Source: Paragemmobacter amnigenus
GTDB taxonomy: Bacteria > Pseudomonadota > Alphaproteobacteria > Rhodobacterales > Rhodobacteraceae
Assembly (NCBI RefSeq): GCF_009908265.2
Contig: NZ_JAAATX020000002.1
Span: 248,001-312,000, forward strand
DNA length: 64,000 nucleotides
Direction of reading: 5' to 3'
Position numbers and translations under genes: made by a program. The notes under the pieces were generated by a model, which worked only from the letters and a program-made list of their open reading frames with translations, had not been told where the DNA came from and ran no database searches. Shown here in pieces: positions 1 to 64,000 of the stretch. Each line of letters begins with the position of its first letter. Position 1 is the first letter of the stretch.

Positions 1-1
1 G

Positions 2-64
2 CGCCATCTGAAGCAGTACGAGGCCTTCCGTCACGAACTGGACGAAGCGGACCCCGCCGTCTGA
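2..64 (+). CDS. 3' end of an unidentified upstream gene
   Basis: An open frame enters from the left edge and stops at TGA 62-64, leaving only the last 20 residues (ending EADPAV). The codons show the same GC-rich third positions as the neighbours, so a real gene end is likely. It lies about 70 bp upstream of lpdA on the same strand. The product cannot be recognised from so short a tail. Confidence 0.5.
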   Translation, partial: RHLKQYEAFRHELDEADPAV

Positions 65-136
65 CCGGCGATGCAGACGGGACGCGGGCCAAGGTCCGCG
101 TCCCACCCCACCCCAACGCGCTTTGCGGAGCCTGAC

Positions 137-1525
<1,389 letters not shown>

Positions 1526-1535
1526 GGGGGAGGCG

Positions 1536-2498
1536 ATGAAGGATTTTCCCGACAAGCCGCGCCATCCCGAAAAGGCGCATCGGCCCGCCTCTGGCGTGGC
1601 GCGCAAACCGGACTGGATCCGCGTGTCGCGCGCCGACAGCCGCGACTATGCCGAAACGCGCCGCATCCTGAAGGACAATGCGCTGACCACCGTCTGCGAG
1701 GAAGCGGCCTGTCCGAACCGCGGCGAATGCTGGTCGCAGCGCCATGCCACCATGATGATCATGGGCGAGACCTGCACGCGCGGCTGTTCCTTCTGCAACG
1801 TGGCGACGGGGCGTCCCGACGCGCTGGACGCGTTCGAACCGGGGCGCGTGGCGGATGCGGTGGCGAAGCTGGGGCTGCGCCATGTTGTCATCACCTCGGT
1901 TGACCGCGACGACCTGACGGATGGCGGCGCGGCGCATTTCGCGCAGACCATCCGTGCCACGCGACACCGCAACCCCGCGACGACGATCGAGGTGCTGGTG
2001 CCCGATTTCCTGCACAAGGGCGAGGCCTGGACCGAAGTGGTCGATGCCGCGCCGGATGTGTTCAACCACAATCTGGAATGCGTTCCGCGCCTTTACCCCT
2101 CGGTCCGGCCCGGCGCGCGCTATTACCAGTCGCTGCGGCTGCTGGACGAGGCGAAGCGGCGCAATCCGAGCATCTTCACCAAATCGGGCCTGATGGTGGG
2201 CCTTGGCGAGACCTTCGAGGAACTGCGTCAGGTGATGGACGACATGCGCGTTGCGGGCGTCGATTTCATCACCGTGGGCCAATACCTGCAACCGACCGCG
2301 CACCACCATCCGGTGGACCGCTTCCTTCCCCGCGACGAATTCCGCCGGATCGCCGACATGGCGCGGTCCAAGGGGTTTCTTGCCGTCTCTGCCACGCCGA
2401 TGACCCGTTCCTCCTTCCATGCGGGCGAGGATTTCGCCCGCCTGCAAGCCGCCCGCCGGGCCGCCGCAACCCAAGCCAAGGAAAATGCCGATGTTTGA
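1536..2498 (+). CDS. lipA: Lipoyl synthase
   Basis: Radical SAM enzyme that inserts two sulfurs into octanoyl groups on lipoyl-domain proteins such as the adjacent GcvH. It has 320 residues. The auxiliary cluster cysteines are in [12 protein letters not shown], the radical SAM CxxxCxxC is in CTRGCSFC, and the C-terminal RSSFHA corresponds to the RSS(Y/F) ligand motif. ATG 1536 follows GGGGGAGG just after the lpdA stop. Its end overlaps the gcvT start. Having lipA inside a gcv operon fits the need to lipoylate the H-protein encoded next to it. Confidence 0.95.
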
Positions 2499-3627
2499 CG
2501 CCGAACCTTTGAAACGAACCCCGCTGACCGAGCTGAACATCGAACTTGGCGGCAAGATGGTGGGCTTTGCCGGATACGAGATGCCGGTGCAGTTCCCCGA
2601 AGGCGTGATGAAGGAACATCTGCACACCCGCGCCAAGGCGGGGCTGTTCGATGTGTCCCATATGGGGCAGGTGATCCTGCGCCCGAAATCGGGGCGGATC
2701 GAGGATGCAGCACTTGCGCTGGAACGTCTGGTGCCGGTTGACATTCTGGGCCTGAAAGAGGGCCGCCAGCGTTACGCGCTGTTCACCGATGAGAAGGGCG
2801 GCATCCTTGACGACCTGATGGTGGCGAACCGTGGCGACCATCTGTTCGTCGTGGTCAACGCGGCCTGCAAGGCGCAGGACGTGGCGCATATGCGGGCGCA
2901 TCTGTCCGACTTGTGCGAGGTCGAGGAGCTGACCGACCGCGCGCTGGTCGCGCTGCAGGGGCCGGCGGCCGAGGCGGCGCTGGCGAAATTCGCGCCCGAA
3001 GTGGCCGGAATGGCCTTCATGGAAGTGCGCGGCGTGTCGATCCTGTCGGCGGATTGCATCGTGTCCCGCTCGGGCTATTCGGGCGAGGACGGCTACGAGA
3101 TTTCCGTTCCCGCCCGCGCCGCCGTCGCCCTTGTGCGGGCGCTTCTGGACAATGCGGATGTGCACCCCATCGGGCTGGGCGCGCGGGACAGTTTGCGGCT
3201 TGAGGCTGGTCTCTGCCTTTATGGCAATGACATCGACACCACGACCACGCCGGTTGCTGCTGCCCTTGAATGGGCCGTGCAGAAGGTGCGGCGTGCGGGT
3301 GGTGCCCGTGCGGGCGGCTTCCCCGGTGCCGATGTGATCCTGCCGGAATTCGAGGCAGGCGCCGCGCGCCGCCGCGTCGGCATCGCCCCCGAAGGGCGCG
3401 CGCCGATCCGTGGCGGGGCGCTGTTCCGCGACGAAACCTCGACCGATCCGGTCGGGCATATCACCTCGGGCGGTTTTGGCCCGACGACCGAAGCTCCTGT
3501 GGCGATGGGCTATGTGGACACCGCCCTGTCGGCTGCCGGAACGCGGCTGTTTGCGGACCTGCGCGGCAAGCGCGTGGCCGTGACCGTTGCAACCCTTCCC
3601 TTCATCACTCCCCGTTACAAGCGCTGA
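2491..3627 (+). CDS. gcvT: Glycine cleavage system aminomethyltransferase (T-protein)
   Basis: Transfers the aminomethyl carbon from lipoyl-GcvH to tetrahydrofolate, releasing ammonia and giving 5,10-methylene-THF. It has 378 residues, typical for GcvT. N-terminal folate-binding features include [10 protein letters not shown] and FDVSHMGQ; the central part has [10 protein letters not shown] and [18 protein letters not shown]; the C-terminal part has [14 protein letters not shown] 2491 is preferred over ATG 2485 because AAGGA at 2478-2482 sits 8 nt before it but only 2 nt before 2485. It overlaps the lipA stop by 8 bp, suggesting coupled translation. Confidence 0.95.
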
Positions 3628-3638
3628 GGAAACGCATC

Positions 3639-4001
3639 ATGCTGAAATTCACCGATGACCACGAATGGCTGAACGTTGCTGACGGTGTCGCGACCGTCGG
3701 CATCACCACCCACGCTGTCGAGCAGTTGGGCGACCTTGTCTTCGTCGACCTGCCCGAAGTGGGCGCGACGCTGGCCAAGAACGATGCGGCGGCGACGGTC
3801 GAATCCGTCAAGGCGGCGTCCGACGTCTATTGCCCGCTGGAGGGCGAGGTGATCGAGGTCAACGAGGCGATCCGCAACGACCCGTCGATCGTGAATTCGG
3901 CGCCGCAGGCTGATGGCTGGTTCTTCAAGCTCAAGCTCGCCAATCCGGCGGAGGCCGAGGCTCTGATGGACGAAGCCGCCTATCTGGCGCTGGTCGGGTG
4001 A
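3639..4001 (+). CDS. gcvH: Glycine cleavage system lipoyl carrier (H-protein)
   Basis: Lipoylated shuttle that carries the aminomethyl group from P- to T-protein and returns electrons to L-protein. It has 120 residues, normal for the family. The lipoylation site is Lys58 in a VESVKAAS context, with the preceding [12 protein letters not shown] loop also typical. GAGGA at 3626-3630 overlaps the gcvT stop and precedes ATG 3639. It lies between gcvT and gcvP. Confidence 0.96.
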
Positions 4002-4011
4002 GGGCGGGGTC

Positions 4012-6858
4012 ATGACCTACAAGGAAACGGTTTACGCCCCCTATGACTTTGCCAACCGCCGCCACATCGGGCCGTCTCCGGCCGAGATGGCCGAGATGCT
4101 GCAGGCGGTGGGCGCGTCCAGCCTCGACGCGCTGATCGACGAGATCGTGCCGGATGATATCCGGCTGAAGACCCCGATGACATGGGGCAAGGCGCTGTCG
4201 GAACAGGCGGTGCTGGCCAAGCTGCGGTCGGTCGCGGATATGAACCGCGTGATGGTGTCCTTCATCGGGCAGGGCTACCACGGCACGGTCACGCCGCCGC
4301 CGATCCAGCGCAACATCTTTGAAAATCCGGCGTGGTATACGGCCTATACCCCGTATCAGCCGGAGATCAGCCAGGGGCGTCTTGAAGCGCTGCTGAACTT
4401 CCAGACCATGATCGCGGACCTGACCGCGCTGGACGTCGCCAACGCCTCGCTTCTGGACGAGGGCACCGCCGCCGCCGAAGCCGTGGCGCTGTGCCAGCGG
4501 TCGGCCAAGTCGAAGGCCACGACCTTCTTCGTGGATCAGGACTGCCACCCGCAGACCATCGCCGTGGTCAAGACGCGGGCCGAGGCGCTGGGCTGGTCGG
4601 TCGTGGTGGGCAATCCCTTTGCCGATCTGGACCCCGCGCAGGTGTTCGGCGCGCTGTTCCAGTATCCCGGCACCTATGGCCATGTGCATGACTTCACCGA
4701 TGTGATCGCCAAGCTGCATGCGGCGGGCGCCTTGGCCTGCGTCGCGGCGGACCCGCTGGCGCTGACCGTGCTGAAGGCGCCGGGCGAGATGGGGGCGGAT
4801 ATCGCCATCGGCACCACCCAGCGTTTCGGCGTGCCGATGGGCTATGGTGGTCCGCACGCGGCCTATATGGCCGTCAAGGACGCGCTGAAGCGGAACATGC
4901 CGGGGCGGATCGTGGGTGTGTCCATCGACGCGCGGGGCAACCGTGCCTACCGTCTGTCGCTGCAGACCCGCGAGCAGCATATCCGGCGCGAAAAGGCGAC
5001 CTCGAACGTCTGCACGGCACAGGCCCTGCTGGCCGTGATGGCGTCGATGTATGCGGTGTTCCACGGTCCCGAAGGGCTGAAGGCCATTGCCGAACGCATC
5101 CACCGCAAGACGGTGCGTCTGGCCAAGGGTCTGGAAGCGGCGGGGTTCAAGGTGGAACCCGCAGCCTTCTTCGACACGATCACGGTCGAAGTGGGTGCCG
5201 TGCAGGGTGCGATCCTGAAATCGGCCGAAGCCGCGGGCATCAACCTGCGCCGCGTCGGGCTGACGAAGATCGGCATCACCTATGACGAACGCGCGACCCG
5301 CGCCCATACCGAGGCGATCTGGGCCGCCTTCGGGATAGATCGCCGCGATGACGACCTTTCGCACGACTATCGCCTGCCTGCCGCGCTGGTGCGGACGAGC
5401 GAATACCTGACGCATCCGGTCTTCCACATGAACCGCGCCGAAGCCGAGATGACGCGCTACATGCGCCGTCTGGCCGACCGCGACCTTGCGCTGGACCGGG
5501 CGATGATCCCGCTGGGGTCCTGCACGATGAAGCTGAACGCCACGGCCGAGATGATGGCGCTGAGCTGGCCGCAATTCGCCGACGTCCACCCCTTCGCCCC
5601 GGCCTCCCAGACCGAAGGCTATGCCGAGATGCTGCGTGATCTGGAGGCGAAGCTCTGCCTCGTCACCGGCTATGACGCCTTCTCGATGCAGCCCAATTCG
5701 GGCGCGCAGGGCGAATATGCGGGCCTTCTGACGATCCAGGCCTATCACCGCGCCCGCGGCGAAGGGCATCGCGACGTCTGCCTGATCCCGACATCGGCGC
5801 ATGGCACCAACCCTGCCTCGGCGCAGATGGTGGGGATGAAGGTCGTCGTGGTGAACGTGGCCGCGAATGGCGACATCGACGTGGAAGACTTCCGCGCCAA
5901 GGCCGAGGCGCATTCGGCCAATCTGGCGGCCTGCATGATCACCTATCCCTCGACCCACGGCGTCTTCGAGACGACCGTGCGCGAGATCTGCGAGATCACG
6001 CACCGCCACGGCGGGCAGGTCTATCTGGACGGCGCGAACATGAACGCGATGGTGGGCCTGTCGCGCCCCGGCGACATCGGGTCCGACGTGTCGCACCTGA
6101 ACCTGCACAAGACCTTTGCCATCCCGCATGGCGGCGGCGGCCCCGGCATGGGCCCGATCGGGGTGAAGGCGCATCTCGCCCCCTTCCTGCCCGGCAATCC
6201 GATGCTGGCCGATGGGGGTGCGGTGTCGGCAGCACCCTACGGGTCGGCGTCGATCCTGCTCATCTCGTGGGCTTACTGCCTGCTGATGGGCGGCGAGGGG
6301 CTGACGCAGGCGACGAAGGTGGCGATCCTGAACGCCAACTACATCGCCAGCCGCCTGAAGGCTGCTTACCCGATCCTCTATTCGGCGGGTGGGCGCGTGG
6401 CGCATGAGTGCATCCTTGACACCCGCGTGATGAAGGACCGTGCGGGCATCACCGTGGATGACGTGGCCAAGCGTCTGGTCGATTGCGGCTTCCATGCGCC
6501 GACGATGAGCTGGCCGGTGGCGGGCACGCTGATGGTGGAACCCACCGAAAGCGAACCGAAGGCCGAACTCGACCGCTTCATCGCGGCCATGCTCGGCATC
6601 GCGGCCGAGGTGGATGCGGTGGCCAACGGCACCCTCGACCCCGAGGACAACCCGCTGAAACGCGCGCCGCATACGGTGGAGGATCTGGTGGGTGACTGGA
6701 ACCGCCCCTACAGCCGCGAAAGCGCCTGCTTCCCCGCAGGGGCCTTCCGGGTGGACAAGTACTGGTCGCCGGTGAACCGCGTGGACAACGTCTATGGCGA
6801 CCGGCACCTGATCTGCTCCTGCCCGCCGCTGGAAAGCTACGCCGAGGCGGCGGAGTAA
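4012..6858 (+). CDS. gcvP: Glycine decarboxylase (P-protein), single-chain
   Basis: PLP enzyme that decarboxylates glycine and loads the aminomethyl group on lipoyl-GcvH. At 948 residues it is the fused homodimeric type rather than the split GcvPA/GcvPB type. The N-terminal half begins with [10 protein letters not shown]; the C-terminal half has the PLP Lys700 in [18 protein letters not shown], preceded by HGTNPASA. It starts 10 bp after gcvH and closes the operon; a strong hairpin follows 18 bp after the stop. Confidence 0.97.
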
Positions 6859-6876
6859 ACGCCTGCCATGAACGTT

Positions 6877-6900
6877 CGGGCGGCCCGCACGGGCCGCCCG
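6877..6900 (+). terminator. Strong hairpin after gcvP, possible terminator
   Basis: A perfect 10-bp GC-only stem (CGGGCGGCCC / GGGCCGCCCG) closes a GCAC tetraloop 18 bp after the gcvP stop. No T-tract follows on the + strand, so if it terminates it is not a classical U-tract terminator. Its right arm runs into the first copy of a 17-bp tandem repeat. Confidence 0.55.
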
Positions 6901-6964
6901 ATTGCGAAAAAGGCCCGATTGCGAAAAAGGCCCGACTGCGAAGAAGGCCCGACTACGAAGAAGG
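6897..6964 (+). repeat. Four contiguous 17-bp tandem repeats upstream of an AraC-type gene
   Basis: Units at 6897-6913, 6914-6930, 6931-6947 and 6948-6964. The first two are identical (CCCGATTGCGAAAAAGG); the third and fourth differ at one to three positions (T to C, A to G, G to A). Copy 1 overlaps the gcvP hairpin. Copy 4 ends in AAGAAGG, one base before ATG 6966, so the array places AAGG-type ribosome-binding sequences at 17-bp intervals. The unit length is not a multiple of three. Confidence 0.9.
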
Positions 6965-6965
6965 A

Positions 6966-8015
6966 ATGTCTTGCCCGATGAACGCGCTGCCCCGGTCCTG
7001 TGATCCCGAACAGGGGACGACCCGCGCCGTGTCCGGCGTCCGTCACTCTGCCTTCGGCGTGGCCTTCGTCCTGCTGCCGGGGTTCGATATGCTTGCCCTC
7101 ATCGCGGGGATGGAGCCCTTTCGCGTCGCCGGGCGTCAGGGCGGGCGCGGGGCCTTCCGGCTGCGGCTTCTTTCGGCTGACCGCGCGCCGGTTGTTTCGG
7201 CGCAAGGCATCGCAATGCCGGTGGATGGCGGCTTGTCGGATGATGCCGCGGCGGACCTGACCCTGGTCGTCGGGGGAGAGACGGCAGAAGCCGATCTGCC
7301 GTCGGTGCTGACGGGACATCTTCGACGCATCTGGCGGCAGGGCCGACAGGTGGGGGCCGTGCATGGAGGGATCTTTGCGCTTGCCCGGGCGGGCATCCTT
7401 GGCGGGCACCGCTTTGCGGCGCATCGCGACCACCTGCCGATCCTTGCCACGCAATGGCCGGAGCTGACGCCTGTCGCCAATCTGTTCTGTCTGGATCGCC
7501 GGATCGTGACCTGTGCGGGCGGCATTGCCATGGCCGATCTGAGCCTGCGGCTTATCCATGACAGCGCGGGTCAGGCCGTTGCCCATGATGCGATGCACGC
7601 CTGCCTTGTGACCTCGCCGCGCGGTGAAGCCACCCCGCAGGCTTCCCCCGTGGCCCAGCGTGTGCAGAGCCGAAATCCCAGCTTGCGCCGTGCCGTGCAG
7701 TGGATCGAACAGAACTTCGCCGATCCGGACTGTCTTCCCAAGGCGGTCAGTGTCGCCGGCACCTCTGCCCGCCAGCTCCAGAGGCTGTTCCGGATCCATC
7801 TTGGTCTGCGCCCCATCCAGTATCTGACGGAAGTGCGGCTGAACCAGGCGCGTATCTTGCTGGCCCAGACGGAACTGCCGGTGCAGGACGTTGCGCTGGC
7901 TTGCGGTTACAATTCCCTTGGTACCTTCACCAAGGTATTCCGTGAACGCTTTGGCATGTCACCCTCCAGATATTCGCCCTTTGCCTTGCACCGGCAAGGT
8001 CTGGGGCGCAGATGA
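6966..8015 (+). CDS. GlxA-family transcriptional regulator (DJ-1/PfpI domain plus AraC HTH)
   Basis: 349 residues from ATG 6966. Residues about 25-200 form a DJ-1/PfpI class I amidotransferase-like sensing domain (FGVAFVLLPGFDMLAL, then LVVGG and GAVHGGIFALARAG). Residues about 235-340 form the double-HTH AraC domain, ending VALACGYNSLGTFTKVFRERFGMSPSRY. The start is uncertain: ATG 6966 lies only one base from AAGG, and ATG 6978 lies about 13 bases from it. Family members regulate amine, betaine and amino-acid catabolism. Its position after gcvP suggests control of glycine or methylated-amine metabolism, which is inference. It is convergent with gckA, and the 189-bp gap between them shows nothing convincing. 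Confidence 0.85.
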   Translation: MSCPMNALPRSCDPEQGTTRAVSGVRHSAFGVAFVLLPGFDMLALIAGMEPFRVAGRQGGRGAFRLRLLSADRAPVVSAQGIAMPVDGGLSDDAAADLTLVVGGETAEADLPSVLTGHLRRIWRQGRQVGAVHGGIFALARAGILGGHRFAAHRDHLPILATQWPELTPVANLFCLDRRIVTCAGGIAMADLSLRLIHDSAGQAVAHDAMHACLVTSPRGEATPQASPVAQRVQSRNPSLRRAVQWIEQNFADPDCLPKAVSVAGTSARQLQRLFRIHLGLRPIQYLTEVRLNQARILLAQTELPVQDVALACGYNSLGTFTKVFRERFGMSPSRYSPFALHRQGLGRR

Positions 8016-8204
8016 TCGAAGCTGGGCCCATTGCCGGGCTTCAGCCATGCACGCAGTCGCGCCGAGTTTGGCGCAGCGTGGCGGGGTTTGCATGGCAGGT
8101 CGGACGACTTCTCGGGGGTCGGGCATAACGCGAAACTCAAATGATCAGTGCACTTGCGCACGTGCCTTAGACTGACCGCAGTCTTTGGTCCGATACCTGT
8201 CCCC

Positions 8205-9449
8205 TCAGCGCCCCGTCAGGAGGATCTGGACATCCGCCACATTGGTCCCCGTGGCCCCCGTCAGCAGCAGGTCGCCCGCAGCTGCGAGGGCGCGGTGGCT
8301 GTCGTTGTCGGCCAAGAGCGCCTGCGCGTCTACGCCTGCGTCGCGGAGGCGGCGGGGTGTGCCTGCATCGACCAAGCCGCCCGCCGCGTCGGTCGGGCCG
8401 TCGCGGCCATCCGTGCCGCCTGACAGGAAGCACCAGTCGCGGCCAAGGTCGGGCATGGCAAGGGCCACGCGCAGGGCGAGTTCCTGATTGCGCCCGCCAA
8501 GGCCGGTGCCGCGCAGGGTGACGGTCGTCTCGCCGCCGAAGATGAGGCAGGCGTCCGCCTCTGCCTCGCGCGCGGCGGCGATTATGATGGCGGCGGCGTC
8601 GGCCACGTCGCCGGTCAGGCGGTCGCTTGCGATCCGCGCAGAGGGGCCTGCGGCGGCTTGCACGGCCTCAAGGCTCAGTCGGTTCGACCCGATCAGGTGG
8701 TTCCGTGCGGGCGGGGGGGCGGTGGCGGGGTCGGGGCGGGCAAGGGCCGTCCGCACCGATGGCGGCAGGCGGTCCCACAGTCCCGCCTCGCGCAAGAGCG
8801 CGCGTGTGGCGGCATGGGTGGCGATGGGCGCGACCGTCAGGCCCGAGGCGATGACGCGCAGGTCATCCCCGATCACGTCTGACAGGATGAAGCCGCAGAC
8901 CGGTGCGGGGGCGGCGGCGCGCAGGAAGCCGCCGCCTTTCAGACGCGACAGGCCCTGCCGGACCTGATTCATCTGCGTGATGTCCAGCCCGCCCCCCAGC
9001 AAAAGGCGGCTGGTCGCTGCCTTGTCCCCGAGCGTGACACCGTCGACAGGAGCGGGCAGCAGCGCCGATCCCCCGCCCGAGACGAGGGCAACCACGCGGT
9101 CGGCTTCGGACGCAGCCGCCAGCAGCCGTTCCACCGCCACGGCGGCGGCGGCGCCGTTGGCATCGGGCACGGGGTGACCGGCGGCCATCACCTCGGCCCC
9201 TGCCACGGGCCGCGCATTCTCGTAATTCGTGACGACCAGAACCACCGCCTGCGCCGGATCGGGCAGGGCGGCGATCAGCGCCTCGGCCATGGGTACGGCG
9301 GCCTTGCCCACCGCGACAACGATCAGCCGCCCGCCCGCATCGGGCCGGGGCAGGGGCGCGTCGCGCAGGGCGCGCGTCAGGGCAAGACCGGGATCCGCCG
9401 CCCGGCAGGCGACGTCGAAAAGCTGTCTTGCCCTGTCGCGCAATCCCAT
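8205..9449 (-). CDS. gckA: Glycerate 2-kinase (MOFRL/GckA type)
   Basis: 414 residues of the glycerate kinase type-2 family, which phosphorylates D-glycerate to 2-phosphoglycerate, the serine-cycle step after hydroxypyruvate reduction. N-terminal features include VVAVGKAAVPMAEALI; a glycine-rich VSGGGSALLPAP loop follows, then SDVIGDDLRVIASG and the C-terminal MOFRL region with FGGETTV, GGRNQELALRVA and SGGTDGRDGPTDAAGG. It begins 4 bp after the malyl-CoA lyase stop, so the two form an operon. Members of this family have also been called hydroxypyruvate reductase TtuD, but the context favours glycerate kinase. Confidence 0.9.
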   Translation of the reverse strand: MGLRDRARQLFDVACRAADPGLALTRALRDAPLPRPDAGGRLIVVAVGKAAVPMAEALIAALPDPAQAVVLVVTNYENARPVAGAEVMAAGHPVPDANGAAAAVAVERLLAAASEADRVVALVSGGGSALLPAPVDGVTLGDKAATSRLLLGGGLDITQMNQVRQGLSRLKGGGFLRAAAPAPVCGFILSDVIGDDLRVIASGLTVAPIATHAATRALLREAGLWDRLPPSVRTALARPDPATAPPPARNHLIGSNRLSLEAVQAAAGPSARIASDRLTGDVADAAAIIIAAAREAEADACLIFGGETTVTLRGTGLGGRNQELALRVALAMPDLGRDWCFLSGGTDGRDGPTDAAGGLVDAGTPRRLRDAGVDAQALLADNDSHRALAAAGDLLLTGATGTNVADVQILLTGR

Positions 9450-9453
9450 CGGA

Positions 9454-10431
9454 TCAGGCCCCCGCGATCTGGCGGGCCTTCTGGACCAGCACTTCGGCCT
9501 GACGGATGGAGGCGTAGTCGATCAGGCGACCGTCCAGCGACACGGCACCCTTCCCCTCGGCCGCGGCCTTTTCCATCGCCTCGAGGATGCGCTTGGCGCG
9601 GGTGACTTCGGCCTCGCTGGGGCTCATCACCTCGTTCGCCATGGCGATCTGGCTGGGGTGGATGGCCCATTTCCCCTCGCATCCCAGGACGGCGGCGCGG
9701 CGGGCGGCGGCGCGGTAGCCTTCGGGATCCGAGAAGTCGCCGAAAGGTCCGTCCACGGGGCGCAGGCCATTGGCACGGGCGGCGACCACCATCCGGGCCA
9801 GCGCGTAGTGCCACATGTCGCCCCAATGCACGGCGCGGCTGCCATCGACCAGCGGGTCGGTCAGGATTGAGTAATCGGGGTTCACACCACCGATGATCGT
9901 GGTGCGCGCGCGGGTCGAGGCGGCATAGTCCGCCACGCCGAAATGCAGGCTTTCGTTGCGTTTGGACGCGGCGGCGATCTCGGACACGTTCTGCATCCCC
10001 AAGGCGGTCTCGATGATGTGTTCGAAGCCGATCCTTTTCCTGTAGCCCATCGCGTCTTCGATCTGGGTCACGATCATGTCCACGGCATAGACATCGGCGG
10101 CAGTGCCGACCTTCGGGATCATGATGAGGTCAAGCCGTTCGCCCGCCTGTTCCACCACATCCACCACATCGCGGTACATGTAATGCGTATCCAGCCCGTT
10201 GATGCGGACCGACATGGTCTTCTTGCCCCAGTCCATCTCGTTCAGGGCCTTGATGATGTTCTTGCGCGCCTGTGCCTTGTCATCGGGTGCGACGGCGTCC
10301 TCCAGATCGAGGAAGATCACGTCGGCATCGGATTGCGCCGCCTTTTCGAACATCTGCGGCGCACTGCCCGGAACGGCCAGCTCGCTGCGGTTGAGGCGGG
10401 CGGGGGCCTGCTGGATGACGTGGAAGGACAT
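9454..10431 (-). CDS. mcl1: L-malyl-CoA / beta-methylmalyl-CoA lyase
   Basis: 325 residues of the HpcH/HpaI aldolase (CitE-like) family, very like Rhodobacter Mcl1. It cleaves malyl-CoA to glyoxylate and acetyl-CoA, the last step of the serine cycle, and acts on methylmalyl-CoA in the ethylmalonyl-CoA pathway. Visible features are RSELAVPGSAPQMFEKAA, the metal-binding FLDLEDAVAPDDK, SVRINGLDT, MIPKVGTAADV and the C-terminal GKWAIHPSQI. ATG 10431 (MSFHVIQ) follows AGGAG in the reverse strand; longer in-frame extensions lack similarity. It is co-transcribed with gckA. Confidence 0.92.
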   Translation of the reverse strand: MSFHVIQQAPARLNRSELAVPGSAPQMFEKAAQSDADVIFLDLEDAVAPDDKAQARKNIIKALNEMDWGKKTMSVRINGLDTHYMYRDVVDVVEQAGERLDLIMIPKVGTAADVYAVDMIVTQIEDAMGYRKRIGFEHIIETALGMQNVSEIAAASKRNESLHFGVADYAASTRARTTIIGGVNPDYSILTDPLVDGSRAVHWGDMWHYALARMVVAARANGLRPVDGPFGDFSDPEGYRAAARRAAVLGCEGKWAIHPSQIAMANEVMSPSEAEVTRAKRILEAMEKAAAEGKGAVSLDGRLIDYASIRQAEVLVQKARQIAGA

Positions 10432-10521
10432 GCTGGACTCCTTGCAAGGGTGCGGAATGGGGCGGGCTGTACCATAGGCATCCCCGCAGGACGTGTTTCC
10501 AGTCAAGAAAAAAATTTTACC

Positions 10522-11169
10522 TTATGTTATCTCCTTCCCCGCCGCACTTCCGTAATAGAAGGCGATGGCCTGCGCGCGGTTCTTCACGGCCAGCTTTTCG
10601 AAGAGGTTCGAGAGGTGGAATTTGACCGTGTTCTCGCTGATGTCCAGCTTTCGGGCGAGTTCGCGGTTGGTCCGTCCGCCTGCCAGCAGTTCCAGAAGGA
10701 TGCGCTCGCGCCGTGACAGCAGGTTGATCGGGTCCTGATGCAGACGGCGCACGTCGAGGAAGGGAAACACCATCTGCCCCCGTGCCACGGCAAGGCAGGT
10801 ATCCACCAGCACCTCCACCGGGGCCGAGCGCGCGGCGAAACCTGCCGCACCTGCCGCCATGGCCTTGCGCGCGACATCGGGGCCGGCGTCGCCGTAGACC
10901 ACGACGCGCGGCGCATCGGGAGTGTCGCGCAAGAGGTCGATCAGCTTTTGCGCGCCAAGCACGGGCAGGGTCCAGCTGACGACGCCAAGGTCGGCCGCGC
11001 CATTGGCGGCCTGGGCGAGGAATGTTTCTGCCGTCGCGGCGCTGCCTGCCAGCGTGAAGCGGGGGTCGCGTCCGAAGACTTCGGACAGGGCGGAAAGAAT
11101 CAGCGGGTTGTCGTCGCCCAGCAGCACCGGAATGCGGCTGGACCAGCCAACCGGAGGTGGTTCGTCCAT
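10522..11169 (-). CDS. LuxR-type regulator with a degenerate receiver domain
   Basis: 215 residues: receiver-like fold about 13-125, then a LuxR/NarL HTH about 148-205 (LLSRRERILLELLAGGRTNREL, ISENTVKFHLSNLFEKL). The acidic pair D19/D20 is present. However, the phosphoacceptor Asp of strand 3 is Ser65 (VVSWTLP), the conserved Thr/Ser of strand 4 is replaced around Tyr92, and the conserved Lys is Arg114. It therefore should not be phosphorylated normally. ATG 11169 is 5 nt from AGGAGG; a GTG three bases upstream is too close. It sits between the leftward mcl1-gckA and rightward sga-hpr-ppc, so it is a strong candidate serine-cycle regulator (inference). Confidence 0.88.
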   Translation of the reverse strand: MDEPPPVGWSSRIPVLLGDDNPLILSALSEVFGRDPRFTLAGSAATAETFLAQAANGAADLGVVSWTLPVLGAQKLIDLLRDTPDAPRVVVYGDAGPDVARKAMAAGAAGFAARSAPVEVLVDTCLAVARGQMVFPFLDVRRLHQDPINLLSRRERILLELLAGGRTNRELARKLDISENTVKFHLSNLFEKLAVKNRAQAIAFYYGSAAGKEIT

Positions 11170-11300
11170 CACTTCCTCCTCTCGACCCGCCTGCGGGGCG
11201 GGTCTTGGCCATAGCTATGGCGATTTGCCGGTTCGGGTAGGTCTGCGCCCACCCGAAAGATTTGTTGCGGGCAGGATAAACGGGTGTTGCGCGGTCCGTC

Positions 11301-11314
11301 GATGAAATTTCATC
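11301..11314. promoter_or_regulatory. Perfect 14-bp palindrome in the serine-cycle divergent promoter region
   Basis: GATGAAATTTCATC is its own reverse complement and lies 103 bp before sga and 132 bp before the divergent LuxR-type gene. An AT-rich stretch follows (11315-11332, with ATAAATTTTTAT), which is conspicuous in this GC-rich DNA and could hold the -10 elements. It is a candidate operator for the neighbouring LuxR-type regulator; the assignment is inferred from position and symmetry only. Confidence 0.5.
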
Positions 11315-11416
11315 TTGTTTATAAATTTTTATCATGGGTGAAAAACGTGCCTGCCATGCACTGCCCGTGATCCCCGCAACCCATATCCGGCGCGGATATA
11401 GTCAAATGAGGCCCAG

Positions 11417-12661
11417 ATGACCGAGATGCAGATCTTCCCGCAGTTGACCATCCCCGAAACCCTGGCCGCCGGTCCCGGGCCCGGAAATACCGATGCCCGC
11501 GTGCTGGCCAGCTTTGCCAATGCGGGGCTGGCCGATCACATGCAGGCCGATGTCCTGCGCGGGATGATCGAATGCAAGCACATGCTGCGCTCGGTCTGGG
11601 GGACGCGGAACGTCCACACCTTCGGGGTCGCCGGAACCGGGTGGAGCGGGCTGGACTGCCTCTTCTCGGCCATCCTGCCGGGGGATACGGTCGTGGCCTT
11701 CGTCAACGGCACCTTCAGCGGGATCGACGCCTTGACCGTGCGGATGAAGGCCGCCACGCGCGAGGATCTGGCGGCCAATAGCATGGATCCCAAACCCGCC
11801 AACGTGACCGTCGTCAACGTCCCGCACGGGCAATCCGTCACCGCGGATGTGATCGAGGCGGCGCTGGCGGCGCACAAGCCGACATGGGCCGTCATGGCGC
11901 ATTGGGAAACCGGATCGGGCCGGATCAACGACCTGCGCGCCTTTTCGGATGCCTGCGTGAAGCATGGCGTGATGGGGCTGGTGGATGCGGTGTCGTCGCT
12001 GGGAATCGCGGATTTCAGCATCGACGACTATCCGGGCGTGGCGGGCTGGGCCTCCTGCCCGCAAAAGGGCGTGCTCTGCCTGCCGCTGACCTATGCGCCG
12101 GTTTCCTTCAGCGACCGCTACATCGCGCATCTGCGGGCGAATGGCTGCCCCAGCTATGTGCACCACCCGATCCTCGAGGCGCGGCACTGGGGCATCCTTG
12201 ACGGCAAGGACGCGCCTGCAGGCACCTATCACCGCACCCATTCCGGCTATGCCGTCGCCGCCTTTCACGAGGCGCTGCGGATCAACCTGCAACATGGCAA
12301 GGCGCAGAAGGCGGCGGATTACGCCCATCACGAGGCGGCGCTGCGCAAGGCCGTCATCGCGCTGGGCTGCGACGTGACCTCGAACATGACAAGTCTTGTC
12401 GTGCTGAACCTGCCGCCCGCGCTGGCGGGGCGCGAGAAGGATCTGGTCGCCATGTGCCGGTCGCGCGGCTTTGGCATCTGGCCCACGCTCTCGGAACCGG
12501 TGCAGGTGCGGATCGGTATCCTGAACCAGCTTTCGGTCGCGGCCATTACTGACATCGTCGAACGCTTCGGTGCCGCGATGAACGAGATGGGGGCGGGCGC
12601 CGACCTTGGTGCCGCGTTGGCCGCGCTGCGCGACCATTACGCGACGCGCGCCGCGGCCTGA
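11417..12661 (+). CDS. sga: Serine-glyoxylate aminotransferase
   Basis: 414-residue class V PLP aminotransferase that converts serine and glyoxylate to hydroxypyruvate and glycine, the entry of the serine cycle. The N-terminal AAGPGPGNTDARVL is typical of the SGAT/AGT subgroup. Lys217 in SCPQKGVLCLP is the PLP lysine, preceded by VDAVSSLGIADF, which contains the PLP-binding Asp. GAGG at 11407-11410 precedes ATG 11417. It is the first gene of sga-hpr-ppc. Alanine-glyoxylate activity is possible in this family, but the neighbours decide for the serine cycle. Confidence 0.93.
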   Translation: MTEMQIFPQLTIPETLAAGPGPGNTDARVLASFANAGLADHMQADVLRGMIECKHMLRSVWGTRNVHTFGVAGTGWSGLDCLFSAILPGDTVVAFVNGTFSGIDALTVRMKAATREDLAANSMDPKPANVTVVNVPHGQSVTADVIEAALAAHKPTWAVMAHWETGSGRINDLRAFSDACVKHGVMGLVDAVSSLGIADFSIDDYPGVAGWASCPQKGVLCLPLTYAPVSFSDRYIAHLRANGCPSYVHHPILEARHWGILDGKDAPAGTYHRTHSGYAVAAFHEALRINLQHGKAQKAADYAHHEAALRKAVIALGCDVTSNMTSLVVLNLPPALAGREKDLVAMCRSRGFGIWPTLSEPVQVRIGILNQLSVAAITDIVERFGAAMNEMGAGADLGAALAALRDHYATRAAA

Positions 12662-12729
12662 GGGCGGGCGGGCCGGACCATGTCCTTTGCAGGGCGGTTC
12701 GGCCTTTGGGAAGCAACGAGGGGGACAGG

Positions 12730-13701
12730 ATGACCAGACCGAAGATTCTCGTGACGCGCAGATGGCCCGAGGCGGTGGAGCGCAAGCTGGCCGAGGATTT
12801 CGACCTGCACCTCAACACCCCCGACACGCCGCTGGGCGAAGAGGCCTTGCGCGCCGCGATGCGGGACTATGACGCGATCCTTCCCACCGTGACGGACCGG
12901 CTGTCGGCGGCGGTTTTTGCGGGCGGGGCGGTACGGACGAAGATCCTTGCCAATTACGGCGTGGGCTTTTCCCATATCGACACCGAGGCCGCCAGGGCCG
13001 CCGGTGTGGTGGTGACGAACACGCCCGATGTCCTGTCCGACTGCACCGCCGACATCGCCATGACGCTGCTTCTGTCGGTCGCGCGACGCGCGGGCGAGGG
13101 GGAGCGTGAACTGCGCGAGGGACGCTGGGCCGGATGGCGGCCCACCCACCTGATCGGGACAAAGGTAACGGGCGCGACGCTGGGGATCATCGGCTTTGGC
13201 CGGATCGGGCAGGCCGTGGCGCAGCGCGCGCATTTCGGCTTTGGCATGCGGATCGTCGTGCAGAACCGGTCCCGCGTGGCCGAAGAAACCCTTGCCCGCT
13301 ACGGTGCGGTGCAGGTCGGATCGGTCGACGAGCTGCTGCCGCTGTGCGATTTCGTCTCGCTCCACTGTCCGGGCGGGGCGGCGAACCGCCACCTGATCGA
13401 CGCACGGCGTCTTGGCCTGATGCGCAAGGGGGCCTTCCTCGTCAACACCGCGCGGGGCGAGGTGGTGGACGAAACCGCGCTGGCCGCCGCCCTGCGCGCG
13501 GGCACCATCGCAGGGGCGGGGCTGGATGTGTTTGACCGCGAACCGCACGTTCCGGACGACCTGCTCTCCGCGCCGAATACCGTACTGCTGCCGCATCTGG
13601 GTTCGGCCTCCCGCGCCACGCGCGAGGCGATGGGGTTCCGCGCGGTGGAGAACCTGACCGCCTTCTTCGAAGGGCGCCCCCCGCGCGACAGGGTGGTCTG
13701 A
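12730..13701 (+). CDS. hprA: Hydroxypyruvate reductase (D-2-hydroxyacid dehydrogenase family)
   Basis: 323 residues. It reduces hydroxypyruvate (and often glyoxylate) to D-glycerate with NAD(P)H. The Rossmann motif is GFGRIGQAVAQ; the catalytic triad of the family is visible as Arg in NTARGEVVDE, Glu in FDREP and His in LLPHLGSA. ATG 12730 is chosen because GGGGGACAGG directly precedes it and the protein then begins at the conserved fold (TRPKILVTRRWP); the in-frame ATG 12706 would add only eight residues. It sits 68 bp after sga and 1 bp before ppc. Confidence 0.9.
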   Translation: MTRPKILVTRRWPEAVERKLAEDFDLHLNTPDTPLGEEALRAAMRDYDAILPTVTDRLSAAVFAGGAVRTKILANYGVGFSHIDTEAARAAGVVVTNTPDVLSDCTADIAMTLLLSVARRAGEGERELREGRWAGWRPTHLIGTKVTGATLGIIGFGRIGQAVAQRAHFGFGMRIVVQNRSRVAEETLARYGAVQVGSVDELLPLCDFVSLHCPGGAANRHLIDARRLGLMRKGAFLVNTARGEVVDETALAAALRAGTIAGAGLDVFDREPHVPDDLLSAPNTVLLPHLGSASRATREAMGFRAVENLTAFFEGRPPRDRVV

Positions 13702-13702
13702 G

Positions 13703-16366
13703 ATGACGGCGCTGCCCAGCCCCGCCGACCCCGCCCCTGTCTTTGAAGACCGGCAGGCCGATGCCTTCCGCGACGAGCTGCACCGGCTGTGGTGCAACGT
13801 CATCGCCCGACGCGCGCCGCAGGTGCTGGACCTCGTGCGCGATCCTGGGCTGATCCTGCCCGAAGGCGACGCGGCGATCCCCTGCCTTCAGGCGATCAAC
13901 ATCTGGTTCCAGCTCAAGCGTATTGTCGACGAGAACACCGCCATGCGCGCCCGCCGTCTGGTCGAGGCGACGCAGGGCGCATCGGGGGTGGAGGGCAGTT
14001 TCGCGCAGGCCATGGCCGAGATGGACCCCGCCATGACGCAGGCGGAATTTTCGGCGCTGACCGCCAAGCTGTCGGTCGGCCCCACGATCACCGCCCACCC
14101 GACCGAGGCGAAGCGCGTCACCGTGCTGGAAATCCACCGCCGCATCTACCGGCTGCTGGTGTCGCTGGAAACCCAGCGCTGGACCCCCCGCGAACGCGAC
14201 GACATCCTTTCGGATATTGAAGGCGAAATCGACCTGCTGTGGATGACGGGCGAATTGCGGCTGGAACGGCCAAGCCTGCGGGACGAGATCGAATGGGGCC
14301 TGCAATTCTATCGGGATGCGATCTATGACGCTGTGCCGCAGCTCTTTGAACGCTTCATCGCGGCGGGCCGGGAGCGGTTTGGCGACGGGCTGGCGATCAC
14401 CCCTTGCGTCAAGTTCCACTCGTGGATCGGCGGCGACCGCGACGGCAATCCCAACGTCACGACGGAGGTGACGCGCGAGGCGCTGACGCGTGCGCGCAGG
14501 GCCATCCTGCAACGCTATCTCGACGGCGTCACCGCCGCCGCCGCGCGCATCTCCATCACATCGCGCATCGTGGCCCTGCCGCCCGAGGCAGAGGCGCGCA
14601 TCCGCGCCGTGATCGACCAAAGCCCGCAGGCCGCCGAACTTGCCGCCCGCAACCCCGGCGAGGTGTTCCGGCAGGGCCTGACCGTCATCGCCGAACGCCT
14701 GCGCGCGATGGTCGGGGGCGGGGCGGGGGGCTATGCCTCGGTCGCGCAGTTCACCGCCGATCTGGCGGCGCTGGAACAGGGGCTGATGGCCATCGGGGCG
14801 GACCGTCTGGCGCTGCGCTATCTGGCGTCCCTGCGCTGGCAGGCGGAAACTTTCGGCTTCCGCACCGCCACGCTGGATGTGCGGCAGAATTCTACAGTCA
14901 CCACGGCGGTGCTGACGGAAATATGGGCGCTGACGGGTACGGCCCCCCCCTTCGGGAGCCCCGAATGGTCCCGCCGCCTGCGCGAGGAGCTGGGCCGCCC
15001 CGCCCTGACCTTTGCGGAACGGCGCAGGCTGGGCGCCGAGGCGAACGAACTTCTCGACCTGCTGGCGCTGATGCGCGAGGCGCGGGTGTCGGACGATCCC
15101 GACTCCATCGGTCCCTTCATCCTGTCCATGACACGCTCGGCCGACGACATCCTCGGCGTCTACCTGCTGGCCCGCCATGCCGGTTTCGGGGCGGAAAAGC
15201 TGGACCTGCGGGTGGTGCCGCTGTTCGAGACGATCGAAGACCTGCGCAATGCGCCTGCGGTGTTCGACGCGTTGCTGAAGGTGCCACTGGCGCAGCGCAG
15301 CTTGCGGTCGGCGGATGCGACGGTGGAAATCATGCTGGGCTATTCGGACAGCAACAAGGACGGCGGTTTCCTCTGCTCGACATGGGAACTGGATAAGGCG
15401 CAGCGCCGACTGACGCAGACGCTTGCCCGCCACGGGCTGCGGCCTGTCTTCTTCCACGGCCGCGGCGGGTCGGTCAGCCGTGGCGGCGCGCCCACGGGAC
15501 GGGCCATCGCGGCCCAGCCTCTGGGCACGGTGCAGGGGCGGCTGCGTCTGACCGAACAGGGCGAGGTGGTGTCGTCGAAATACGCCAACCGCGGCACGGC
15601 GGTGAACCAGCTGGAACTGCTTGCCTCTTCCGTCCTGCGCCATCTGCCCCAGACGGTGCAGCCCGCCGCCGATCCCGAACATATCGACGCGTTGGAGGCG
15701 CTCTCGGGCCTGTCGCAGACCGCCTACAGCGCGCTTTTGCAATCGCCGGGCTTCATCGACTATTTCCAGCAGGCCAGTCCGGTCGAGGAACTGGCCATGC
15801 TCAAGATCGGCTCGCGCCCGCCGCGCCGCTTCGGGGCGCGGTCGCTGGCGGATCTGCGGGCCATTCCATGGGTCTTTGCATGGTCGCAGAACCGGCACAT
15901 GGTGTCGGGCTGGTACGGCTTCGGCTCGGCGATTGCGGCCTTCCGGCGGGTGCGCGGGGCGGCGGGGGACAGGTTGCTTGCCGCCATGTTCGACCGGCAC
16001 CGCCTGTTCAGGCTTATGGTGGACGAGGTGGAGAAGTCGCTGATGCTGACGGATCTCGAAATCGGTGCCGCCTATGCCGGACTGGTGGAGGATGCGGCAA
16101 CGCGCGACCTGATCCTTGGGCGCATCCGCGCGGAACATGCGCTGTCGCTGGACGCGCTGCGCGACCTGACGGGCAACGCCGAACCCGGCGCGCGCTTTCC
16201 CAACATGCACCTACGCTTTGCCGGAGCGCGGCCCGATCTGGACCGGATCAACCGCTTGCAGGTCGCGCTTTTGCGTCGCACGCGGACCGAGGCGAAGGGC
16301 CGTACCCATATCCCGCTGATGCAGTCGATGAACTGCATCGCGGCGGGGCTGGGCTGGACGGGGTAG
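13703..16366 (+). CDS. ppc: Phosphoenolpyruvate carboxylase
   Basis: 887 residues, normal bacterial length. It fixes bicarbonate on PEP to give oxaloacetate, the CO2-fixing step of the serine cycle. Motifs are His132 in GPTITAHPTEAKR, the LGYSDSNKDGG segment, the FFHGRGGSVSRGG glycine loop and the C-terminal NCIAAGLGWTG, close to the conserved end of the family. It starts two bases after the hprA stop, so translation is probably coupled. The downstream gene is convergent, with a 45-bp gap. Confidence 0.95.
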   Translation: MTALPSPADPAPVFEDRQADAFRDELHRLWCNVIARRAPQVLDLVRDPGLILPEGDAAIPCLQAINIWFQLKRIVDENTAMRARRLVEATQGASGVEGSFAQAMAEMDPAMTQAEFSALTAKLSVGPTITAHPTEAKRVTVLEIHRRIYRLLVSLETQRWTPRERDDILSDIEGEIDLLWMTGELRLERPSLRDEIEWGLQFYRDAIYDAVPQLFERFIAAGRERFGDGLAITPCVKFHSWIGGDRDGNPNVTTEVTREALTRARRAILQRYLDGVTAAAARISITSRIVALPPEAEARIRAVIDQSPQAAELAARNPGEVFRQGLTVIAERLRAMVGGGAGGYASVAQFTADLAALEQGLMAIGADRLALRYLASLRWQAETFGFRTATLDVRQNSTVTTAVLTEIWALTGTAPPFGSPEWSRRLREELGRPALTFAERRRLGAEANELLDLLALMREARVSDDPDSIGPFILSMTRSADDILGVYLLARHAGFGAEKLDLRVVPLFETIEDLRNAPAVFDALLKVPLAQRSLRSADATVEIMLGYSDSNKDGGFLCSTWELDKAQRRLTQTLARHGLRPVFFHGRGGSVSRGGAPTGRAIAAQPLGTVQGRLRLTEQGEVVSSKYANRGTAVNQLELLASSVLRHLPQTVQPAADPEHIDALEALSGLSQTAYSALLQSPGFIDYFQQASPVEELAMLKIGSRPPRRFGARSLADLRAIPWVFAWSQNRHMVSGWYGFGSAIAAFRRVRGAAGDRLLAAMFDRHRLFRLMVDEVEKSLMLTDLEIGAAYAGLVEDAATRDLILGRIRAEHALSLDALRDLTGNAEPGARFPNMHLRFAGARPDLDRINRLQVALLRRTRTEAKGRTHIPLMQSMNCIAAGLGWTG

Positions 16367-16411
16367 GGCCGGGCGGGGTCCATGGCGGGAGCGAGGCGGA
16401 AGTCCGGCGCG

Positions 16412-18970
16412 TCATGACCGTGTGCCTGATGCGCCCGTGGTGCGGCGGAGGTGCCAGAGGGGCTTGATGGCCTCGAGGAGCAGGAGGACGGCGAGCCCCG
16501 CGCCTGCTGTCAGGATCAGGTCGTCGCGATGGAGCGGGCCGAAGCGGAAGATGTCCTGCGCCGCGGGCCAGAGACTGACGGTGGCAAGGATCCCCGCCAC
16601 CGCGGCGAGGACGAGCAGCAGTGCGGGCTTCGGACGGCCGAGCGCTGCGACGGGAGATGCTCTGAAGGAGCGGTTCACGAAGATCAGGGCGATGATGACG
16701 ATGACCAGCGTGAAGAAGGTCAGGGCCCGCAATTCGTCCTCTGGCATCTGCCGCCCGACGCCCCAGAAGAGGATTGCGACGACCGCCGCGAAGGCGACGA
16801 CGCCTTGGGTGACACTCCAGCCGATCAGCCGTGCCGAGAAGAGGCGTTCTGCGGGGTCGCGGGGTGGGCGATCCATGATGTCCTTCTCTTCATCTTCGGC
16901 CTCGAAGACCAGTGTGCAGACGGGGTCGATCACCATTTCCAGAAAGGCGATGTGGATCGGCCCGAGAATGACCGGAAAGCCCAGCAGAAGCGGGGCGAGC
17001 GCGAGCCCTGCGATCGGCAGATGGACCGCGAGGATGAAGGCCACGGCCTTTCGCAGGTTGTCGTAGATCCGGCGGCCCAGACGGATGGCACGGACGATGG
17101 AGCCGAAATCGTCATCGAGCAGGACGATGGCCGATGCTTCCCGCGCCACATCGGTGCCGCGTCCGCCCATCGCGATGCCGATATGGGCGCTCTTGATGGA
17201 GGGCGCGTCGTTGACCCCGTCGCCCGTCATGGCGACGACTTCGTTGCGGGCCTTGAGCGCATTGACGATGCGCAGCTTCTGGGCCGGCATGATGCGGGCG
17301 AATACGTCACCCTCTTGCAGCCTTTTGCCAAGGGCCGCGTCGTCGAGGGTATCCAGTTCTTTGCCCGTCAGCGGAAAATGCCCGTCAAGCCCCGCCTCGC
17401 GTGCAATGGCGGTGGCGGTCACGGGGTAATCGCCCGTGATCATCTTCACTTCGATCCCTGCGCGGCGGCATTCCGCGATAGCTTGCGGGACGCTTTCGCG
17501 CAGCGGATCGGCCAGTCCCACGAGGCCGAGCCATGTCAGGTGCAGGTCGTGCTGGTTGTCCGGAAGGGTGCCGGTCGCCGTACCCCGCGCGATGGCCAGA
17601 ACGCGAAGGCCCGCCGCCGCCATGGCGTCCACGTCGCGGGCCATTGCCACCCGTGCGGTTTCGGGCAGGGCGCAGAGGGTGGCGATTGCCTCTGGCGCGC
17701 CCTTTGCGGCGATCATCGGCGGGGCGGAGGCATCGCCGCGCCAGACCTGCGACATGGCCAGAAGGTCGGGGCGCAGGCCGTAGGAGCGCAGGAGCGTCAT
17801 GCCCGAGGGCTTTCCATCCTGCGGGGCGATGGTGTGGAATGCCTGCTCCATCGGATCGAAGGGCTGCGGATCGCAGGCGAGAAGGCCGGTCTGCAGGACA
17901 TCGGCGCAGACTGTTCCGGCTGCCTGCGGTCCGTCGATGTCGAAGGCCCGCCCGTCCGGCAACCGGATCTGGCGGATCGCCATCCTGTTCTGCGTGAGCG
18001 TGCCGGTCTTGTCGGTGCACAGGATGGTTGCGGCCCCGAGTGTTTCGATGGCTGCCGAGCGGCGCGTCAGGACGCGCGCCTTCGACAGCCGCCACGCGCC
18101 CATGGCCATGAAGATGGCAAGGACCACGGGGAACTCTTCCGGCAGCATCGACATGCCGATGGCGATGCCCGCCAGCACCGCCTCCAGCCAGTCGCCGCGG
18201 AAATAGGCATAGAGCCCGCCGACCAGCAGGCTGACCATGGTTCCGGCGATGGCAAGCAGGACCACGATCCGGCGGGTCTGAAGGTAGAGGCGCGGGGTTT
18301 CCGACCTGATCGAGGCGAGGGATATGCCGATCTTGCCGATCTCGGTCGAAAGACCCGTGGCGGTGACGATGGCGGTCCCCTTGCCACGGACGACGAGTGT
18401 TCCCGAGAACACGGTCGGCAGATCGTCCCCACCCGGGATCGGTGGCGCGTCTTCCGGTCCGGGGGCTGCGCGTTTGTGGACGGGCACCGCCTCGCCGGTA
18501 AGCAGCGATTCATCGGCCTGCAGGTCATGCGCCGAAAGCAGCCGTGCATCGGCGGGGACGCGGTCGCCTTCGGACAGGAAGATGACGTCGCCCTGCACCA
18601 CATCTCGACCCGCGATGCGCTGTCGCTTGCCGTCGCGGATGATGAGGGCGCGCGGGCTGCTGAGGTCGCGCAGGGCGTCCAGAACCCTCTCGCTCCGCCA
18701 TTCCTGAACGAGCGTGATGAGGACGGAAAGGCAGGCGAAGGCCATAAGGACCACCGCATCGCGCGTCTCGCCGAGAAGGGCGTAGATTGCACCACCCGCG
18801 AGGAGGAGGGCGAGCATCGGCTCCCTGATCACTTCGAGCAGTATGCGGGGCCCCGTCCGGTGATCACCGGACGGTAGCGCGTTGGGTCCATTTGCGGCGA
18901 GCCGTGCTCTGGCCTCTGCCTCGGTCAGCCCGGACATGGCGTCGCTGTCGGGTTCCGGATCGTCTGTCAT
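16412..18970 (-). CDS. Cation-transporting P-type ATPase
   Basis: 852 residues, membrane ion pump. In order: an N-terminal cation ATPase domain (LTEAEARARLAANGPNAL), membrane pair 1-2 about 45-85, actuator loop with SLLTGEAVPV, membrane pair 3-4 with MLPEEFPVVL (PEEFP instead of the PEGLP of SERCA), phosphorylation site Asp320 in DKTGTLTQ, KGAPEAI in the nucleotide domain, the hinge GDGVNDAPSIKSA and about six C-terminal membrane segments. The family is P2-like (Ca2+ or similar), but the ion cannot be fixed from sequence. It has no obvious partner here and is convergent with ppc. Confidence 0.9.
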   Translation of the reverse strand: MTDDPEPDSDAMSGLTEAEARARLAANGPNALPSGDHRTGPRILLEVIREPMLALLLAGGAIYALLGETRDAVVLMAFACLSVLITLVQEWRSERVLDALRDLSSPRALIIRDGKRQRIAGRDVVQGDVIFLSEGDRVPADARLLSAHDLQADESLLTGEAVPVHKRAAPGPEDAPPIPGGDDLPTVFSGTLVVRGKGTAIVTATGLSTEIGKIGISLASIRSETPRLYLQTRRIVVLLAIAGTMVSLLVGGLYAYFRGDWLEAVLAGIAIGMSMLPEEFPVVLAIFMAMGAWRLSKARVLTRRSAAIETLGAATILCTDKTGTLTQNRMAIRQIRLPDGRAFDIDGPQAAGTVCADVLQTGLLACDPQPFDPMEQAFHTIAPQDGKPSGMTLLRSYGLRPDLLAMSQVWRGDASAPPMIAAKGAPEAIATLCALPETARVAMARDVDAMAAAGLRVLAIARGTATGTLPDNQHDLHLTWLGLVGLADPLRESVPQAIAECRRAGIEVKMITGDYPVTATAIAREAGLDGHFPLTGKELDTLDDAALGKRLQEGDVFARIMPAQKLRIVNALKARNEVVAMTGDGVNDAPSIKSAHIGIAMGGRGTDVAREASAIVLLDDDFGSIVRAIRLGRRIYDNLRKAVAFILAVHLPIAGLALAPLLLGFPVILGPIHIAFLEMVIDPVCTLVFEAEDEEKDIMDRPPRDPAERLFSARLIGWSVTQGVVAFAAVVAILFWGVGRQMPEDELRALTFFTLVIVIIALIFVNRSFRASPVAALGRPKPALLLVLAAVAGILATVSLWPAAQDIFRFGPLHRDDLILTAGAGLAVLLLLEAIKPLWHLRRTTGASGTRS

Positions 18971-19077
18971 CGCGCGATCAGGTTTTCAGGATAGTGGCGA
19001 AGATACAAGCCACACCGCGGGTTATCGCCGTTTATTGGTGTGAATGCCCGTCAGAACCGGCTGCAACCCGGGGCGGG

Positions 19078-19545
19078 TCAACTGTCCTGATCGCTGTCGG
19101 CGTCGGGATCGCCTGCGGCGATGATGCGGCGCAGGAGTCCGTCGAGGCGTGCGGCAATTTCCGGCCCGATCTGGGCGCGCAGGGAGGTGTCGTATTCGAT
19201 GGCCCGCTGGCCGAGATCGGCAAAGACCTCGCGGCCGCGAGGGGTGAGGGACAGGATCTCGGCGCGGCGGTCCTGCGGGCTGGGGGAGCGGGAGAGGAGA
19301 CCGTCTTCCTCGAGTGCCGAGACGGCGCGGCTGACCTTGGTCTTTTCGATATGGCTGATGGCGCAGATGTCCCGCGCGGTCATGGAGCCGAACTTGCCGA
19401 GATTGGCCAGCACCCGCCATTGCGTGCGGGTCATGCCATAGGCGGCCTTGTAGGTGGCGTGGAAGGACCGTGACGTCGCCTCGGCCGCCTGGTTGAGCAG
19501 GTAGGGAAGGAAGGTTTCAAGGTCGAAATCGGCGGGTTCGGGCAT
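19078..19545 (-). CDS. MarR-family regulator, probable repressor of the homogentisate genes
   Basis: 155 residues with a winged helix at about 45-120 (MTRTQWRVLANLGKFG, ICAISHIEKTKVSRAVSALEEDGLL, then the DRRAEILSLTPRG wing). ATG 19545 has AAGGA about 8 bases upstream on the reverse strand. It lies 50 bp downstream of maiA on the same strand, and close to hmgA. A GTTGC-N4-GCAAC inverted repeat in the maiA/hmgA divergent region is the probable operator. MarR proteins of this type respond to aromatic acids; that it responds to homogentisate or a related acid is inferred. Confidence 0.85.
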   Translation of the reverse strand: MPEPADFDLETFLPYLLNQAAEATSRSFHATYKAAYGMTRTQWRVLANLGKFGSMTARDICAISHIEKTKVSRAVSALEEDGLLSRSPSPQDRRAEILSLTPRGREVFADLGQRAIEYDTSLRAQIGPEIAARLDGLLRRIIAAGDPDADSDQDS

Positions 19546-19595
19546 CGGTACGGTCCTTGGATGCGGGCGGACCCTGCCACAGGCGGGGCGGGCTG

Positions 19596-20234
19596 TCACC
19601 CCTGCGGGCGGACACGGTCGGGATGGGCGGCGGCGAAGGCAGGCAGGGCTTCGGCGCGTGTGGCGATGGCTGCGAGGCGGGGGAAGGGCGACAGGTCCAC
19701 GCCCCAGCGGCGGGCGTTGTAGACCTGCGGGACAAGGCAGAGATCGGCAAGGCCCGGGCGGTCGCCATGGCAGAAGGCGGTGTCGGGCTGGCGGGACAGC
19801 AACCCCTCGACCCCGTGCAGGCCGAGGGGGATGAAATGCGTCATCCACCCCTCCATCGTGGCGGTCCCGCCAAGGTCCGCCGCATGGCGCGCGACGCGGA
19901 GATTGCAGACGGGCTGGATTTCCATGGCGATGGCATGGGCCAGCGCACGGGCTTCGGCGCGGGCGGCGGGCGTGGCGGGCAGGAAGCCCGCGTCCCGCGT
20001 CTCGTCGAGATATTCGATGATGGCGAGGGATTGGGTCAGGCGCAGGCCGTCGATTTCCAGCACGGGGACGAGGCCCTGCGGATTGGCCCCCAGATGGCTT
20101 GCCGAGCGGTGTTCGCCCGCGACGAGGTCGACGGGGCGCCTCTCGTAGGTCAGTCCCAGCAGGTTCAGCGCGATGCGGACGCGATAGGCCGAGGAGGACC
20201 GCCAGTAGTCGTGCAGCACGATCTTGTCCGACAT
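19596..20234 (-). CDS. maiA: Maleylacetoacetate isomerase (zeta-class GST)
   Basis: 212 residues. It isomerises maleylacetoacetate to fumarylacetoacetate using glutathione, the step between HmgA and FahA. The zeta-class active-site motif is present as [12 protein letters not shown] near residues 13-24, followed by [13 protein letters not shown] and [12 protein letters not shown]. The C-terminal domain ends [25 protein letters not shown]. It is transcribed divergently from hmgA with a 115-bp shared promoter region, and is followed by the MarR regulator. Confidence 0.93.
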
Positions 20235-20285
20235 CGATCAGCCTTTCGCAAAGGGACGGCACGGATTGATGTTTAGCTTGACTTG

Positions 20286-20299
20286 GTTGCGTATGCAAC
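20286..20299. promoter_or_regulatory. Inverted repeat in maiA/hmgA promoter region, candidate MarR operator
   Basis: GTTGC-GTAT-GCAAC: perfect 5-bp arms around a 4-bp spacer, 50 bp before hmgA ATG and 50 bp before maiA ATG, so almost exactly central. MarR dimers commonly bind sites of this size. Assignment to the 19078-19545 MarR protein rests on position. Confidence 0.6.
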
Positions 20300-20349
20300 T
20301 ATTACTGGCAGTCGAGCGACAGCGTCGAAAGCCGAGGCAGGAGAAGCCC

Positions 20350-21705
20350 ATGACCAGCCACAGCCTTCCCGCGTGGATGATCCGCGCCGTCACCTCGAAC
20401 GGGGTCCATGCCGGTTACATGCCGGGCTTCGGCAACGATTTCGAAACCGAGGCGCTGCCGGGCGCGCTGCCGCAGGGTCAGAATTCCCCACAGAAATGCG
20501 CCTACGGGCTTTATGCCGAACAGCTGTCGGGGTCGGCCTTCACCAAGCCGCATCCCGAACGTACGTGGTGTTACCGCATCCGTCCCAGCGTGAAGCACAC
20601 GACGCGGTTCGAGAAGATCGACGTGCCGCTGTGGAAATCCGCGCCGCATGTGCTGCCCGATGTCATTTCGCTGGGCCAGTATCGCTGGGACCCGATCCCG
20701 CATGCGCAGGAAGACCTGACATGGATCACGGGGATGCGGACGGTCACCACGGCGGGGGATGTGAACACGCAGACGGGCATGGCGAGCCACATCTATCTTG
20801 TGACGCGCTCGATGGAGGACGAGTATTTCTACTCCGCCGACGGGGAAATCCTTGTGGTGCCGCAGGAGGGGCGGCTGCGGTTCTGCACCGAGCTTGGCAT
20901 CATCGATCTGGAGCCGAAGGAGATCGCCATCCTGCCGCGCGGGCTGGTCTATCGGGTGGAGGTGCTGGAGGGTCCGGCGCGGGGCTTCGTTTGCGAGAAT
21001 TACGGCGTGCCCTTCACCCTGCCGAACCGTGGCCCCATCGGCGCGAATTGCATGGCGAACCCGCGCGACTTCAAGACGCCCGTCGCGGCCTTCGAGGATC
21101 GGGAAGTGCCGTCCTCGGTCGTGCTGAAATGGTGCGGGCAGTTCCACCGCACGCGGATCGGGCATAGCCCGCTGGATGTGGTGGCATGGCACGGGAATTA
21201 CGCGCCGTGGAAATATGACCTGCGGACCTATTCCCCCGTCGGCGCCATCCTGTTCGACCATCCCGACCCGTCGATCTTTACCGTGCTGACCGCGCCGAGC
21301 GGGCTGGAGGGGACGGCGAATATCGACTTTGTCCTGTTCCGCGAACGCTGGCTGGTGGCGGAACATTCCTTCCGCCCGCCGTGGTACCACAAGAACGTCA
21401 TGTCCGAGCTGATGGGGAATATCTACGGCGTCTATGACGCCAAGCCCAAGGGATTCGTGCCCGGGGGCATGTCCTTGCACAACTGCATGCTGCCGCACGG
21501 GCCGGACCGGAACGCCTTTGAGGGAGCGTCCAATGCGGCGCTGAAGCCCGAGAAGCTGAACGAGACGATGAGCTTCATGTTCGAGACGCGCTTTCCGCAG
21601 CATCTGACGGAATGGGCGGCGAAGGCGGCGCCGTTGCAGGATGACTACATCGACTGTTGGGAGAGCCTTTCCAAGAAGTTCGACGGCACGCCGGATGTGA
21701 AGTGA
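20350..21705 (+). CDS. hmgA: Homogentisate 1,2-dioxygenase
   Basis: 451 residues, cupin-fold Fe(II) ring-cleavage dioxygenase that opens homogentisate to maleylacetoacetate. Recognisable blocks are [60 protein letters not shown] and [17 protein letters not shown], which carry the conserved metal and active-site histidines, and [23 protein letters not shown] precedes ATG 20350. It starts the rightward operon with fahA and the accessory genes. No 4-hydroxyphenylpyruvate dioxygenase gene is in the window. Confidence 0.96.
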
Positions 21706-21727
21706 GGAGGCGGGGGTTTCACACCCC

Positions 21728-21771
21728 GTCGGCCAGCGGTTCTCGAACCGATGGCGAACGCGCTGGCCGAC
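21728..21771 (+). terminator. Large nested inverted repeat between hmgA and fahA
   Basis: An 11-bp perfect stem (GTCGGCCAGCG / CGCTGGCCGAC) encloses a 22-nt loop that itself contains GGTTC-TC-GAACC. Outer flanks CACCCC / CCCCGTG extend the pairing imperfectly. GATATTTGGGAACAGATGAAG follows the structure. It could act as a partial terminator, a stability element between hmgA and fahA, or a dispersed intergenic repeat. Confidence 0.5.
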
Positions 21772-21808
21772 CCCCGTGGGATATTTGGGAACAGATGAAG
21801 AGGTCGAG

Positions 21809-23062
21809 GTGGGACTGATCCGGTCTTGGGTGGAAAGTGCCAATGCGGCGGAGGGGCCGTTTCCGCTGAACAACCTGCCCTGCGGGGTGTTTTCCGTGGG
21901 GCAGGACGAGCCGCGCTGCGGCGTGGCCATCGGGGATTTCGTGCTGGATGTGGCGGGGCTGGAGGAGGAGGGGCTGCTTCAGCTAGAGGGCGGGCCGCTG
22001 CTGGATGTGCCCTTCTGGAACGAGGTGATGGGGGCGGGGCCTGCGGTGTGGGCGGCGCTTCGCGACCGTCTGACGGCGCTTTTGGCCGAGGGGTCGGCGG
22101 AGCGGGGGGCGGTGGAGCCGTTGCTGCATCCGCTGGCGGGGGTGGCGTTGCATATGCCCTTCCTCGTCAGCGAATATACCGATTTCTATGCGGGGCGGCA
22201 TCACGCGACCAATGTGGGCACGATGTTCCGCGGGGCGGAGAATGCCCTGCCGCCAAACTGGTTGCATATTCCCATCGGCTATAACGGGCGGGCGTCGTCG
22301 GTCGTCGTTTCGGGCACGCCGGTGCGGCGGCCCTGGGGGCAGGTGAAGGGGCCGGATCATGCCATGCCGTTCTTCCAGCCTTCGCGCCGGTTCGATATCG
22401 AGCTGGAGATGGGCGCGGTGGTGGGCGTGCCGTCCGAGGGGCCGGTGACGGTGGCCGAGGCGGATGCGATGATCTTCGGCTACGTGCTGCTGAACGACTG
22501 GTCGGCACGGGACATACAGGCCTGGGAATACCAGCCGTTGGGGCCGTTCCAGGCGAAGGCCACGGCGACGACGATTTCGTCCTGGATCGTGACCAAGGCC
22601 GCGCTGGAACCGTTCCGCGTGCCGACGCCGCCGCGCGAGGTGCCCTTGCTGCCCTATCTGCACGAGCCCGGGCCGATGCTTTACGACATCGCGCTGGAGG
22701 TGGCCCTGCAGCCGGAGGGCGGGGCCGAGACGGTGATCGCGCGGACGAATTATGCCCAGATGTATTACTCGGCGGCGCAGCAACTGGCGCATCACACGAC
22801 GAGCGGTTGCGCGATGAATACGGGCGACCTGCTGGGGTCGGGGACGATTTCGGGGCCGGTGAGGGAGAGCCGCGGCAGCCTTCTGGAACTGTCATGGGGG
22901 GGCAAGGAGCCTGTCGCCATCGACGGCGGCACGCGGACCTTCATCGAGGATAACGACACGCTGATCCTGCGCGGGGAGTGCAGGGGCGAGGGATATAGGA
23001 TCGGGTTCGGCGACTGTGCGGGGACGGTGATCCCCGCGCTGGCCGACCCCTATGCACGGTAA
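21809..23062 (+). CDS. fahA: Fumarylacetoacetase
   Basis: 417 residues from GTG 21809. It hydrolyses fumarylacetoacetate to fumarate and acetoacetate, ending tyrosine/homogentisate degradation. The N-terminal SH3-like part contains RCGVAIGDFVLDVAG. The catalytic domain contains SEYTDFYAGRHHATNVG, the metal-binding ELEMGAVVGVP and NDWSARDIQAWEYQPLGPFQAK. I prefer GTG 21809 (AAGAGG about 5 bases before, protein starting GLIRSWVESAN) over GTG 21776, which would lie inside the intergenic repeat element. It follows hmgA by about 100 bp. Confidence 0.93.
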   Translation: MGLIRSWVESANAAEGPFPLNNLPCGVFSVGQDEPRCGVAIGDFVLDVAGLEEEGLLQLEGGPLLDVPFWNEVMGAGPAVWAALRDRLTALLAEGSAERGAVEPLLHPLAGVALHMPFLVSEYTDFYAGRHHATNVGTMFRGAENALPPNWLHIPIGYNGRASSVVVSGTPVRRPWGQVKGPDHAMPFFQPSRRFDIELEMGAVVGVPSEGPVTVAEADAMIFGYVLLNDWSARDIQAWEYQPLGPFQAKATATTISSWIVTKAALEPFRVPTPPREVPLLPYLHEPGPMLYDIALEVALQPEGGAETVIARTNYAQMYYSAAQQLAHHTTSGCAMNTGDLLGSGTISGPVRESRGSLLELSWGGKEPVAIDGGTRTFIEDNDTLILRGECRGEGYRIGFGDCAGTVIPALADPYAR

Positions 23063-23073
23063 GGGACAGGGAC

Positions 23074-24024
23074 ATGGCAAAGGCTTTCGCCTCGCAGGGC
23101 GACATGGCGGAGAAGAAGATCAGCTTCACCGAGATCGGCGCGGGGCTTTACGCCTTTACCGCCGAGGGCGACCCCAACAGCGGCGTCATCATCGGGGACG
23201 AGAGTGTGATGGTGGTCGAGGCGCAGGCGACGCCGCGGCTGGCGCAGAAGGTGATCGACTGCATCCGGGGGGTGACGGACAAGCCCGTCAGCCATGTCGT
23301 GCTGACGCATTACCATGCGGTGCGGGTGCTGGGCGCATCGGCGTTCCACGCGCCGCAGGTCATCATGTCCGAGGCGGCACGCAACATGGTGGCCGAGCGC
23401 GGGCAGGAGGATTGGGACAGCGAGTTTCAGCGCTTTCCGCGGCTGTTCCAGGGGCATGAGAGCATTCCGGGGCTGACCTGGCCCACCACGACCTTCAACG
23501 GGAAGATGACGGTCTGGCTGGGCAAGCGGCGGGTGGATATCCTGCAACTTGGCCGCGCGCATACGGCGGGGGATGCGGTGGTGCATGTGCCCGACCAGAA
23601 CGTGATGTTCACCGGCGATATCGTGGAGGCGCATTCGGCCTGCTATTGCGGGGATGGGCATTTCGCGGATTGGGGTGCGACGCTGGAGGCGATCCGGGCC
23701 TATGACCTTGATGCCATTGCGCCCGGTCGGGGCGATGCGGTGGTGGGGCGCGCGGCGGTGAACGGGGCGCTGGACCGGACCAAGGATTTCGTCGCGTCGA
23801 CCTATCGCCCCGTGGCGCGGATCGTGGCGCGGGGCGGGTCGCTGAAGGAGGCATGGGATGCCGTGCGGGCCGAATGCGACCCGAAGTTCAAGGATTACGC
23901 GATCTACGAGCATTGCCTGCCCTTCAACGTGGCCCGCGCCTATGACGAGGCGCGCGGCATCTACCATCCGCGCATCTGGACCGCCCAGCGCGATCTGGAG
24001 ATGTGGGCGGCGTTGCAGGGGTAA
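23074..24024 (+). CDS. Metallo-beta-lactamase-fold protein with incomplete metal motif
   Basis: 316 residues (a second start at residue 11, MAEKKISF, is possible). The fold is recognisable from GVIIGDESVMVVEAQATP and VVLTHYHAVRVLG. The usual HxHxDH is here H79-Y-H81-A-V83-R84, so the Asp and His of metal site 2 are lost. Later candidate ligands remain (GRAHTAGDAVV, MFTGDIVEAHS). It lies 11 bp after fahA and 11 bp before a FAD hydroxylase, so it belongs to the aromatic operon. It may be a one-metal hydrolase or a non-catalytic protein; no precise function is assigned. Confidence 0.8.
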   Translation: MAKAFASQGDMAEKKISFTEIGAGLYAFTAEGDPNSGVIIGDESVMVVEAQATPRLAQKVIDCIRGVTDKPVSHVVLTHYHAVRVLGASAFHAPQVIMSEAARNMVAERGQEDWDSEFQRFPRLFQGHESIPGLTWPTTTFNGKMTVWLGKRRVDILQLGRAHTAGDAVVHVPDQNVMFTGDIVEAHSACYCGDGHFADWGATLEAIRAYDLDAIAPGRGDAVVGRAAVNGALDRTKDFVASTYRPVARIVARGGSLKEAWDAVRAECDPKFKDYAIYEHCLPFNVARAYDEARGIYHPRIWTAQRDLEMWAALQG

Positions 24025-24035
24025 GAGGGCGCGCG

Positions 24036-25652
24036 ATGAAGCACGAGGTTCCGGACCGCTATACGCTGGCCTTCCGTCTTTACCCCTATGCGAAGTCCCC
24101 CGATCAGGACGCGCCCGCGCCGGTGCGCCATCCCGTGGTGGTCGTGGGGGGCGGGCCTGTGGGCCTTGCCATGGCGCTGGATCTTGGCCGGCGGGGGGTG
24201 CCGGTGGTGCTGCTCGACGATCACGAGGGGGCGGGGCTGGGCAGCCGCGCGCTGTGTTTCGCCAAGCGGACGCTGGAGATCTGCGACCGGCTGGGGGCGG
24301 CGGGGCCGATGCTGGACAAGGGCGTGCAATGGAACCTTGGCAAGGTGTTCCATGACGACCGGCTGCTGTACGAGTTCAACCTGCTGCCCGAGGGCGGCCA
24401 TGCGATGCCTGCCTTCATCAACCTGCAACAGCCGTGGTTCGAGAAGTTCCTGCATGAGGCCATCGTGGCGGCGCAGGCCGAGGGGGTGCCGATCGAGTTG
24501 CGGGGGAAGAACCGTGTCGATGCGGTGGTCCCTACGGGGGATCATGTGACGCTGGAGGTGATGACGCCGGACGGTCCCTACCGGCTGGAGGCGGAGTGGC
24601 TGATCGCCTGCGACGGGGCGCGCAGTCCGCTGCGGGGGATGCTGGGGCTGGGGTTCGACGGGCGGGTGTTCGAGGACAATTTCCTGATCGCCGATGTGCG
24701 GATGAAGGCCGATTTCCCGACCGAACGCTGGTTCTGGTTCGAGCCGCATTTCAGATCGGGCGATTCCGCGCTGCTGCACAAGCAGCCCGACGATATCTGG
24801 CGCATCGACTTCCAGCTTGGCTGGAACATCGACCGCGCAAAGGAGCTTGAACCCGACCGCATCCGCGCCCGCGTGGATGCGATGCTGGGGCCGGATGTGG
24901 AATATGAGCTGGACTGGTGTTCGATCTACACCTTCCAGTGCCGCCGGATGGAGCGGTTCCGGCACGGGCGGGTGCTGTTCGCGGGGGACGCGGCGCATCA
25001 GGTTTCGCCCTTCGGCGCGCGCGGGGCGAATTCCGGGATACAGGACGTCGACAATCTGGCGTGGAAGCTGGCGCTGGTGCTGGAGGGGGTCGCGCCGGAG
25101 GGGCTGCTGGAGAGCTACGATGCCGAGCGGGTCTACGGGGCGGAGGAGAACATCCTGAACTCCACCCGCGCGACGGATTTCATCACGCCGAAAAGCCCCG
25201 TGTCCAAGATGTTCCGCAATGCCGTGCTGGCACTGGCCGAAACGGTGCCTTTCGCGCGGACGGTGGTGAATTCGGGGCGGCTGTCGCTGCCTTGCACCTA
25301 TGACGGGTCGGCGCTGAACGGGGCGGACCATGCCGCCATGCCCGCGCGGACAAGGCCGGGGTCGCCCTGTCCGGATGCGCCCGTGGCGGACGGGTGGCTG
25401 CTGTCATATCTGGGGCGGGGATTTACCCTGCTGGCCATCGGGGCGGACGCGCCCGAGGCCCTGTCCGCCCATGGGCTGACGGTGCCCTGCCTGCGGCTGG
25501 AGCCGACGCCCGAGATCGCGGCGCGCTATCTGGGCGGGGCGGCAGGGGCTGTCTATCTGATCCGGCCCGACCAGCATGTCGCGGCGCGGTGGGATCGGTT
25601 CGACGGAACGGCGGTGGCGGCGGCCTTGGGCCGTGCCATCGGAAAGGGGTGA
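24036..25652 (+). CDS. FAD-dependent aromatic hydroxylase (MhpA/PheA-like)
   Basis: 538 residues, flavoprotein monooxygenase. The FAD dinucleotide motif is VVVVGGGPVGLAMALDLGRRG at about residue 33, then ACDGARSPLRGMLG (DG motif), then GDAAHQVSPFGARGANSGIQDVDNLAWKL (second FAD motif). A C-terminal thioredoxin-like domain as in phenol hydroxylases is likely from about residue 420. The start codon follows the upstream stop by 11 bp. In this operon it may hydroxylate a phenolic precursor to feed homogentisate or a similar ring-cleavage substrate. The substrate is unknown. Confidence 0.85.
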   Translation: MKHEVPDRYTLAFRLYPYAKSPDQDAPAPVRHPVVVVGGGPVGLAMALDLGRRGVPVVLLDDHEGAGLGSRALCFAKRTLEICDRLGAAGPMLDKGVQWNLGKVFHDDRLLYEFNLLPEGGHAMPAFINLQQPWFEKFLHEAIVAAQAEGVPIELRGKNRVDAVVPTGDHVTLEVMTPDGPYRLEAEWLIACDGARSPLRGMLGLGFDGRVFEDNFLIADVRMKADFPTERWFWFEPHFRSGDSALLHKQPDDIWRIDFQLGWNIDRAKELEPDRIRARVDAMLGPDVEYELDWCSIYTFQCRRMERFRHGRVLFAGDAAHQVSPFGARGANSGIQDVDNLAWKLALVLEGVAPEGLLESYDAERVYGAEENILNSTRATDFITPKSPVSKMFRNAVLALAETVPFARTVVNSGRLSLPCTYDGSALNGADHAAMPARTRPGSPCPDAPVADGWLLSYLGRGFTLLAIGADAPEALSAHGLTVPCLRLEPTPEIAARYLGGAAGAVYLIRPDQHVAARWDRFDGTAVAAALGRAIGKG

Positions 25653-25654
25653 GG

Positions 25655-25852
25655 ATGCTGGTCACGAAACCGAACCTGAGCAGGCCGGACGAGTCCTATG
25701 CCCGCCTGATCGCCACGCATGAGGGGTTGAGCGAGGCGGAGAGCCACGCGCTGAACGCGCGGCTGATCCTGATCCTGATGAACCATATCGGGGATGACGC
25801 CGTGCTGGCCGAGGCGATGGCGCTGGCGCGGAACCCCAAGGGCGGGCGCTGA
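25655..25852 (+). CDS. Small DUF2783-family protein
   Basis: 65 residues, no membrane segment or signal. Its ALNARLILILMNHIGDDAVLAEAM core matches the DUF2783 family, whose members are typically encoded directly after FAD-dependent aromatic monooxygenases, as here. The gene starts 2 bp after the hydroxylase stop with AAGGGGTGAGG upstream. It is probably an accessory or stability factor for the hydroxylase (inference from constant linkage). It ends the operon; the following gene is convergent. Confidence 0.8.
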   Translation: MLVTKPNLSRPDESYARLIATHEGLSEAESHALNARLILILMNHIGDDAVLAEAMALARNPKGGR

Positions 25853-25911
25853 CGCGATCATCCGCCCGCGGCGGGGTCCAGCCGATCAAGTCGGTGACGG
25901 GCGGGGCTTTG

Positions 25912-27264
25912 TCACAGTGAAGCGAAACCTGCGTCAAGCGCGGCAAGGATCGTGTCCGCGTCGGCGGGGGTCAGCACCAGCGGCGGCGACAGGATGATGT
26001 TGGGCCCCGAGACGCGGACCATCGCGCCCGCCGTGTAGGCGGTGGCCTGCACCTGTCCGGGTTGGGCCTTGGGCGGGGCGGCCTTGGTGGCACGGTCGCC
26101 CACCAGTTCGATGGCGAGCATCAGCCCGTGCCCGCCGCGCACATCGCCGATGACGGCGTATTTCTCCTTCAGCCGGTTGATCCCGTCCCAAAGCTGCCTG
26201 CCCCGCGCGGCGGCGTTTTCGATGACGTTCAGCCGCTTCGTCTCGGCCAGACAGGCCAGCGCGGCGGCGGCGCCCACGGGGTGGCCGGAATAGGTGTAGC
26301 CATGGCCGATGGCGGCGCGGCCCGTGTCATCGCCTTCGAACACTGCGGCCACGCTTTCGGCGATCATCACCGCGCCGAAGGGGAAATAGCCGTTGGTGAT
26401 GGCCTTGGCCGTGCAGGCGAAGTCGGGTTTGACACCCCAGAGGCGGCTGCCCGTCCATGCGCCGGTACGGCCGAAGGCGGTAATGACCTCGTCCGCGATC
26501 AGCAGGATGCCGTTCTTGCGGCAGATCGCCTCGACCCCCGGCATGAAGGAGGGATGGGGCGGGATCACGCCGCCCGCGCCGAGGATCGGTTCCATGATGA
26601 AGGCGGCGATGGTGCCTGCGCCCTGGAAGGCGATCTCGTCCTCCAGCGCCTGAAGGCAGAGCTGGGCCAGCCGCGCGGGGTCGGTTTCGTTGAAGGGGTT
26701 GCGGTAGGTATAGGGGGCGGGGATGTGGTGGCATCCGGGCAGGAGCGGCTCATAGGCGGTGCGGAAGTTCGCGTTTCCGTTGACCGAGGCGCCGCCCATA
26801 TGCGTGCCGTGATAGCCCTTTTTCAGCGACAGGAATTTGACCCGCCCCGCCTCGCCCCGGATCTTGTGGTATTGGCGCGCAAGGCGCAGGGCGGTTTCCA
26901 CGCTGTCCGACCCGCCCGAGGTGAAGAAGGCCCGCGTAAGGCCGTCGGGGGCAAAGAAGTCGCGCAGCACTTCGGCCAGTTCGATGACCTTGTCGTTCGA
27001 GGTGCCGCGGAAGATCGAGTAATAGGGCAGCGCGTCAAGCTGGGCCGCGATGGCGTCCTTTACCGGTTGGCAGGAATAGCCGAGGTTCACGTTCCACAGG
27101 CCGCCCACAGCGTCCACCACCTCGTGCCCGTCCACGTCGCGGATGCGGGTGCCCGATGCGCCGGTGATGATGGTGGGCGCGTTCTTCAGGCTGTCCGACG
27201 GGGCCGTCATCGGATGCCAGAGGCTGCGCGCGTTGTTCGCCTTGAGGAAATTGCCGTCCTTCAT
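25912..27264 (-). CDS. Class III PLP aminotransferase (omega-amino acid:pyruvate type)
   Basis: 450 residues, fold-type I. It starts NNARSLWHPMTAP, typical of beta-alanine/taurine/omega-amino acid:pyruvate transaminases; GYHGTHMGGASVNGN follows; EPILGAGGVIPP and ADEVITAFGRTG carry the PLP Asp; Lys287 in CTAKAITNGYFPFGAV binds PLP. The start overlaps the IclR stop by 4 bp (ATGA), so the two are translationally coupled. With the divergent aldehyde dehydrogenase it suggests an amino-compound to semialdehyde to acid route. The exact amine is unknown. Confidence 0.88.
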   Translation of the reverse strand: MKDGNFLKANNARSLWHPMTAPSDSLKNAPTIITGASGTRIRDVDGHEVVDAVGGLWNVNLGYSCQPVKDAIAAQLDALPYYSIFRGTSNDKVIELAEVLRDFFAPDGLTRAFFTSGGSDSVETALRLARQYHKIRGEAGRVKFLSLKKGYHGTHMGGASVNGNANFRTAYEPLLPGCHHIPAPYTYRNPFNETDPARLAQLCLQALEDEIAFQGAGTIAAFIMEPILGAGGVIPPHPSFMPGVEAICRKNGILLIADEVITAFGRTGAWTGSRLWGVKPDFACTAKAITNGYFPFGAVMIAESVAAVFEGDDTGRAAIGHGYTYSGHPVGAAAALACLAETKRLNVIENAAARGRQLWDGINRLKEKYAVIGDVRGGHGLMLAIELVGDRATKAAPPKAQPGQVQATAYTAGAMVRVSGPNIILSPPLVLTPADADTILAALDAGFASL

Positions 27265-28112
27265 GACTGTGCCTTCCGGTTCGTCTCTCTGGTTTCGATG
27301 AGGGCGAGCAGCCTTGACGGGGGATCGCCGCCCATGGCCCGCGTCGCCTTGACGGCGGCGCGAAGCACGTGGTGTTCGATCTGGTTCTGAAGGTCGTCGG
27401 TCAGGCGACTTGCGATGCAGGCGGCGGACAGGGTTCCCTGCACGGCGCCGTGCCAGTCGAAGATGGGCGCGGCGATACCTGTCACTTCGGCTTCGAAGGT
27501 CCGGCTGGATACGGCACAGCCGTTGGCGCGGACGGTGTCCAGCTTTGCGCGGAGGTCGGTCTCGCTTTGCAGGGTGAGCGGTGTGAACGGCTTGGTATCC
27601 AGACGTTTCAGCGTTTCGCAAAGCCGGTCTTCGGGCAGGTGGGCCAGATAGGCCAGACCCGATGCGGTTGCGTGCAGGGGCAATGGCTGCACCGGATCGA
27701 CGAAGACGCGCGTCGCGCGGTGCGGTTCGGCGACGGCGATCGTCGTGATGGACGTGCCCGCGATCAGCCCCGCATGTGTGGTTTCACCCGTCACCTCGGT
27801 CAGCGCGTCGAGAATGGGCTGGACGACCGAGATCACGGGAAAGCTTGCCTCTCTGATTCGTGCGAGGCGGAGCACGGCCGTTCCGAGGCGGTATTTCCTT
27901 GTTTCGGGATGCTGTTCCACAAAGCCCGCACTGCCGAGCGAGGCAAGCATCCGCATCGTCGTCACCTTGTCCATCTGCGCCGCGCGGGCAAGATCGCTCA
28001 GCCGGAACTCGGGTGTTTCGGGGGAAAAGAAGTTGAGCAACATCAGGGCTTTGTCCGCCGTCTTCAGCGTCGTCCGCGTGCGGTTTTCGGTGGGTGCGGC
28101 CACGGTGTCCAT
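27261..28112 (-). CDS. IclR-family transcriptional regulator
   Basis: 283 residues. The winged helix is at about 18-80 (TADKALMLLNFFS, LSDLARAAQMDKVTTMRMLASLGSAGFV); the effector domain is about 95-265 (THAGLIAGTSITTIAVAEPH, PLHATASGLAYLAHLP, GIAAPIFDWHGAVQGTLSAA). ATG 28112 is preceded by AGGACGCAAGGG on the reverse strand. It is upstream of the aminotransferase in the same transcript and divergent from the aldehyde dehydrogenase, so it probably controls both. The 110-bp AT-rich promoter region between has partial repeats but no clear operator. Confidence 0.88.
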   Translation of the reverse strand: MDTVAAPTENRTRTTLKTADKALMLLNFFSPETPEFRLSDLARAAQMDKVTTMRMLASLGSAGFVEQHPETRKYRLGTAVLRLARIREASFPVISVVQPILDALTEVTGETTHAGLIAGTSITTIAVAEPHRATRVFVDPVQPLPLHATASGLAYLAHLPEDRLCETLKRLDTKPFTPLTLQSETDLRAKLDTVRANGCAVSSRTFEAEVTGIAAPIFDWHGAVQGTLSAACIASRLTDDLQNQIEHHVLRAAVKATRAMGGDPPSRLLALIETRETNRKAQS

Positions 28113-28222
28113 CCCTTGCGTCCTGCAAGCTTGACAGAACTTGGTCGCAAATGCAACAATTTTGAAACGCTGTAGATAATAACGAAACAAATTCACCGCC
28201 GCAGATCCGACAGGGCGCACAG

Positions 28223-29704
28223 ATGCAGGACAAGATCGATCTCCTCCGCACACGACCGGTTCCTGTGCAGGGTCTGTTCATCGGCGGGAAATCGGTTCCT
28301 GCGGCGTCCGGTGCGGTGCTGGATGTTTTCAGCCCGATTGACGGATCGGTCCTGACCACGATTTCCGATGCCGCAGCGGAAGATGTGGCGCGCGCCTGCA
28401 CTGCGGCCCGTGTGGCCTTTGATGCCGGCGGCTGGTCGCGCGCCGCACCGGCGCACAGAAAGAAGGTTCTGTTCCGTCTGGCCGAACTGATCGAGGCGAA
28501 TGCCCTTGAACTCGCGGTTCTGGGCGTTCGGGACAACGGCACCGAGATCGGCATGGCGCTGAAGGCCGAACCGGCGAGTGCCGCCGCGACCTTCCGCTAT
28601 TATGGTGAACTGATCGACAAGGTTTATGGCGAGATTGCCCCGACCGGACACGACGTGCTGGCCCTTGTGCACAGAGAGCCGGTCGGGGTCGTCGGGGCCA
28701 TCGTTCCGTGGAACTTTCCCCTGATGATCGGGGCGTGGAAGGTCGCGCCTGCCTTGGCTGCGGGAAACTCCGTCGTTCTCAAGCCCGCGGAAACGGCTTC
28801 GCTGACGCTGCTGCGCCTTGCGGAACTGGCGGTGGAAGCGGGCCTTCCGCCGGGGGTGTTCAACGTCGTGACAGGGCGGGGGGCCGTCGCGGGCGAGGCT
28901 CTGGGGTTGTCGATGGAGGTCGATGTCCTTGCCTTTACCGGATCGGGCGCTGTGGGGCGCAGGCTTTTGGACTATGCGGCACGGTCCAACCTGAAGCGGG
29001 TCTATCTGGAACTTGGCGGGAAAAGCCCGAACATCGTGTTCGCGGATGCGCCCGATCTGGACAGGGCTGCCAAGGTCGCGGCCTACGGGATTTTCCGCAA
29101 CTCGGGGCAGGTCTGTATCGCGGGGTCGCGCCTGCTGGTCGAGGCATCGATTGCAGAAGACTTCGCGACGCGCGTGGCAGGGATCGCCGCTGCGATGAAG
29201 GTGGGTGATCCGCTGGACCTGACGACCGAGGCGGGCGCAATCAATTCGCCTGCACAGCTTGACCGCAACCTTGGCTTCGTCGCGCGCGCCACAGGGCAGG
29301 GCGCGCGGGTTCTGACAGGGGGACATGCGATCCTGCAGGAGACGGGCGGGTGGTACATGGCCCCGACCGTCCTGGCCGATGTGCGGCCCGATACGGACGT
29401 GGCACAGAACGAGGTGTTCGGTCCCGTTCTGGCCGTCATGCCCTTCGCGACCGAGGCCGAGGCGGTGCGTCTGGCCAACGGGACGGAATTCGGACTGGCG
29501 GCGGGTGTCTGGAGCGCGGATCTGTCGCGCGCGCACCGGATGGTGCGTTCGGTTCGGGCGGGTATCGTCCATGTGAACACCTATGGCGGATCGGACCTGA
29601 CCGTTCCGCTTGGCGGCCACGGCCAGTCGGGCAACGGGCAGGACAAGTCACCCCATGCACTCGACAAGTTCGTCGACCTGAAGACGGCCTGGATCCAGTT
29701 GTGA
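28223..29704 (+). CDS. Aldehyde dehydrogenase
   Basis: 493 residues, NAD(P)-dependent, of the PuuC/BetB-like class. PWNFPLMIGAWKVAPALAAGNSVVLKP, FTGSGAVGRRLL (cofactor), the general base Glu in LELGGKSPN, and catalytic Cys298 in GQVCIAGSRLLVE are all intact, as is EVFGPVLAVMPF. It is divergent from the IclR/aminotransferase operon and probably oxidises the semialdehyde produced by that transaminase. ATG 28223 starts just before the conserved N-terminal strand (GLFIGGKSVPA). Confidence 0.9.
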   Translation: MQDKIDLLRTRPVPVQGLFIGGKSVPAASGAVLDVFSPIDGSVLTTISDAAAEDVARACTAARVAFDAGGWSRAAPAHRKKVLFRLAELIEANALELAVLGVRDNGTEIGMALKAEPASAAATFRYYGELIDKVYGEIAPTGHDVLALVHREPVGVVGAIVPWNFPLMIGAWKVAPALAAGNSVVLKPAETASLTLLRLAELAVEAGLPPGVFNVVTGRGAVAGEALGLSMEVDVLAFTGSGAVGRRLLDYAARSNLKRVYLELGGKSPNIVFADAPDLDRAAKVAAYGIFRNSGQVCIAGSRLLVEASIAEDFATRVAGIAAAMKVGDPLDLTTEAGAINSPAQLDRNLGFVARATGQGARVLTGGHAILQETGGWYMAPTVLADVRPDTDVAQNEVFGPVLAVMPFATEAEAVRLANGTEFGLAAGVWSADLSRAHRMVRSVRAGIVHVNTYGGSDLTVPLGGHGQSGNGQDKSPHALDKFVDLKTAWIQL

Positions 29705-29800
29705 GGGAAGCCCGATCTTTCCCCAAGGCTGGCCCTGCGGGCACCGGAGGGGGCGGTGTGGCGTGCCGTTCGAAACCGAGGGGATTACAGGGGGGATAGG

Positions 29801-31126
29801 ATGGAGCGGAAGACGATCCTCGTCATTGGAACCTATGACACGAAGGATCCCGAACTGAACTTTGTTGCGGATTGCATCCGCAAGATGGGCGGGTCGGTGA
29901 TCGAGATGGATGTCAGCGTTCTGGGCGATCCGTCGCGGCCGACGGACTATTCGAAGCATCAGGTCGCTGCCGCAGCCGGCAAGACCATTCAGGATGCCAT
30001 CGACGCGGGCGACGAGAACCATGCCATGCAGATCATGGCGCTTGGCGCGTCGCGGCTGACGGCAGAGCTTTATGCACAGGGCCGCATGGATGGCATGATC
30101 GCGCTTGGCGGCACGATGGGAACCGACCTTGCCCTGGATTGCGCCCGCGCCCTGCCGATCGGTGTGCCGAAATATGTGGTGTCCACGATCGCCTTCTCTC
30201 CGCTGATCCCGCCGGACCGGCTGTCCGCGGATATCCAGATGATCCTTTGGGCTGGCGGACTTTACGGACTGAACGACGTCTGCATGGCGACCCTCAGTCA
30301 GGCGGCGGGCGCCGTCTATGGTGCGGCGCTTGCGGTTGTTCCGCCCAACCCTGACCGTCCGGTGATCGGGATGATCAGTTTCGGCTCCTCTGCGCTGAAA
30401 TACATGGTCCACCTTCGTGAACCGCTGATGGAGCGCGGTTTCTCTGTCGCGGTGTTCCATGGCACGGGAATGGGCGGGATGGCGATGGAAAGCCTGACGG
30501 AGCAGGGCTATTTCGCGGCGGTGCTGGAGCTTGCCGTGGCCGAGATCGGCAATCTGATGGTCGGGTCCGTTGTCAATGCAGGGGCAAACCGGATGACGGC
30601 CGCAGCCAGACAGGGAACGCCCATCATCGCCGCCCCCGGCTTTGGCGACATGATCGACTTCGCGACGTGGCAGCCTGTGCCCGAGCGGTTCCGCGACCGC
30701 CCCTATCACGCACATAACAGGCTGCTTGCATCGGCCTCGCTGACGGGAGAGGAGCGTCGGGAATTGGCACGCGAGGTTGCGCGGCGCTTGAAGCGGTCGA
30801 GCGGGCCGGTCCATTTCATCCTTCCCACGCAGGGCATCCATGCCTGGGATGTGGAAGGGATGCCGGCGCATGACCCTGACGCGCTGGCCGAGATGGTGGA
30901 CGAATATTCCCGAGTGATGACCGATCCGGTCGCGCTGTCGGTACTGGACTGCCACATCAATGACCGGGCCTTCTCGGACAGGGTGCTGGAAATCATCGAC
31001 GGATGGATCGCCGACGGCACCATCGCCCTTTCGGTGAGGCGGGGCCGATCCGCGCCGGTCCGTTCCGGCGGGGTGGGCAGCCGTCGGATCGGGGGCCCGA
31101 TGACGGAACCGTCACCACCATGGTGA
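29801..31126 (+). CDS. Tm-1-like ATP-binding protein (UPF0261)
   Basis: 441 residues. ILVIGTYDTKDPELNFVADCI at the N-terminus, ALGGTMGTDLALDCARALPIGVPKYVVST, then the second half with FGSSALKYMVHLREPLMERGFSVAVFHGTGMGGMAME and APGFGDMIDF are hallmark segments of the Tm-1/UPF0261 family. Family members bind ATP; the enzymatic role in bacteria is not established to my knowledge. ATG 29801 follows GGGGGATAGG. The last 25-30 residues (basic, Arg/Gly/Ser-rich) look like a non-conserved extension. It is downstream of the aldehyde dehydrogenase. Confidence 0.85.
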   Translation: MERKTILVIGTYDTKDPELNFVADCIRKMGGSVIEMDVSVLGDPSRPTDYSKHQVAAAAGKTIQDAIDAGDENHAMQIMALGASRLTAELYAQGRMDGMIALGGTMGTDLALDCARALPIGVPKYVVSTIAFSPLIPPDRLSADIQMILWAGGLYGLNDVCMATLSQAAGAVYGAALAVVPPNPDRPVIGMISFGSSALKYMVHLREPLMERGFSVAVFHGTGMGGMAMESLTEQGYFAAVLELAVAEIGNLMVGSVVNAGANRMTAAARQGTPIIAAPGFGDMIDFATWQPVPERFRDRPYHAHNRLLASASLTGEERRELAREVARRLKRSSGPVHFILPTQGIHAWDVEGMPAHDPDALAEMVDEYSRVMTDPVALSVLDCHINDRAFSDRVLEIIDGWIADGTIALSVRRGRSAPVRSGGVGSRRIGGPMTEPSPPW

Positions 31127-31279
31127 GCCCGACGCATCTTCGGACCGTTCGGCGATCCTGTCGCTTGCGGGCGCGGTGACGTCGGCGGGAAGCAATCCCC
31201 TTTCGCTGGTATCCCTAAGGCCGTAGGGCGGGTGGCGCCGGTGCGCTGGCCGGAGCAGGGATCGGGAGGGGCGAGACGG

Positions 31280-32182
31280 ATGGGCAAGACTGTTCTGGCC
31301 TCTGCGGTCGTGCTGCTGACCGGCATATTCTGGGGCGTGTACTGGGTGCCGGTGCGCGAGGTCGCCCGGCTGGGGCTGGATGGGGCTTGGGGGACCGGTG
31401 CGATCACCCTTGCCGCGGCCCTGTTCCTGCTGCCCTTCGTCCTTGCGAACCGTGGCGCGCTGCGTGGCAGGGACGTGGTTGGCGTGCTGTCCGTCGCGCT
31501 GGGAGGGGCGGCATTCGCCCTTTATTCCATCGGTTTTCTTTACGGCAAGGTCGCGCTTGTCGTCCTTTTGTGGTTCTTCAGCCCTGTCTGGAGTGTTCTG
31601 ATCGCACGCTACTTGCTGCGCCTGCAGGTGCCCTTGCTGCGCCTGATCGCGATCGCGGTCGGGCTTGCCGGTCTTTTCATCATGCTGGGGGGCGATGGAG
31701 GGCTGCCGGTTCCGGGCGATCTGGGCGAGTGGATGGCTTTCATCGGCGGCTTCATCTGGGCCTTTGCAACGGCTGGGATGCGGTTGAGGTCGGATGTGAC
31801 ACCCTTGCCCTCGGCCTTTCTGTTCGCGCTGGGCGCGACTGTAACGTCGCTTGCGAGCGCGCCGTTTCTGGAGCCGTTTCCGACGATTGCACAGCCTGAC
31901 CTGCCCGCTGTCGCGATGACCGTCCTGATGACCGGCGCCTTCTGGTGGGTGTTGTCGATCGCTGCCCTTATGTGGGCTGCCGTACGGCTGGACCCGGCGC
32001 GCGTGGGCATCCTGTTGATGACCGAAGTCGTCTTCGGAGCGGCGTCCGCCGCGATCTTTGCGGGCGAAAGCCTTTCGGCCAGCGAGTTGGCTGGCGGCGC
32101 GCTGGTGATCCTGTCAGGGCTGCTCGAGGTCTGGCCGACCGCGGCAGGGTCGGAGCGTGGAACGGAGAGCCGACGGGCGTAA
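31280..32182 (+). CDS. DMT-superfamily (EamA-type) transporter
   Basis: 300 residues with about ten hydrophobic segments in two EamA repeats (about 5-135 and 150-285), an inner-membrane exporter or importer of small metabolites. The first helix VVLLTGIFWGVYWVPV and the late segment ILLMTEVVFGAASAAIFAGESL are typical. GGGAGGGG lies upstream of ATG 31280. It follows the Tm-1-like gene by 153 bp and may be part of the same amino-compound unit. No substrate can be given. Confidence 0.85.
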   Translation: MGKTVLASAVVLLTGIFWGVYWVPVREVARLGLDGAWGTGAITLAAALFLLPFVLANRGALRGRDVVGVLSVALGGAAFALYSIGFLYGKVALVVLLWFFSPVWSVLIARYLLRLQVPLLRLIAIAVGLAGLFIMLGGDGGLPVPGDLGEWMAFIGGFIWAFATAGMRLRSDVTPLPSAFLFALGATVTSLASAPFLEPFPTIAQPDLPAVAMTVLMTGAFWWVLSIAALMWAAVRLDPARVGILLMTEVVFGAASAAIFAGESLSASELAGGALVILSGLLEVWPTAAGSERGTESRRA

Positions 32183-32307
32183 TCATCTCGTCCAGCGCGC
32201 AATTCCCTGTGCACCGTTTGGTGTCGTAATTCCGGATCAGGCCATTGCGGATGAATTTTATCCGGAAGAGATGAAGGCGCCATTTATATTAAAATTGACG
32301 ATTTAGA

Positions 32308-32313
32308 TATAAT
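32308..32313 (+). promoter_or_regulatory. Candidate -10 element in an AT-rich region before the diguanylate cyclase gene
   Basis: A consensus TATAAT lies in an unusually AT-rich stretch (about 32240-32330) of the 240-bp gap before the GGDEF gene. The best -35 at the normal 17-bp spacing is only TATATT; a TTGACG lies just 7 bp upstream and is too close. A promoter here is plausible on composition, but not strongly supported. Confidence 0.4.
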
Positions 32314-32422
32314 CAAAAGATCATGATTTCCCGGCGATCCGCGTAACGAGTGACGGACGTCTGGCCCCGCTTGACCCTGCCTTCTTTGGTGCCAATTAGG
32401 AGCGCTTCAAGGGGGGCCGGTT

Positions 32423-33511
32423 TTGGCTGAGCAATTTGCGCGCGAGACATATTGGGATGACGAAGTCGAAGCGACAAGGATTGCAATAATCTGGTCGATC
32501 CTGCTTTCCTTGATATTGATCGCCAAGCATCTTCTGGTTTCCGGCGGGCAGGGTGAAATCTGGCTTGCCGCTGCGGTGGCTGCGCTATCGGTCGTGGCGG
32601 CCGTGTTCCAGTTCATCCACAAGGCCCGCATTGCACTGGCCCTTCTGGTCGGTGCCACTCTGGGCGGGACGGTGCTGGGCGTTTTGGCGGGTCAGTCGGC
32701 GGGTCCGCTGGTCTGGACGATGGTCGCGTTGATCGGCCTTGTGACCTCGGGGCGATACATATGGGCTGCGGTCGCGGTGGTGGGACTGGCGGTCCTTTAC
32801 GGAGCCTGCTGGCTCTTCGGTCAGGGTGCCATCGCTTCCTCCGACGGGCAACAGGCGGGTTTGGTGCTGCTCGTAGGTATGATGGCGGTCTTTTACATCC
32901 ACCATTCCCATGCCCTGACCCGTTTCAGGCACCGGCAGATCGACGAATTGCGGAAGACGCAGCGGATGGATGCGCTGACGGGGGCGCTCAACCGTCGCGG
33001 GTTCACCGAATTGATGGACCGCTTTCCCAAGAACATCCGCGCGTCGGGCAATGCGCTGCTGCTGCTGGATCTGGACGAGTTCAAGGCCGTCAATGACACG
33101 CATGGCCACCCGTTCGGGGACAGCGTGCTGATCTGGCTGGCCGAGATCGTGCAGTCGCAGATCCGCAAGGATGACAGGCTTGCGCGGCTTGGCGGGGACG
33201 AGTTCGCGGTGGTGCTTACGGGGACGTCCATTTTCGAGGCGACCGGCATTGCAAACCGGATCCACGCCGCGATCGGCAACAACAAGATCGTCGCCCCCGA
33301 TGGCACGGCCATGGCGATCAGGGCGACGATCGGATTGGCGCATTGCGCCTCGCCCGACAGTTGTTCGCCGGAAAAGATCCTGAGTGCGGCGGATCAGGCC
33401 CTTTACGAGGCCAAGCGCACAAAGAAGGGGTTTGTCACCCTGAACGTTGCTGCTGAACGGATCGAAGGTTCAACATCCAAGGTGATCCATGAGCAGACGA
33501 TTTCTTCCTAA
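32423..33511 (+). CDS. Membrane diguanylate cyclase (GGDEF)
   Basis: 362 residues from TTG 32423, chosen because AAGGGGGG lies about 7 bases before it; no ATG is available near the N-terminus. Five or six membrane segments occupy about 18-165. The GGDEF domain follows with the active motif GGDEF at 257-261 and an intact product-inhibition I-site RxxD (RKDD) five residues before it. It makes c-di-GMP. Its end overlaps the HD-GYP reading frame by 23 bp, giving a synthesis/degradation pair. Confidence 0.9.
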   Translation: MAEQFARETYWDDEVEATRIAIIWSILLSLILIAKHLLVSGGQGEIWLAAAVAALSVVAAVFQFIHKARIALALLVGATLGGTVLGVLAGQSAGPLVWTMVALIGLVTSGRYIWAAVAVVGLAVLYGACWLFGQGAIASSDGQQAGLVLLVGMMAVFYIHHSHALTRFRHRQIDELRKTQRMDALTGALNRRGFTELMDRFPKNIRASGNALLLLDLDEFKAVNDTHGHPFGDSVLIWLAEIVQSQIRKDDRLARLGGDEFAVVLTGTSIFEATGIANRIHAAIGNNKIVAPDGTAMAIRATIGLAHCASPDSCSPEKILSAADQALYEAKRTKKGFVTLNVAAERIEGSTSKVIHEQTISS

Positions 33512-34745
33512 AGCCCTTCGGGCCGGTTCGAAGGGCTTTGCGGCCATGGACGGAATTTCCTTTACGCTGACGGCCGAGACGCTGCGACGCAAGATCGTGA
33601 AGGACATCCTTCTTGCGATGACGCTCGGGGCCTGTGTTCTGGTCTGCGTGACCATCGCCCGCTTTTTGCTGGAAGGCTGGCAGCCGATCTTTCCGGCCAT
33701 CTGGATCGCGTCCTTCATCACGCTGCTGGCCTTTGTCTTTTCCGACTATCTGAGCTTCCAGCGGTTGTCGCTGCTGATGTGGCTGGTGTGGACCGTGATG
33801 TCCATGAGTGCCTTCCTGTTCTTCGGTCTGGCCTCGATGGGCCCTGTGTTCCTGATCATCGCAACCTCCTGCGCCTCGCTCGGGTTCAGGTATCCGCATG
33901 TGATCCTTCTTGTGATCCTGAAGGTGATGATGCTGGCGGCGATGGTCGTGTTCATGTTCAAATTGCAGATTGTCGCGGTGCCGATCGAAGGGGCGGATTA
34001 TCTTTCAAATCCCCGGATGTGGATATTCCACACCATCCTTTTCGGGGTCTGTGCATTGCTGGTTGTCTATTCGACAGCCGCTCTGGTGAAATTCTATGTC
34101 GAGGTTGCCTCCAGCACGCGGGAGATGTTTTACGTCGGTGTCGGCCTGATTTCACTGGCGCGCGATACGGAGACCGGATCGCATTTGCGGCGCATTTCGA
34201 GGTATTGCGGTCTGCTCTATGACCAGTATCTGCAGGCCGAGGGGCTGACCGAAGCGGATGTGGGATTTTCGCGCAAGGATCTGGAGTTGGCGTCGATCCT
34301 GCATGATATCGGCAAGATCGCCATTCCTGACGATATCCTGCGAAAACCCGGAAAGCTGACCGAGGCCGAGTTTGCCGTCGTGAAAGAGCACACTTCGATC
34401 GGGGCGCGGATCATCCAGGAAATCCTTTCGAACTGTGGCGAGGCCGATCGCAAGACCATGGGACTTGCGGCCGATATCGCGCTTTCCCATCACGAAAGCT
34501 GGTCGGGGGGCGGATATCCGGCGGGATTGCTGGGCAAGGATATACCGCTGGCCGCGAGGATGGTGTCGATCTGCGACGTCTATGACGCGCTGCGTTCGGA
34601 GCGGCCCTACAAGAAGGGCTGGTCGCATCAGGCCGCGCTCGAGGAGATTGCGGTCACGGGCCAGAAATTCGACCCGCATCTGCTCGACCTGTTTCTGAAG
34701 AACGAGCGTCAGTATGAACACGCCTGGACGGCGATGCAAAGCTAG
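33489..34745 (+). CDS. Membrane HD-GYP c-di-GMP phosphodiesterase
   Basis: 418 residues from ATG 33489 (AAGGTG upstream), or 399 from ATG 33546. About six membrane segments lie between residues 40 and 210. The HD-GYP domain has H272/D273 in ILHDIGKIAIPDDIL, KEHTSIGA, and HHESWSGGGYPAGL, where the usual WDG is WSG; then ARMVSICDVYDALRSERPY. The metal-binding His/Asp residues are present, so hydrolysis of c-di-GMP is expected. An 11-bp hairpin lies between the two possible starts. Confidence 0.88.
   Translation: MSRRFLPKALRAGSKGFAAMDGISFTLTAETLRRKIVKDILLAMTLGACVLVCVTIARFLLEGWQPIFPAIWIASFITLLAFVFSDYLSFQRLSLLMWLVWTVMSMSAFLFFGLASMGPVFLIIATSCASLGFRYPHVILLVILKVMMLAAMVVFMFKLQIVAVPIEGADYLSNPRMWIFHTILFGVCALLVVYSTAALVKFYVEVASSTREMFYVGVGLISLARDTETGSHLRRISRYCGLLYDQYLQAEGLTEADVGFSRKDLELASILHDIGKIAIPDDILRKPGKLTEAEFAVVKEHTSIGARIIQEILSNCGEADRKTMGLAADIALSHHESWSGGGYPAGLLGKDIPLAARMVSICDVYDALRSERPYKKGWSHQAALEEIAVTGQKFDPHLLDLFLKNERQYEHAWTAMQS
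33510..33539 (+). terminator. Hairpin at the diguanylate cyclase / HD-GYP junction
   Basis: AAAGCCCTTCG-GGCCGGTT-CGAAGGGCTTT: a perfect 11-bp stem with an 8-nt loop starting within the cyclase stop codon and ending in CTTT. It resembles a weak intrinsic terminator, yet lies inside the first 17 codons of the longer HD-GYP frame. It may separate the two genes, with HD-GYP starting at ATG 33546, or control how often ribosomes or polymerases continue. Confidence 0.5.
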
Positions 34746-34789
34746 GGCGGGCACGGCAGTTCTGTGTGCCGCGCGACAGGATCGGGGGG

Positions 34790-35494
34790 TCAGCCTTTGC
34801 CCTGCCGGTCCTCCTCTCCGACGATGCGCCCGTCTTCGAGGGTCAGGATGCGGTCGGCGCGGTCGAGGATGCGGGTGTCGTGGGTGACGAGAAGCGTGGT
34901 CATGCCCCGCGCGCTGCCGATGCGGCGAAGCAGGTCGACGACGTCGGAGGCGCTGTTCCGGTCGAGTGCGGCGGTCGGTTCATCTGCCAGAAGCAGGTCG
35001 GGGTTGCCCACAAGGGCACGGGCGACGGCGACGCGCTGCTTCTGGCCGCCTGACAGGTTGGCGGGCAGATAGTCGACGCGACCGGCCAGTCCGACCAGCC
35101 CGAGCAGGTGGTGCGCCGCCAGCGTGGCCCTGTCGTGACGAACGCCGCCGTCGACCTGCGCGCCCATCATGACGTTCTGCCCTGCCGTCAGGCTTTCATG
35201 CAGGTTGTGGGCCTGGAAGATGAAGCCGAGCCTGCGGCGCATGGCGACAAGTTGCGCCCCGGACGCGCCGTGAAGTTCCTGCCCCAGAAGTCGCAGGCTG
35301 CCGTCCTGCACCATCCGGAGACAGCCGATCAGGGTGAGCAGTGTCGTCTTGCCCGAACCTGAGGGTCCGACCAGCGCGGTGAAACTGCCCGGTTCAAGCC
35401 GCAGGTTGATGTCGAAGAGCGCCTGTTTCCGTGCCGCGCCGTCGCCGAACCAGTGGTTCAGGGCGCGGATGGTAACGATGGGTGCGGTGTCCAT
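34790..35494 (-). CDS. ABC exporter ATP-binding protein (DevA/LolD-like)
   Basis: 234 residues. Walker A GPSGSGKTT near residue 41, signature LSGGQKQR, Walker B LLLADEPTAAL and H-loop LLVTHD are intact, so it is an active ATPase. It belongs to the MacB/LolD/DevA group that powers periplasmic extrusion of lipids or other envelope molecules. ATG 35494 lies 8 bp after the permease stop; it is the last gene of MFP-permease-ATPase. Confidence 0.9.
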   Translation of the reverse strand: MDTAPIVTIRALNHWFGDGAARKQALFDINLRLEPGSFTALVGPSGSGKTTLLTLIGCLRMVQDGSLRLLGQELHGASGAQLVAMRRRLGFIFQAHNLHESLTAGQNVMMGAQVDGGVRHDRATLAAHHLLGLVGLAGRVDYLPANLSGGQKQRVAVARALVGNPDLLLADEPTAALDRNSASDVVDLLRRIGSARGMTTLLVTHDTRILDRADRILTLEDGRIVGEEDRQGKG

Positions 35495-35502
35495 GGCGCG
35501 CC

Positions 35503-36675
35503 TCAGAACAGGTCGGCCGGATCGGCGGCGGCGAGCCGTCTTGTGGCGATGGCCCCCGAGAGGGCCGAGAAGGCCACCGTTCCGGCGAAGACGATCGCCG
35601 CCATGGACGGCGTCATGGCGAGGGGGAGCGTGGTCACCTTGCCCATCACGGTCAGGATCGTCGCACCGATGGCAAAGCCCGGAAGGAAACCCAGCGTGCC
35701 GAGGATGAGGGCCTCTTCCAGCACGATGCCCAGAAAGAAAGACGGGCCATATCCCATCGCCTTGAAGGTCGCGTATTCGCGCAGATGGTCGGCTACATCG
35801 GTGGACAGGACCTGATAGACGATCACCAGACCGACCAGAACGCCGATCAGCACACCGAAGCCGAAGATGATGCCGGTGGGGCGGCGGGTCTGCTGGAAGG
35901 TCAGTTCCTCTTGTCCGGCATCGGCATAGCTGCGGATACGCAGGGTTTCGTCGGAAATGAGACCCTTCAGGCGCGCGACGACTGTGGCGCTGTCCGCCCC
36001 CGTACGCAGGCGGAGCAGGATATGGTCGGGTGCGGCCGAGTTGCGCGCCGGAAAGAGTGACAGGAAGGTCTGGTCCGAGACGATCATGTAGCCATCCCCC
36101 CCGAAGCCGCCGCCGCCGGCGAAGGTGGAATAGGCGGTCAGTGTGCGTCCTTGCGTTTCGAAGGCGCGGGGGGATTGCGGGCGGATCGCGGCTGCCTCCT
36201 CGCGGGTGAGGCCGCGGGCGAGGCGGTCCATGAGTGCGGCATCCTGCACCTCGAGCAGGGCAAGGTCGCCTGCGATGCCGTCTGCCACGAAATCCGTCCG
36301 GGCCGGATCGATGCCGAAGGTGGTGAAGCCGATATCCGCCTCGGCACGATCCCAGGGAACGGTGCCGATGAAAAGGCCCGTGCCGCCGGTGACATCGGGG
36401 TCGGCCAGGGCTTGCAGCAGCCACTGGCGCGCGACATTGCCCCCGTCCGTCAGCCCGTTCGCATCCGTGGCCGAGATCATCACGTCGGCCTTGAAGAAGG
36501 TGTAGGGACGCAGCACGGCGGTGCCCATCGAGTTCATGATGCCGAGTTGCACGAAGACGAGGACATTGGCGAAGGCCACGCCGGTGAGGGCGGCGGCAAA
36601 GCGCATGGGATTGTGGGTGAGTTGCAGCCAGCCGATGGGCAGGCGGCCGAGCAGGCGCTGGAAGAGGCCGCTCAT
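35503..36675 (-). CDS. ABC exporter permease (DevC-like, FtsX/MacB fold)
   Basis: 390 residues. One N-terminal membrane helix (about 21-45), a large periplasmic domain, then three C-terminal helices beginning about 265 with IIFGFGVLIGVLVGLVIVYQVLSTDVADHLREYATFKAMGY, characteristic of DevC/FtsX permeases. Its ATG overlaps the stop of the membrane-fusion gene by 4 bp (ATGA). It works with the neighbouring ATPase and fusion protein as a three-part exporter of unknown cargo. Confidence 0.88.
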   Translation of the reverse strand: MSGLFQRLLGRLPIGWLQLTHNPMRFAAALTGVAFANVLVFVQLGIMNSMGTAVLRPYTFFKADVMISATDANGLTDGGNVARQWLLQALADPDVTGGTGLFIGTVPWDRAEADIGFTTFGIDPARTDFVADGIAGDLALLEVQDAALMDRLARGLTREEAAAIRPQSPRAFETQGRTLTAYSTFAGGGGFGGDGYMIVSDQTFLSLFPARNSAAPDHILLRLRTGADSATVVARLKGLISDETLRIRSYADAGQEELTFQQTRRPTGIIFGFGVLIGVLVGLVIVYQVLSTDVADHLREYATFKAMGYGPSFFLGIVLEEALILGTLGFLPGFAIGATILTVMGKVTTLPLAMTPSMAAIVFAGTVAFSALSGAIATRRLAAADPADLF

Positions 36676-37895
36676 GGTGCAGCCGTCGCGGCAGAGGTGT
36701 CGATGCGGGCGATGACTTCGAGGTTCGTGAAGCGCGCCGCGATGACCGATGAGGCCGGATCGAGGGCTACCAGAACGCGGATGACGCGGGCGTCCTTGTT
36801 TTCGGCTGCATCGTCCGAGATCAGCCCCTGACGGCCCACGGTCAGGCCGATGGCGTGGACCCTGCCCTGCAGGGTGCGGGTCAGGACGGGCGAGACGAGT
36901 TCCACCGGCTGGCCCACCGAAACGCGGGCAATCCGGTCCTGCCAGATTTCGACCTCGGCCATCATGCGGCTGGTGTCGCCCATCTGCATGATGCCGCCGG
37001 AGGGCGGACGTTCGCCCGGTCTTGCGTTGATGTCGAGGATCGCGCCGCTGATCGGGGCGACGACGACGGCGCGTTGCAGGTCCAGCCGCGCGCGGGCCAG
37101 ATCGGCCTTGCCGGCCGCGACATTGCGCATTGCGACCACGATGTCGGGCTGGTCGTCCAGTGCGACCGAGGAAAAGCGGGCCAATGTGGCATTGGCGCGG
37201 GTGACGGCGAGGCGGGCGCTTTCCGCGGCGGTGCGGGCCGCGTCGAGGGTTTCCTGCGGCGCGACGCCACGCTGGAACAGGTCTTCGGCGCGCTGCAGGG
37301 CGGTCGCCGCCTCGGATGCGGATGCCATGGCCTGATCGCGGGCAGCCTTTGCCTCGTCGCGGCTGGCCAGAACGGCGGCGCGGGTCTGCATCAGGGTCGC
37401 CTCGCGGATGGCGAGGTTCGCCTCGGCGGTCAGCAGCGCGCCCTGCAGGGCGGGCGCGTTGTCGAGCCGCGCAAGGGCATCGCCCCTGATGACCCTTTGG
37501 CCGATCGAAACGAGAATTTCCGAGATGCGCGCGTCGCCCGCGCCATAGGGGGCTGCAACGACCGAGACATCGCCGGCCGGCATGATGCGTGCCAGTCCGA
37601 TCACGTCGCTGGGCAGCATGGTTTCTGCCATGCGGGGCGGAAGGTCGACATTGGGGGGAAGGGCGATGGGTGTTTCGGTCCCGCCACCGGGCTGCAGGCC
37701 GGTGATGCCGTAGAAGGCGCGCAGGAGGGGGGGCTGGAAATACATGCCGATGACCGCGCCGGTGAACATGAGCAGGGGGACGAGCAGGACCAGAAGGTAG
37801 CGGCGCCGGAATCTGCGCGGCGGCAGGCGGGGCGATCCGGCGGGGCCCGTCGATCTGATCTCCAGCGGCAGGTCGTCGGGGCTGTGGGCGGGCAT
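36672..37895 (-). CDS. Membrane fusion protein (HlyD/DevB family)
   Basis: 407 residues from ATG 37895 (AGGA about 10 bases upstream on the reverse strand). A longer frame from TTG 37973 is possible but lacks support. One inner-membrane helix at about 32-52 after a basic segment (PPRRFRRRY), a split biotinyl-lipoyl domain, a long alpha-helical coiled coil about 130-230 (alanine- and arginine-rich), and a beta barrel with VVVAPISGAILDINARPGE. It would link DevC to an outer-membrane channel. It is the first gene of the exporter operon. Confidence 0.88.
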   Translation of the reverse strand: MPAHSPDDLPLEIRSTGPAGSPRLPPRRFRRRYLLVLLVPLLMFTGAVIGMYFQPPLLRAFYGITGLQPGGGTETPIALPPNVDLPPRMAETMLPSDVIGLARIMPAGDVSVVAAPYGAGDARISEILVSIGQRVIRGDALARLDNAPALQGALLTAEANLAIREATLMQTRAAVLASRDEAKAARDQAMASASEAATALQRAEDLFQRGVAPQETLDAARTAAESARLAVTRANATLARFSSVALDDQPDIVVAMRNVAAGKADLARARLDLQRAVVVAPISGAILDINARPGERPPSGGIMQMGDTSRMMAEVEIWQDRIARVSVGQPVELVSPVLTRTLQGRVHAIGLTVGRQGLISDDAAENKDARVIRVLVALDPASSVIAARFTNLEVIARIDTSAATAAP

Positions 37896-38022
37896 GTCGG
37901 GAAAATCCTGAATGCGGAGGAAGATTTCCCGCTTGTCGCATGCCTGCACGGCGCCGACCTTGACGTCGGTCAAGCGGGGAATGCCTGATCCCTGCAGCCC
38001 TTGTCCCTGCCGCGACCCCCGC

Positions 38023-38751
38023 TCAGCGCAGATGGGTTCCGCATGTGGGAGTTCGGCGGGTGGACCCCGTCAGGTCGGTTCTGAAGCCGCCAGTGCCCGA
38101 GCGGGTGACGAGCCGCGCGTCGAGCTGCACCGCAAGGGCCGCGACAATACCGCTGCCCGCCCGTGTCGCGGGATGCGTTCCCCGTCCGATCCCGTCATCA
38201 GCAACGGACAGGTGCCAGCCCGAGCCGTCAGAGGTGAACGACACGGTGATGGTGCCCGCTGCATTGTCCGGAAAGGCATGTTTGATCGCGTTGATCACCA
38301 GTTCGCTGACGATAAGCCCGAGCGATGTCGCGGTTGTGGCGTCCAAATTGATCTCGGGGCAGGCGACCGTGATGGTCAGGTGCCGGTCTTTGGCGATGAG
38401 GGTCTGCCCGAGGTTGCGTGCAATGGCGTCAAGGTGGGTGGCAAGGGGCACCTGACCGTCTTCGATGAACAGTGCGCGCTGGAGAGAGGCGACGGACAGG
38501 ATGCGGTCATGGGCGGCATTTATTTCTTGCCGCGCTTCGTCGCAGGAGCTGTGCCGCAGGCTGTCGCGCAGCAGGCAGGCGACCAGTTGGAGGCTGTTGA
38601 GGATACGGTGCTCGGCCTCGTGACGGGCGATGCGAAGGTTCCTGACGTTGGTTTTCGGGAGGTTCGGCGACCGCTCTTGCCGCAGGGCGCGCGCGGCGCG
38701 GTGTGCGGAGTGATACGACCCTGAGACTCCACCGGAAGCGGTAAGCGACAT
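38023..38751 (-). CDS. Soluble sensor histidine kinase, HisKA_2/HWE type
   Basis: 242 residues. The phospho-acceptor is probably His48 in HEAEHRILNSLQLVACLL, the HisKA_2 box; the ATP-binding domain has the N box ELVINAIKHAF and the G box ADDGIGRGT. There is no recognisable sensor, PAS or membrane segment, so its input must come from partners or from the first 40 residues. ATG 38751 is preceded by AAGGAG. Kinases of this type feed the alphaproteobacterial general stress response; no PhyR, NepR or EcfG gene is seen nearby. Confidence 0.85.
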   Translation of the reverse strand: MSLTASGGVSGSYHSAHRAARALRQERSPNLPKTNVRNLRIARHEAEHRILNSLQLVACLLRDSLRHSSCDEARQEINAAHDRILSVASLQRALFIEDGQVPLATHLDAIARNLGQTLIAKDRHLTITVACPEINLDATTATSLGLIVSELVINAIKHAFPDNAAGTITVSFTSDGSGWHLSVADDGIGRGTHPATRAGSGIVAALAVQLDARLVTRSGTGGFRTDLTGSTRRTPTCGTHLR

Positions 38752-39164
38752 TCTGGTCTCCTTGGTTGGCACGAGGTCGGGTGTCGTTTTGACTGCTAGT
38801 CGATTCGCCTGCTGATTGCGCTGACCCACGTTAGGGGGCGCCGGGTTCTTGCGGTTTGCGCGGGGCCGTCCGCCCGCCGGAAGGGCGAAGGGCGAAGGTC
38901 GGGGGACGCTGACCTGCATCAGCACGGGAAACTGGAACTGGTCCATGATGGTGTTTCACGGGCCGCGCAGGCGGCTAAAGGTCTGACCTTCGATGCCTAT
39001 CGCCGCTTGGCGACCTTTCTTCGTGTGCGCGGGCAGGGGGCACTGGCAGGGCAGGTCGAGTTGCGGCCGATCGCCGAGGCCGATCTCGAGGCGGCGCGGC
39101 ACAGGGACGAGCTTGCGACACAAACCGCGTCGGCGGATGGATCTATGCCCCGAAAGGACAGGAC
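38752..39164. other. 413-bp gap holding a possible degenerate coding segment
   Basis: A + strand frame is open from 38800 to TGA 39166-39168 and has GC-rich third positions from about 39025 on. Its stop overlaps the next gene's ATG by 4 bp (ATGA), as real gene pairs here do. However, it has no ATG or GTG before 39025 and only a TTG at 39007 with no ribosome-binding site. It may be a gene remnant or a short gene with an unusual start. The rest of the gap must hold the promoter of the leftward kinase. Confidence 0.3.
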
Positions 39165-39518
39165 ATGAGCGATATGCAGTGGATCAGGCCCGCTATCTTT
39201 GGCGCGGCAGCGGGAATGGCCGCGGTGGCGTTCGTGGGATTTTCCTGGGGCGGGTGGGAGACGGGGCGCAGCAGTTCCAAGCGGGCCGCGACGGAGTCGA
39301 GGGCCGCCGTCGTCGCCGCCATGGTGCCCGTCTGTCTGGACCGGTCGAGCCGCGACCCGTCGCGGGACGCGCGCCTTGCGCTGCTGGCGCAGGCCAGCAG
39401 CACGACGCGCAGGGACCTGATGATGGACACGGGCTGGGCGACCATGCCGGGGGCGGCAGGTGCGGATCGTGACATCGCTCAGGCCTGTCTGGATGCCTTG
39501 GCCATCAAGACGCCCTGA
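39165..39518 (+). CDS. Conserved hypothetical protein with one N-terminal membrane helix
   Basis: 117 residues. A membrane segment covers about 9-28 (AIFGAAAGMAAVAFVGFSWG); the remaining domain, with AAVVAAMVPVCLDRSSRD, a conserved-looking Cys, and MMDTGWATMPG, is probably periplasmic. AGGAC precedes ATG 39165. I recognise it as a type of small hypothetical protein frequent in alphaproteobacteria, with no known function. It stands between a stress-type kinase and other small proteins. Confidence 0.75.
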   Translation: MSDMQWIRPAIFGAAAGMAAVAFVGFSWGGWETGRSSSKRAATESRAAVVAAMVPVCLDRSSRDPSRDARLALLAQASSTTRRDLMMDTGWATMPGAAGADRDIAQACLDALAIKTP

Positions 39519-39756
39519 CGGGGTCCGTCTCGGGCGGGATCCGGCCGACAGGGGGCGGGGGTGATGCCATCCGCCCCACACGCCAACCTGCATCAGTCCG
39601 GTCACCTGCGAATCGGCGCAAGGTCAGTGCGGGTCGTGAATGTTTGCGACCCGTACCGATGCCAGTTCCCGGCAGTCTCGATCCAAACCGATCCCGTCCC
39701 CGCGGTGGCGGAGCATTTGAGGCTGCCGGGGCTGCGCACAACCGAGGACAGACCAC

Positions 39757-39948
39757 ATGTCGATGAACAATTTTACCTCTACCCAAGACCAGATGAAGGC
39801 CGTCAAGGCCGCGTGGGACAAGGCGCCCGCCGGTCCGAAGAAAGATGCGGCGCTGACGCATTATCAGGCGGCCGAGAAGGCCCAGACGGCGAAGAATGAT
39901 GCCGATTGCCTGAAATCTCTGGATGCGGCGAAGCAAGCGCTGGCGTGA
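39757..39948 (+). CDS. Small conserved hypothetical protein, helical
   Basis: 63 residues, Lys/Ala/Asp-rich, predicted all-helical from composition (TQDQMKAVKAAWDKA, HYQAAEKAQTAKND, LKSLDAAKQALA). There is no signal or membrane segment and one Cys. GAGGAC precedes ATG 39757; a second ATG at 39763 is also possible. The 238-bp gap before it shows only a GGGTCG...CGACCC inverted repeat near 39628. Small abundant proteins of this style occur widely in alphaproteobacteria; function unknown. Confidence 0.7.
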   Translation: MSMNNFTSTQDQMKAVKAAWDKAPAGPKKDAALTHYQAAEKAQTAKNDADCLKSLDAAKQALA

Positions 39949-39996
39949 CTGCCTGCGGCCTTTCCGGCCCGCAGTGGGTGCGGGAAGGCCGCCCGT

Positions 39997-40738
39997 CTAT
40001 TGCAGTATCGGCCCGTCCTGATCGAGATAGGACCTGTCGAAACCGGCGAAATCGGCCAGACCGTCGTAATTGTCGAAGGTGACACGTCCGCGCTGGAAGG
40101 TCACCAGACCCTCTTCCCGCAACTGCCGCAGGACGCGGTTCACATGCACCGCCGTCAGGCCGAGGGCATCCGCGAGAAGATACTGTGACAGCGGGCAGGC
40201 ATAGCCCTGATGGTCTGCCAGCCCGACGAGCCGGAGCCTTGAACCGAGTTCCAGCAGGAAATGCGCCATGCGGACCGTGGCCGAGCGACGGCCCACATTG
40301 ACCAGATGCTCGACCACCATCGCCTCGTCCCGCGAGGCGGCCCAGAGGACGGCGGTGGCCAGTCGCGGCGTGCGCGAGAAGGCGTCGAGCAGGTCCTGCG
40401 GCCGCACTTCCGAGGCCTGGACGGCGGTGATCGGTTCGACATTGTGGTCCGAGGTCCGGAACAGCACCGAGCGCAGGCCGAGGAAATCGCCGGGTATCTG
40501 GAAGGCGGGTGCCGTCGGGGAGGATCTTGTAGGACGAGGCCCAGCCCGAGGCGAGGACGAAGGCCGACTGGTCCTTCTGGCCCTGATGGATCATGTCGAA
40601 GCCGACCGGGAACCGGCGCCTGCGGCGGTAGAGGTCTGACATCACCGTGATGTCGTCCTGCGACAGGCGAACGAAAGCCGACAGCTTGCGCGCGAAGGGG
40701 CTGTCCTGAACCGAAGGCGTAAGGGTCCGTTCCTTCAT
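39997..40738 (-). pseudogene. Crp/Fnr-family regulator broken by a frameshift
   Basis: The first 78 or so codons from ATG 40738 encode a normal cyclic-nucleotide-binding start (MKERTLTPS to SYKILPDGTR). The reading frame is then lost at about 40501-40504. The rest continues in another frame from QIPGDFLGLRSVLFR to the stop at 39997, including the Crp HTH (YLLADALGLTAVHVNRVLRQLREEGLVTF). Compared with the usual spacing between DGTR and QIPGDFLG, about 11 bases seem missing. This is either a real inactivating deletion or an assembly error. Confidence 0.8.
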
Positions 40739-40903
40739 GCCACTGCTTTCCCGGAGCGACGCAGGTTGCGCGCGAACTCTGCCCCATGTTCCGCAGATGA
40801 GCCGGGCCGGGGCTGATCCACATCATGATGCCGGACAGATTTCCTGCCACGATCACCAATCATTCACCGACACTGCCACAAAACCGCTGGAAAGTCGAAA
40901 AAC

Positions 40904-41140
40904 ATGACCGCCAACACAGATCCCGCAGGCCATGCCGCGCTCGCCATCTGCGAGTCCCTGCTTCTGGCCCTGAACGACCGTGACATCCTGCCCGAGACCG
41001 AGATCATGGGCATCTTGCGCGACGCCGCATCCGCCCATGAACAGGCCACGGACGGGGATGACGCGTTGCACCGCGAGGTGGTGCGGCTGATCGAGCGCAT
41101 CATCGATGGCGGAAATTCGGTTCGACGCAAGGACGCGTGA
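40904..41140 (+). CDS. Small conserved hypothetical protein
   Basis: 78 residues, acidic and helical, with ALAICESLLLALNDRDILPETEIMGILRDAASAH as the recognisable core. No signal or membrane segment. The ribosome-binding site is weak (GGAAAG about 12 bases before ATG). I recognise the pattern as a small alphaproteobacterial hypothetical protein but know no function. It is divergent from the broken Crp gene. Confidence 0.65.
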   Translation: MTANTDPAGHAALAICESLLLALNDRDILPETEIMGILRDAASAHEQATDGDDALHREVVRLIERIIDGGNSVRRKDA

Positions 41141-41213
41141 CCCGCCGGCCGCGTGGGGGGGGAGAGGCCTGCGAGCGGTGTAGGGTGCGCGGTTTGGGGG
41201 GCGGCGTGTCGGG

Positions 41214-42056
41214 TCAGGGGGCGCGGCCCGAGGCCCCGAGGTTGGCGAGGATGGCGCGGGCGGCGGTCGTGACCGGCTGTTCGGTGTCGCGCAGGATTTC
41301 GATCCGGTCGAAGCGGTCCGGGTGGACAGCCAGCGTCTGTCGCAGGGCAGCGCCGAAGATCTGGCGGATTTCCGTGCCGATGTTGAACTTGCACACATGC
41401 GAACTGGCCGAGAGTTGCCTGCGCTGGGCCGGTGGCACGCCCGAGCCGCCATGGATGACAAGGGGAAGACGGCTTGCGGCTTCGATGGCGCGCAGGCGGG
41501 GCAGGTCGATCCCGTCCGAAGGGCCGGTCTGCAGATGCAGGTTGCCAACCGAGATGGCCATGGCATCCACGCCCGTTTCTGTGGCGAAGCGGGCGGCTTC
41601 GGCAGGATCGGTGCCGGTCGAGGCCGCACCGCCGGAATAGCCGACAAGGCCGATCTCGCCCTCGCAGGAGATGCCCGCGCGACGGGCCAGTGCCGCGACC
41701 TCGGCGGTGGCGGCGATGTTGGCATCCAGCTGCAGGCGCGAGCCGTCGAACATCACCGATGAGAAGCCCTCTCCGATCGCGGCGCGGCATTCCTCGAGGG
41801 TGAGGCCATGGTCGAGATGGGCGACGACCGGCACATCCACGCTGGCGGCAAGCTGGCGGAACAGGGCGGCCCAGAGCGGCAAGGGCATGTGGGCGCGCGC
41901 GCCGGGTCCGGCCTGAAGGATCACAGGGGCGCGTTCGGCCTGTGCGGCAAGGGTGAAGGCGCGCGCATCCTCCCACCCCAGACAGACGAAGCCCGGTACG
42001 GCATAGCCGCCCGCAAGGGCGGGCTGCAGGACCGAGGCGAGCGTGGCGAGGGTCAT
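41214..42056 (-). CDS. iolJ: Class II (zinc) ketose-bisphosphate aldolase, IolJ-like
   Basis: 280 residues. Zinc-binding features of class II aldolases are visible: VPVVAHLDHGLTLEE, CEGEIG, VIHGGSGVPP and FNIGTEIR. In inositol catabolism IolJ splits 2-deoxy-5-keto-gluconate 6-phosphate into DHAP and malonate semialdehyde; fructose- or tagatose-bisphosphate aldolases look similar. The call rests on its place directly after iolB (4-bp ATGA overlap) and the kinase gene. No iolD or malonate-semialdehyde dehydrogenase gene is in the window. Confidence 0.75.
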   Translation of the reverse strand: MTLATLASVLQPALAGGYAVPGFVCLGWEDARAFTLAAQAERAPVILQAGPGARAHMPLPLWAALFRQLAASVDVPVVAHLDHGLTLEECRAAIGEGFSSVMFDGSRLQLDANIAATAEVAALARRAGISCEGEIGLVGYSGGAASTGTDPAEAARFATETGVDAMAISVGNLHLQTGPSDGIDLPRLRAIEAASRLPLVIHGGSGVPPAQRRQLSASSHVCKFNIGTEIRQIFGAALRQTLAVHPDRFDRIEILRDTEQPVTTAARAILANLGASGRAP

Positions 42057-42892
42057 TTGAACTTGGCCACCATGTCGAGGATGCCGGGGATGGTATGGAC
42101 CTGTGCGGCATGGGCGGGTTGGAAATGCTGCTTGAGGCTGCGTTGCGACAGGCCGCCAAGGATCGTGAAATAATACATCTCGTATCCCGGCAGGACGCAG
42201 CAGGGATGGTAGCCGCGGTCGATCAGCACGGTGGAGCCGTTCATGACATGATAGGCATCGCCCGGATCGATTTCCGTGCGTTGCAGCATCTGCAATCCCG
42301 ATCCGGTGTCGGGGCGGAAGCGGAAGTTGTAGCATTCGTCATGGCGCGTCTCGTCGGGCAGGCGGTCGGTGTCGTGCTTGTGGCTGGGAAAACCGGACCA
42401 GCCGCCGGTGCCGACGGTGAAAAGCTCCGAGACGAGCAGGCGGCCGACGCGGTCGTGGTACTTCGTGCCGAGAATGTGCTTGATCTTGCGGTGTGTCTTG
42501 GTGTCGTCCGAACCGTATTGCACGAGATCGAGGTCGGCGGCGCGGACCGCGAAGGGGCGCAGGGTTTCGGCAAAGCGGGCACCGGCGATGAAGGTTTCGG
42601 TGTCGGTCAGCGCCGTGATGCGGGCGGGGGTGTCGGTGGGGATGTAGACGCCCTCGGGTTCTCCGTCCCAGACGTCGACGCCGCGGTTGCCGATGGCCGC
42701 GAAGGTGTCGTTGCCGGTTTCAACCGTGACCGTGCCGGTCGCGGGCACGATGCAGGTTTCATAGCCGGCGACACGGTAATCGAAATGCTCTCCGGCCTTC
42801 AGCCGGATACGGTTGAAATAGACGAGCGGGACGAGCGCGTCGTCGCGGTCCACGATGGGGCGGTTCGCGTTGTCATGGGGCGGAATGTGCAT
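42053..42892 (-). CDS. iolB: 5-deoxy-glucuronate isomerase
   Basis: 279 residues, bicupin fold. It isomerises 5-deoxy-glucuronate to 2-deoxy-5-keto-gluconate. Family segments GTGGWSGFPSHKHDTD, ECYNFRF, GDAYHVMNGSTVLIDRGYHPCCVLPGYEMYYFTIL are clear and include the metal-binding His residues. It overlaps the kinase gene by 20 bp upstream and the aldolase gene by 4 bp downstream. This is the most specific marker for inositol-type catabolism here. Confidence 0.9.
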   Translation of the reverse strand: MHIPPHDNANRPIVDRDDALVPLVYFNRIRLKAGEHFDYRVAGYETCIVPATGTVTVETGNDTFAAIGNRGVDVWDGEPEGVYIPTDTPARITALTDTETFIAGARFAETLRPFAVRAADLDLVQYGSDDTKTHRKIKHILGTKYHDRVGRLLVSELFTVGTGGWSGFPSHKHDTDRLPDETRHDECYNFRFRPDTGSGLQMLQRTEIDPGDAYHVMNGSTVLIDRGYHPCCVLPGYEMYYFTILGGLSQRSLKQHFQPAHAAQVHTIPGILDMVAKFK

Positions 42893-43883
42893 CGGCGTCC
42901 TTTCGCGGCGAAGTCGGGCCGGGATGGGTGGCGAGGAAATGGTCAAGCTCGGCGCGGTCGGGCATGGCGGGGGCGCAGCCGACGCGGGCCACCACCATCG
43001 CTGCGGCCGCCGATCCGCGCAGCACGGCTTCGTGCAGGGGGAGTCCGCGCATGAGGGCGGCGAGAAGGCAGCCGAGGAAGCTGTCACCCGCGCCCGTCGG
43101 TTTGAGCGCGGCAGTGGGGAAGATGCCGGTGGCGAATTCGCCTTCGGGCGTCAGGGTGATCGCCCCGTCTTCGCCCATCTTGTAGATCACGAGCCGCGCG
43201 CCTTGCTGCACGAGGCGGCGGGCGGCATCCAGTCCGCGGGCGGGGTCGCCTGCCAGAAAGCCGAACTCGACATCATTGCCGACGATCACGTCACACAGGG
43301 CGGCGGCGCGGGTGTAGCACTGCGAGGCGACGGCGGCAGAGGGCCAGGAATAGGGGCGGTAGTCGATATCGAGGACCAGCGGCAATCCTGCGGCACGGGC
43401 AAGGTCGAAGGCGCGGACGGTCGCCCCGCGCGAGGGTTCGGCGGCAAGGACCGTGCCCGTTGCCACAAGGGCGGAGTAGGCCGCGTAATCCACCGCTTCG
43501 ACATCCGCGACCGACATGGCGAAATCGGCGGCCGCGTTGCGGTAGATGACGGACTGGTGGTCCTCGATCCGCGTTTCCACCAGCGCGAGCGAGGTGCGCG
43601 TCTCGTCGCGCGTGATGCGGACGTGGCGACGGTCTATGCCGTACCGGTCGAGCTGGTCCAGCACGAAGCGGCCGATGGCATCGTCCGAGACACAGGTGAC
43701 GAGGGCGGCGCGGGCGCCCTGACGGACGAGCGCCACCGCTATATTGGCCGAAGAACCGCCAAGCGCCGTGGTGAAGCGCGTCGCCTCGTGGCTGCGGGTG
43801 CCGGGCGGGTCGGCGTAAAGGTCCATTCCGGCGCGGCCGAGCACGAGGAAGGAGCCGCCCGACAGTCGTGAAAGGTCCGGCAT
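42873..43883 (-). CDS. iolC: PfkB-family kinase, probable 5-dehydro-2-deoxygluconokinase
   Basis: 336 residues. It starts with LVLGRAGMDLYADPPG; TALGGSSANIAVALVRQG follows; catalytic Asp and ATP/anion hole are in KPTGAGDSFLGCLLAAL. It would phosphorylate 2-deoxy-5-keto-gluconate. Many alphaproteobacterial IolC proteins carry a C-terminal aldolase-like domain (about 640 residues in all); this one is kinase only, with a separate aldolase gene in the operon. It is divergent from the first dehydrogenase gene across a palindromic operator. Confidence 0.82.
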   Translation of the reverse strand: MPDLSRLSGGSFLVLGRAGMDLYADPPGTRSHEATRFTTALGGSSANIAVALVRQGARAALVTCVSDDAIGRFVLDQLDRYGIDRRHVRITRDETRTSLALVETRIEDHQSVIYRNAAADFAMSVADVEAVDYAAYSALVATGTVLAAEPSRGATVRAFDLARAAGLPLVLDIDYRPYSWPSAAVASQCYTRAAALCDVIVGNDVEFGFLAGDPARGLDAARRLVQQGARLVIYKMGEDGAITLTPEGEFATGIFPTAALKPTGAGDSFLGCLLAALMRGLPLHEAVLRGSAAAAMVVARVGCAPAMPDRAELDHFLATHPGPTSPRKDADAHSAP

Positions 43884-43950
43884 GGCCTGTGCCCCCGTCT
43901 TGTGGACCGCGCAACGGGCTTGCGCGGGGTGTCGGGTGAGGATACATTTT

Positions 43951-43966
43951 TTGCAACCGGTTGCAA
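43951..43966. promoter_or_regulatory. Perfect 16-bp palindrome, LacI-type operator
   Basis: TTGCAACCGGTTGCAA reads the same on both strands and has the central CG and TTGCAA half-sites typical of LacI-family operators. It lies in the 107-bp divergent region, 68 bp before the leftward kinase start and 25 bp before the rightward GTG start, so it could repress both arms. The LacI-family gene at 47174-48178 is the obvious candidate regulator. Confidence 0.8.
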
Positions 43967-43990
43967 TACCGGTGCTTCGGGAGGGCGGCC

Positions 43991-45106
43991 GTGACGGAAA
44001 TCGGTATTGGTCTGGTCGGCGGCGGCTATATGGGCAAGGCCCATGCCGTGGCCTATTCCGCCGTCGGCGCAGTCTTCGGCACGGCCTTGCGGCCACGGCT
44101 GGAGATGGTGGCGGCATCGACCCCTGCTTCGGCCGAGACATACCGGCGGGCCTACGGATTTGCGCGCGCCGCGGCGGACTGGCGCGAACTGGTTGCGGAT
44201 GCGCGGGTCGGGGCGGTGGTCATCGCCTCGCCACAGTGGACCCACCGCGAGATCGCCGAGGCGGCCTTTGCCGCGGGAAAGCCCGTGTTCTGCGAAAAGC
44301 CGCTGGGGGCATCGCTGGCGGACGGGAAGGCGATGGTCGCCGCCGCCGAGGCGTCGGGGCTGCCCAATATGATCGGCTTCAACTATGTCCGCACACCTGC
44401 GACGCGGTTCGTGCGTCAGTTGCTGGCCGAAGGCGCGATCGGCGAGGTGACGTTGTTCCGTGGCGAACATGCCGAGGATTTTCTGGCCGATCCGGACTTG
44501 CCCGCGACATGGCGGACCAGCGGACGGGCCAACGGGGCGATGGGTGATCTTGCCCCGCATATCGTGAACCTGACGCTGGCGCTCATGGGGCCGGTCGCCG
44601 AGGTGTCGGCGCGCATCGAGACGGTCCATGTCTCGCGTCCCGGACCGGCGGGGCGGGTCGTGGTGGACAATGACGATCAGGCGCAACTGATGCTGCGCTT
44701 TGCCTCGGGGGTGATGGGCCATCTTTATGTCAGCCGCATCGCGACCGGGCGGAAGATGGGCTACGCCTACGAGATCTTCGGGACCAAGGGCGGGATACGC
44801 TTCGATCAGGAAGACCAGAATTCGGTCTGGCTCTATCGCGCCGAAGGGCCCGAGGCGGGGCGGGGGTATACCCGCATCCTGACGGGGCCGTCGCATCCGG
44901 ATTACGTGAATTTCTGCCTCGGGCCCGGGCACGGGACGGGGTATCAGGACCAGATCATCATCGAGGCGCGGGATTTCCTGCAGGCCGTCGCGACGGGGCA
45001 GCCGGTCTGGCCGACCTTCCGCGACGGGCTGGCCGTGTCCGAGGTGATCGAGGCGGCATGGCGGTCGCAGGATACGGGACGTTGGCAGGACGTGGTCAGG
45101 GCATAG
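43991..45106 (+). CDS. Gfo/Idh/MocA-family dehydrogenase (inositol or sugar type)
   Basis: 371 residues from GTG 43991 (GGGAGGG upstream). The N-terminal Rossmann fold has GLVGGGYMGKAHA; the EKPLG motif (VFCEKPLGASL) carries the catalytic Lys; the C-terminal half has GAMGDLAPHIVNL and the substrate-binding His region. It oxidises a sugar or inositol derivative with NAD(P). It opens the rightward arm (dehydrogenase, iolE-like, dehydrogenase) opposite iolC-iolB-iolJ. Confidence 0.85.
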   Translation: MTEIGIGLVGGGYMGKAHAVAYSAVGAVFGTALRPRLEMVAASTPASAETYRRAYGFARAAADWRELVADARVGAVVIASPQWTHREIAEAAFAAGKPVFCEKPLGASLADGKAMVAAAEASGLPNMIGFNYVRTPATRFVRQLLAEGAIGEVTLFRGEHAEDFLADPDLPATWRTSGRANGAMGDLAPHIVNLTLALMGPVAEVSARIETVHVSRPGPAGRVVVDNDDQAQLMLRFASGVMGHLYVSRIATGRKMGYAYEIFGTKGGIRFDQEDQNSVWLYRAEGPEAGRGYTRILTGPSHPDYVNFCLGPGHGTGYQDQIIIEARDFLQAVATGQPVWPTFRDGLAVSEVIEAAWRSQDTGRWQDVVRA

Positions 45107-45116
45107 GGGGCGGAGA

Positions 45117-46007
45117 ATGGGCATCAGGATCGGCAATGCGCCCTGTTCGTGGGGCGTGGAGTTTGCGGGTGACCCGCGCAACCCGCCGTGGCGGCAGGTG
45201 CTGCGCGATTGCGCGGCGGCGGGGTATACGGGCATCGAGCTGGGACCCATCGGCTATATGCCCGAGGACCCAGCCATACTCTTCGATGCGCTGGAGGAGA
45301 ACGGGCTGGAACTGATCGGCGGGGTTGTGTTCCGTCCCTTCCACGATCCGGCGGCATGGGATGACGTGCGGGATGCGGCATGGCGGACCTGCCGCGCGCT
45401 GGCGGCACACGGGGCGCAGCATCTGGTGCTGATCGATTCCATCTCGCCCCGCCGTGCGCCGACGGCAGGGCGGGCCGATGCGGCCGAGCAGATGGACCGC
45501 GCGGAATGGACGGCCTTCCGCGACCGGATCGTGCAGGTGGCGCGGCTCGGGGTGGAAGAGTTCGGGCTGACCGTGGGCATCCATGCCCATGCGGCGGGCT
45601 TCATCGATTTCGAGCCCGAGCTCGAGCGGTTGCTGGACGAGGTGGACGACCGTCTGCTGAAGATCTGTTTCGACACGGGGCACCATTCCTATGCAGGCTT
45701 CGATCCCGTGGCCTTCCTGCGCCGTCACGTCGGGCGGGTCAGCTATATGCATTTCAAGGATATCGATCCCAAGGTGAAGGCAGATGTGATCGCCCGCGGC
45801 ACGGGGTTCTACGAGGCCTGCGGTCAGGGCATCTTCTGCAATCTGGGCACGGGGGATGTGGATTTTCCGGCGGTACGGCGGATTCTGCTGGAGGCCGGGT
45901 TCGATGGCTGGTGCACGGTGGAGCAGGATTGCGACCCGACGTTGGATGTGGACCCTGCGGGCGATGCGGCGGTAAACCGCGCCTATCTGCGGTCGATCGG
46001 ATTCTGA
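45117..46007 (+). CDS. IolE-like sugar isomerase/dehydratase (TIM barrel)
   Basis: 296 residues of the AP endonuclease 2 / xylose isomerase-like family. RIGNAPCSWGVEFAGDP at the N-terminus, GYTGIELGPIGYMPED, CFDTGHHSYAGFDPV, VSYMHFKDID and WCTVEQDCD supply the usual metal-binding Glu, Asp and His residues. Family members include inosose dehydratase (IolE) and related keto-inositol epimerases. It starts 11 bp after the first dehydrogenase stop. IolE is likely given iolB and iolC nearby, but not certain. Confidence 0.78.
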   Translation: MGIRIGNAPCSWGVEFAGDPRNPPWRQVLRDCAAAGYTGIELGPIGYMPEDPAILFDALEENGLELIGGVVFRPFHDPAAWDDVRDAAWRTCRALAAHGAQHLVLIDSISPRRAPTAGRADAAEQMDRAEWTAFRDRIVQVARLGVEEFGLTVGIHAHAAGFIDFEPELERLLDEVDDRLLKICFDTGHHSYAGFDPVAFLRRHVGRVSYMHFKDIDPKVKADVIARGTGFYEACGQGIFCNLGTGDVDFPAVRRILLEAGFDGWCTVEQDCDPTLDVDPAGDAAVNRAYLRSIGF

Positions 46008-46019
46008 GAGGGGAATGGC

Positions 46020-47177
46020 ATGGCTGTGTTGAACTGGGGGATGATCGGCGGCGGGGAGGGCAGCCAGATCGGGCCGGCCCACCGGCTGGGCGCGCGAGTG
46101 GACGGGTTGTTCGACTTCGTAGCGGGCGCGCTGGATCACCGGCCCGAGGCGGGGCGCGACTACGGGCGGCGGCTGGGGCTGGCGGCGGACCGGTCCTATG
46201 GCGACTGGCGCGAGATGCTGGAGGGCGAGCGCGCACGCGCGGACCGCGTTGATCTGGTGACGGTGGCCACGCCCAACGCCACGCATTTCGAGATCACGCG
46301 CGCCTTCCTGAAGGAAGGATTCCATGTGCTGTGCGAAAAGCCCATGACCATGACCGTGGAAGAAGGCGAGGAGATCGTCGCGCTGGCGCGCGAGACAGGG
46401 CGGATATGCGCGGTGAATTACGGATATACCGGTTATTCGCTGGTGCGGCACATGCGGGCGATGGTGGCGCGCGGTGATCTGGGTCGCGTTCGGATGGTGG
46501 TGGCGGAATTTGCCCATGGCCATCATGCCGATGCGGCGGATGCGGACAATCCGCGTGTGCGCTGGCGCTATGATCCGGCGCAGGCCGGAATCTCCGCGCA
46601 GTTTGCCGATTGCGGCATCCATGCGCTGCACATGGCCAGTTTCGTGATCGGCCAACAGGTCGAGCGTCTGGCGGCCGATACGGTGTCCTGTCTGCCGTCG
46701 CGGGTGCTGGAGGATGACGCGCAGGTGAACCTGCGCTTTGACGGTGGCGCGGCGGGGCGGCTGTGGACATCCTCGATTGCCATCGGGCGGCAGCACGGGC
46801 TGACCTTGCAGGTCTTTGGCGAGAAGGGCGGGCTGCGCTGGGCGCAGGAGCAGCCGAACCAGCTTTACTGGATGCCGCTGGGCGAGCGGTTGCAGGTGAT
46901 CGAACGCGGCGAGGCGGGACTGTCGCCCGAGGCGGACCGCAGCAGCCGCGTGACCATTGGCCATGCCGAGGGGATGCCGCTGGCTTTTGCCAATATCTAC
47001 AAGGATCTGGCCGAAGTGATTGCGGCGCGGAAGGCGGGGCGGACACCCGATCCGGCGGCGGATCTGTTCCCCCGTGCCGAGGACGGGCTGCGGTCGATGG
47101 CGGCGGTCCATGCGGTTGCGGCCAGCGGCAAGGCGCAGGGCGTCTGGCTGGATGCGCGCCCGCCGATGTTCCGCTAG
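46020..47177 (+). CDS. Second Gfo/Idh/MocA-family dehydrogenase
   Basis: 385 residues. Rossmann motif GMIGGGEGSQIGPAHR, catalytic-Lys motif HVLCEKPMTMTVEEG, and GISAQFADCGIHALHMASF in the substrate domain. It differs clearly from the first dehydrogenase, so the two probably act on different stereoisomers or steps. It is the last gene of the rightward arm. Its TAG stop is shared with the convergent LacI gene within the palindrome CTAG (47174-47177). Confidence 0.85.
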   Translation: MAVLNWGMIGGGEGSQIGPAHRLGARVDGLFDFVAGALDHRPEAGRDYGRRLGLAADRSYGDWREMLEGERARADRVDLVTVATPNATHFEITRAFLKEGFHVLCEKPMTMTVEEGEEIVALARETGRICAVNYGYTGYSLVRHMRAMVARGDLGRVRMVVAEFAHGHHADAADADNPRVRWRYDPAQAGISAQFADCGIHALHMASFVIGQQVERLAADTVSCLPSRVLEDDAQVNLRFDGGAAGRLWTSSIAIGRQHGLTLQVFGEKGGLRWAQEQPNQLYWMPLGERLQVIERGEAGLSPEADRSSRVTIGHAEGMPLAFANIYKDLAEVIAARKAGRTPDPAADLFPRAEDGLRSMAAVHAVAASGKAQGVWLDARPPMFR

Positions 47178-48178
47178 GGAGTTGCGGGGGCGCGCAGGGT
47201 TGCGCGCTCCACCACCTCGCAGGGGAAGAGGCGGATTTCGGGGGGGCGGGCAGGATCGTCGATCGCGGCTGTCACGAGATCGATGGCGGCGTCGATGATC
47301 TGCGCCAAGGGCTGGCGGATCGTCGTGAGGCCGATCATGTCCCAGCCCGACATCTCCATCCCGTTCAGTCCGATCAGGCCTATGTCGCGTGGCACGGACA
47401 GCCCCGCCGCGCGGATAGCGTCCAGCGCGCCGACGGCGAGCAGGTCGTCGCCGCAGAAATAGGCCTCGGCCGGTGCGGCGCGCAGCAGGCGGGCCATTTC
47501 GGCGCGGCCTGCGTCATGCGTGTAGGCGGCTGCATAACTGGCGGTCGCGGTGGCGTCGGGCGCGTCGGCAAGGGCCGAGAGGAAGCCTGCGGCGCGGTCC
47601 TGTGTCGAGCTTGCGCTTTCCGGCCCGCCCAGAAAGCCCAGCCTGCGATATCCCCGTCGCAAGAGTTCGCTGGCCGCGATCCGCCCGCAGGCGATGTTGT
47701 CTATGCCGACGACATGGACATCCGGCCGTGGGCTGCCGCGCCCGAAGGCATGGACGACCGGAAGGCCCGCCCGTTGGAAGGCAGCGGCGAAGTCGGGTTG
47801 CAAGGTCGATGACGCGACGATCACGCCGTCGACCGAGTACTGGCGCAGCATCCGCACCGAGGCAGCGGGGTCCGTTGCACCGCTGAGATTGACGAGAAGC
47901 GGACGCAGGCCGCGATCCTGAAGCCCGCGGGTGAAGAGGTCGCAGACTTCAAGGATCAGGGGATTGCGGAAGTTGTTGATGATCAGACCGACGAGCTTTG
48001 TGCGCCCCGTCGTCAGGCTGGAGGCAAGCGCGTTCGGCGCATAGCCCAGTTCCCGCGCGGCCTTTTCCACCTTGGCGCGGGTCTTGGCCGACACCGAGGC
48101 ACCGTCGGTAAAGGTGCGCGACACCGCCGAACGCGACACGCCCGCGCGCGCGGCCACCTCTTTCAGGGTTATCGCCAT
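47174..48178 (-). CDS. LacI-family transcriptional regulator of the inositol-type cluster
   Basis: 334 residues. HTH and hinge at 1-60 (ITLKEVAARAGVSRSAVSRTFTDG, ELGYAPNALASSLTTGRT), then a periplasmic-binding-protein-like effector domain with VDGVIVASST, HVVGIDNIACGR, LGFLGGPES and GLNGMEMSGWDMIGLTTIRQP. ATG 48178 is used; a TTG four codons upstream is also possible. The gene is convergent with the second dehydrogenase and probably binds the 43951 palindrome. Confidence 0.88.
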   Translation of the reverse strand: MAITLKEVAARAGVSRSAVSRTFTDGASVSAKTRAKVEKAARELGYAPNALASSLTTGRTKLVGLIINNFRNPLILEVCDLFTRGLQDRGLRPLLVNLSGATDPAASVRMLRQYSVDGVIVASSTLQPDFAAAFQRAGLPVVHAFGRGSPRPDVHVVGIDNIACGRIAASELLRRGYRRLGFLGGPESASSTQDRAAGFLSALADAPDATATASYAAAYTHDAGRAEMARLLRAAPAEAYFCGDDLLAVGALDAIRAAGLSVPRDIGLIGLNGMEMSGWDMIGLTTIRQPLAQIIDAAIDLVTAAIDDPARPPEIRLFPCEVVERATLRAPATP

Positions 48179-48301
48179 CGACCCATCCAACCTTTTCCGC
48201 CGTGACTATACATGGCGGAGCCGAAAGGAAAAACCTTGCTGTCCGGCAGCGTGGAAGCGGGGGCTGCGGGGCGGACAGGAATTTTGAGTTCGAAATTTTC
48301 G

Positions 48302-48347
48302 TTGACAGAACGGATGGCCCCGTAAAATCTTAACCCAAGAGTTAAGA
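48302..48347 (+). promoter_or_regulatory. Promoter-like elements and inverted repeat before the NicX-like operon
   Basis: TTGACA at 48302-48307 and TAAAAT at 48323-48328 (15-bp spacer, short) lie before the operon. Overlapping the -10, TCTTAAC-CCAAGA-GTTAAGA forms a perfect 7-bp inverted repeat at 48328-48347, ending 39 bp before ATG 48387. Its position downstream of the -10 suits a repressor site; the TetR protein encoded in the operon is the natural candidate. Confidence 0.55.
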
Positions 48348-48386
48348 ATTTCGCATCACGGCGAATCGTATATCAGGGATGGTCCG

Positions 48387-49436
48387 ATGCTTCAGGAACG
48401 CATCGAGGGCAAATGGCTTGCCGCTTTCCGGCGTGTCTTTGCCTTGAACGGGATCGGGCAGGGGACGCGGGTGGCGATCCTGTCGGAAACGCAGTCTCGC
48501 CCCGTTCTGGTACATCTGTCGGAACTGGCAGCTTATGACCTTGGCGCCGAGTTCTGCATGATCCAGATGCCCACCCCGCCGCAAAGCGCGCCCGTTCCGG
48601 TGAAATCCACCGGCACCAGTTGGGCCATCGCCGGCAACCGCGCAGTGGTCGAGGCGCTGAAACTGGTCGAGGTGATCGTGGATTGCACGGTCGAGGGGAT
48701 CATCCACGCCCCCGAATGGCCGGAAATCGAGGAGGCGGGGCGAACGCGCCTGCTCGTCATCACCAACGAACACCCCGAAATCCTTGAACGGACAGAGCCG
48801 AAGGCCGAGGACAACATCAAGCTGCAACTGGGCATCCAGATGCTGCGCGAGGCGTCCGAGATGCGGGTGACGTCGAAGGCCGGCACTGACCTGACGGTGG
48901 ACCTGCGCGGCGCGCCCTGCGGCGGGACGGCGGGTTTCGGCACCACGCCGGGGGCGGTGGCGCATTGGCCGGGGGGGCTCTGTCTGGCCTTTCCCGGCAA
49001 GGATGCGGTGAACGGCCGGATCGTCATGGACGTGGGCGACATGAACCTGACGTTCAAGACCTTTCTGACCAGCCGTGTCGACTTCACCATCGAGAACGAC
49101 TTCGTCACGCAGATCGGCGGCGACGGCATCGATGCACTGCACCTGCGCGAATACATGGAGGCCTGGGAGGACCGGAACGCCTTTGGCATGTCCCATGTCG
49201 GCTGGGGGATGAACCACGGCGCGAAATGGGTGTCGGCTACGATGTACGACAAGCGCGACATGCAGGCGGTGGAGTTCCGCGCGATTGCGGGATCCTTCCT
49301 TTGGTCCACCGGCGCGAACCAGTATGCGGGGCGCTACACGCTCGGCCATTTCGACCTTCCGATGAGGAATTGCACCATCGCCCTGGACGGGCGCGTCGTC
49401 GTGCGCGACGGCGTTTTGCAGGGAGAGCTTGCCTGA
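48387..49436 (+). CDS. NicX-like 2,5-dihydroxypyridine 5,6-dioxygenase family protein
   Basis: 349 residues, M29 leucyl-aminopeptidase-like fold, resembling Pseudomonas NicX along its length (AGTDLTVDLRG, HWPGGLCLAFPGKDAVNG, VMDVGDMNLTFK, SHVGWGMNHGAKW, GSFLWSTGAN, HFDLPMRNC). The Fe(II) ligand pattern known for NicX (His, then His-x-Asp) is conserved as His270 and His321-x-Asp323. NicX opens 2,5-dihydroxypyridine to N-formylmaleamate. A related ring-opening role is likely, but the substrate here is unproven. It is the first gene of an operon; its TGA overlaps the next ATG. Confidence 0.78.
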   Translation: MLQERIEGKWLAAFRRVFALNGIGQGTRVAILSETQSRPVLVHLSELAAYDLGAEFCMIQMPTPPQSAPVPVKSTGTSWAIAGNRAVVEALKLVEVIVDCTVEGIIHAPEWPEIEEAGRTRLLVITNEHPEILERTEPKAEDNIKLQLGIQMLREASEMRVTSKAGTDLTVDLRGAPCGGTAGFGTTPGAVAHWPGGLCLAFPGKDAVNGRIVMDVGDMNLTFKTFLTSRVDFTIENDFVTQIGGDGIDALHLREYMEAWEDRNAFGMSHVGWGMNHGAKWVSATMYDKRDMQAVEFRAIAGSFLWSTGANQYAGRYTLGHFDLPMRNCTIALDGRVVVRDGVLQGELA

Positions 49437-50779
49437 TGACCGAACAGCGCCCCATCGCCGCCGCCATGCCGATGAGCCATCCCGGCGACTATTACGACCT
49501 GTCGCGCATCCGCCCCGAGGTTCTGGCGATGCTGGAAAAGGTGAACGCGCTGGGCGCAACCTTTGCCGCGCGGGCCAAGGCGGTGGATGACGAGGCGTCC
49601 TTTCCGGTCGAGAATTACCGCGATCTGGCGGCGGAAGGGTTCCTGACGCTGTGCATCCCCGAGGAATATGGCGGGATGGGCTTTTCCATGTGGGAATATG
49701 CCATGGTCGGGGCCGAAATCGCCAAGTATTGCGGGGCGACCGCGCTGACCTTCAACATGCACAATTCATCCATGGCATGGTCGCGCTTCATGTATGACAT
49801 GCCCAACCTGACGGTCGAGGAGAAGGCCGCCTTCGCCCCGATGCGCGAACGGCAGTTCCGGCGCGCGGTGGCGGAGCGGGCGATCTATTCGCAGCCCATT
49901 TCCGAAGGCGGGCAGAACTGGACGTCGAAGCCGAACCAGACCCAGTGCCGTGCGGTCGAAGGCGGCTGGAAGATCAACGGGTTCAAGAAATTCGCCTCGC
50001 TTGCGGGCTATTGCGATTACTACACCATCGTCTGCACCGAGGTGTTCGAAGGCGTGGAGCCGCGGCATGAGGACACGATGCTCTTCGTCGTCCACAAGGA
50101 CGCGCCGGGGTTGTCGGTCAAGGGCGAGTGGGACCCGCTGGGGATGCGCGGGACGAACAGCCGCGACCTGATCCTGAAGGATGTCTTCGTCACCGCCGAT
50201 GATCTGCTGATGCCGCGTGGCATCTTTGGCAAGACCCTGCCCAACTGGCCGCATATGATGGCGACGCTGTCGCCCACCTATATGGGTGTGGCGCAGGGGG
50301 CCTTCGATTTTACCGTGGCCTATCTGAAGGGTCAGGTCCCCGGTCAGCCGCCCATCGACCGGCGTATGTATGCGACCAAGCGTATCGCGGTGGGCAAGAT
50401 GTATGCCCGTCTGGCCAACATGCGCGCGCTCTGGTGGCAGGCATTTTCCGAAGCGAAGGGGTTCCCGACCAAGGCCGAGGTGATGCGCATGTATGCCGCG
50501 CAGTACAACGTGATGGAAGGCGCGGCCGAAATGACCAGCATGGCCATCCGCACCTGCGGCGGGCAATCCATGCTGCGGTCGTTGCCGCTGGAGCGGATGT
50601 ATCGCGACAGCCGCTGCGGCGCGCTGATGCTGCCCTATACGTCGGAGATCATGGAAGATTACCTGTCCATCCTGACGCTTTACGACATGGACGAGATCGA
50701 CGATGCCCCCGGCGACGAGGGGGGCGCGCGCAACTCGCTCTGGCGCGGGGATGCGGGGTCGCTCAAGGGGCTGCGCTGA
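49436..50779 (+). CDS. Acyl-CoA-dehydrogenase-fold flavoprotein
   Basis: 447 residues. The ACAD fold is clear: IPEEYGGMGFSMWEYAMVGAEIAKYCG, QPISEGG, GFKKFASLAG, DPLGMRGTNSRDLILKDVFV, and the C-terminal MYRDSRCGALMLPYTSEIMEDYL. At the place where most acyl-CoA dehydrogenases carry the catalytic Glu before G-T-S-E there is Pro (LPYTSE). It may use another base, or act as a flavin monooxygenase with the flavin reductase encoded later in the operon. ATG overlaps the NicX-like stop (TGATG). Confidence 0.82.
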   Translation: MTEQRPIAAAMPMSHPGDYYDLSRIRPEVLAMLEKVNALGATFAARAKAVDDEASFPVENYRDLAAEGFLTLCIPEEYGGMGFSMWEYAMVGAEIAKYCGATALTFNMHNSSMAWSRFMYDMPNLTVEEKAAFAPMRERQFRRAVAERAIYSQPISEGGQNWTSKPNQTQCRAVEGGWKINGFKKFASLAGYCDYYTIVCTEVFEGVEPRHEDTMLFVVHKDAPGLSVKGEWDPLGMRGTNSRDLILKDVFVTADDLLMPRGIFGKTLPNWPHMMATLSPTYMGVAQGAFDFTVAYLKGQVPGQPPIDRRMYATKRIAVGKMYARLANMRALWWQAFSEAKGFPTKAEVMRMYAAQYNVMEGAAEMTSMAIRTCGGQSMLRSLPLERMYRDSRCGALMLPYTSEIMEDYLSILTLYDMDEIDDAPGDEGGARNSLWRGDAGSLKGLR

Positions 50780-50780
50780 G

Positions 50781-52067
50781 GTGCCGAAGGACAGCGTCCA
50801 TGTCCACGGCCACCTCGCCGCCGATCCGGCGGCGGTCTGGGCCGTGCTGCGCGACTTCTGCGCGCCGTGGCATCCGTGGATCGCCACGATGCAGGCGGAA
50901 CGCGACGCGCGGGGCAGCCTGATCCGCGCCTTTACGGTGGCAGGCGAGGTGACGGTCTATCGCGAGCAGCGGACCTATCTGTCGGACAGCGACCGCGTGC
51001 TGGCCTATACCCATCTGGAGGGGATCGCGGGCTGCGAGGCCTATGATGCCCGCGTAACCGTATCCCCGTCCGAGCAGGGCGGCAGCGTGGTGACCTGGAC
51101 CGCGCAGGTCAGCGCGCCCGTGGCGCGTCTGGCGCCGATCTGCGACGGGACGGCGGCGGTGTTCCGCGCGGGCATCGACGCGCTGGGCGGGCTGGCCCGC
51201 GCGCCACAGGATGCGGCCCCCTTGCCCGCGCCGGTGGCGGTGGAGCGGGTCGTTTTCGACGACCTGCCGCGCCTTGCGCTGGATGTGACGCCCGACCGCG
51301 GGGACGTGCGGCTGTGCCTGTTCCTGCACGGGATCGGCGGCGGGCGGGTGAACTGGCGCGCGCAACTCGGTGCAGCGGGGCACCATATCCGCGCCGCCGC
51401 GATGGACCTGCGGGGGTATGGCGACAGCACGCTCGGCCCCCGCCAATCCATGGTCGACGATTATTGCGCCGATATCCTGCGGGTGATGGAGGTGCTGGGG
51501 GCGAAACGACTGGTCCTTGCGGGCCTGTCCTACGGGTCGTGGATCGCCACCTCCTTTGCCATGCGCCATCCCGATTTGCTGGACGGGCTGGTCCTGTCCG
51601 GCGGCTGCACCGGCATGTCCGAGGCAGGGCCGGAAGAACGCGAGGCGTTCCGCGTCAGCCGCGAGGTGCCGCTGAACGCGGGGCAGGTTCCGGCGGATTT
51701 CGCCCCCGCCGTGGTCAAGGTGCTTGCGGGGCCAGATGCATCGGAAGCGGTCAGGGCAGACCTCCTTGCCTCCATGTCGGCCATTCCGGCGGCGACCTAT
51801 CGCGACGCGCTGGTCTGCTTCACCAATCCGCGCGAGCGGTTCGACTTTTCCCGCCTGACCATGCCCGTCCTGATGATAACGGGCGAGCATGACCGTCTGG
51901 CCCCGCCGACCGAGATACGGGGCGTCGCGGGCCGCATCTGGGACAGTGCCCGCCGCCCCGATGTGCGCTTCGAGGTGATCGCGGGCGCGGGCCATGTCTG
52001 CAACGTGGAACGGCCCGACACCTATTCCTGTCACCTCACCGACTTCCTGCAGGGGCTGCCGGCATGA
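50781..52067 (+). CDS. SRPBCC domain fused to an alpha/beta hydrolase
   Basis: 428 residues from GTG 50781, one base after the upstream stop. Residues about 5-145 form an SRPBCC (START/polyketide-cyclase-like) ligand-binding domain (DPAAVWAVLRDFCAPWHPWIA). Residues about 160-428 form an alpha/beta hydrolase with Ser250 in GLSYG, Asp371 in GEHDRL and His405 in AGHVCN as probable triad, plus the FLHGIGGGRVNW oxyanion loop. NicD, which deformylates N-formylmaleamate after NicX, is also an alpha/beta hydrolase, so the pair NicX-like plus hydrolase is meaningful. The fusion is unusual. Confidence 0.82.
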   Translation: MPKDSVHVHGHLAADPAAVWAVLRDFCAPWHPWIATMQAERDARGSLIRAFTVAGEVTVYREQRTYLSDSDRVLAYTHLEGIAGCEAYDARVTVSPSEQGGSVVTWTAQVSAPVARLAPICDGTAAVFRAGIDALGGLARAPQDAAPLPAPVAVERVVFDDLPRLALDVTPDRGDVRLCLFLHGIGGGRVNWRAQLGAAGHHIRAAAMDLRGYGDSTLGPRQSMVDDYCADILRVMEVLGAKRLVLAGLSYGSWIATSFAMRHPDLLDGLVLSGGCTGMSEAGPEEREAFRVSREVPLNAGQVPADFAPAVVKVLAGPDASEAVRADLLASMSAIPAATYRDALVCFTNPRERFDFSRLTMPVLMITGEHDRLAPPTEIRGVAGRIWDSARRPDVRFEVIAGAGHVCNVERPDTYSCHLTDFLQGLPA

Positions 52068-52744
52068 ACGCCCCCTCGCGCCGTGAACTCAACCGCATGG
52101 AGCGGACGCGGCGCATTCTTGACGGCGCGCTGCGGGTCTTTGCCGGGGCAGGCTATTCTGGCACCACGATGGATGCCGTGGCGGCGGCGGCGGGGCTGTC
52201 GAAACCCACGCTCTACCAGTATTTCGACAGCAAGGATGCGCTGTTCCAGGCGATGATGGCGGGCCTGCGTGACCGGATGATGGATGTGTTCGACCATCCC
52301 TCGCCGCAGGGCATGGTGCATGACCTGCACGCCTTCGCATGGGATTACGCCGATGTGGTGATGAGCCCCGACATGCTCTCTCTCGCGCGGCTGATCATCG
52401 GAGAGGTCCAGCGCTTCCCCGAGATCGGGCGCGCCTATCAGGCCAGCGGGCCGGATCGTCTTTTGGCCGGCATCATGGCCTATATGACGGCGCAGCGTGA
52501 TGAGGGGCGGCTGGCATTCGACGATGCGGAACTGGCGGCGCAGGATTTCTGGGGTCTGATCCTGTCGGCACCGCGGACGCAGGCGCTCTATCAACCTGAT
52601 GCCATGCCGTCGCGGGATGAACTGGCGCGATACATCCTGAACGGCCTGCGGGTGTTCCTGCGGGCCTATTCTACCGATCCGGCCACCGATCTGAAAAAGC
52701 TAGAGACGCTTGCAAGCGTCCGAATGACAGGGACAGAACCATGA
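52064..52744 (+). CDS. TetR-family transcriptional regulator
   Basis: 226 residues. N-terminal HTH at about 16-62 (RRILDGALRVFAGAGYSGTTMDAVAAAAGLSKPTLYQYFDSKDALFQAMM), then a TetR C-terminal ligand domain. It overlaps the hydrolase gene and the glutamine-synthetase-like gene by 4 bp each (ATGA), so it is made with the pathway. It is a probable repressor acting at the inverted repeat 48328-48347, autoregulating the operon. Confidence 0.88.
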   Translation: MNAPSRRELNRMERTRRILDGALRVFAGAGYSGTTMDAVAAAAGLSKPTLYQYFDSKDALFQAMMAGLRDRMMDVFDHPSPQGMVHDLHAFAWDYADVVMSPDMLSLARLIIGEVQRFPEIGRAYQASGPDRLLAGIMAYMTAQRDEGRLAFDDAELAAQDFWGLILSAPRTQALYQPDAMPSRDELARYILNGLRVFLRAYSTDPATDLKKLETLASVRMTGTEP

Positions 52745-54081
52745 AACTGGAAGAGTACATTGCCGATCCCGCCAGCCGATTTGCCACCGTGGCGATGGCC
52801 GACACGAACGGCCTGCTGCGCGGGCAGATGGTGTCGGTGAACAGCCTGAAGGGGATCGCCAAGAACGGCATGGGCATGGCGCCCGCGCAACTGTCGCTGG
52901 ACCCCACGGATGTTCTGCTGACCATCCCGGGGGTGAATGACGAGACGGGCGATTTCCACGACGACCCCTTGCAGGTGGACCCCGCCACGGTCCGCCGCCT
53001 GCCGTGGTCGAAGCCGGGGCATGACCTGCTGGTGCTGTCGAATTTCACGGGCGAGTCTGCCAAGATGTGCCCCCGTTCCATCCTGAAATCCGTGCTGGCG
53101 CGAGCGGGGGAGGCGGGGTTCGTTCCGAAATACGGGATGGAACTGGAATACACGCTCTTCGACGAAAGCCCCGAAAGCGCGCGGGCCAAAGGATACCGCA
53201 ATCTCAAACCCGCCACACAGCATGCCAGCCATGACCTGACGATCTATCAGGCCGTGCAGACCGAATGGTACGAGGCGATTGCGGCCATGTGCGAACCCCT
53301 GCGCATCGACCTTGCCAAGATGCACGAGGAGATCGGCGCGGGCTTCATGGAGGCCTGCATCGGCGCGGGCGAGGGGCTGGAGCCTGCGGACCAGCTGGTG
53401 CTGCTCAAGAACTTCATCCGCGCGCTGGCCTTGCGGCAGGGGCGGTCCGTCACCTTCATGCCGCGCTGGAACGAACAGGCCGACAGCCAGTCGATCCACC
53501 TGCATGTCAGCCTGAAGGACAAGGCTGGAAAGCCGCTGTTCCACGATCCCGCCGGAAAGAACGGGGTCAGCCGGACCTTCCTGCACTTCCTTGGCGGGTT
53601 GCAGAAATACATCGGCGACATGACGTTGGTCTTCCAGCCCACGGTGAACAGCTACCGCCGCTTTGCGCCGGGCACCTTTGCGCCGCCCGGTCTGACATGG
53701 GGATACGAGAACCGCACGACCTGCTTCCGCATCGTGGGCCATGACGCGGGCAGCCTGCGGGTGGAAAACCGCCTGCCGGGGGCGGATACCAACCCCTACC
53801 TCACCACCGCCGCCACCATTGCGGCGGGCGTGGCGGGCATCATGGAACAGGTCGAACCCGATCCCGAAACCATAGGCTCGGGCTATGCCCAGACCCCGCC
53901 CCGCGATTTCGCGCGGTCCATGCCCGAGGCGATCGACCGCCTGCGCGGGTCCGATTTTGCCAAGGACTGGCTGGGTCCGCGCTTTGTCGAGGCCTTCACC
54001 GCCACGCGCGAGGGGCAGTATGACGAATTCCGGCGCAAGGTGCCGGATGTCGAACTCGAACGCTTCTTCGATCTGGGATGA
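52741..54081 (+). CDS. Glutamine-synthetase-like gamma-glutamyl ligase
   Basis: 446 residues of the GS class I-like family that includes PuuA, IpuC and the anilide synthases AtdA1/TdnQ, which join glutamate to an amine using ATP. Visible features: YGMELEYTLFDES (metal-binding Glu), HEEIGAGFMEACIG, SIHLHVSLKD (His of the n2 site), YRRFAPGTFAPPGLTWGYENRTTCFR and VENRLPGADTNPY. It is unlikely to be the housekeeping GS, being shorter-typed and in a catabolic operon. It suggests the pathway starts from or passes through an amine. Confidence 0.83.
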   Translation: MKLEEYIADPASRFATVAMADTNGLLRGQMVSVNSLKGIAKNGMGMAPAQLSLDPTDVLLTIPGVNDETGDFHDDPLQVDPATVRRLPWSKPGHDLLVLSNFTGESAKMCPRSILKSVLARAGEAGFVPKYGMELEYTLFDESPESARAKGYRNLKPATQHASHDLTIYQAVQTEWYEAIAAMCEPLRIDLAKMHEEIGAGFMEACIGAGEGLEPADQLVLLKNFIRALALRQGRSVTFMPRWNEQADSQSIHLHVSLKDKAGKPLFHDPAGKNGVSRTFLHFLGGLQKYIGDMTLVFQPTVNSYRRFAPGTFAPPGLTWGYENRTTCFRIVGHDAGSLRVENRLPGADTNPYLTTAATIAAGVAGIMEQVEPDPETIGSGYAQTPPRDFARSMPEAIDRLRGSDFAKDWLGPRFVEAFTATREGQYDEFRRKVPDVELERFFDLG

Positions 54082-54599
54082 CGGGCATGGATGACCTGCG
54101 CGCCCGCTTTCTGGAAGGCATGAGCCGCGCGGCCACCTTTGTCGCGGTCGCCACGACCGATGGCGAGGGTGGACGGGCGGGGGTCACGATCTCGTCGCTG
54201 ACCTCTGTCTCGGCGGATGGAGAGGGGCCGTCGCTGCTGGCCTGCATCCATCATCAAAGTCCTGCGGCTGCGGCCATCCTGAGAAACCGCGCCTTCTGCG
54301 CCAATCTGCTGGCCGAGGATCAGCAGGCGGTTTCCGACCTTTTCGCGGGACGCGCCGGTGGTGACCACGCGCTGCGCTTTGATCGGACGGACTGGGAAGC
54401 GGGGCCTCTGGGCCAGCCGCTGCTGTCAGGGGCTACGGCTGTGTTCGAATGCCGTCTGGCGACCGCGCTTTTGTGGGAGACGCATCACATCATCGTCGGC
54501 CGTGTCATGTCTGTCCGTTTGTCAGAGAGCCCGGCGGCGCTGCTATACGGTCAACGGGCCTATCGACGGGCGGTGCACCTGCCCGCTGCCAAGGTCTGA
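54078..54599 (+). CDS. Flavin reductase (HpaC/FMN_red family)
   Basis: 173 residues. FLEGMSRAATFVAVATTDGEGGRAGVTISSLTSVS is the FMN-binding start of the family; FCANLLAEDQQAVSDLFAG and HHIIVGRV follow. It supplies reduced flavin to a partner monooxygenase, the best candidate being the ACAD-fold protein at 49436. ATG 54078 overlaps the previous stop (ATGA). Confidence 0.85.
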   Translation: MTGMDDLRARFLEGMSRAATFVAVATTDGEGGRAGVTISSLTSVSADGEGPSLLACIHHQSPAAAAILRNRAFCANLLAEDQQAVSDLFAGRAGGDHALRFDRTDWEAGPLGQPLLSGATAVFECRLATALLWETHHIIVGRVMSVRLSESPAALLYGQRAYRRAVHLPAAKV

Positions 54600-54687
54600 A
54601 CGGGATACCCACCGGCACGGAGAGGCCGGGGGAAAACGGGGGCAACCGGCGCAAGACCGGTGCCTGCAACCAACAAGGAGTGAGTGG

Positions 54688-56136
54688 ATGACGAATGAAA
54701 CGGGGGACGGGGCGAACCAGCTTCGCCGGAACTCGCTGGGGTTGATCGCGGTCACCTTCATGGTGATTTCGGCGGCGGCCCCGCTGACAGGGGTGGCGGG
54801 CGCAGTGCCCATCGCCTTCCTTCTCGGGAACGGAACGGGGGTTCCGGCGACCTTCCTGTTCATGACGCTGGTCATGCTGGCCTTTGCGGCCGGTTACGTG
54901 GCCATGTCGCGACATGTGAAGAACGCGGGCGCCTTCTATGCCTATGCCGCGCGCGGCCTTGGCGGGCGCTGGGCGGGGGCCACGGCCTTTACCGCGCTGG
55001 CCGCATACAACGCCATGCAATTCGGCCTGATCGGGCTTCTGGGCGGCATCGCCGCCGGGGTCTTCGGCAGTTTCGGCATCAACCTGCCGTGGTGGGGGTG
55101 GAGCCTGATCGCCATCGCCCTTGTCGGCATCCTGGGCTACCGGCAAGTGGACCTGTCGGCCAAGGTGCTGATCGTTCTGGTGGCGCTGGAATATCTGATC
55201 GTGCTGGTCGTCGACTTCGCCATCCTTGCCCAGGGCGGGGCGGTCGATGCGGGGGGGCTTTCGGTCAACCTGTTCGACACGGGCGCGATCTTCTCGGGGT
55301 CGCTCACCGCGGCGATCCTGTTCTGTCTGGGGTCCTTCATCGGCTTCGAGGCGACGACGATCTATGCCGAAGAGGCGCGGGATCCCGAAAAGACCATTCC
55401 GCGCGCGACCTATCTGTCGGTGCTGATGATCGGGCTGTTCTTCGTCTTCACTACATGGCTGATGATCGCCGGTGTGGGGGCAGAGAACCTTTTGCCCACC
55501 ATCGGCGGGCTGGCCGATCCGACGGAATATTTCTTCATGCTGGCCGACATGTATGTGGGCGGCCCCGTTCCGCCGATCGCGGGCATCCTGCTGGTCTCCA
55601 GCCTGTTCGCCGCGCTGTCGGCTTTTCACAACTACATCGCGCGCTATTCCTATGTGGCAGGGCGCGAGGGGCTGCTTCCTGCCGCCTTCGGGCGCACCCA
55701 TGACGCACATTCCAGCCCGCATGTCGGGTCTGTCGTGCAGACGGTGGGTGCGCTGGCGGTGCTGGCGGTTTTTGCCGGTCTCGGCCTCGATCCGGTGCTG
55801 AATATGTTCACATGGATCAGCCAGATCGGCACGCTGGGCGTTTTGGGGATGATGACGGTGACCTCGCTGGCCGTGATCATGTTCTTCCGCCGTCAGGGCG
55901 GCGGGTCGGCGATCGCGACGGTGATCCTTCCGGCCCTGTCGGGACTGATCATGGCGGCGCTCTTCGTCTATATCTTCGCCAATTTCGGTGACCTGACCGG
56001 GACGGCGGGCGGCGGGCTGAGCTGGATCCTTCCCGGCCTCATCCCGCTGGCGGCGGTGATCGGATGGATCGCGGCGATGCGACTGGAAAAGGCTGATCCC
56101 GCCGGCTTTGCCCGTATGGGCGAGAACCGCGCCTGA
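54688..56136 (+). CDS. APC-family amino acid/amine permease
   Basis: 482 residues with about twelve membrane segments. The N-terminal NSLGLIAVTFMVISAAAPLTGVAG, GAFYAYAARGLGG and the FIGFEATTIYAEEARDPEKTIPRATYLS segment after helix 6 are typical of the APC superfamily. AAGGAG precedes ATG 54688. It lies between the flavin reductase and the CoA ligase and is probably the uptake system of this pathway, for an amine or amino acid. Confidence 0.88.
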   Translation: MTNETGDGANQLRRNSLGLIAVTFMVISAAAPLTGVAGAVPIAFLLGNGTGVPATFLFMTLVMLAFAAGYVAMSRHVKNAGAFYAYAARGLGGRWAGATAFTALAAYNAMQFGLIGLLGGIAAGVFGSFGINLPWWGWSLIAIALVGILGYRQVDLSAKVLIVLVALEYLIVLVVDFAILAQGGAVDAGGLSVNLFDTGAIFSGSLTAAILFCLGSFIGFEATTIYAEEARDPEKTIPRATYLSVLMIGLFFVFTTWLMIAGVGAENLLPTIGGLADPTEYFFMLADMYVGGPVPPIAGILLVSSLFAALSAFHNYIARYSYVAGREGLLPAAFGRTHDAHSSPHVGSVVQTVGALAVLAVFAGLGLDPVLNMFTWISQIGTLGVLGMMTVTSLAVIMFFRRQGGGSAIATVILPALSGLIMAALFVYIFANFGDLTGTAGGGLSWILPGLIPLAAVIGWIAAMRLEKADPAGFARMGENRA

Positions 56137-56194
56137 CGCAAAAGGGGGTGCGCGCCTTGCGCGCGCCCCTGTCTGCCCGAGAGAGGAAGATCCG

Positions 56195-57820
56195 ATGTCC
56201 AACGCATCGCTCGGCCCGACGGGCCATGTCGACAGTTTCGCGCGTGACAACCTGCCGCCTGCCGGCCAATGGCCCGATTTGCGGGTGGAGGGTTTCGACT
56301 ATCCCGACTGGCTGAACGCGGGGGTGGAACTGTCCGACCGTATGGTCGAGCGCGGCTTCGGCGATCATGTGGCGCTGATCGGCAATGGCCGGTCGCGCAC
56401 TTACAAGGAGATGACCGACTGGTCCAACCGCATCGCCCATGCGCTGGTCGAGGATTACGGGGTGAAACCCGGCAACCGTGTGCTGATCCGGTCGGCCAAC
56501 AACCCCGCGATGGTGGCCTGCTGGCTGGCCGCGACCAAGGCGGGGGCGGTGGTGGTCAACACCATGCCCATGCTGCGCGCGGGCGAGTTGGGAAAGATCG
56601 TCGACAAGGCGCAGATCACCCACGCCCTCTGCGACACCCGCCTGATGGAGGAACTGGTCGCCTGCCAGAAGGGATCCGCCTTCCTGAAAACGGTCGTGGG
56701 CTTTGACGGCACGGCGAACCATGACGCAGAACTGGACCGCATCGCCCTGAAGAAGCCCGTGAAATTCACCCCGCCACCCACGGGCCGCGATGACGTGGCG
56801 CTTCTGGGCTTCACCAGCGGCACCACGGGCGAGCCCAAGGCCACGATGCATTTCCACCGCGACCTGCTTATCATTGCGGACGGCTACGCGCGCGAGGTGC
56901 TGGGGGTGACGCCCGAGGATGTCTTCGTGGGCTCTCCGCCCTTGGCCTTCACCTTCGGCCTTGGCGGGCTTGCCATATTCCCCCTGCGCTTCGGTGCGGC
57001 GGCGGCGCTTCTGGAACAGGCCAGCCCGCCGAACATGGTGCAGATCATCGAGGAGCACCGCGCGACCGTCTGCTTCACCGCGCCGACCGCCTATCGCGTC
57101 ATGCTCAAGGCGATGGAAGAGGGCGCCGACCTGTCGTCGCTGCGCGCCGCCGTCAGCGCGGGCGAAACCCTGCCCGCTCCGGTCTACGAGGAATGGATGG
57201 CCAGGACCGGCAAGCCCATGCTCGATGGCATCGGCGCGACCGAGATGCTGCACATCTTCATCACCAACCGCTTCGACGACCACCACCCCGCCTGCACCGG
57301 CCGCCCCGTCACGGGATACGAGGCGCGCATCGTGGGCGAGGATATGGAGGAACTGCCGCGGGGCGAGGTCGGGCGGCTGGCGGTGCGCGGCCCCACCGGC
57401 TGCCGTTACATGGCAGATGACCGGCAGACGAAATATGTCCGCGACGGCTGGAACCTGACCGGCGACAGCTTCTGGCAGGACGAGGAGGGGCGCTTCCACT
57501 TTGCCGCCCGCTCGGACGACATGATCATCTCTTCAGGCTACAACATCGCGGGGCCCGAGGTGGAGGCGGCGCTCCTGTCCCATCCCGCAGTGCTGGAATG
57601 TGCCGTGGTGGGCACCCCGGACGAGGATCGCGGCCAGATCGTCGAGGCGCATGTGGTTCTGGCCGCAGGGCAGACGGGCGACGCGCTGATGGTCAAGCTG
57701 TTGCAGGATCATGTGAAAAAGGTCATTGCCCCCTACAAGTATCCCCGCCGCGTGGTCTTCACCGAGGCCCTGCCCAAGACGCAGACGGGCAAGATCCAGC
57801 GGTTCCGCCTGCGGACCTGA
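56195..57820 (+). CDS. Aryl-CoA ligase (benzoate/2-aminobenzoate-CoA ligase type)
   Basis: 541 residues, ANL superfamily. ATP motif GFTSGTTGEPKATMHFHRD, GIGATEMLHIF (A5), the GWNLTGDSFWQDEEGRFHF hinge (A7/A8) and the C-terminal catalytic Lys in LPKTQTGKIQRF. The overall pattern resembles 2-aminobenzoate- and benzoate-CoA ligases, so an aromatic or heteroaromatic carboxylate is the likely substrate. ATG 56195 follows GAGAGGAAGA. It closes the operon begun by the NicX-like gene. Confidence 0.85.
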   Translation: MSNASLGPTGHVDSFARDNLPPAGQWPDLRVEGFDYPDWLNAGVELSDRMVERGFGDHVALIGNGRSRTYKEMTDWSNRIAHALVEDYGVKPGNRVLIRSANNPAMVACWLAATKAGAVVVNTMPMLRAGELGKIVDKAQITHALCDTRLMEELVACQKGSAFLKTVVGFDGTANHDAELDRIALKKPVKFTPPPTGRDDVALLGFTSGTTGEPKATMHFHRDLLIIADGYAREVLGVTPEDVFVGSPPLAFTFGLGGLAIFPLRFGAAAALLEQASPPNMVQIIEEHRATVCFTAPTAYRVMLKAMEEGADLSSLRAAVSAGETLPAPVYEEWMARTGKPMLDGIGATEMLHIFITNRFDDHHPACTGRPVTGYEARIVGEDMEELPRGEVGRLAVRGPTGCRYMADDRQTKYVRDGWNLTGDSFWQDEEGRFHFAARSDDMIISSGYNIAGPEVEAALLSHPAVLECAVVGTPDEDRGQIVEAHVVLAAGQTGDALMVKLLQDHVKKVIAPYKYPRRVVFTEALPKTQTGKIQRFRLRT

Positions 57821-57895
57821 CACGGGACGGGACTTCCGCCTGCCGCCGCTTCGGTCCATGCTGGGCGACGGCGGGCACGGTGGCGGGGGGTAGTC

Positions 57896-58138
57896 TTGGC
57901 GGCGGAACGGTTCATCATCCGGGGCGATCTTGGCGCCGCGACCTTCCTTCCCTGGGTCCGTCGGCACATGGGCAAGCTTGGCCTGACGGGCGAACTGGGC
58001 CAGAGCGGCGAGGCGCTGGTGGAGTTGCGGGTCGAAGGCCCGCCCGACCTGATCGACGCGCTGGAGATGGGCGTGTCGCTGGGCCCGATCGAGGCCTGGG
58101 TCGAGTCGATAGAGCGCGCCCCCCTCAACAGCCTTTAG
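57896..58138 (+). CDS. Acylphosphatase-like small protein lacking catalytic residues
   Basis: 80 residues from TTG 57896 (GGGGGG about 6 bases upstream). It aligns with acylphosphatases across its length (RFIIRGDLGAATFLPWVRRHMGKLGLTGEL, then ELRVEGPPDLIDALEMG, GPIEAWVESIE). The catalytic Arg of the GxxGVxFR loop is Leu, and the Asn of the next strand is replaced by Gly/Gln. It may be a binding protein rather than an enzyme. It lies between the ligase gene and the Rieske operon. Confidence 0.55.
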   Translation: MAAERFIIRGDLGAATFLPWVRRHMGKLGLTGELGQSGEALVELRVEGPPDLIDALEMGVSLGPIEAWVESIERAPLNSL

Positions 58139-58162
58139 GGGCCGACCCCTCCGAATTCATTG

Positions 58163-58175
58163 ATCACATTGTGAT
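58163..58175. promoter_or_regulatory. 13-bp palindrome before the split-Rieske operon
   Basis: ATCACA-T-TGTGAT is a perfect odd palindrome 137 bp before the Rieske gene ATG 58313. The flanking DNA is AT-richer than elsewhere (GAATTCATTGATCACATTGTGATGCTTTAT region), so a promoter is likely here. The binding protein is not encoded next to it; a GntR-type regulator would fit such a site. Confidence 0.45.
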
Positions 58176-58312
58176 GCTTTATCGGGCAGGCCGGTCTAGG
58201 ATTTGGGCAGGCGACCCGATTCCGTGCCGCAAACCCGCTCCTGACCCGCGAGGGCAGGACAAGGGGGCGGTGGCGGTTCTAGCTTCGGGTCCGTATGGGG
58301 TGGGAAGGCAGG

Positions 58313-58936
58313 ATGTCGATCATGTGGACGCCGGTCGCGCTGTCACGGGATGTGCCGCCGCTTGTGGTGCTGCCCGTGGTGGCGGGGGGCCGCGAACTGG
58401 CACTGTGGCGCAGCGCGTCGGGACGGATCGCGGCATGGGCGGACCGCTGCCCGCATCGCGGGATGCGCCTGTCGCACGGTTTCGTGCGGGGCGAGGCTTT
58501 GTCCTGCATCTATCACGGCTGGAGCTATGGCGCGGCGGGCAACTGCCTGCGCATCCCTGCCCATCCCGATCTGGAACCGCCCGAGACGATCCGCGTGGCC
58601 GTCCATGTCGCGGCCGAGGCGGGCGGGCTGATCTGGGTTGCCCCCTCTGCACCCGAGGCGCCCCCGCCCGATCCGGGCGCGCTGCAACCGCTGCGGTCGC
58701 TGACGGTCGAGGCGGGCACGGCGGCGGTGCTGTCTTTGGCCGGTCTGGCGGGTGACACCCTTGCGCGCGGCCACCTTGCGGGGGTCGAGGTCACGGTGGC
58801 CGTCCAGCCGATCGGTCCGGCGCGCTGTGCGCTGCATGTGCTGACCGGTGCGGCGGGGGCGGCAGAGCGGATCGCCCTGTCGCGCGAACTGGACGCACTG
58901 CGGCGGCGGGCGGAAGCGGGGGAGATGGCGGCATGA
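58313..58936 (+). CDS. Stand-alone Rieske [2Fe-2S] protein without catalytic iron site
   Basis: 207 residues from ATG 58313 (AAGG 4 bases upstream; ATG 58295 and 58322 are alternatives). Residues about 1-110 are a Rieske domain of the VanA/Ndm oxygenase kind: Cys46-x-His48, then 16 residues, then Cys65-x2-His68 (CIYHGWSYG). The C-terminal 95 residues keep a short strand-rich stretch like the end of an oxygenase catalytic domain (VTVAVQPIGPARCALHVL) but no D-x2-H-x4-H site. It probably carries electrons to the next gene product; its stop overlaps that gene by ATGA. Confidence 0.85.
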   Translation: MSIMWTPVALSRDVPPLVVLPVVAGGRELALWRSASGRIAAWADRCPHRGMRLSHGFVRGEALSCIYHGWSYGAAGNCLRIPAHPDLEPPETIRVAVHVAAEAGGLIWVAPSAPEAPPPDPGALQPLRSLTVEAGTAAVLSLAGLAGDTLARGHLAGVEVTVAVQPIGPARCALHVLTGAAGAAERIALSRELDALRRRAEAGEMAA

Positions 58937-59778
58937 CAAGCGAAGCGATCCGCAACGAATGGTATCCCGTGGCGCTGGCCAGCCAGCTTGGCCCCGAAGG
59001 CCGCGACACGCGCCTTCTGGGCGAACCCATCCGCGTCGACTGGGCCGCCCAAGGCCGACCCCGCGTCCGTGCGGCGGACGGGCGCGAGATGGCCACCCGC
59101 CTGCGCTATGGCCACATCTGGGCCTGCCCCGGCACCCCCTCGCGCGAGCTGTTCGACATCCCCGAGGCCGACCAGCCCGGCCGCCGTCTGGTCGACGTGG
59201 GCGTCGTCCGCGTGAAATGCTCGCCCCTGCGCGCGGTGGAAAACTTCCTCGACATCGCGCATTTCCCCTTTGTCCACACAGACATCCTTGGCGCCGAACC
59301 GCATACCGAGGTGGGCAAGTACGACGTCGCCATCCGCGAGGAGGTGGACGAGGTCTGGGCGACCAAGGTGCATTTCTACCAGCCGCAGGCCGCCAAATCG
59401 GCGGCGGGCGGGATCACCACGGAATACATGTACCGCGTGCCCGCGCCGACCGTGTCGATCCTCTACAAGACCTGCCCTCCACGCCCCGGCGAATGGGATG
59501 TCATCACGCTCTTCGTCCAACCGCTGGAAGAAAACCTGTGCGAGGTCTGGCCGTGGATGGCGCTGTTTGATGACGAAACCCCGATGACCGACCTCATCCA
59601 CTTCCAGCAGACCATCTTCCTGCAGGACCGGTCCATCCTCGAAAACCAGCTGCCGCGCCTCCTGCCGCTGGATCCGGGGATGGAGATCCCGACGCGGGCG
59701 GACCTCACCTCCGTCGCCTATCGCCGCTGGCTCAAGCGGCGGGGCTATACCTATGGCGCGCAACTGGTGGCGGCATGA
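58933..59778 (+). CDS. Rieske-less mononuclear iron oxygenase (NdmC-like)
   Basis: 281 residues. The N-terminus RNEWYPVALASQLG looks like a Rieske oxygenase start, but the stretch that should hold CxH and CxxH is absent, jumping to TRLRYGHIWACPG. The catalytic domain is intact: N104-x2-D107-x2-H110-x4-H115 (ENFLDIAHFPFVH) and D232 in FLQDRSILENQ give the 2-His-1-Asp iron site with bridging Asp107. A lone catalytic domain served by a separate Rieske protein is the arrangement of NdmC in caffeine N7-demethylation. The GST-like gene follows with ATGA overlap. Confidence 0.82.
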   Translation: MTSEAIRNEWYPVALASQLGPEGRDTRLLGEPIRVDWAAQGRPRVRAADGREMATRLRYGHIWACPGTPSRELFDIPEADQPGRRLVDVGVVRVKCSPLRAVENFLDIAHFPFVHTDILGAEPHTEVGKYDVAIREEVDEVWATKVHFYQPQAAKSAAGGITTEYMYRVPAPTVSILYKTCPPRPGEWDVITLFVQPLEENLCEVWPWMALFDDETPMTDLIHFQQTIFLQDRSILENQLPRLLPLDPGMEIPTRADLTSVAYRRWLKRRGYTYGAQLVAA

Positions 59779-60422
59779 TCCTTTACGACTACGTCCTCAG
59801 CCCCGATTGCTACAAGGTCCGGCTCCTTGCCGCGCTGACGGGGGCCAAGATCACCCTGCGGGCGGTGGATTTCCACCCCGGCGCCGAACACCGCAAGCCG
59901 GAGTTCCTGAAGATCAACCCCGCCGGAACCATTCCGGTGATGGAGGAGGACGGTCTGGTCCTGACCGATTCCTCGGCGATCCTGACCTATGTCGCGGCCA
60001 AGGCGGGGCCTGAATGGCTGGGCGATGACGACGCGCGGATGCGCGCGCGGGTGGCGCAATGGCTCGCCTTCGCGCAGCGCCTGTCGGCCAGCATCGGCAA
60101 GGCGCGCACCCATGACATGCTGCAAAAGCCCGCCGACATAGACGCCTGCCGCGCTGGCGGCATCCAGTGCCTGCGCGAGATCGAGGCGGCGCTGGTCGAA
60201 CAGGATATCCTTGGCGCGCGCTTCCTCGCGGGCGACCGCCCGACGCTGGCCGACATCGCCTGCTTCCCCCATTCCATGCTCGCCCCCGATGGCGGCATCA
60301 GCGTGGATGCCTACCCCGCGATCCGCCTATGGACCCGCCGCATCCGCGCCCTTCCGGGCTTCGTCGAAATGCCGGGCATCCACCGCCTGCATGACCTGAA
60401 ACCCGAACCCGCAAAGGCATGA
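59775..60422 (+). CDS. Glutathione S-transferase-like protein, possible NdmE counterpart
   Basis: 215 residues. Thioredoxin-like N-domain (about 1-78: ILYDYVLSPDCYKVRLLAALTG, NPAGTIPVMEEDGLVLTDSSAIL) and helical C-domain with ADRPTLADIACFPH-type GST signature (GDRPTLADIACFPHSM). It overlaps the oxygenase and amidohydrolase genes by 4 bp each. In the NdmCDE demethylase a GST-like protein (NdmE) is needed for assembly rather than catalysis; the gene order suggests the same structural role here. Confidence 0.82.
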   Translation: MILYDYVLSPDCYKVRLLAALTGAKITLRAVDFHPGAEHRKPEFLKINPAGTIPVMEEDGLVLTDSSAILTYVAAKAGPEWLGDDDARMRARVAQWLAFAQRLSASIGKARTHDMLQKPADIDACRAGGIQCLREIEAALVEQDILGARFLAGDRPTLADIACFPHSMLAPDGGISVDAYPAIRLWTRRIRALPGFVEMPGIHRLHDLKPEPAKA

Positions 60423-61795
60423 CCATGGCCGGTTACCTGTTCAAGGGCTGCGCGGCAGTCGTCACCGATGCGGGGGCGGCGGATGGCGTGCTGCGCGACG
60501 TGGATCTGCTGGTGGAGGGCCCGGCCATCACCGCCATCGGCGCGGGCCTTTCCGCGCCGCAGGGGACCGAGGTGATCGATGCCCGTGGCATGTTCCTCTA
60601 TCCCGGTCTGGTGAACACCCATCACCACTTCTTCCAGACCTTCGTGCGCAACCGCGCCAACCTTGACTGGACGAAGCTGTCTGTCATCGAATGGCTGGAC
60701 CTGATCTATCCCATCTTCTCGCGCCTGACGGAGGACTGCTTCTACCACTCCTCCCTCACCGCCATGGCGGAACTGGCCAAGCATGGCTGCACCACCGCCT
60801 TTGACCACCAGTATAACTTCCCCCGCCATGCCGGAAAACGCATCGTCGACCGGCAGTTTCAGGCGGCGGCGAAGATCGGCCTGCGCTTCCATGCGGGACG
60901 CGGCGGGAACACCCTGCCGAAATCCCAAGGATCGACGATCCCGGACGAGATGCTGGAATCCACCGATGAATTCATCGCTGATTGCGCGCGCCTGATCGAC
61001 ACCTATCACGATGCGGGCCGCTTCAGCATGGGGCAGGTCGTGGTGTCGCCCTGCCAACCGGTGAACTGCCATCTGGACACATTCACCGAATCCGTCGCAC
61101 TGGCGCGTGACAAAGGCGTCTTCCTGCACAGCCATGTGGGCGAAGGCGAGAGCGAGGTCATCAAGGCCCGCCACGGGATGCGGACGGTCGACTATCTGGA
61201 AAAGATCGGCTTCTGCGGCCCCGATACCTTTTACGCCCATTGCTGGGAACTGACCGATGCCGAATTGCGCCAGTTGGCAGCCAGCGGCACGGGCGTCGCC
61301 CATTGCCCCGAACCCGTCTATCTGGTGGGGGCAGAGGTGACGGACATTCCCGCCATGGCCGCGTATGGCGTGCGCATCGGGCTGGGCTGCGACGGGGCGG
61401 CGTCGAACGACAATTCCAACCTGATGCACTGCATCCATTCGGCCTACATGCTGCAATGCCTCGTCGCGTCGAAACGCGCCCATCCCGTGCCCGACCCGCG
61501 GGATTTCCTCGCCTATACCACCACCGGCGGCGCGGCGCTGCTGGGGCGGTCCGACATCGGGCGTCTGGCCCCCGGCATGGCGGCAGACCTTTTCGCTATC
61601 GACACCCGCAAGATGGATTACGTGGGCACCCGCCACGACCCTGCCAGCCTGATCGCCAAGGTGGGCGTCGGCAGCCCCGTTGACCTGACCATGGTCAATG
61701 GCCGCATCGTCTGGGCCAAGGGCGAATTCCCCGGGCTGGACGAGGCCGAAATGGCCGCCGAGGCCGAGGCGGCGCTGGCAAAGATCGACTTCTAA
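60419..61795 (+). CDS. ATZ/TRZ-family amidohydrolase (purine-type deaminase)
   Basis: 458 residues (MAGYLF at 60425 is an alternative start). Metal-dependent hydrolase of the AtzA/TrzA/SsnA/8-oxoguanine deaminase group: LVNTHHHFFQTF (HxH metal site), FLHSHVGEGESE, FYAHCWEL and GLGCDGAASNDNSNLM with the catalytic Asp. Such enzymes remove an amino or substituted amino group from purines, pyrimidines or triazines. With a BMP importer next to it and an NdmC-like oxygenase before it, deamination of a methylated guanine is a reasonable guess. Confidence 0.85.
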   Translation: MTMAGYLFKGCAAVVTDAGAADGVLRDVDLLVEGPAITAIGAGLSAPQGTEVIDARGMFLYPGLVNTHHHFFQTFVRNRANLDWTKLSVIEWLDLIYPIFSRLTEDCFYHSSLTAMAELAKHGCTTAFDHQYNFPRHAGKRIVDRQFQAAAKIGLRFHAGRGGNTLPKSQGSTIPDEMLESTDEFIADCARLIDTYHDAGRFSMGQVVVSPCQPVNCHLDTFTESVALARDKGVFLHSHVGEGESEVIKARHGMRTVDYLEKIGFCGPDTFYAHCWELTDAELRQLAASGTGVAHCPEPVYLVGAEVTDIPAMAAYGVRIGLGCDGAASNDNSNLMHCIHSAYMLQCLVASKRAHPVPDPRDFLAYTTTGGAALLGRSDIGRLAPGMAADLFAIDTRKMDYVGTRHDPASLIAKVGVGSPVDLTMVNGRIVWAKGEFPGLDEAEMAAEAEAALAKIDF

Positions 61796-61825
61796 CCAAC
61801 AATAACAGACCAACAGGAGAGACAT

Positions 61826-62920
61826 ATGAACATGATCGCAAGACGGACCTTCCTGCAGACATCGGCCCTTGCCGCCGTTGCTGCCGCCATCGGCGCGCGC
61901 GGGGCCTCCGCGCAGGAACCGCTGGGCATCGCGCTGGTGCTGCCTTCGCCCCTTGGCGATGTGGGCTGGTCGCATACGCTGGCGGCGGGGCTTGACCCGG
62001 TGAAGGCCGCCTATGGCGATGCGGTCAAGATCACGCTGCTGGAAAACATCGCCGAAGGCCCCGATGCCGACCGCATCATGAACAAGGCGGTGGCCGACGG
62101 GAACAAGGTCCTGATCGCGGGCTCCTTCGGCTATCAGAACGGCGCGATGCAGATTGCCAAGCGCGACCCGTCGGTGACGGTGCTGCACGCCTCGGGCTTC
62201 ATGGTGGCCCCCAACTTCTCGCCCTTCGCGGCCAAGTATTTCCAGGGCACCTACCTGCTGGGCATGGCGGCGGCGGCGCTGTCCAAGACGGGCAAGCTCG
62301 GCTCCGTCTCGGCCTTCGCGATTCCGGAACTCATCACTTCGGTCAATGCCTTCACGCTGGGCGCGCAGGCGGTCAATCCGGATGTGGAAGTGTCGGTCGT
62401 CTGGGTGAACACCTGGTTCGACCCCGCCAAGGAGCAAGAGGCTGCCAAGGCCCTGATCGCGCAGGGCTGCGACGTGATCTTCTCGAACGCGCAGGACACG
62501 CCCTCGGTCATCGCGGCCTGCGAAGAGGCGGGGGTCTACGCCTTCAACCTCAACTCCTCGATGAAGTCCTACGCACCGACCAGATACCTCGGCTGCGTCG
62601 CCACCGACTGGTCGCCCTTCTTCAAGGCGTCCGTCGATGCGCATCTGGCGGGCAATTTCGTGGGCGCCAACGCCTTCCTCGGCGTGGCCGATCAGGTGGT
62701 CGAGGTGGTGGACTGGTCGCCCGACATTCCGGCCGACATCATGGCCAGGATCACCGAGACCGAGGCGAAGATCGCCGACGGCAGCTTTACCCCCTTCACC
62801 GGCCCGATCACCAAGGCCGATGACAGCGAGGGTGTGGCCGCAGGCGCATCCATGGGGGATGCCGAGATCGTGGCGATGGACTGGCACGTGAAGGGCGTCG
62901 TGACGCCGCTGCCGCAGTAA
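61826..62920 (+). CDS. BMP-family ABC transporter substrate-binding protein
   Basis: 364 residues. A twin-arginine-like leader (R6-R7-T-F-L, hydrophobic to about 22) ends in ASA29/Q30, so export to the periplasm is expected. The mature part has the Bmp/Med fold: IALVLPSPLGDVGWSHTLAAGLDPV, ILIAGSFGYQ, YFQGTYLLGMAAA, GCDVIFSNAQDTPSVI. BMP proteins bind nucleosides, purines and related compounds. The gene follows the amidohydrolase by 30 bp with AGGAGAG before ATG. Confidence 0.9.
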   Translation: MNMIARRTFLQTSALAAVAAAIGARGASAQEPLGIALVLPSPLGDVGWSHTLAAGLDPVKAAYGDAVKITLLENIAEGPDADRIMNKAVADGNKVLIAGSFGYQNGAMQIAKRDPSVTVLHASGFMVAPNFSPFAAKYFQGTYLLGMAAAALSKTGKLGSVSAFAIPELITSVNAFTLGAQAVNPDVEVSVVWVNTWFDPAKEQEAAKALIAQGCDVIFSNAQDTPSVIAACEEAGVYAFNLNSSMKSYAPTRYLGCVATDWSPFFKASVDAHLAGNFVGANAFLGVADQVVEVVDWSPDIPADIMARITETEAKIADGSFTPFTGPITKADDSEGVAAGASMGDAEIVAMDWHVKGVVTPLPQ

Positions 62921-62929
62921 GGGCGGCCC

Positions 62930-64000
62930 ATGTCCGCGCCGCTTCTGTCCCTGCGGGGGATGACCAAGGGCTATGGTCCGGTCAAGGCCAATCAGGCCAT
63001 CGATCTGGACGTGGCCCCCAATTCCATCCACGCCATCCTGGGCGAGAACGGCGCGGGCAAATCCACGCTGATGAAACTGATCTACGGGGTCGAGGCGCCG
63101 GACGCGGGCGAGGTGTTCTGGAACGGCGCCCCCGTCCACCTGCATTCCCCGGGCGAGGCGCGGCGTCTGGGCATCGGGATGGTGTTCCAGCACTTCTCGC
63201 TGTTCGAGACGCTGACGGTGGTGGAAAACATCTCGCTCATCGTGGCGGGCACGAAGGCCACGCTGGCCGCGCGCATCCGCGAACTGGGCCGCGACTTCGG
63301 GCTGGAGGTGGACCCCTTCGCCGAGGTCCACGCCCTGTCGGTCGGTGAACGGCAAAGGGTGGAGATCATCCGCTGCCTGATGACGGAACCGAAGCTTCTC
63401 ATTCTGGACGAACCGACATCGGTTCTGCCGCCGCAGGCGGTGGGGTTGCTGTTCGAAACACTGCGGCGGCTGCGCGATCGCGGGGTGTCGATCCTCTTCA
63501 TCTCGCACAAGCTGGACGAGATTCAGGCCATTTGCGACCGCGCGACGATCCTGCGGGCGGGACGCGTGACGGGCAATGTCGACCCGCGCGAGCATGACGC
63601 GCATGATCTGGCGCGCATGATGATCGGGCGCGACATGCCCCCGCCGCTGCACCCCGATCCGGTCGAGCCGGGCGAGGTCAGGCTGGAGCTTTCGGGGCTG
63701 GACCACGCGCCGGATGATCCTTTCGGCGTGGCGTTGCAGGGGGTGAGCCTGTCTCTGCGCGCGGGTGAAGTTCTGGGAATCGCCGGAATTTCCGGCAATG
63801 GACAGTCCGAGCTGTCGCGACTGATTTCCGGCGAGGTGCGCCTGTCCGAGGCGCGGCGGGATGACGTCCGGATGCTTGGTCAGGGGGTCGGCCATCTGGG
63901 CCCCGGCGCGCGGCGGGCGCTGGGCTTCGCCTTTGTCCCCGAGGAACGGCTGGGACGCGGGGCGGTGCCCGAGATGACGCTGTCGGACAACAGCCTGCTG
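62930..64000 (+). CDS. ABC transporter ATP-binding protein of the BMP/nucleoside type (runs off the window)
   Basis: 357 codons are present from ATG 62930 and the frame is still open at the window edge. Domain 1: Walker A GENGAGKST at 38-46, signature LSVGERQR (the LSVGE form typical of nucleoside and sugar duplicated-cassette ATPases), Walker B LLILDEPTS. Domain 2 begins about residue 245, with GIAGISGNGQSEL in place of a canonical Walker A, and FVPEERLGRG. It starts 9 bp after the BMP gene. The permease genes should follow outside the window. Confidence 0.9.
   Translation, partial: MSAPLLSLRGMTKGYGPVKANQAIDLDVAPNSIHAILGENGAGKSTLMKLIYGVEAPDAGEVFWNGAPVHLHSPGEARRLGIGMVFQHFSLFETLTVVENISLIVAGTKATLAARIRELGRDFGLEVDPFAEVHALSVGERQRVEIIRCLMTEPKLLILDEPTSVLPPQAVGLLFETLRRLRDRGVSILFISHKLDEIQAICDRATILRAGRVTGNVDPREHDAHDLARMMIGRDMPPPLHPDPVEPGEVRLELSGLDHAPDDPFGVALQGVSLSLRAGEVLGIAGISGNGQSELSRLISGEVRLSEARRDDVRMLGQGVGHLGPGARRALGFAFVPEERLGRGAVPEMTLSDNSLL

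Follow-up and report, generated by a model that had tools for sequence, protein, structure and literature searches.

The window, that is, the whole stretch of 64,000 nucleotides of Paragemmobacter amnigenus DNA analysed here, ends within an operon for which, judging by its sequence relationships, we lean slightly towards a role in methylguanine use: methylguanine, probably 7-methylguanine, would be imported, deaminated to methylxanthine and oxidatively N-demethylated to xanthine. 7-Methylguanine is present in mRNA caps, tRNA and rRNA. In the proposed pathway, a BMP-family binding protein and an ABC importer would take up the base, as the guanine site of a relative of the binding protein suggests, and the base would be a methylguanine, most probably 7-methylguanine set free from RNA. 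The operon's own deaminase would convert it to methylxanthine, and a two-chain Rieske N-demethylase, with the [2Fe-2S] cluster on one chain and the mononuclear iron on the other, would remove the methyl group as formaldehyde to leave xanthine, as homology to NdmC and NdmE suggests. Our guess is that a GST-like protein, perhaps together with an acylphosphatase-like protein, holds the two oxygenase chains together. Electrons would come from a reductase encoded outside the operon, and xanthine would pass to the xanthine dehydrogenase encoded elsewhere in the genome and thus into ordinary purine catabolism.

A fuller version of this scheme can be put forward only tentatively, and we regard it as rather doubtful: the pathway would handle RNA-derived 7-methylguanine, the hetero-oligomeric Rieske oxygenase would have arisen from two full-length paralogues that each lost the opposite metal centre, and the structural subunits recruited would be the GST-like protein and an acylphosphatase-like protein devoid of catalytic activity. 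What would then remain is a Rieske remnant without a cluster in the iron chain and a catalytic remnant without iron in the Rieske chain.

Gene order across related loci

The open reading frames and domains listed in the first-pass annotation agree with the ORF coordinates and Pfam matches (Table 1), and the overlaps it claimed for the first three junctions are all real, at 4 nt each. The operon begins one gene before the start given there, at the acylphosphatase-like ORF, which precedes the Rieske gene in most loci compared; the Rieske gene itself has a second in-frame ATG at 58295. An extension past position 64000 had been suggested as a way of finding permeases and a reductase. Two permeases were indeed found, but the operon contains no reductase, and matches to the reductase part of NdmD lie only on contigs C1 and C3 of the genome, with C1:441851-442654 as a candidate reductase.

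Table 1. Features of the operon (positions in the window unless prefixed C2)
Feature	Position	Strand	Basis or remark
Acylphosphatase-like protein (80 aa), first gene of the operon	57896..58138	+	family profile matches to solved acylphosphatases
Stand-alone Rieske [2Fe-2S] protein (207 aa)	58313..58936	+	PF00355, E 2e-20
NdmC-like non-haem iron oxygenase, Rieske-less	58933..59778	+	PF19112 VanA_C, E 5e-19
GST-like protein, NdmE-like, presumed structural partner	59775..60422	+	NdmE match
Amidohydrolase-type deaminase	60419..61795	+	NF006055 and TIGR02967 scores below cut-offs
BMP/PnrA-family substrate-binding protein, AtzT-like	61826..62920	+	PF02608, E 4e-39
ABC importer ATPase	62930..64000 (window end), continues to C2:312441	+	two permeases next, outside the window
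Two permeases of the ABC importer	C2:312438-313517 and C2:313514-314425		directly past the window, after the ATPase

All nine genes lie on one strand and in the same order in 64 of 80 loci (L016-L095, the best 80 of at least 531 confirmed matches), which rules out a chance co-location. The operon is also present in R. johnstonii 3841. The 4-nt overlap between the Rieske and oxygenase genes recurs in 58 of 79 loci and that between the oxygenase and GST genes in 64 of 80, while the GST and deaminase genes overlap by 4 nt in just 15 of 72 (with a gap of at most 10 nt in 71 of the 72). The deaminase was not seen in the operon of four of the 80 loci (L033, L048, L053, L094), in two of which (L048 and L094) the importer was also absent from the sequence stretch examined; the best deaminase matches elsewhere in these four genomes are only 26-38% identical. 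Neither deaminase nor importer was found at L128, which belongs to the window's own clade.

A search of the flanking ORFs for conserved purine-gene neighbours gave one cluster present in 31 loci, with all others in 12 or fewer, and BLAST with the purine genes adjoining L095 and L094 matched few other loci. The cluster that reaches 31 loci reads like ABC ATPases. A riboswitch search between 57750 and 58400 gave a single match, which was to a microRNA family and fell far short of that family's gathering score. The palindrome ATCACATTGTGAT at 58163-58175 was considered as a conserved operator and rejected, as it occurs with at most two mismatches in 6 of 80 gaps between the acylphosphatase-like and Rieske genes, compared with 1 of 80 shuffled ones.

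A proposed Rieske oxygenase in two chains

NdmCDE, the 7-methylxanthine N7-demethylase of Pseudomonas putida CBB5, has in common with the operon a Rieske-less oxygenase, a Rieske domain on another polypeptide and a GST-like partner. In L101, where, as in L102, the NdmA-E names are our own assignment, the N-terminus of NdmD, NdmC and NdmE are 40-45% identical to the Rieske protein, the oxygenase and the GST-like protein, respectively. At 45% identity, the N7 specificity of NdmC might not carry over. The proposal that the oxygenase is NdmC-like and its neighbour NdmE-like was borne out by alignment, with 40% identity between the GST-like protein, encoded beside the oxygenase, and NdmE of L101. 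Phylogeny, named beforehand as one possible refutation, also groups the oxygenase with NdmC of caffeine degraders: in a 54-row tree, all 44 NdmC-type rows fall on one side of a branch with 100/99 support, opposite 10 full-length oxygenases that include NdmA/B and HpxD. This tree comprises 23 of the 79 distinct L016-L095 rows, L007, 22 plasmid rows and 7 rows from further genomes, and omits L122 (partial) and L124 (fragment).

The sole Pfam family to match the oxygenase at E 0.001 is PF19112 VanA_C; the protein lacks [2Fe-2S] cluster motifs but retains the iron ligands. D107, H110, H115 and D232 are invariant across 42 rows (the window and 41 of 79), and we take these to be the ligands from an alignment with NdmA. 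C46/H48 and C65/H68 of the Rieske protein are invariant across 49 rows (the window and 48 of 79). This protein is a separate chain and not a Rieske-reductase fusion of the NdmD kind, although it aligns with the N-terminal part of such fusions.

Both oxygenase halves find their best PDB matches, by sequence and by predicted fold, in SxtT/GxtA (SxtDIOX), which, unlike the operon's proteins, carry both metal centres in a single chain. Indeed, the AF2 model of the Rieske protein (pLDDT 94.8) matches whole SxtT/GxtA chains in Foldseek (TMq 0.68-0.77), and in this model its C-terminal part resembles what is left of a catalytic domain; by profile alone the resemblance is weak (E 0.006-0.008, probability 5-6). 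Alignment with hhalign reveals a cluster-free Rieske remnant at the N-terminus of the oxygenase, so that both halves show signs of a reduced form of whichever domain they are missing. We consider it unlikely that a single oxygenase gene was simply cut in two, because the iron chain has a Rieske remnant of its own and such pairs of separate chains occur throughout the family.

Acylphosphatases depend on an essential catalytic Arg and Asn. In the acylphosphatase-like protein, which itself falls below the Pfam cut-off but whose family profile has its best match to a solved acylphosphatase at E 1.7e-6, the Arg of the GVGFR segment and the Asn of the WVRN segment are not kept; to judge from the sequence, it is probably not an active acylphosphatase. 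Nor is its gene a strict partner of the stand-alone Rieske protein, since the Rieske genes of L129-L132 and L134 likewise lack the NdmD reductase part, yet these loci gave no match to the acylphosphatase-like profile at E 10.

Deaminase, binding protein and the choice of substrate

As far as sequence comparison can show, the families of the deaminase and the binding protein both suggest bases of the guanine type, which agrees with the purine preference expected of them. In the PDB, the binding protein is matched best by AtzT (6pi5; E 8.9e-79, 125 of 342 aligned columns identical), which, like PDB 3s99, is a purine-binding BMP protein. According to excerpts of PMC6834077, AtzT co-purified with guanine, for which its KD is about 110 nM, and binds 2-hydroxyatrazine more weakly (2.2 uM). 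Six of the nine guanine-site residues of AtzT are identical in the window (Ser97, Phe98, Thr139, Glu165, Trp194, Asn218) and Tyr45 is exchanged for another aromatic residue, Trp, whereas Asn169 is replaced by Ser and Asn220, where one residue is inserted, by Asp or Gln. Unlike AtzT and 3s99, the protein is also encoded together with a presumed N-demethylase. In the six identical columns and that of Tyr45, the window's residue is kept in 80-88 of 88 rows. Several guanine-site columns vary in L009, L012, L087, L091, L095, L097, L102 and L104, and five of these eight carry guanine deaminases.

The deaminase falls in the same amidohydrolase branch as 8-oxoguanine deaminase (PRK08203/NF006055), with 3hpa and 7ww2 as its closest solved structures and with the metal-site motifs present. 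By sequence, it is related to the 8-oxoguanine deaminase equivalog but outside it: NF006055, its best NCBIfam match, scores 388.7 bits against a cut-off of 532, and the CxP and HCP loops differ (HCPEPV as opposed to HCPCSN or HCPSAN). Its score for guanine deaminase (TIGR02967) is 124.9 bits, far below the cut-off of 375.4. Elsewhere, the genome encodes an ordinary guanine deaminase (505.9 bits), an 8-oxoguanine deaminase near it on C11 (685.8 bits) and a xanthine dehydrogenase (1204.1 bits), so a third deaminase would not be needed for guanine or 8-oxoguanine.

Guanine deaminases above the TIGR02967 cut-off are clustered with the split oxygenase in L087, L091, L095, L097, L104 and L134, and in all of these except L104 they replace the window-type deaminase. 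At the R. grahamii locus L104, the oxygenase has three amidohydrolases nearby, of which one exceeds the cut-off for guanine deaminase and another, beside it, that for 8-oxoguanine deaminase. The L133/L134 region also encodes a xanthine dehydrogenase, a second ordinary guanine deaminase and a urate oxidase. Around the NdmC-type genes of six further genomes, BLAST detected a deaminase only in G334 (the L135 stretch being just 5 kb). Together, the AtzT guanine-site residues, the guanine deaminases of the six clusters and the ordinary deaminases elsewhere in the genome link the operon to purines independently of Ndm.

It is possible, though on balance rather improbable, that the same pathway logic serves another methylated or alkylated purine or a pterin, such as 1-, 3- or N2-methylguanine, a methylated pterin or a mixture. 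NdmC-type rows beyond the window's clade are just 42-55% identical to the window's oxygenase, some genomes hold two NdmC-type oxygenases (L009, L103, G295, G334), and the three amidohydrolases of L104 and the divergent deaminase loops would also fit such a substrate. Against this, 7-methylguanine is a common natural methylguanine, and the NdmC described in the part of PMC4408171 consulted uses 7-methylxanthine. The NF006055 match and the true 8-oxoguanine deaminase in L104 could alternatively point to 8-oxoguanine salvage, in which the oxygenase would take a later intermediate as its substrate; we find this unlikely, given the score below the equivalog cut-off, the true 8-oxoguanine deaminase on C11 and the fact that urate, the product of that enzyme, requires no demethylase.

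Another alternative is a molybdenum-free guanine route, in which the deaminase would yield xanthine and the split oxygenase would hydroxylate it to urate in the manner of HpxDE. HpxD, annotated as a xanthine hydroxylase subunit, does match the oxygenase at 28.6%, but its rows fall with the full-length oxygenases in the tree, and ordinary xanthine dehydrogenases occur in the window's genome and the L134 cluster, which makes this route very unlikely. Degradation of N-alkyl s-triazines or related heterocycles seems the most far-fetched, even though PDB matches include AtzT, triazine hydrolases and hydroxydechloroatrazine ethylaminohydrolase and R. johnstonii has a gene for a cyanuric acid hydrolase some 12 kb downstream: AtzT prefers guanine, as its affinities show, and related clusters carry guanine deaminases.

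Relation to other ndm-type clusters

If the methylguanine reading is true, the operon reveals the way in which many rhizobia and rhodobacters reuse a methylated base. It would also hint at what is done by ndmCDE-like clusters, which a 2015 review (PMC4408171, in the part consulted) lists as of unknown function. An open-access full-text search returned no paper linking 7-methylguanine to a Rieske demethylase and none on 7-methylguanine as sole nitrogen source, and among the matches listed in broader literature searches none concerned 7-methylguanine demethylation of this kind. Two chains with complementary remnants would also offer a natural test of inter-subunit electron passing in Rieske oxygenases.

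Compared with NdmCDE, the operon has an unfused Rieske protein, lacks NdmA/NdmB and, unlike L101 and L102, formaldehyde genes, and adds its own deaminase and the acylphosphatase-like protein. The first-pass annotation had proposed import, deamination and demethylation of a methylpurine. The NdmC grouping and the guanine-type families uphold the core of this idea, but two features that were said to distinguish the operon from Ndm do not set it apart, as both occur with other ndm-type genes: stand-alone Rieske genes are also present in the kombucha Komagataeibacter (L103) and further alphaproteobacteria, and BMP importer genes accompany ndmCDE-type genes in Sinorhizobium and lie 8-12 kb from them in Paraburkholderia caffeinilytica.

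Organisation and conservation of the operon

The open reading frames and domains described by the first-pass annotation were recovered in our ORF and domain analysis of the window (C2:248001-312000 of the 4.14 Mb genome), and the overlaps that it had claimed at the first three junctions are real, at 4 nt each. Its operon start, placed at the Rieske gene, was one gene too late. The permeases that it had suggested seeking beyond the window were found there: the rest of the ATPase is followed by two of them. A perfect palindrome, ATCACA-T-TGTGAT, lies between the acylphosphatase-like and Rieske genes and is hardly conserved.

Coordinates of the operon genes and associated features (window positions unless a contig is named)
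Feature	Position	Strand	Remark
Acylphosphatase-like ORF, 80 aa	57896-58138	+	operon's first gene
Palindrome	58163-58175		
Rieske protein	58313-58936		
Rieske-less oxygenase (iron chain)	58933-59778		
GST	59775-60422		
Deaminase	60419-61795		
BMP binding protein	61826-62920		
ATPase	from 62930		
XDH-like molybdenum enzyme	C2:322910-326409 (L003 2910-6409)	-	outside window, ~8.5 kb past permeases
NdmD-reductase-like match	C1:441851-442654		35%
NdmD-reductase-like match	C3:286105-287073		29%, PaaE-like

Conservation was assessed in 80 loci (L016-L095), the top-ranked of 531 confirmed matches in a scan of genomes, and the sample thus consists of near relatives. Among these 80 loci, 64 carry the complete nine-gene operon in the same order and on one strand (acylphosphatase-like, Rieske, oxygenase, GST, deaminase, binding protein, ATPase, two permeases). 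Five of the 16 incomplete loci (L016, L020, L082, L086, L090) are cut short at contig ends, and in L024 the contig ends inside the deaminase gene, with importer-like matches upstream. The short acylphosphatase-like ORF was not found by BLAST in L017, L062 and L073, the deaminase is absent from the operon in L033 and L053, neither deaminase nor importer was seen in L048 and L094, and L087, L091 and L095 have a different gene order and a different deaminase. Within the same best 80 matches, the closest relatives of the oxygenase come from Rhodobacteraceae MAGs (84% over the whole protein in L016, 92% over residues 73-281 in L090). Plasmids of Rhizobium, Agrobacterium, Shinella and Qingshengfaniella carry the same operon as well. 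Of 385 genomes drawn from the class, 8, the window's own among them, contained an NdmC-type match with an E value of 1e-30 or lower.

The profile of the acylphosphatase-like family finds solved acylphosphatases (E 1.7e-6). Against PF00708 the protein scores below the cut-off, and no other protein of the genome matches that model. The Arg and Asn of the GVGFR and WVRN segments of solved acylphosphatases are not kept in the acylphosphatase-like protein, and G10, W20, G48 and L62-G63-P64 are invariant in 28 rows. Profile searches detected it in the window's clade (L128 included), in L096, L097 and L104 and in the Komagataeibacter plasmid L103, and gave no hit in L129-L134 or in the stretches with an NdmD fusion that were searched (L009-L012, L101 and L102). 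Our guess is a structural role.

A split oxygenase related to NdmCDE

The iron chain matched VanA_C and no Rieske model. Its residues D107, H110, H115 and D232 are invariant in an alignment of 42 relatives; we take them to be the bridging Asp and the iron ligands, consistent with the NdmA segments aligned here. In a 54-row tree, a 100/99 branch separated 44 Rieske-less rows, among them NdmC of the caffeine-type clusters L101 (P. putida pTmex) and L102 (P. caffeinilytica), from 10 full-length oxygenases; the program cautioned that L103a and full-length rows have long branches. The oxygenase thus sides with NdmC, as proposed; the window's own clade, of 26 rows, has 100/100. Direct alignment agrees with the suggested kinship, at 45% to L101 NdmC for the oxygenase and 40% to L101 NdmE for the GST, and the counterpart of the Rieske protein is the N-terminal region of NdmD-like fusions (40.5% identity to L101 NdmD over residues 4-118). 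The names NdmA to NdmE in L101 and L102 were assigned here from gene order and a figure legend in PMC4408171. Where both chains come from one operon, the Rieske chain is far more divergent (40-62% to the window, alignment A4) than the iron chain (67-84%, A5).

The review PMC4408171 already describes a split oxygenase with a GST for NdmCDE and counts 18 more organisms, many of them Sinorhizobium or Mesorhizobium, with homologous clusters whose function is unknown, so this kind of system is known. In the literature searched we found neither the version with an unfused Rieske protein and its own deaminase and importer nor the guanine reading. An unfused arrangement also occurs in a tea culture: the kombucha-derived Komagataeibacter nataicola plasmid L103 carries two sets of split Rieske, oxygenase and GST genes and a separate VanB-type reductase, adjoining NdmA-like genes. 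In P. putida 1290 (L013) the annotation divides the ndmD-like gene into three separate ORFs, and the gene is apparently broken.

In the iron chain, residues 7-48 align with the beginning of the Rieske profile (hhalign probability 79-88), with the cluster-binding segment missing. The Rieske chain has ~90 residues beyond its Rieske domain, and these C-terminal residues give a weak sequence-profile match to the catalytic domain; its predicted fold (pLDDT 94.8) aligns with complete SxtT/GxtA chains over 255-277 columns including gaps, at TM 0.68-0.77 of the query, where by our own arithmetic the Rieske domain alone (~115 of 207 residues) has a ceiling of ~0.56. The iron chain model reached TM 0.79-0.84 against SxtT/GxtA despite its lower certainty (pLDDT 80.8, below 50 at 118-122, 153-158 and 275-281). 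Because of the hhalign match and the Rieske-chain TM above the domain-only ceiling, each chain seems to retain a reduced version of the domain that it has lost. A single gene cut in two is therefore the poorer fit, and two full-length paralogues, each having lost the opposite centre, fit better. According to PMC12445004, known oxygenases are C3 oligomers in which ~12 A separates the cluster of one subunit from the iron of its neighbour, and NdmA and NdmB together make up a hetero-hexamer.

Candidate substrate and pathway

In the pathway we propose, a methylguanine would be imported and deaminated to methylxanthine, which would undergo oxidative N-demethylation to xanthine and formaldehyde, the xanthine then passing to XDH. 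Since NdmCDE acts on 7-methylxanthine, according to PMC4408171, deamination before demethylation would be the simplest order.

Among PDB entries, AtzT matches the binding protein best; according to PMC6834077, AtzT co-purified with guanine and bound it at ~110 nM. Six of the nine AtzT guanine-site residues named there are identical in the window's protein; Tyr45 is replaced by Trp, Asn169 by Ser, and Asn220 by either Asp or Gln, next to a single inserted residue. At the six identical positions and that of Tyr45, the window's residue recurs in 80-88 of the 88 rows. Several relatives are variable at guanine-site columns, including the guanine-deaminase carriers L087, L091, L095, L097 and L104, which counts against the reading.

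The window's deaminase falls in the 8-oxoguanine deaminase branch, yet below both curated cut-offs; C11 of the same genome encodes a true guanine deaminase and, ~2.5 kb away, a true 8-oxoguanine deaminase, and C6 encodes XDH. Within the window's clade, the early-branching L087, L091 and L095 carry a TIGR02967 guanine deaminase after the binding protein (412.9 to 433.5 bits, cut-off 375.4). Such an enzyme also adjoins or lies near the oxygenase in R. rhododendri (L097, 419.2 bits) and R. grahamii (L104, 422.5 bits), and in G334 (L134), whose oxygenase branches with that of S. meliloti (row L126), its gene (404.3 bits for the product) comes after those of the BMP permeases and faces those of the GST, Rieske protein and oxygenase. 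These cluster-associated enzymes share 58-67% identity among the pairs compared, and that of L095 has 30% identity to the ordinary guanine deaminase of G334. The G334 region also codes for this ordinary enzyme, both XDH subunits and urate oxidase, a xanthine permease and a ureidoglycine aminohydrolase lie in the vicinity of L095, and an annotated allantoinase is near the Qingshengfaniella operon; such purine-gene neighbours are the exception among related loci. Against methylguanine, a deaminase was not seen in the operon of 4 of the 80 loci, nor in five of six further genomes whose stretches were checked, one of which (G318, L128) is in the window's clade. Unlike the caffeine-type clusters L101 and L102, moreover, the window's operon is missing formaldehyde genes.

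The operon contains no reductase gene; NdmD-reductase-like matches lie elsewhere in the genome, on C1 and C3. In R. johnstonii pRL10 (L006), a cluster for cyanuric acid hydrolase, which has a BMP importer of its own, is found downstream of the operon, the importer starting at ~7 kb and atzD lying at ~12 kb. On plasmid pLBX of the cyanobacterium Leptolyngbya boryana (L105), a full-length SxtT-like Rieske oxygenase comes immediately after a BMP-type importer. The XDH-like enzyme downstream of the window's operon, a large subunit with fused 2Fe-2S domains plus a FAD subunit, belongs to a set of three XDH-family paralogues that the genome has in addition to its true XDH.
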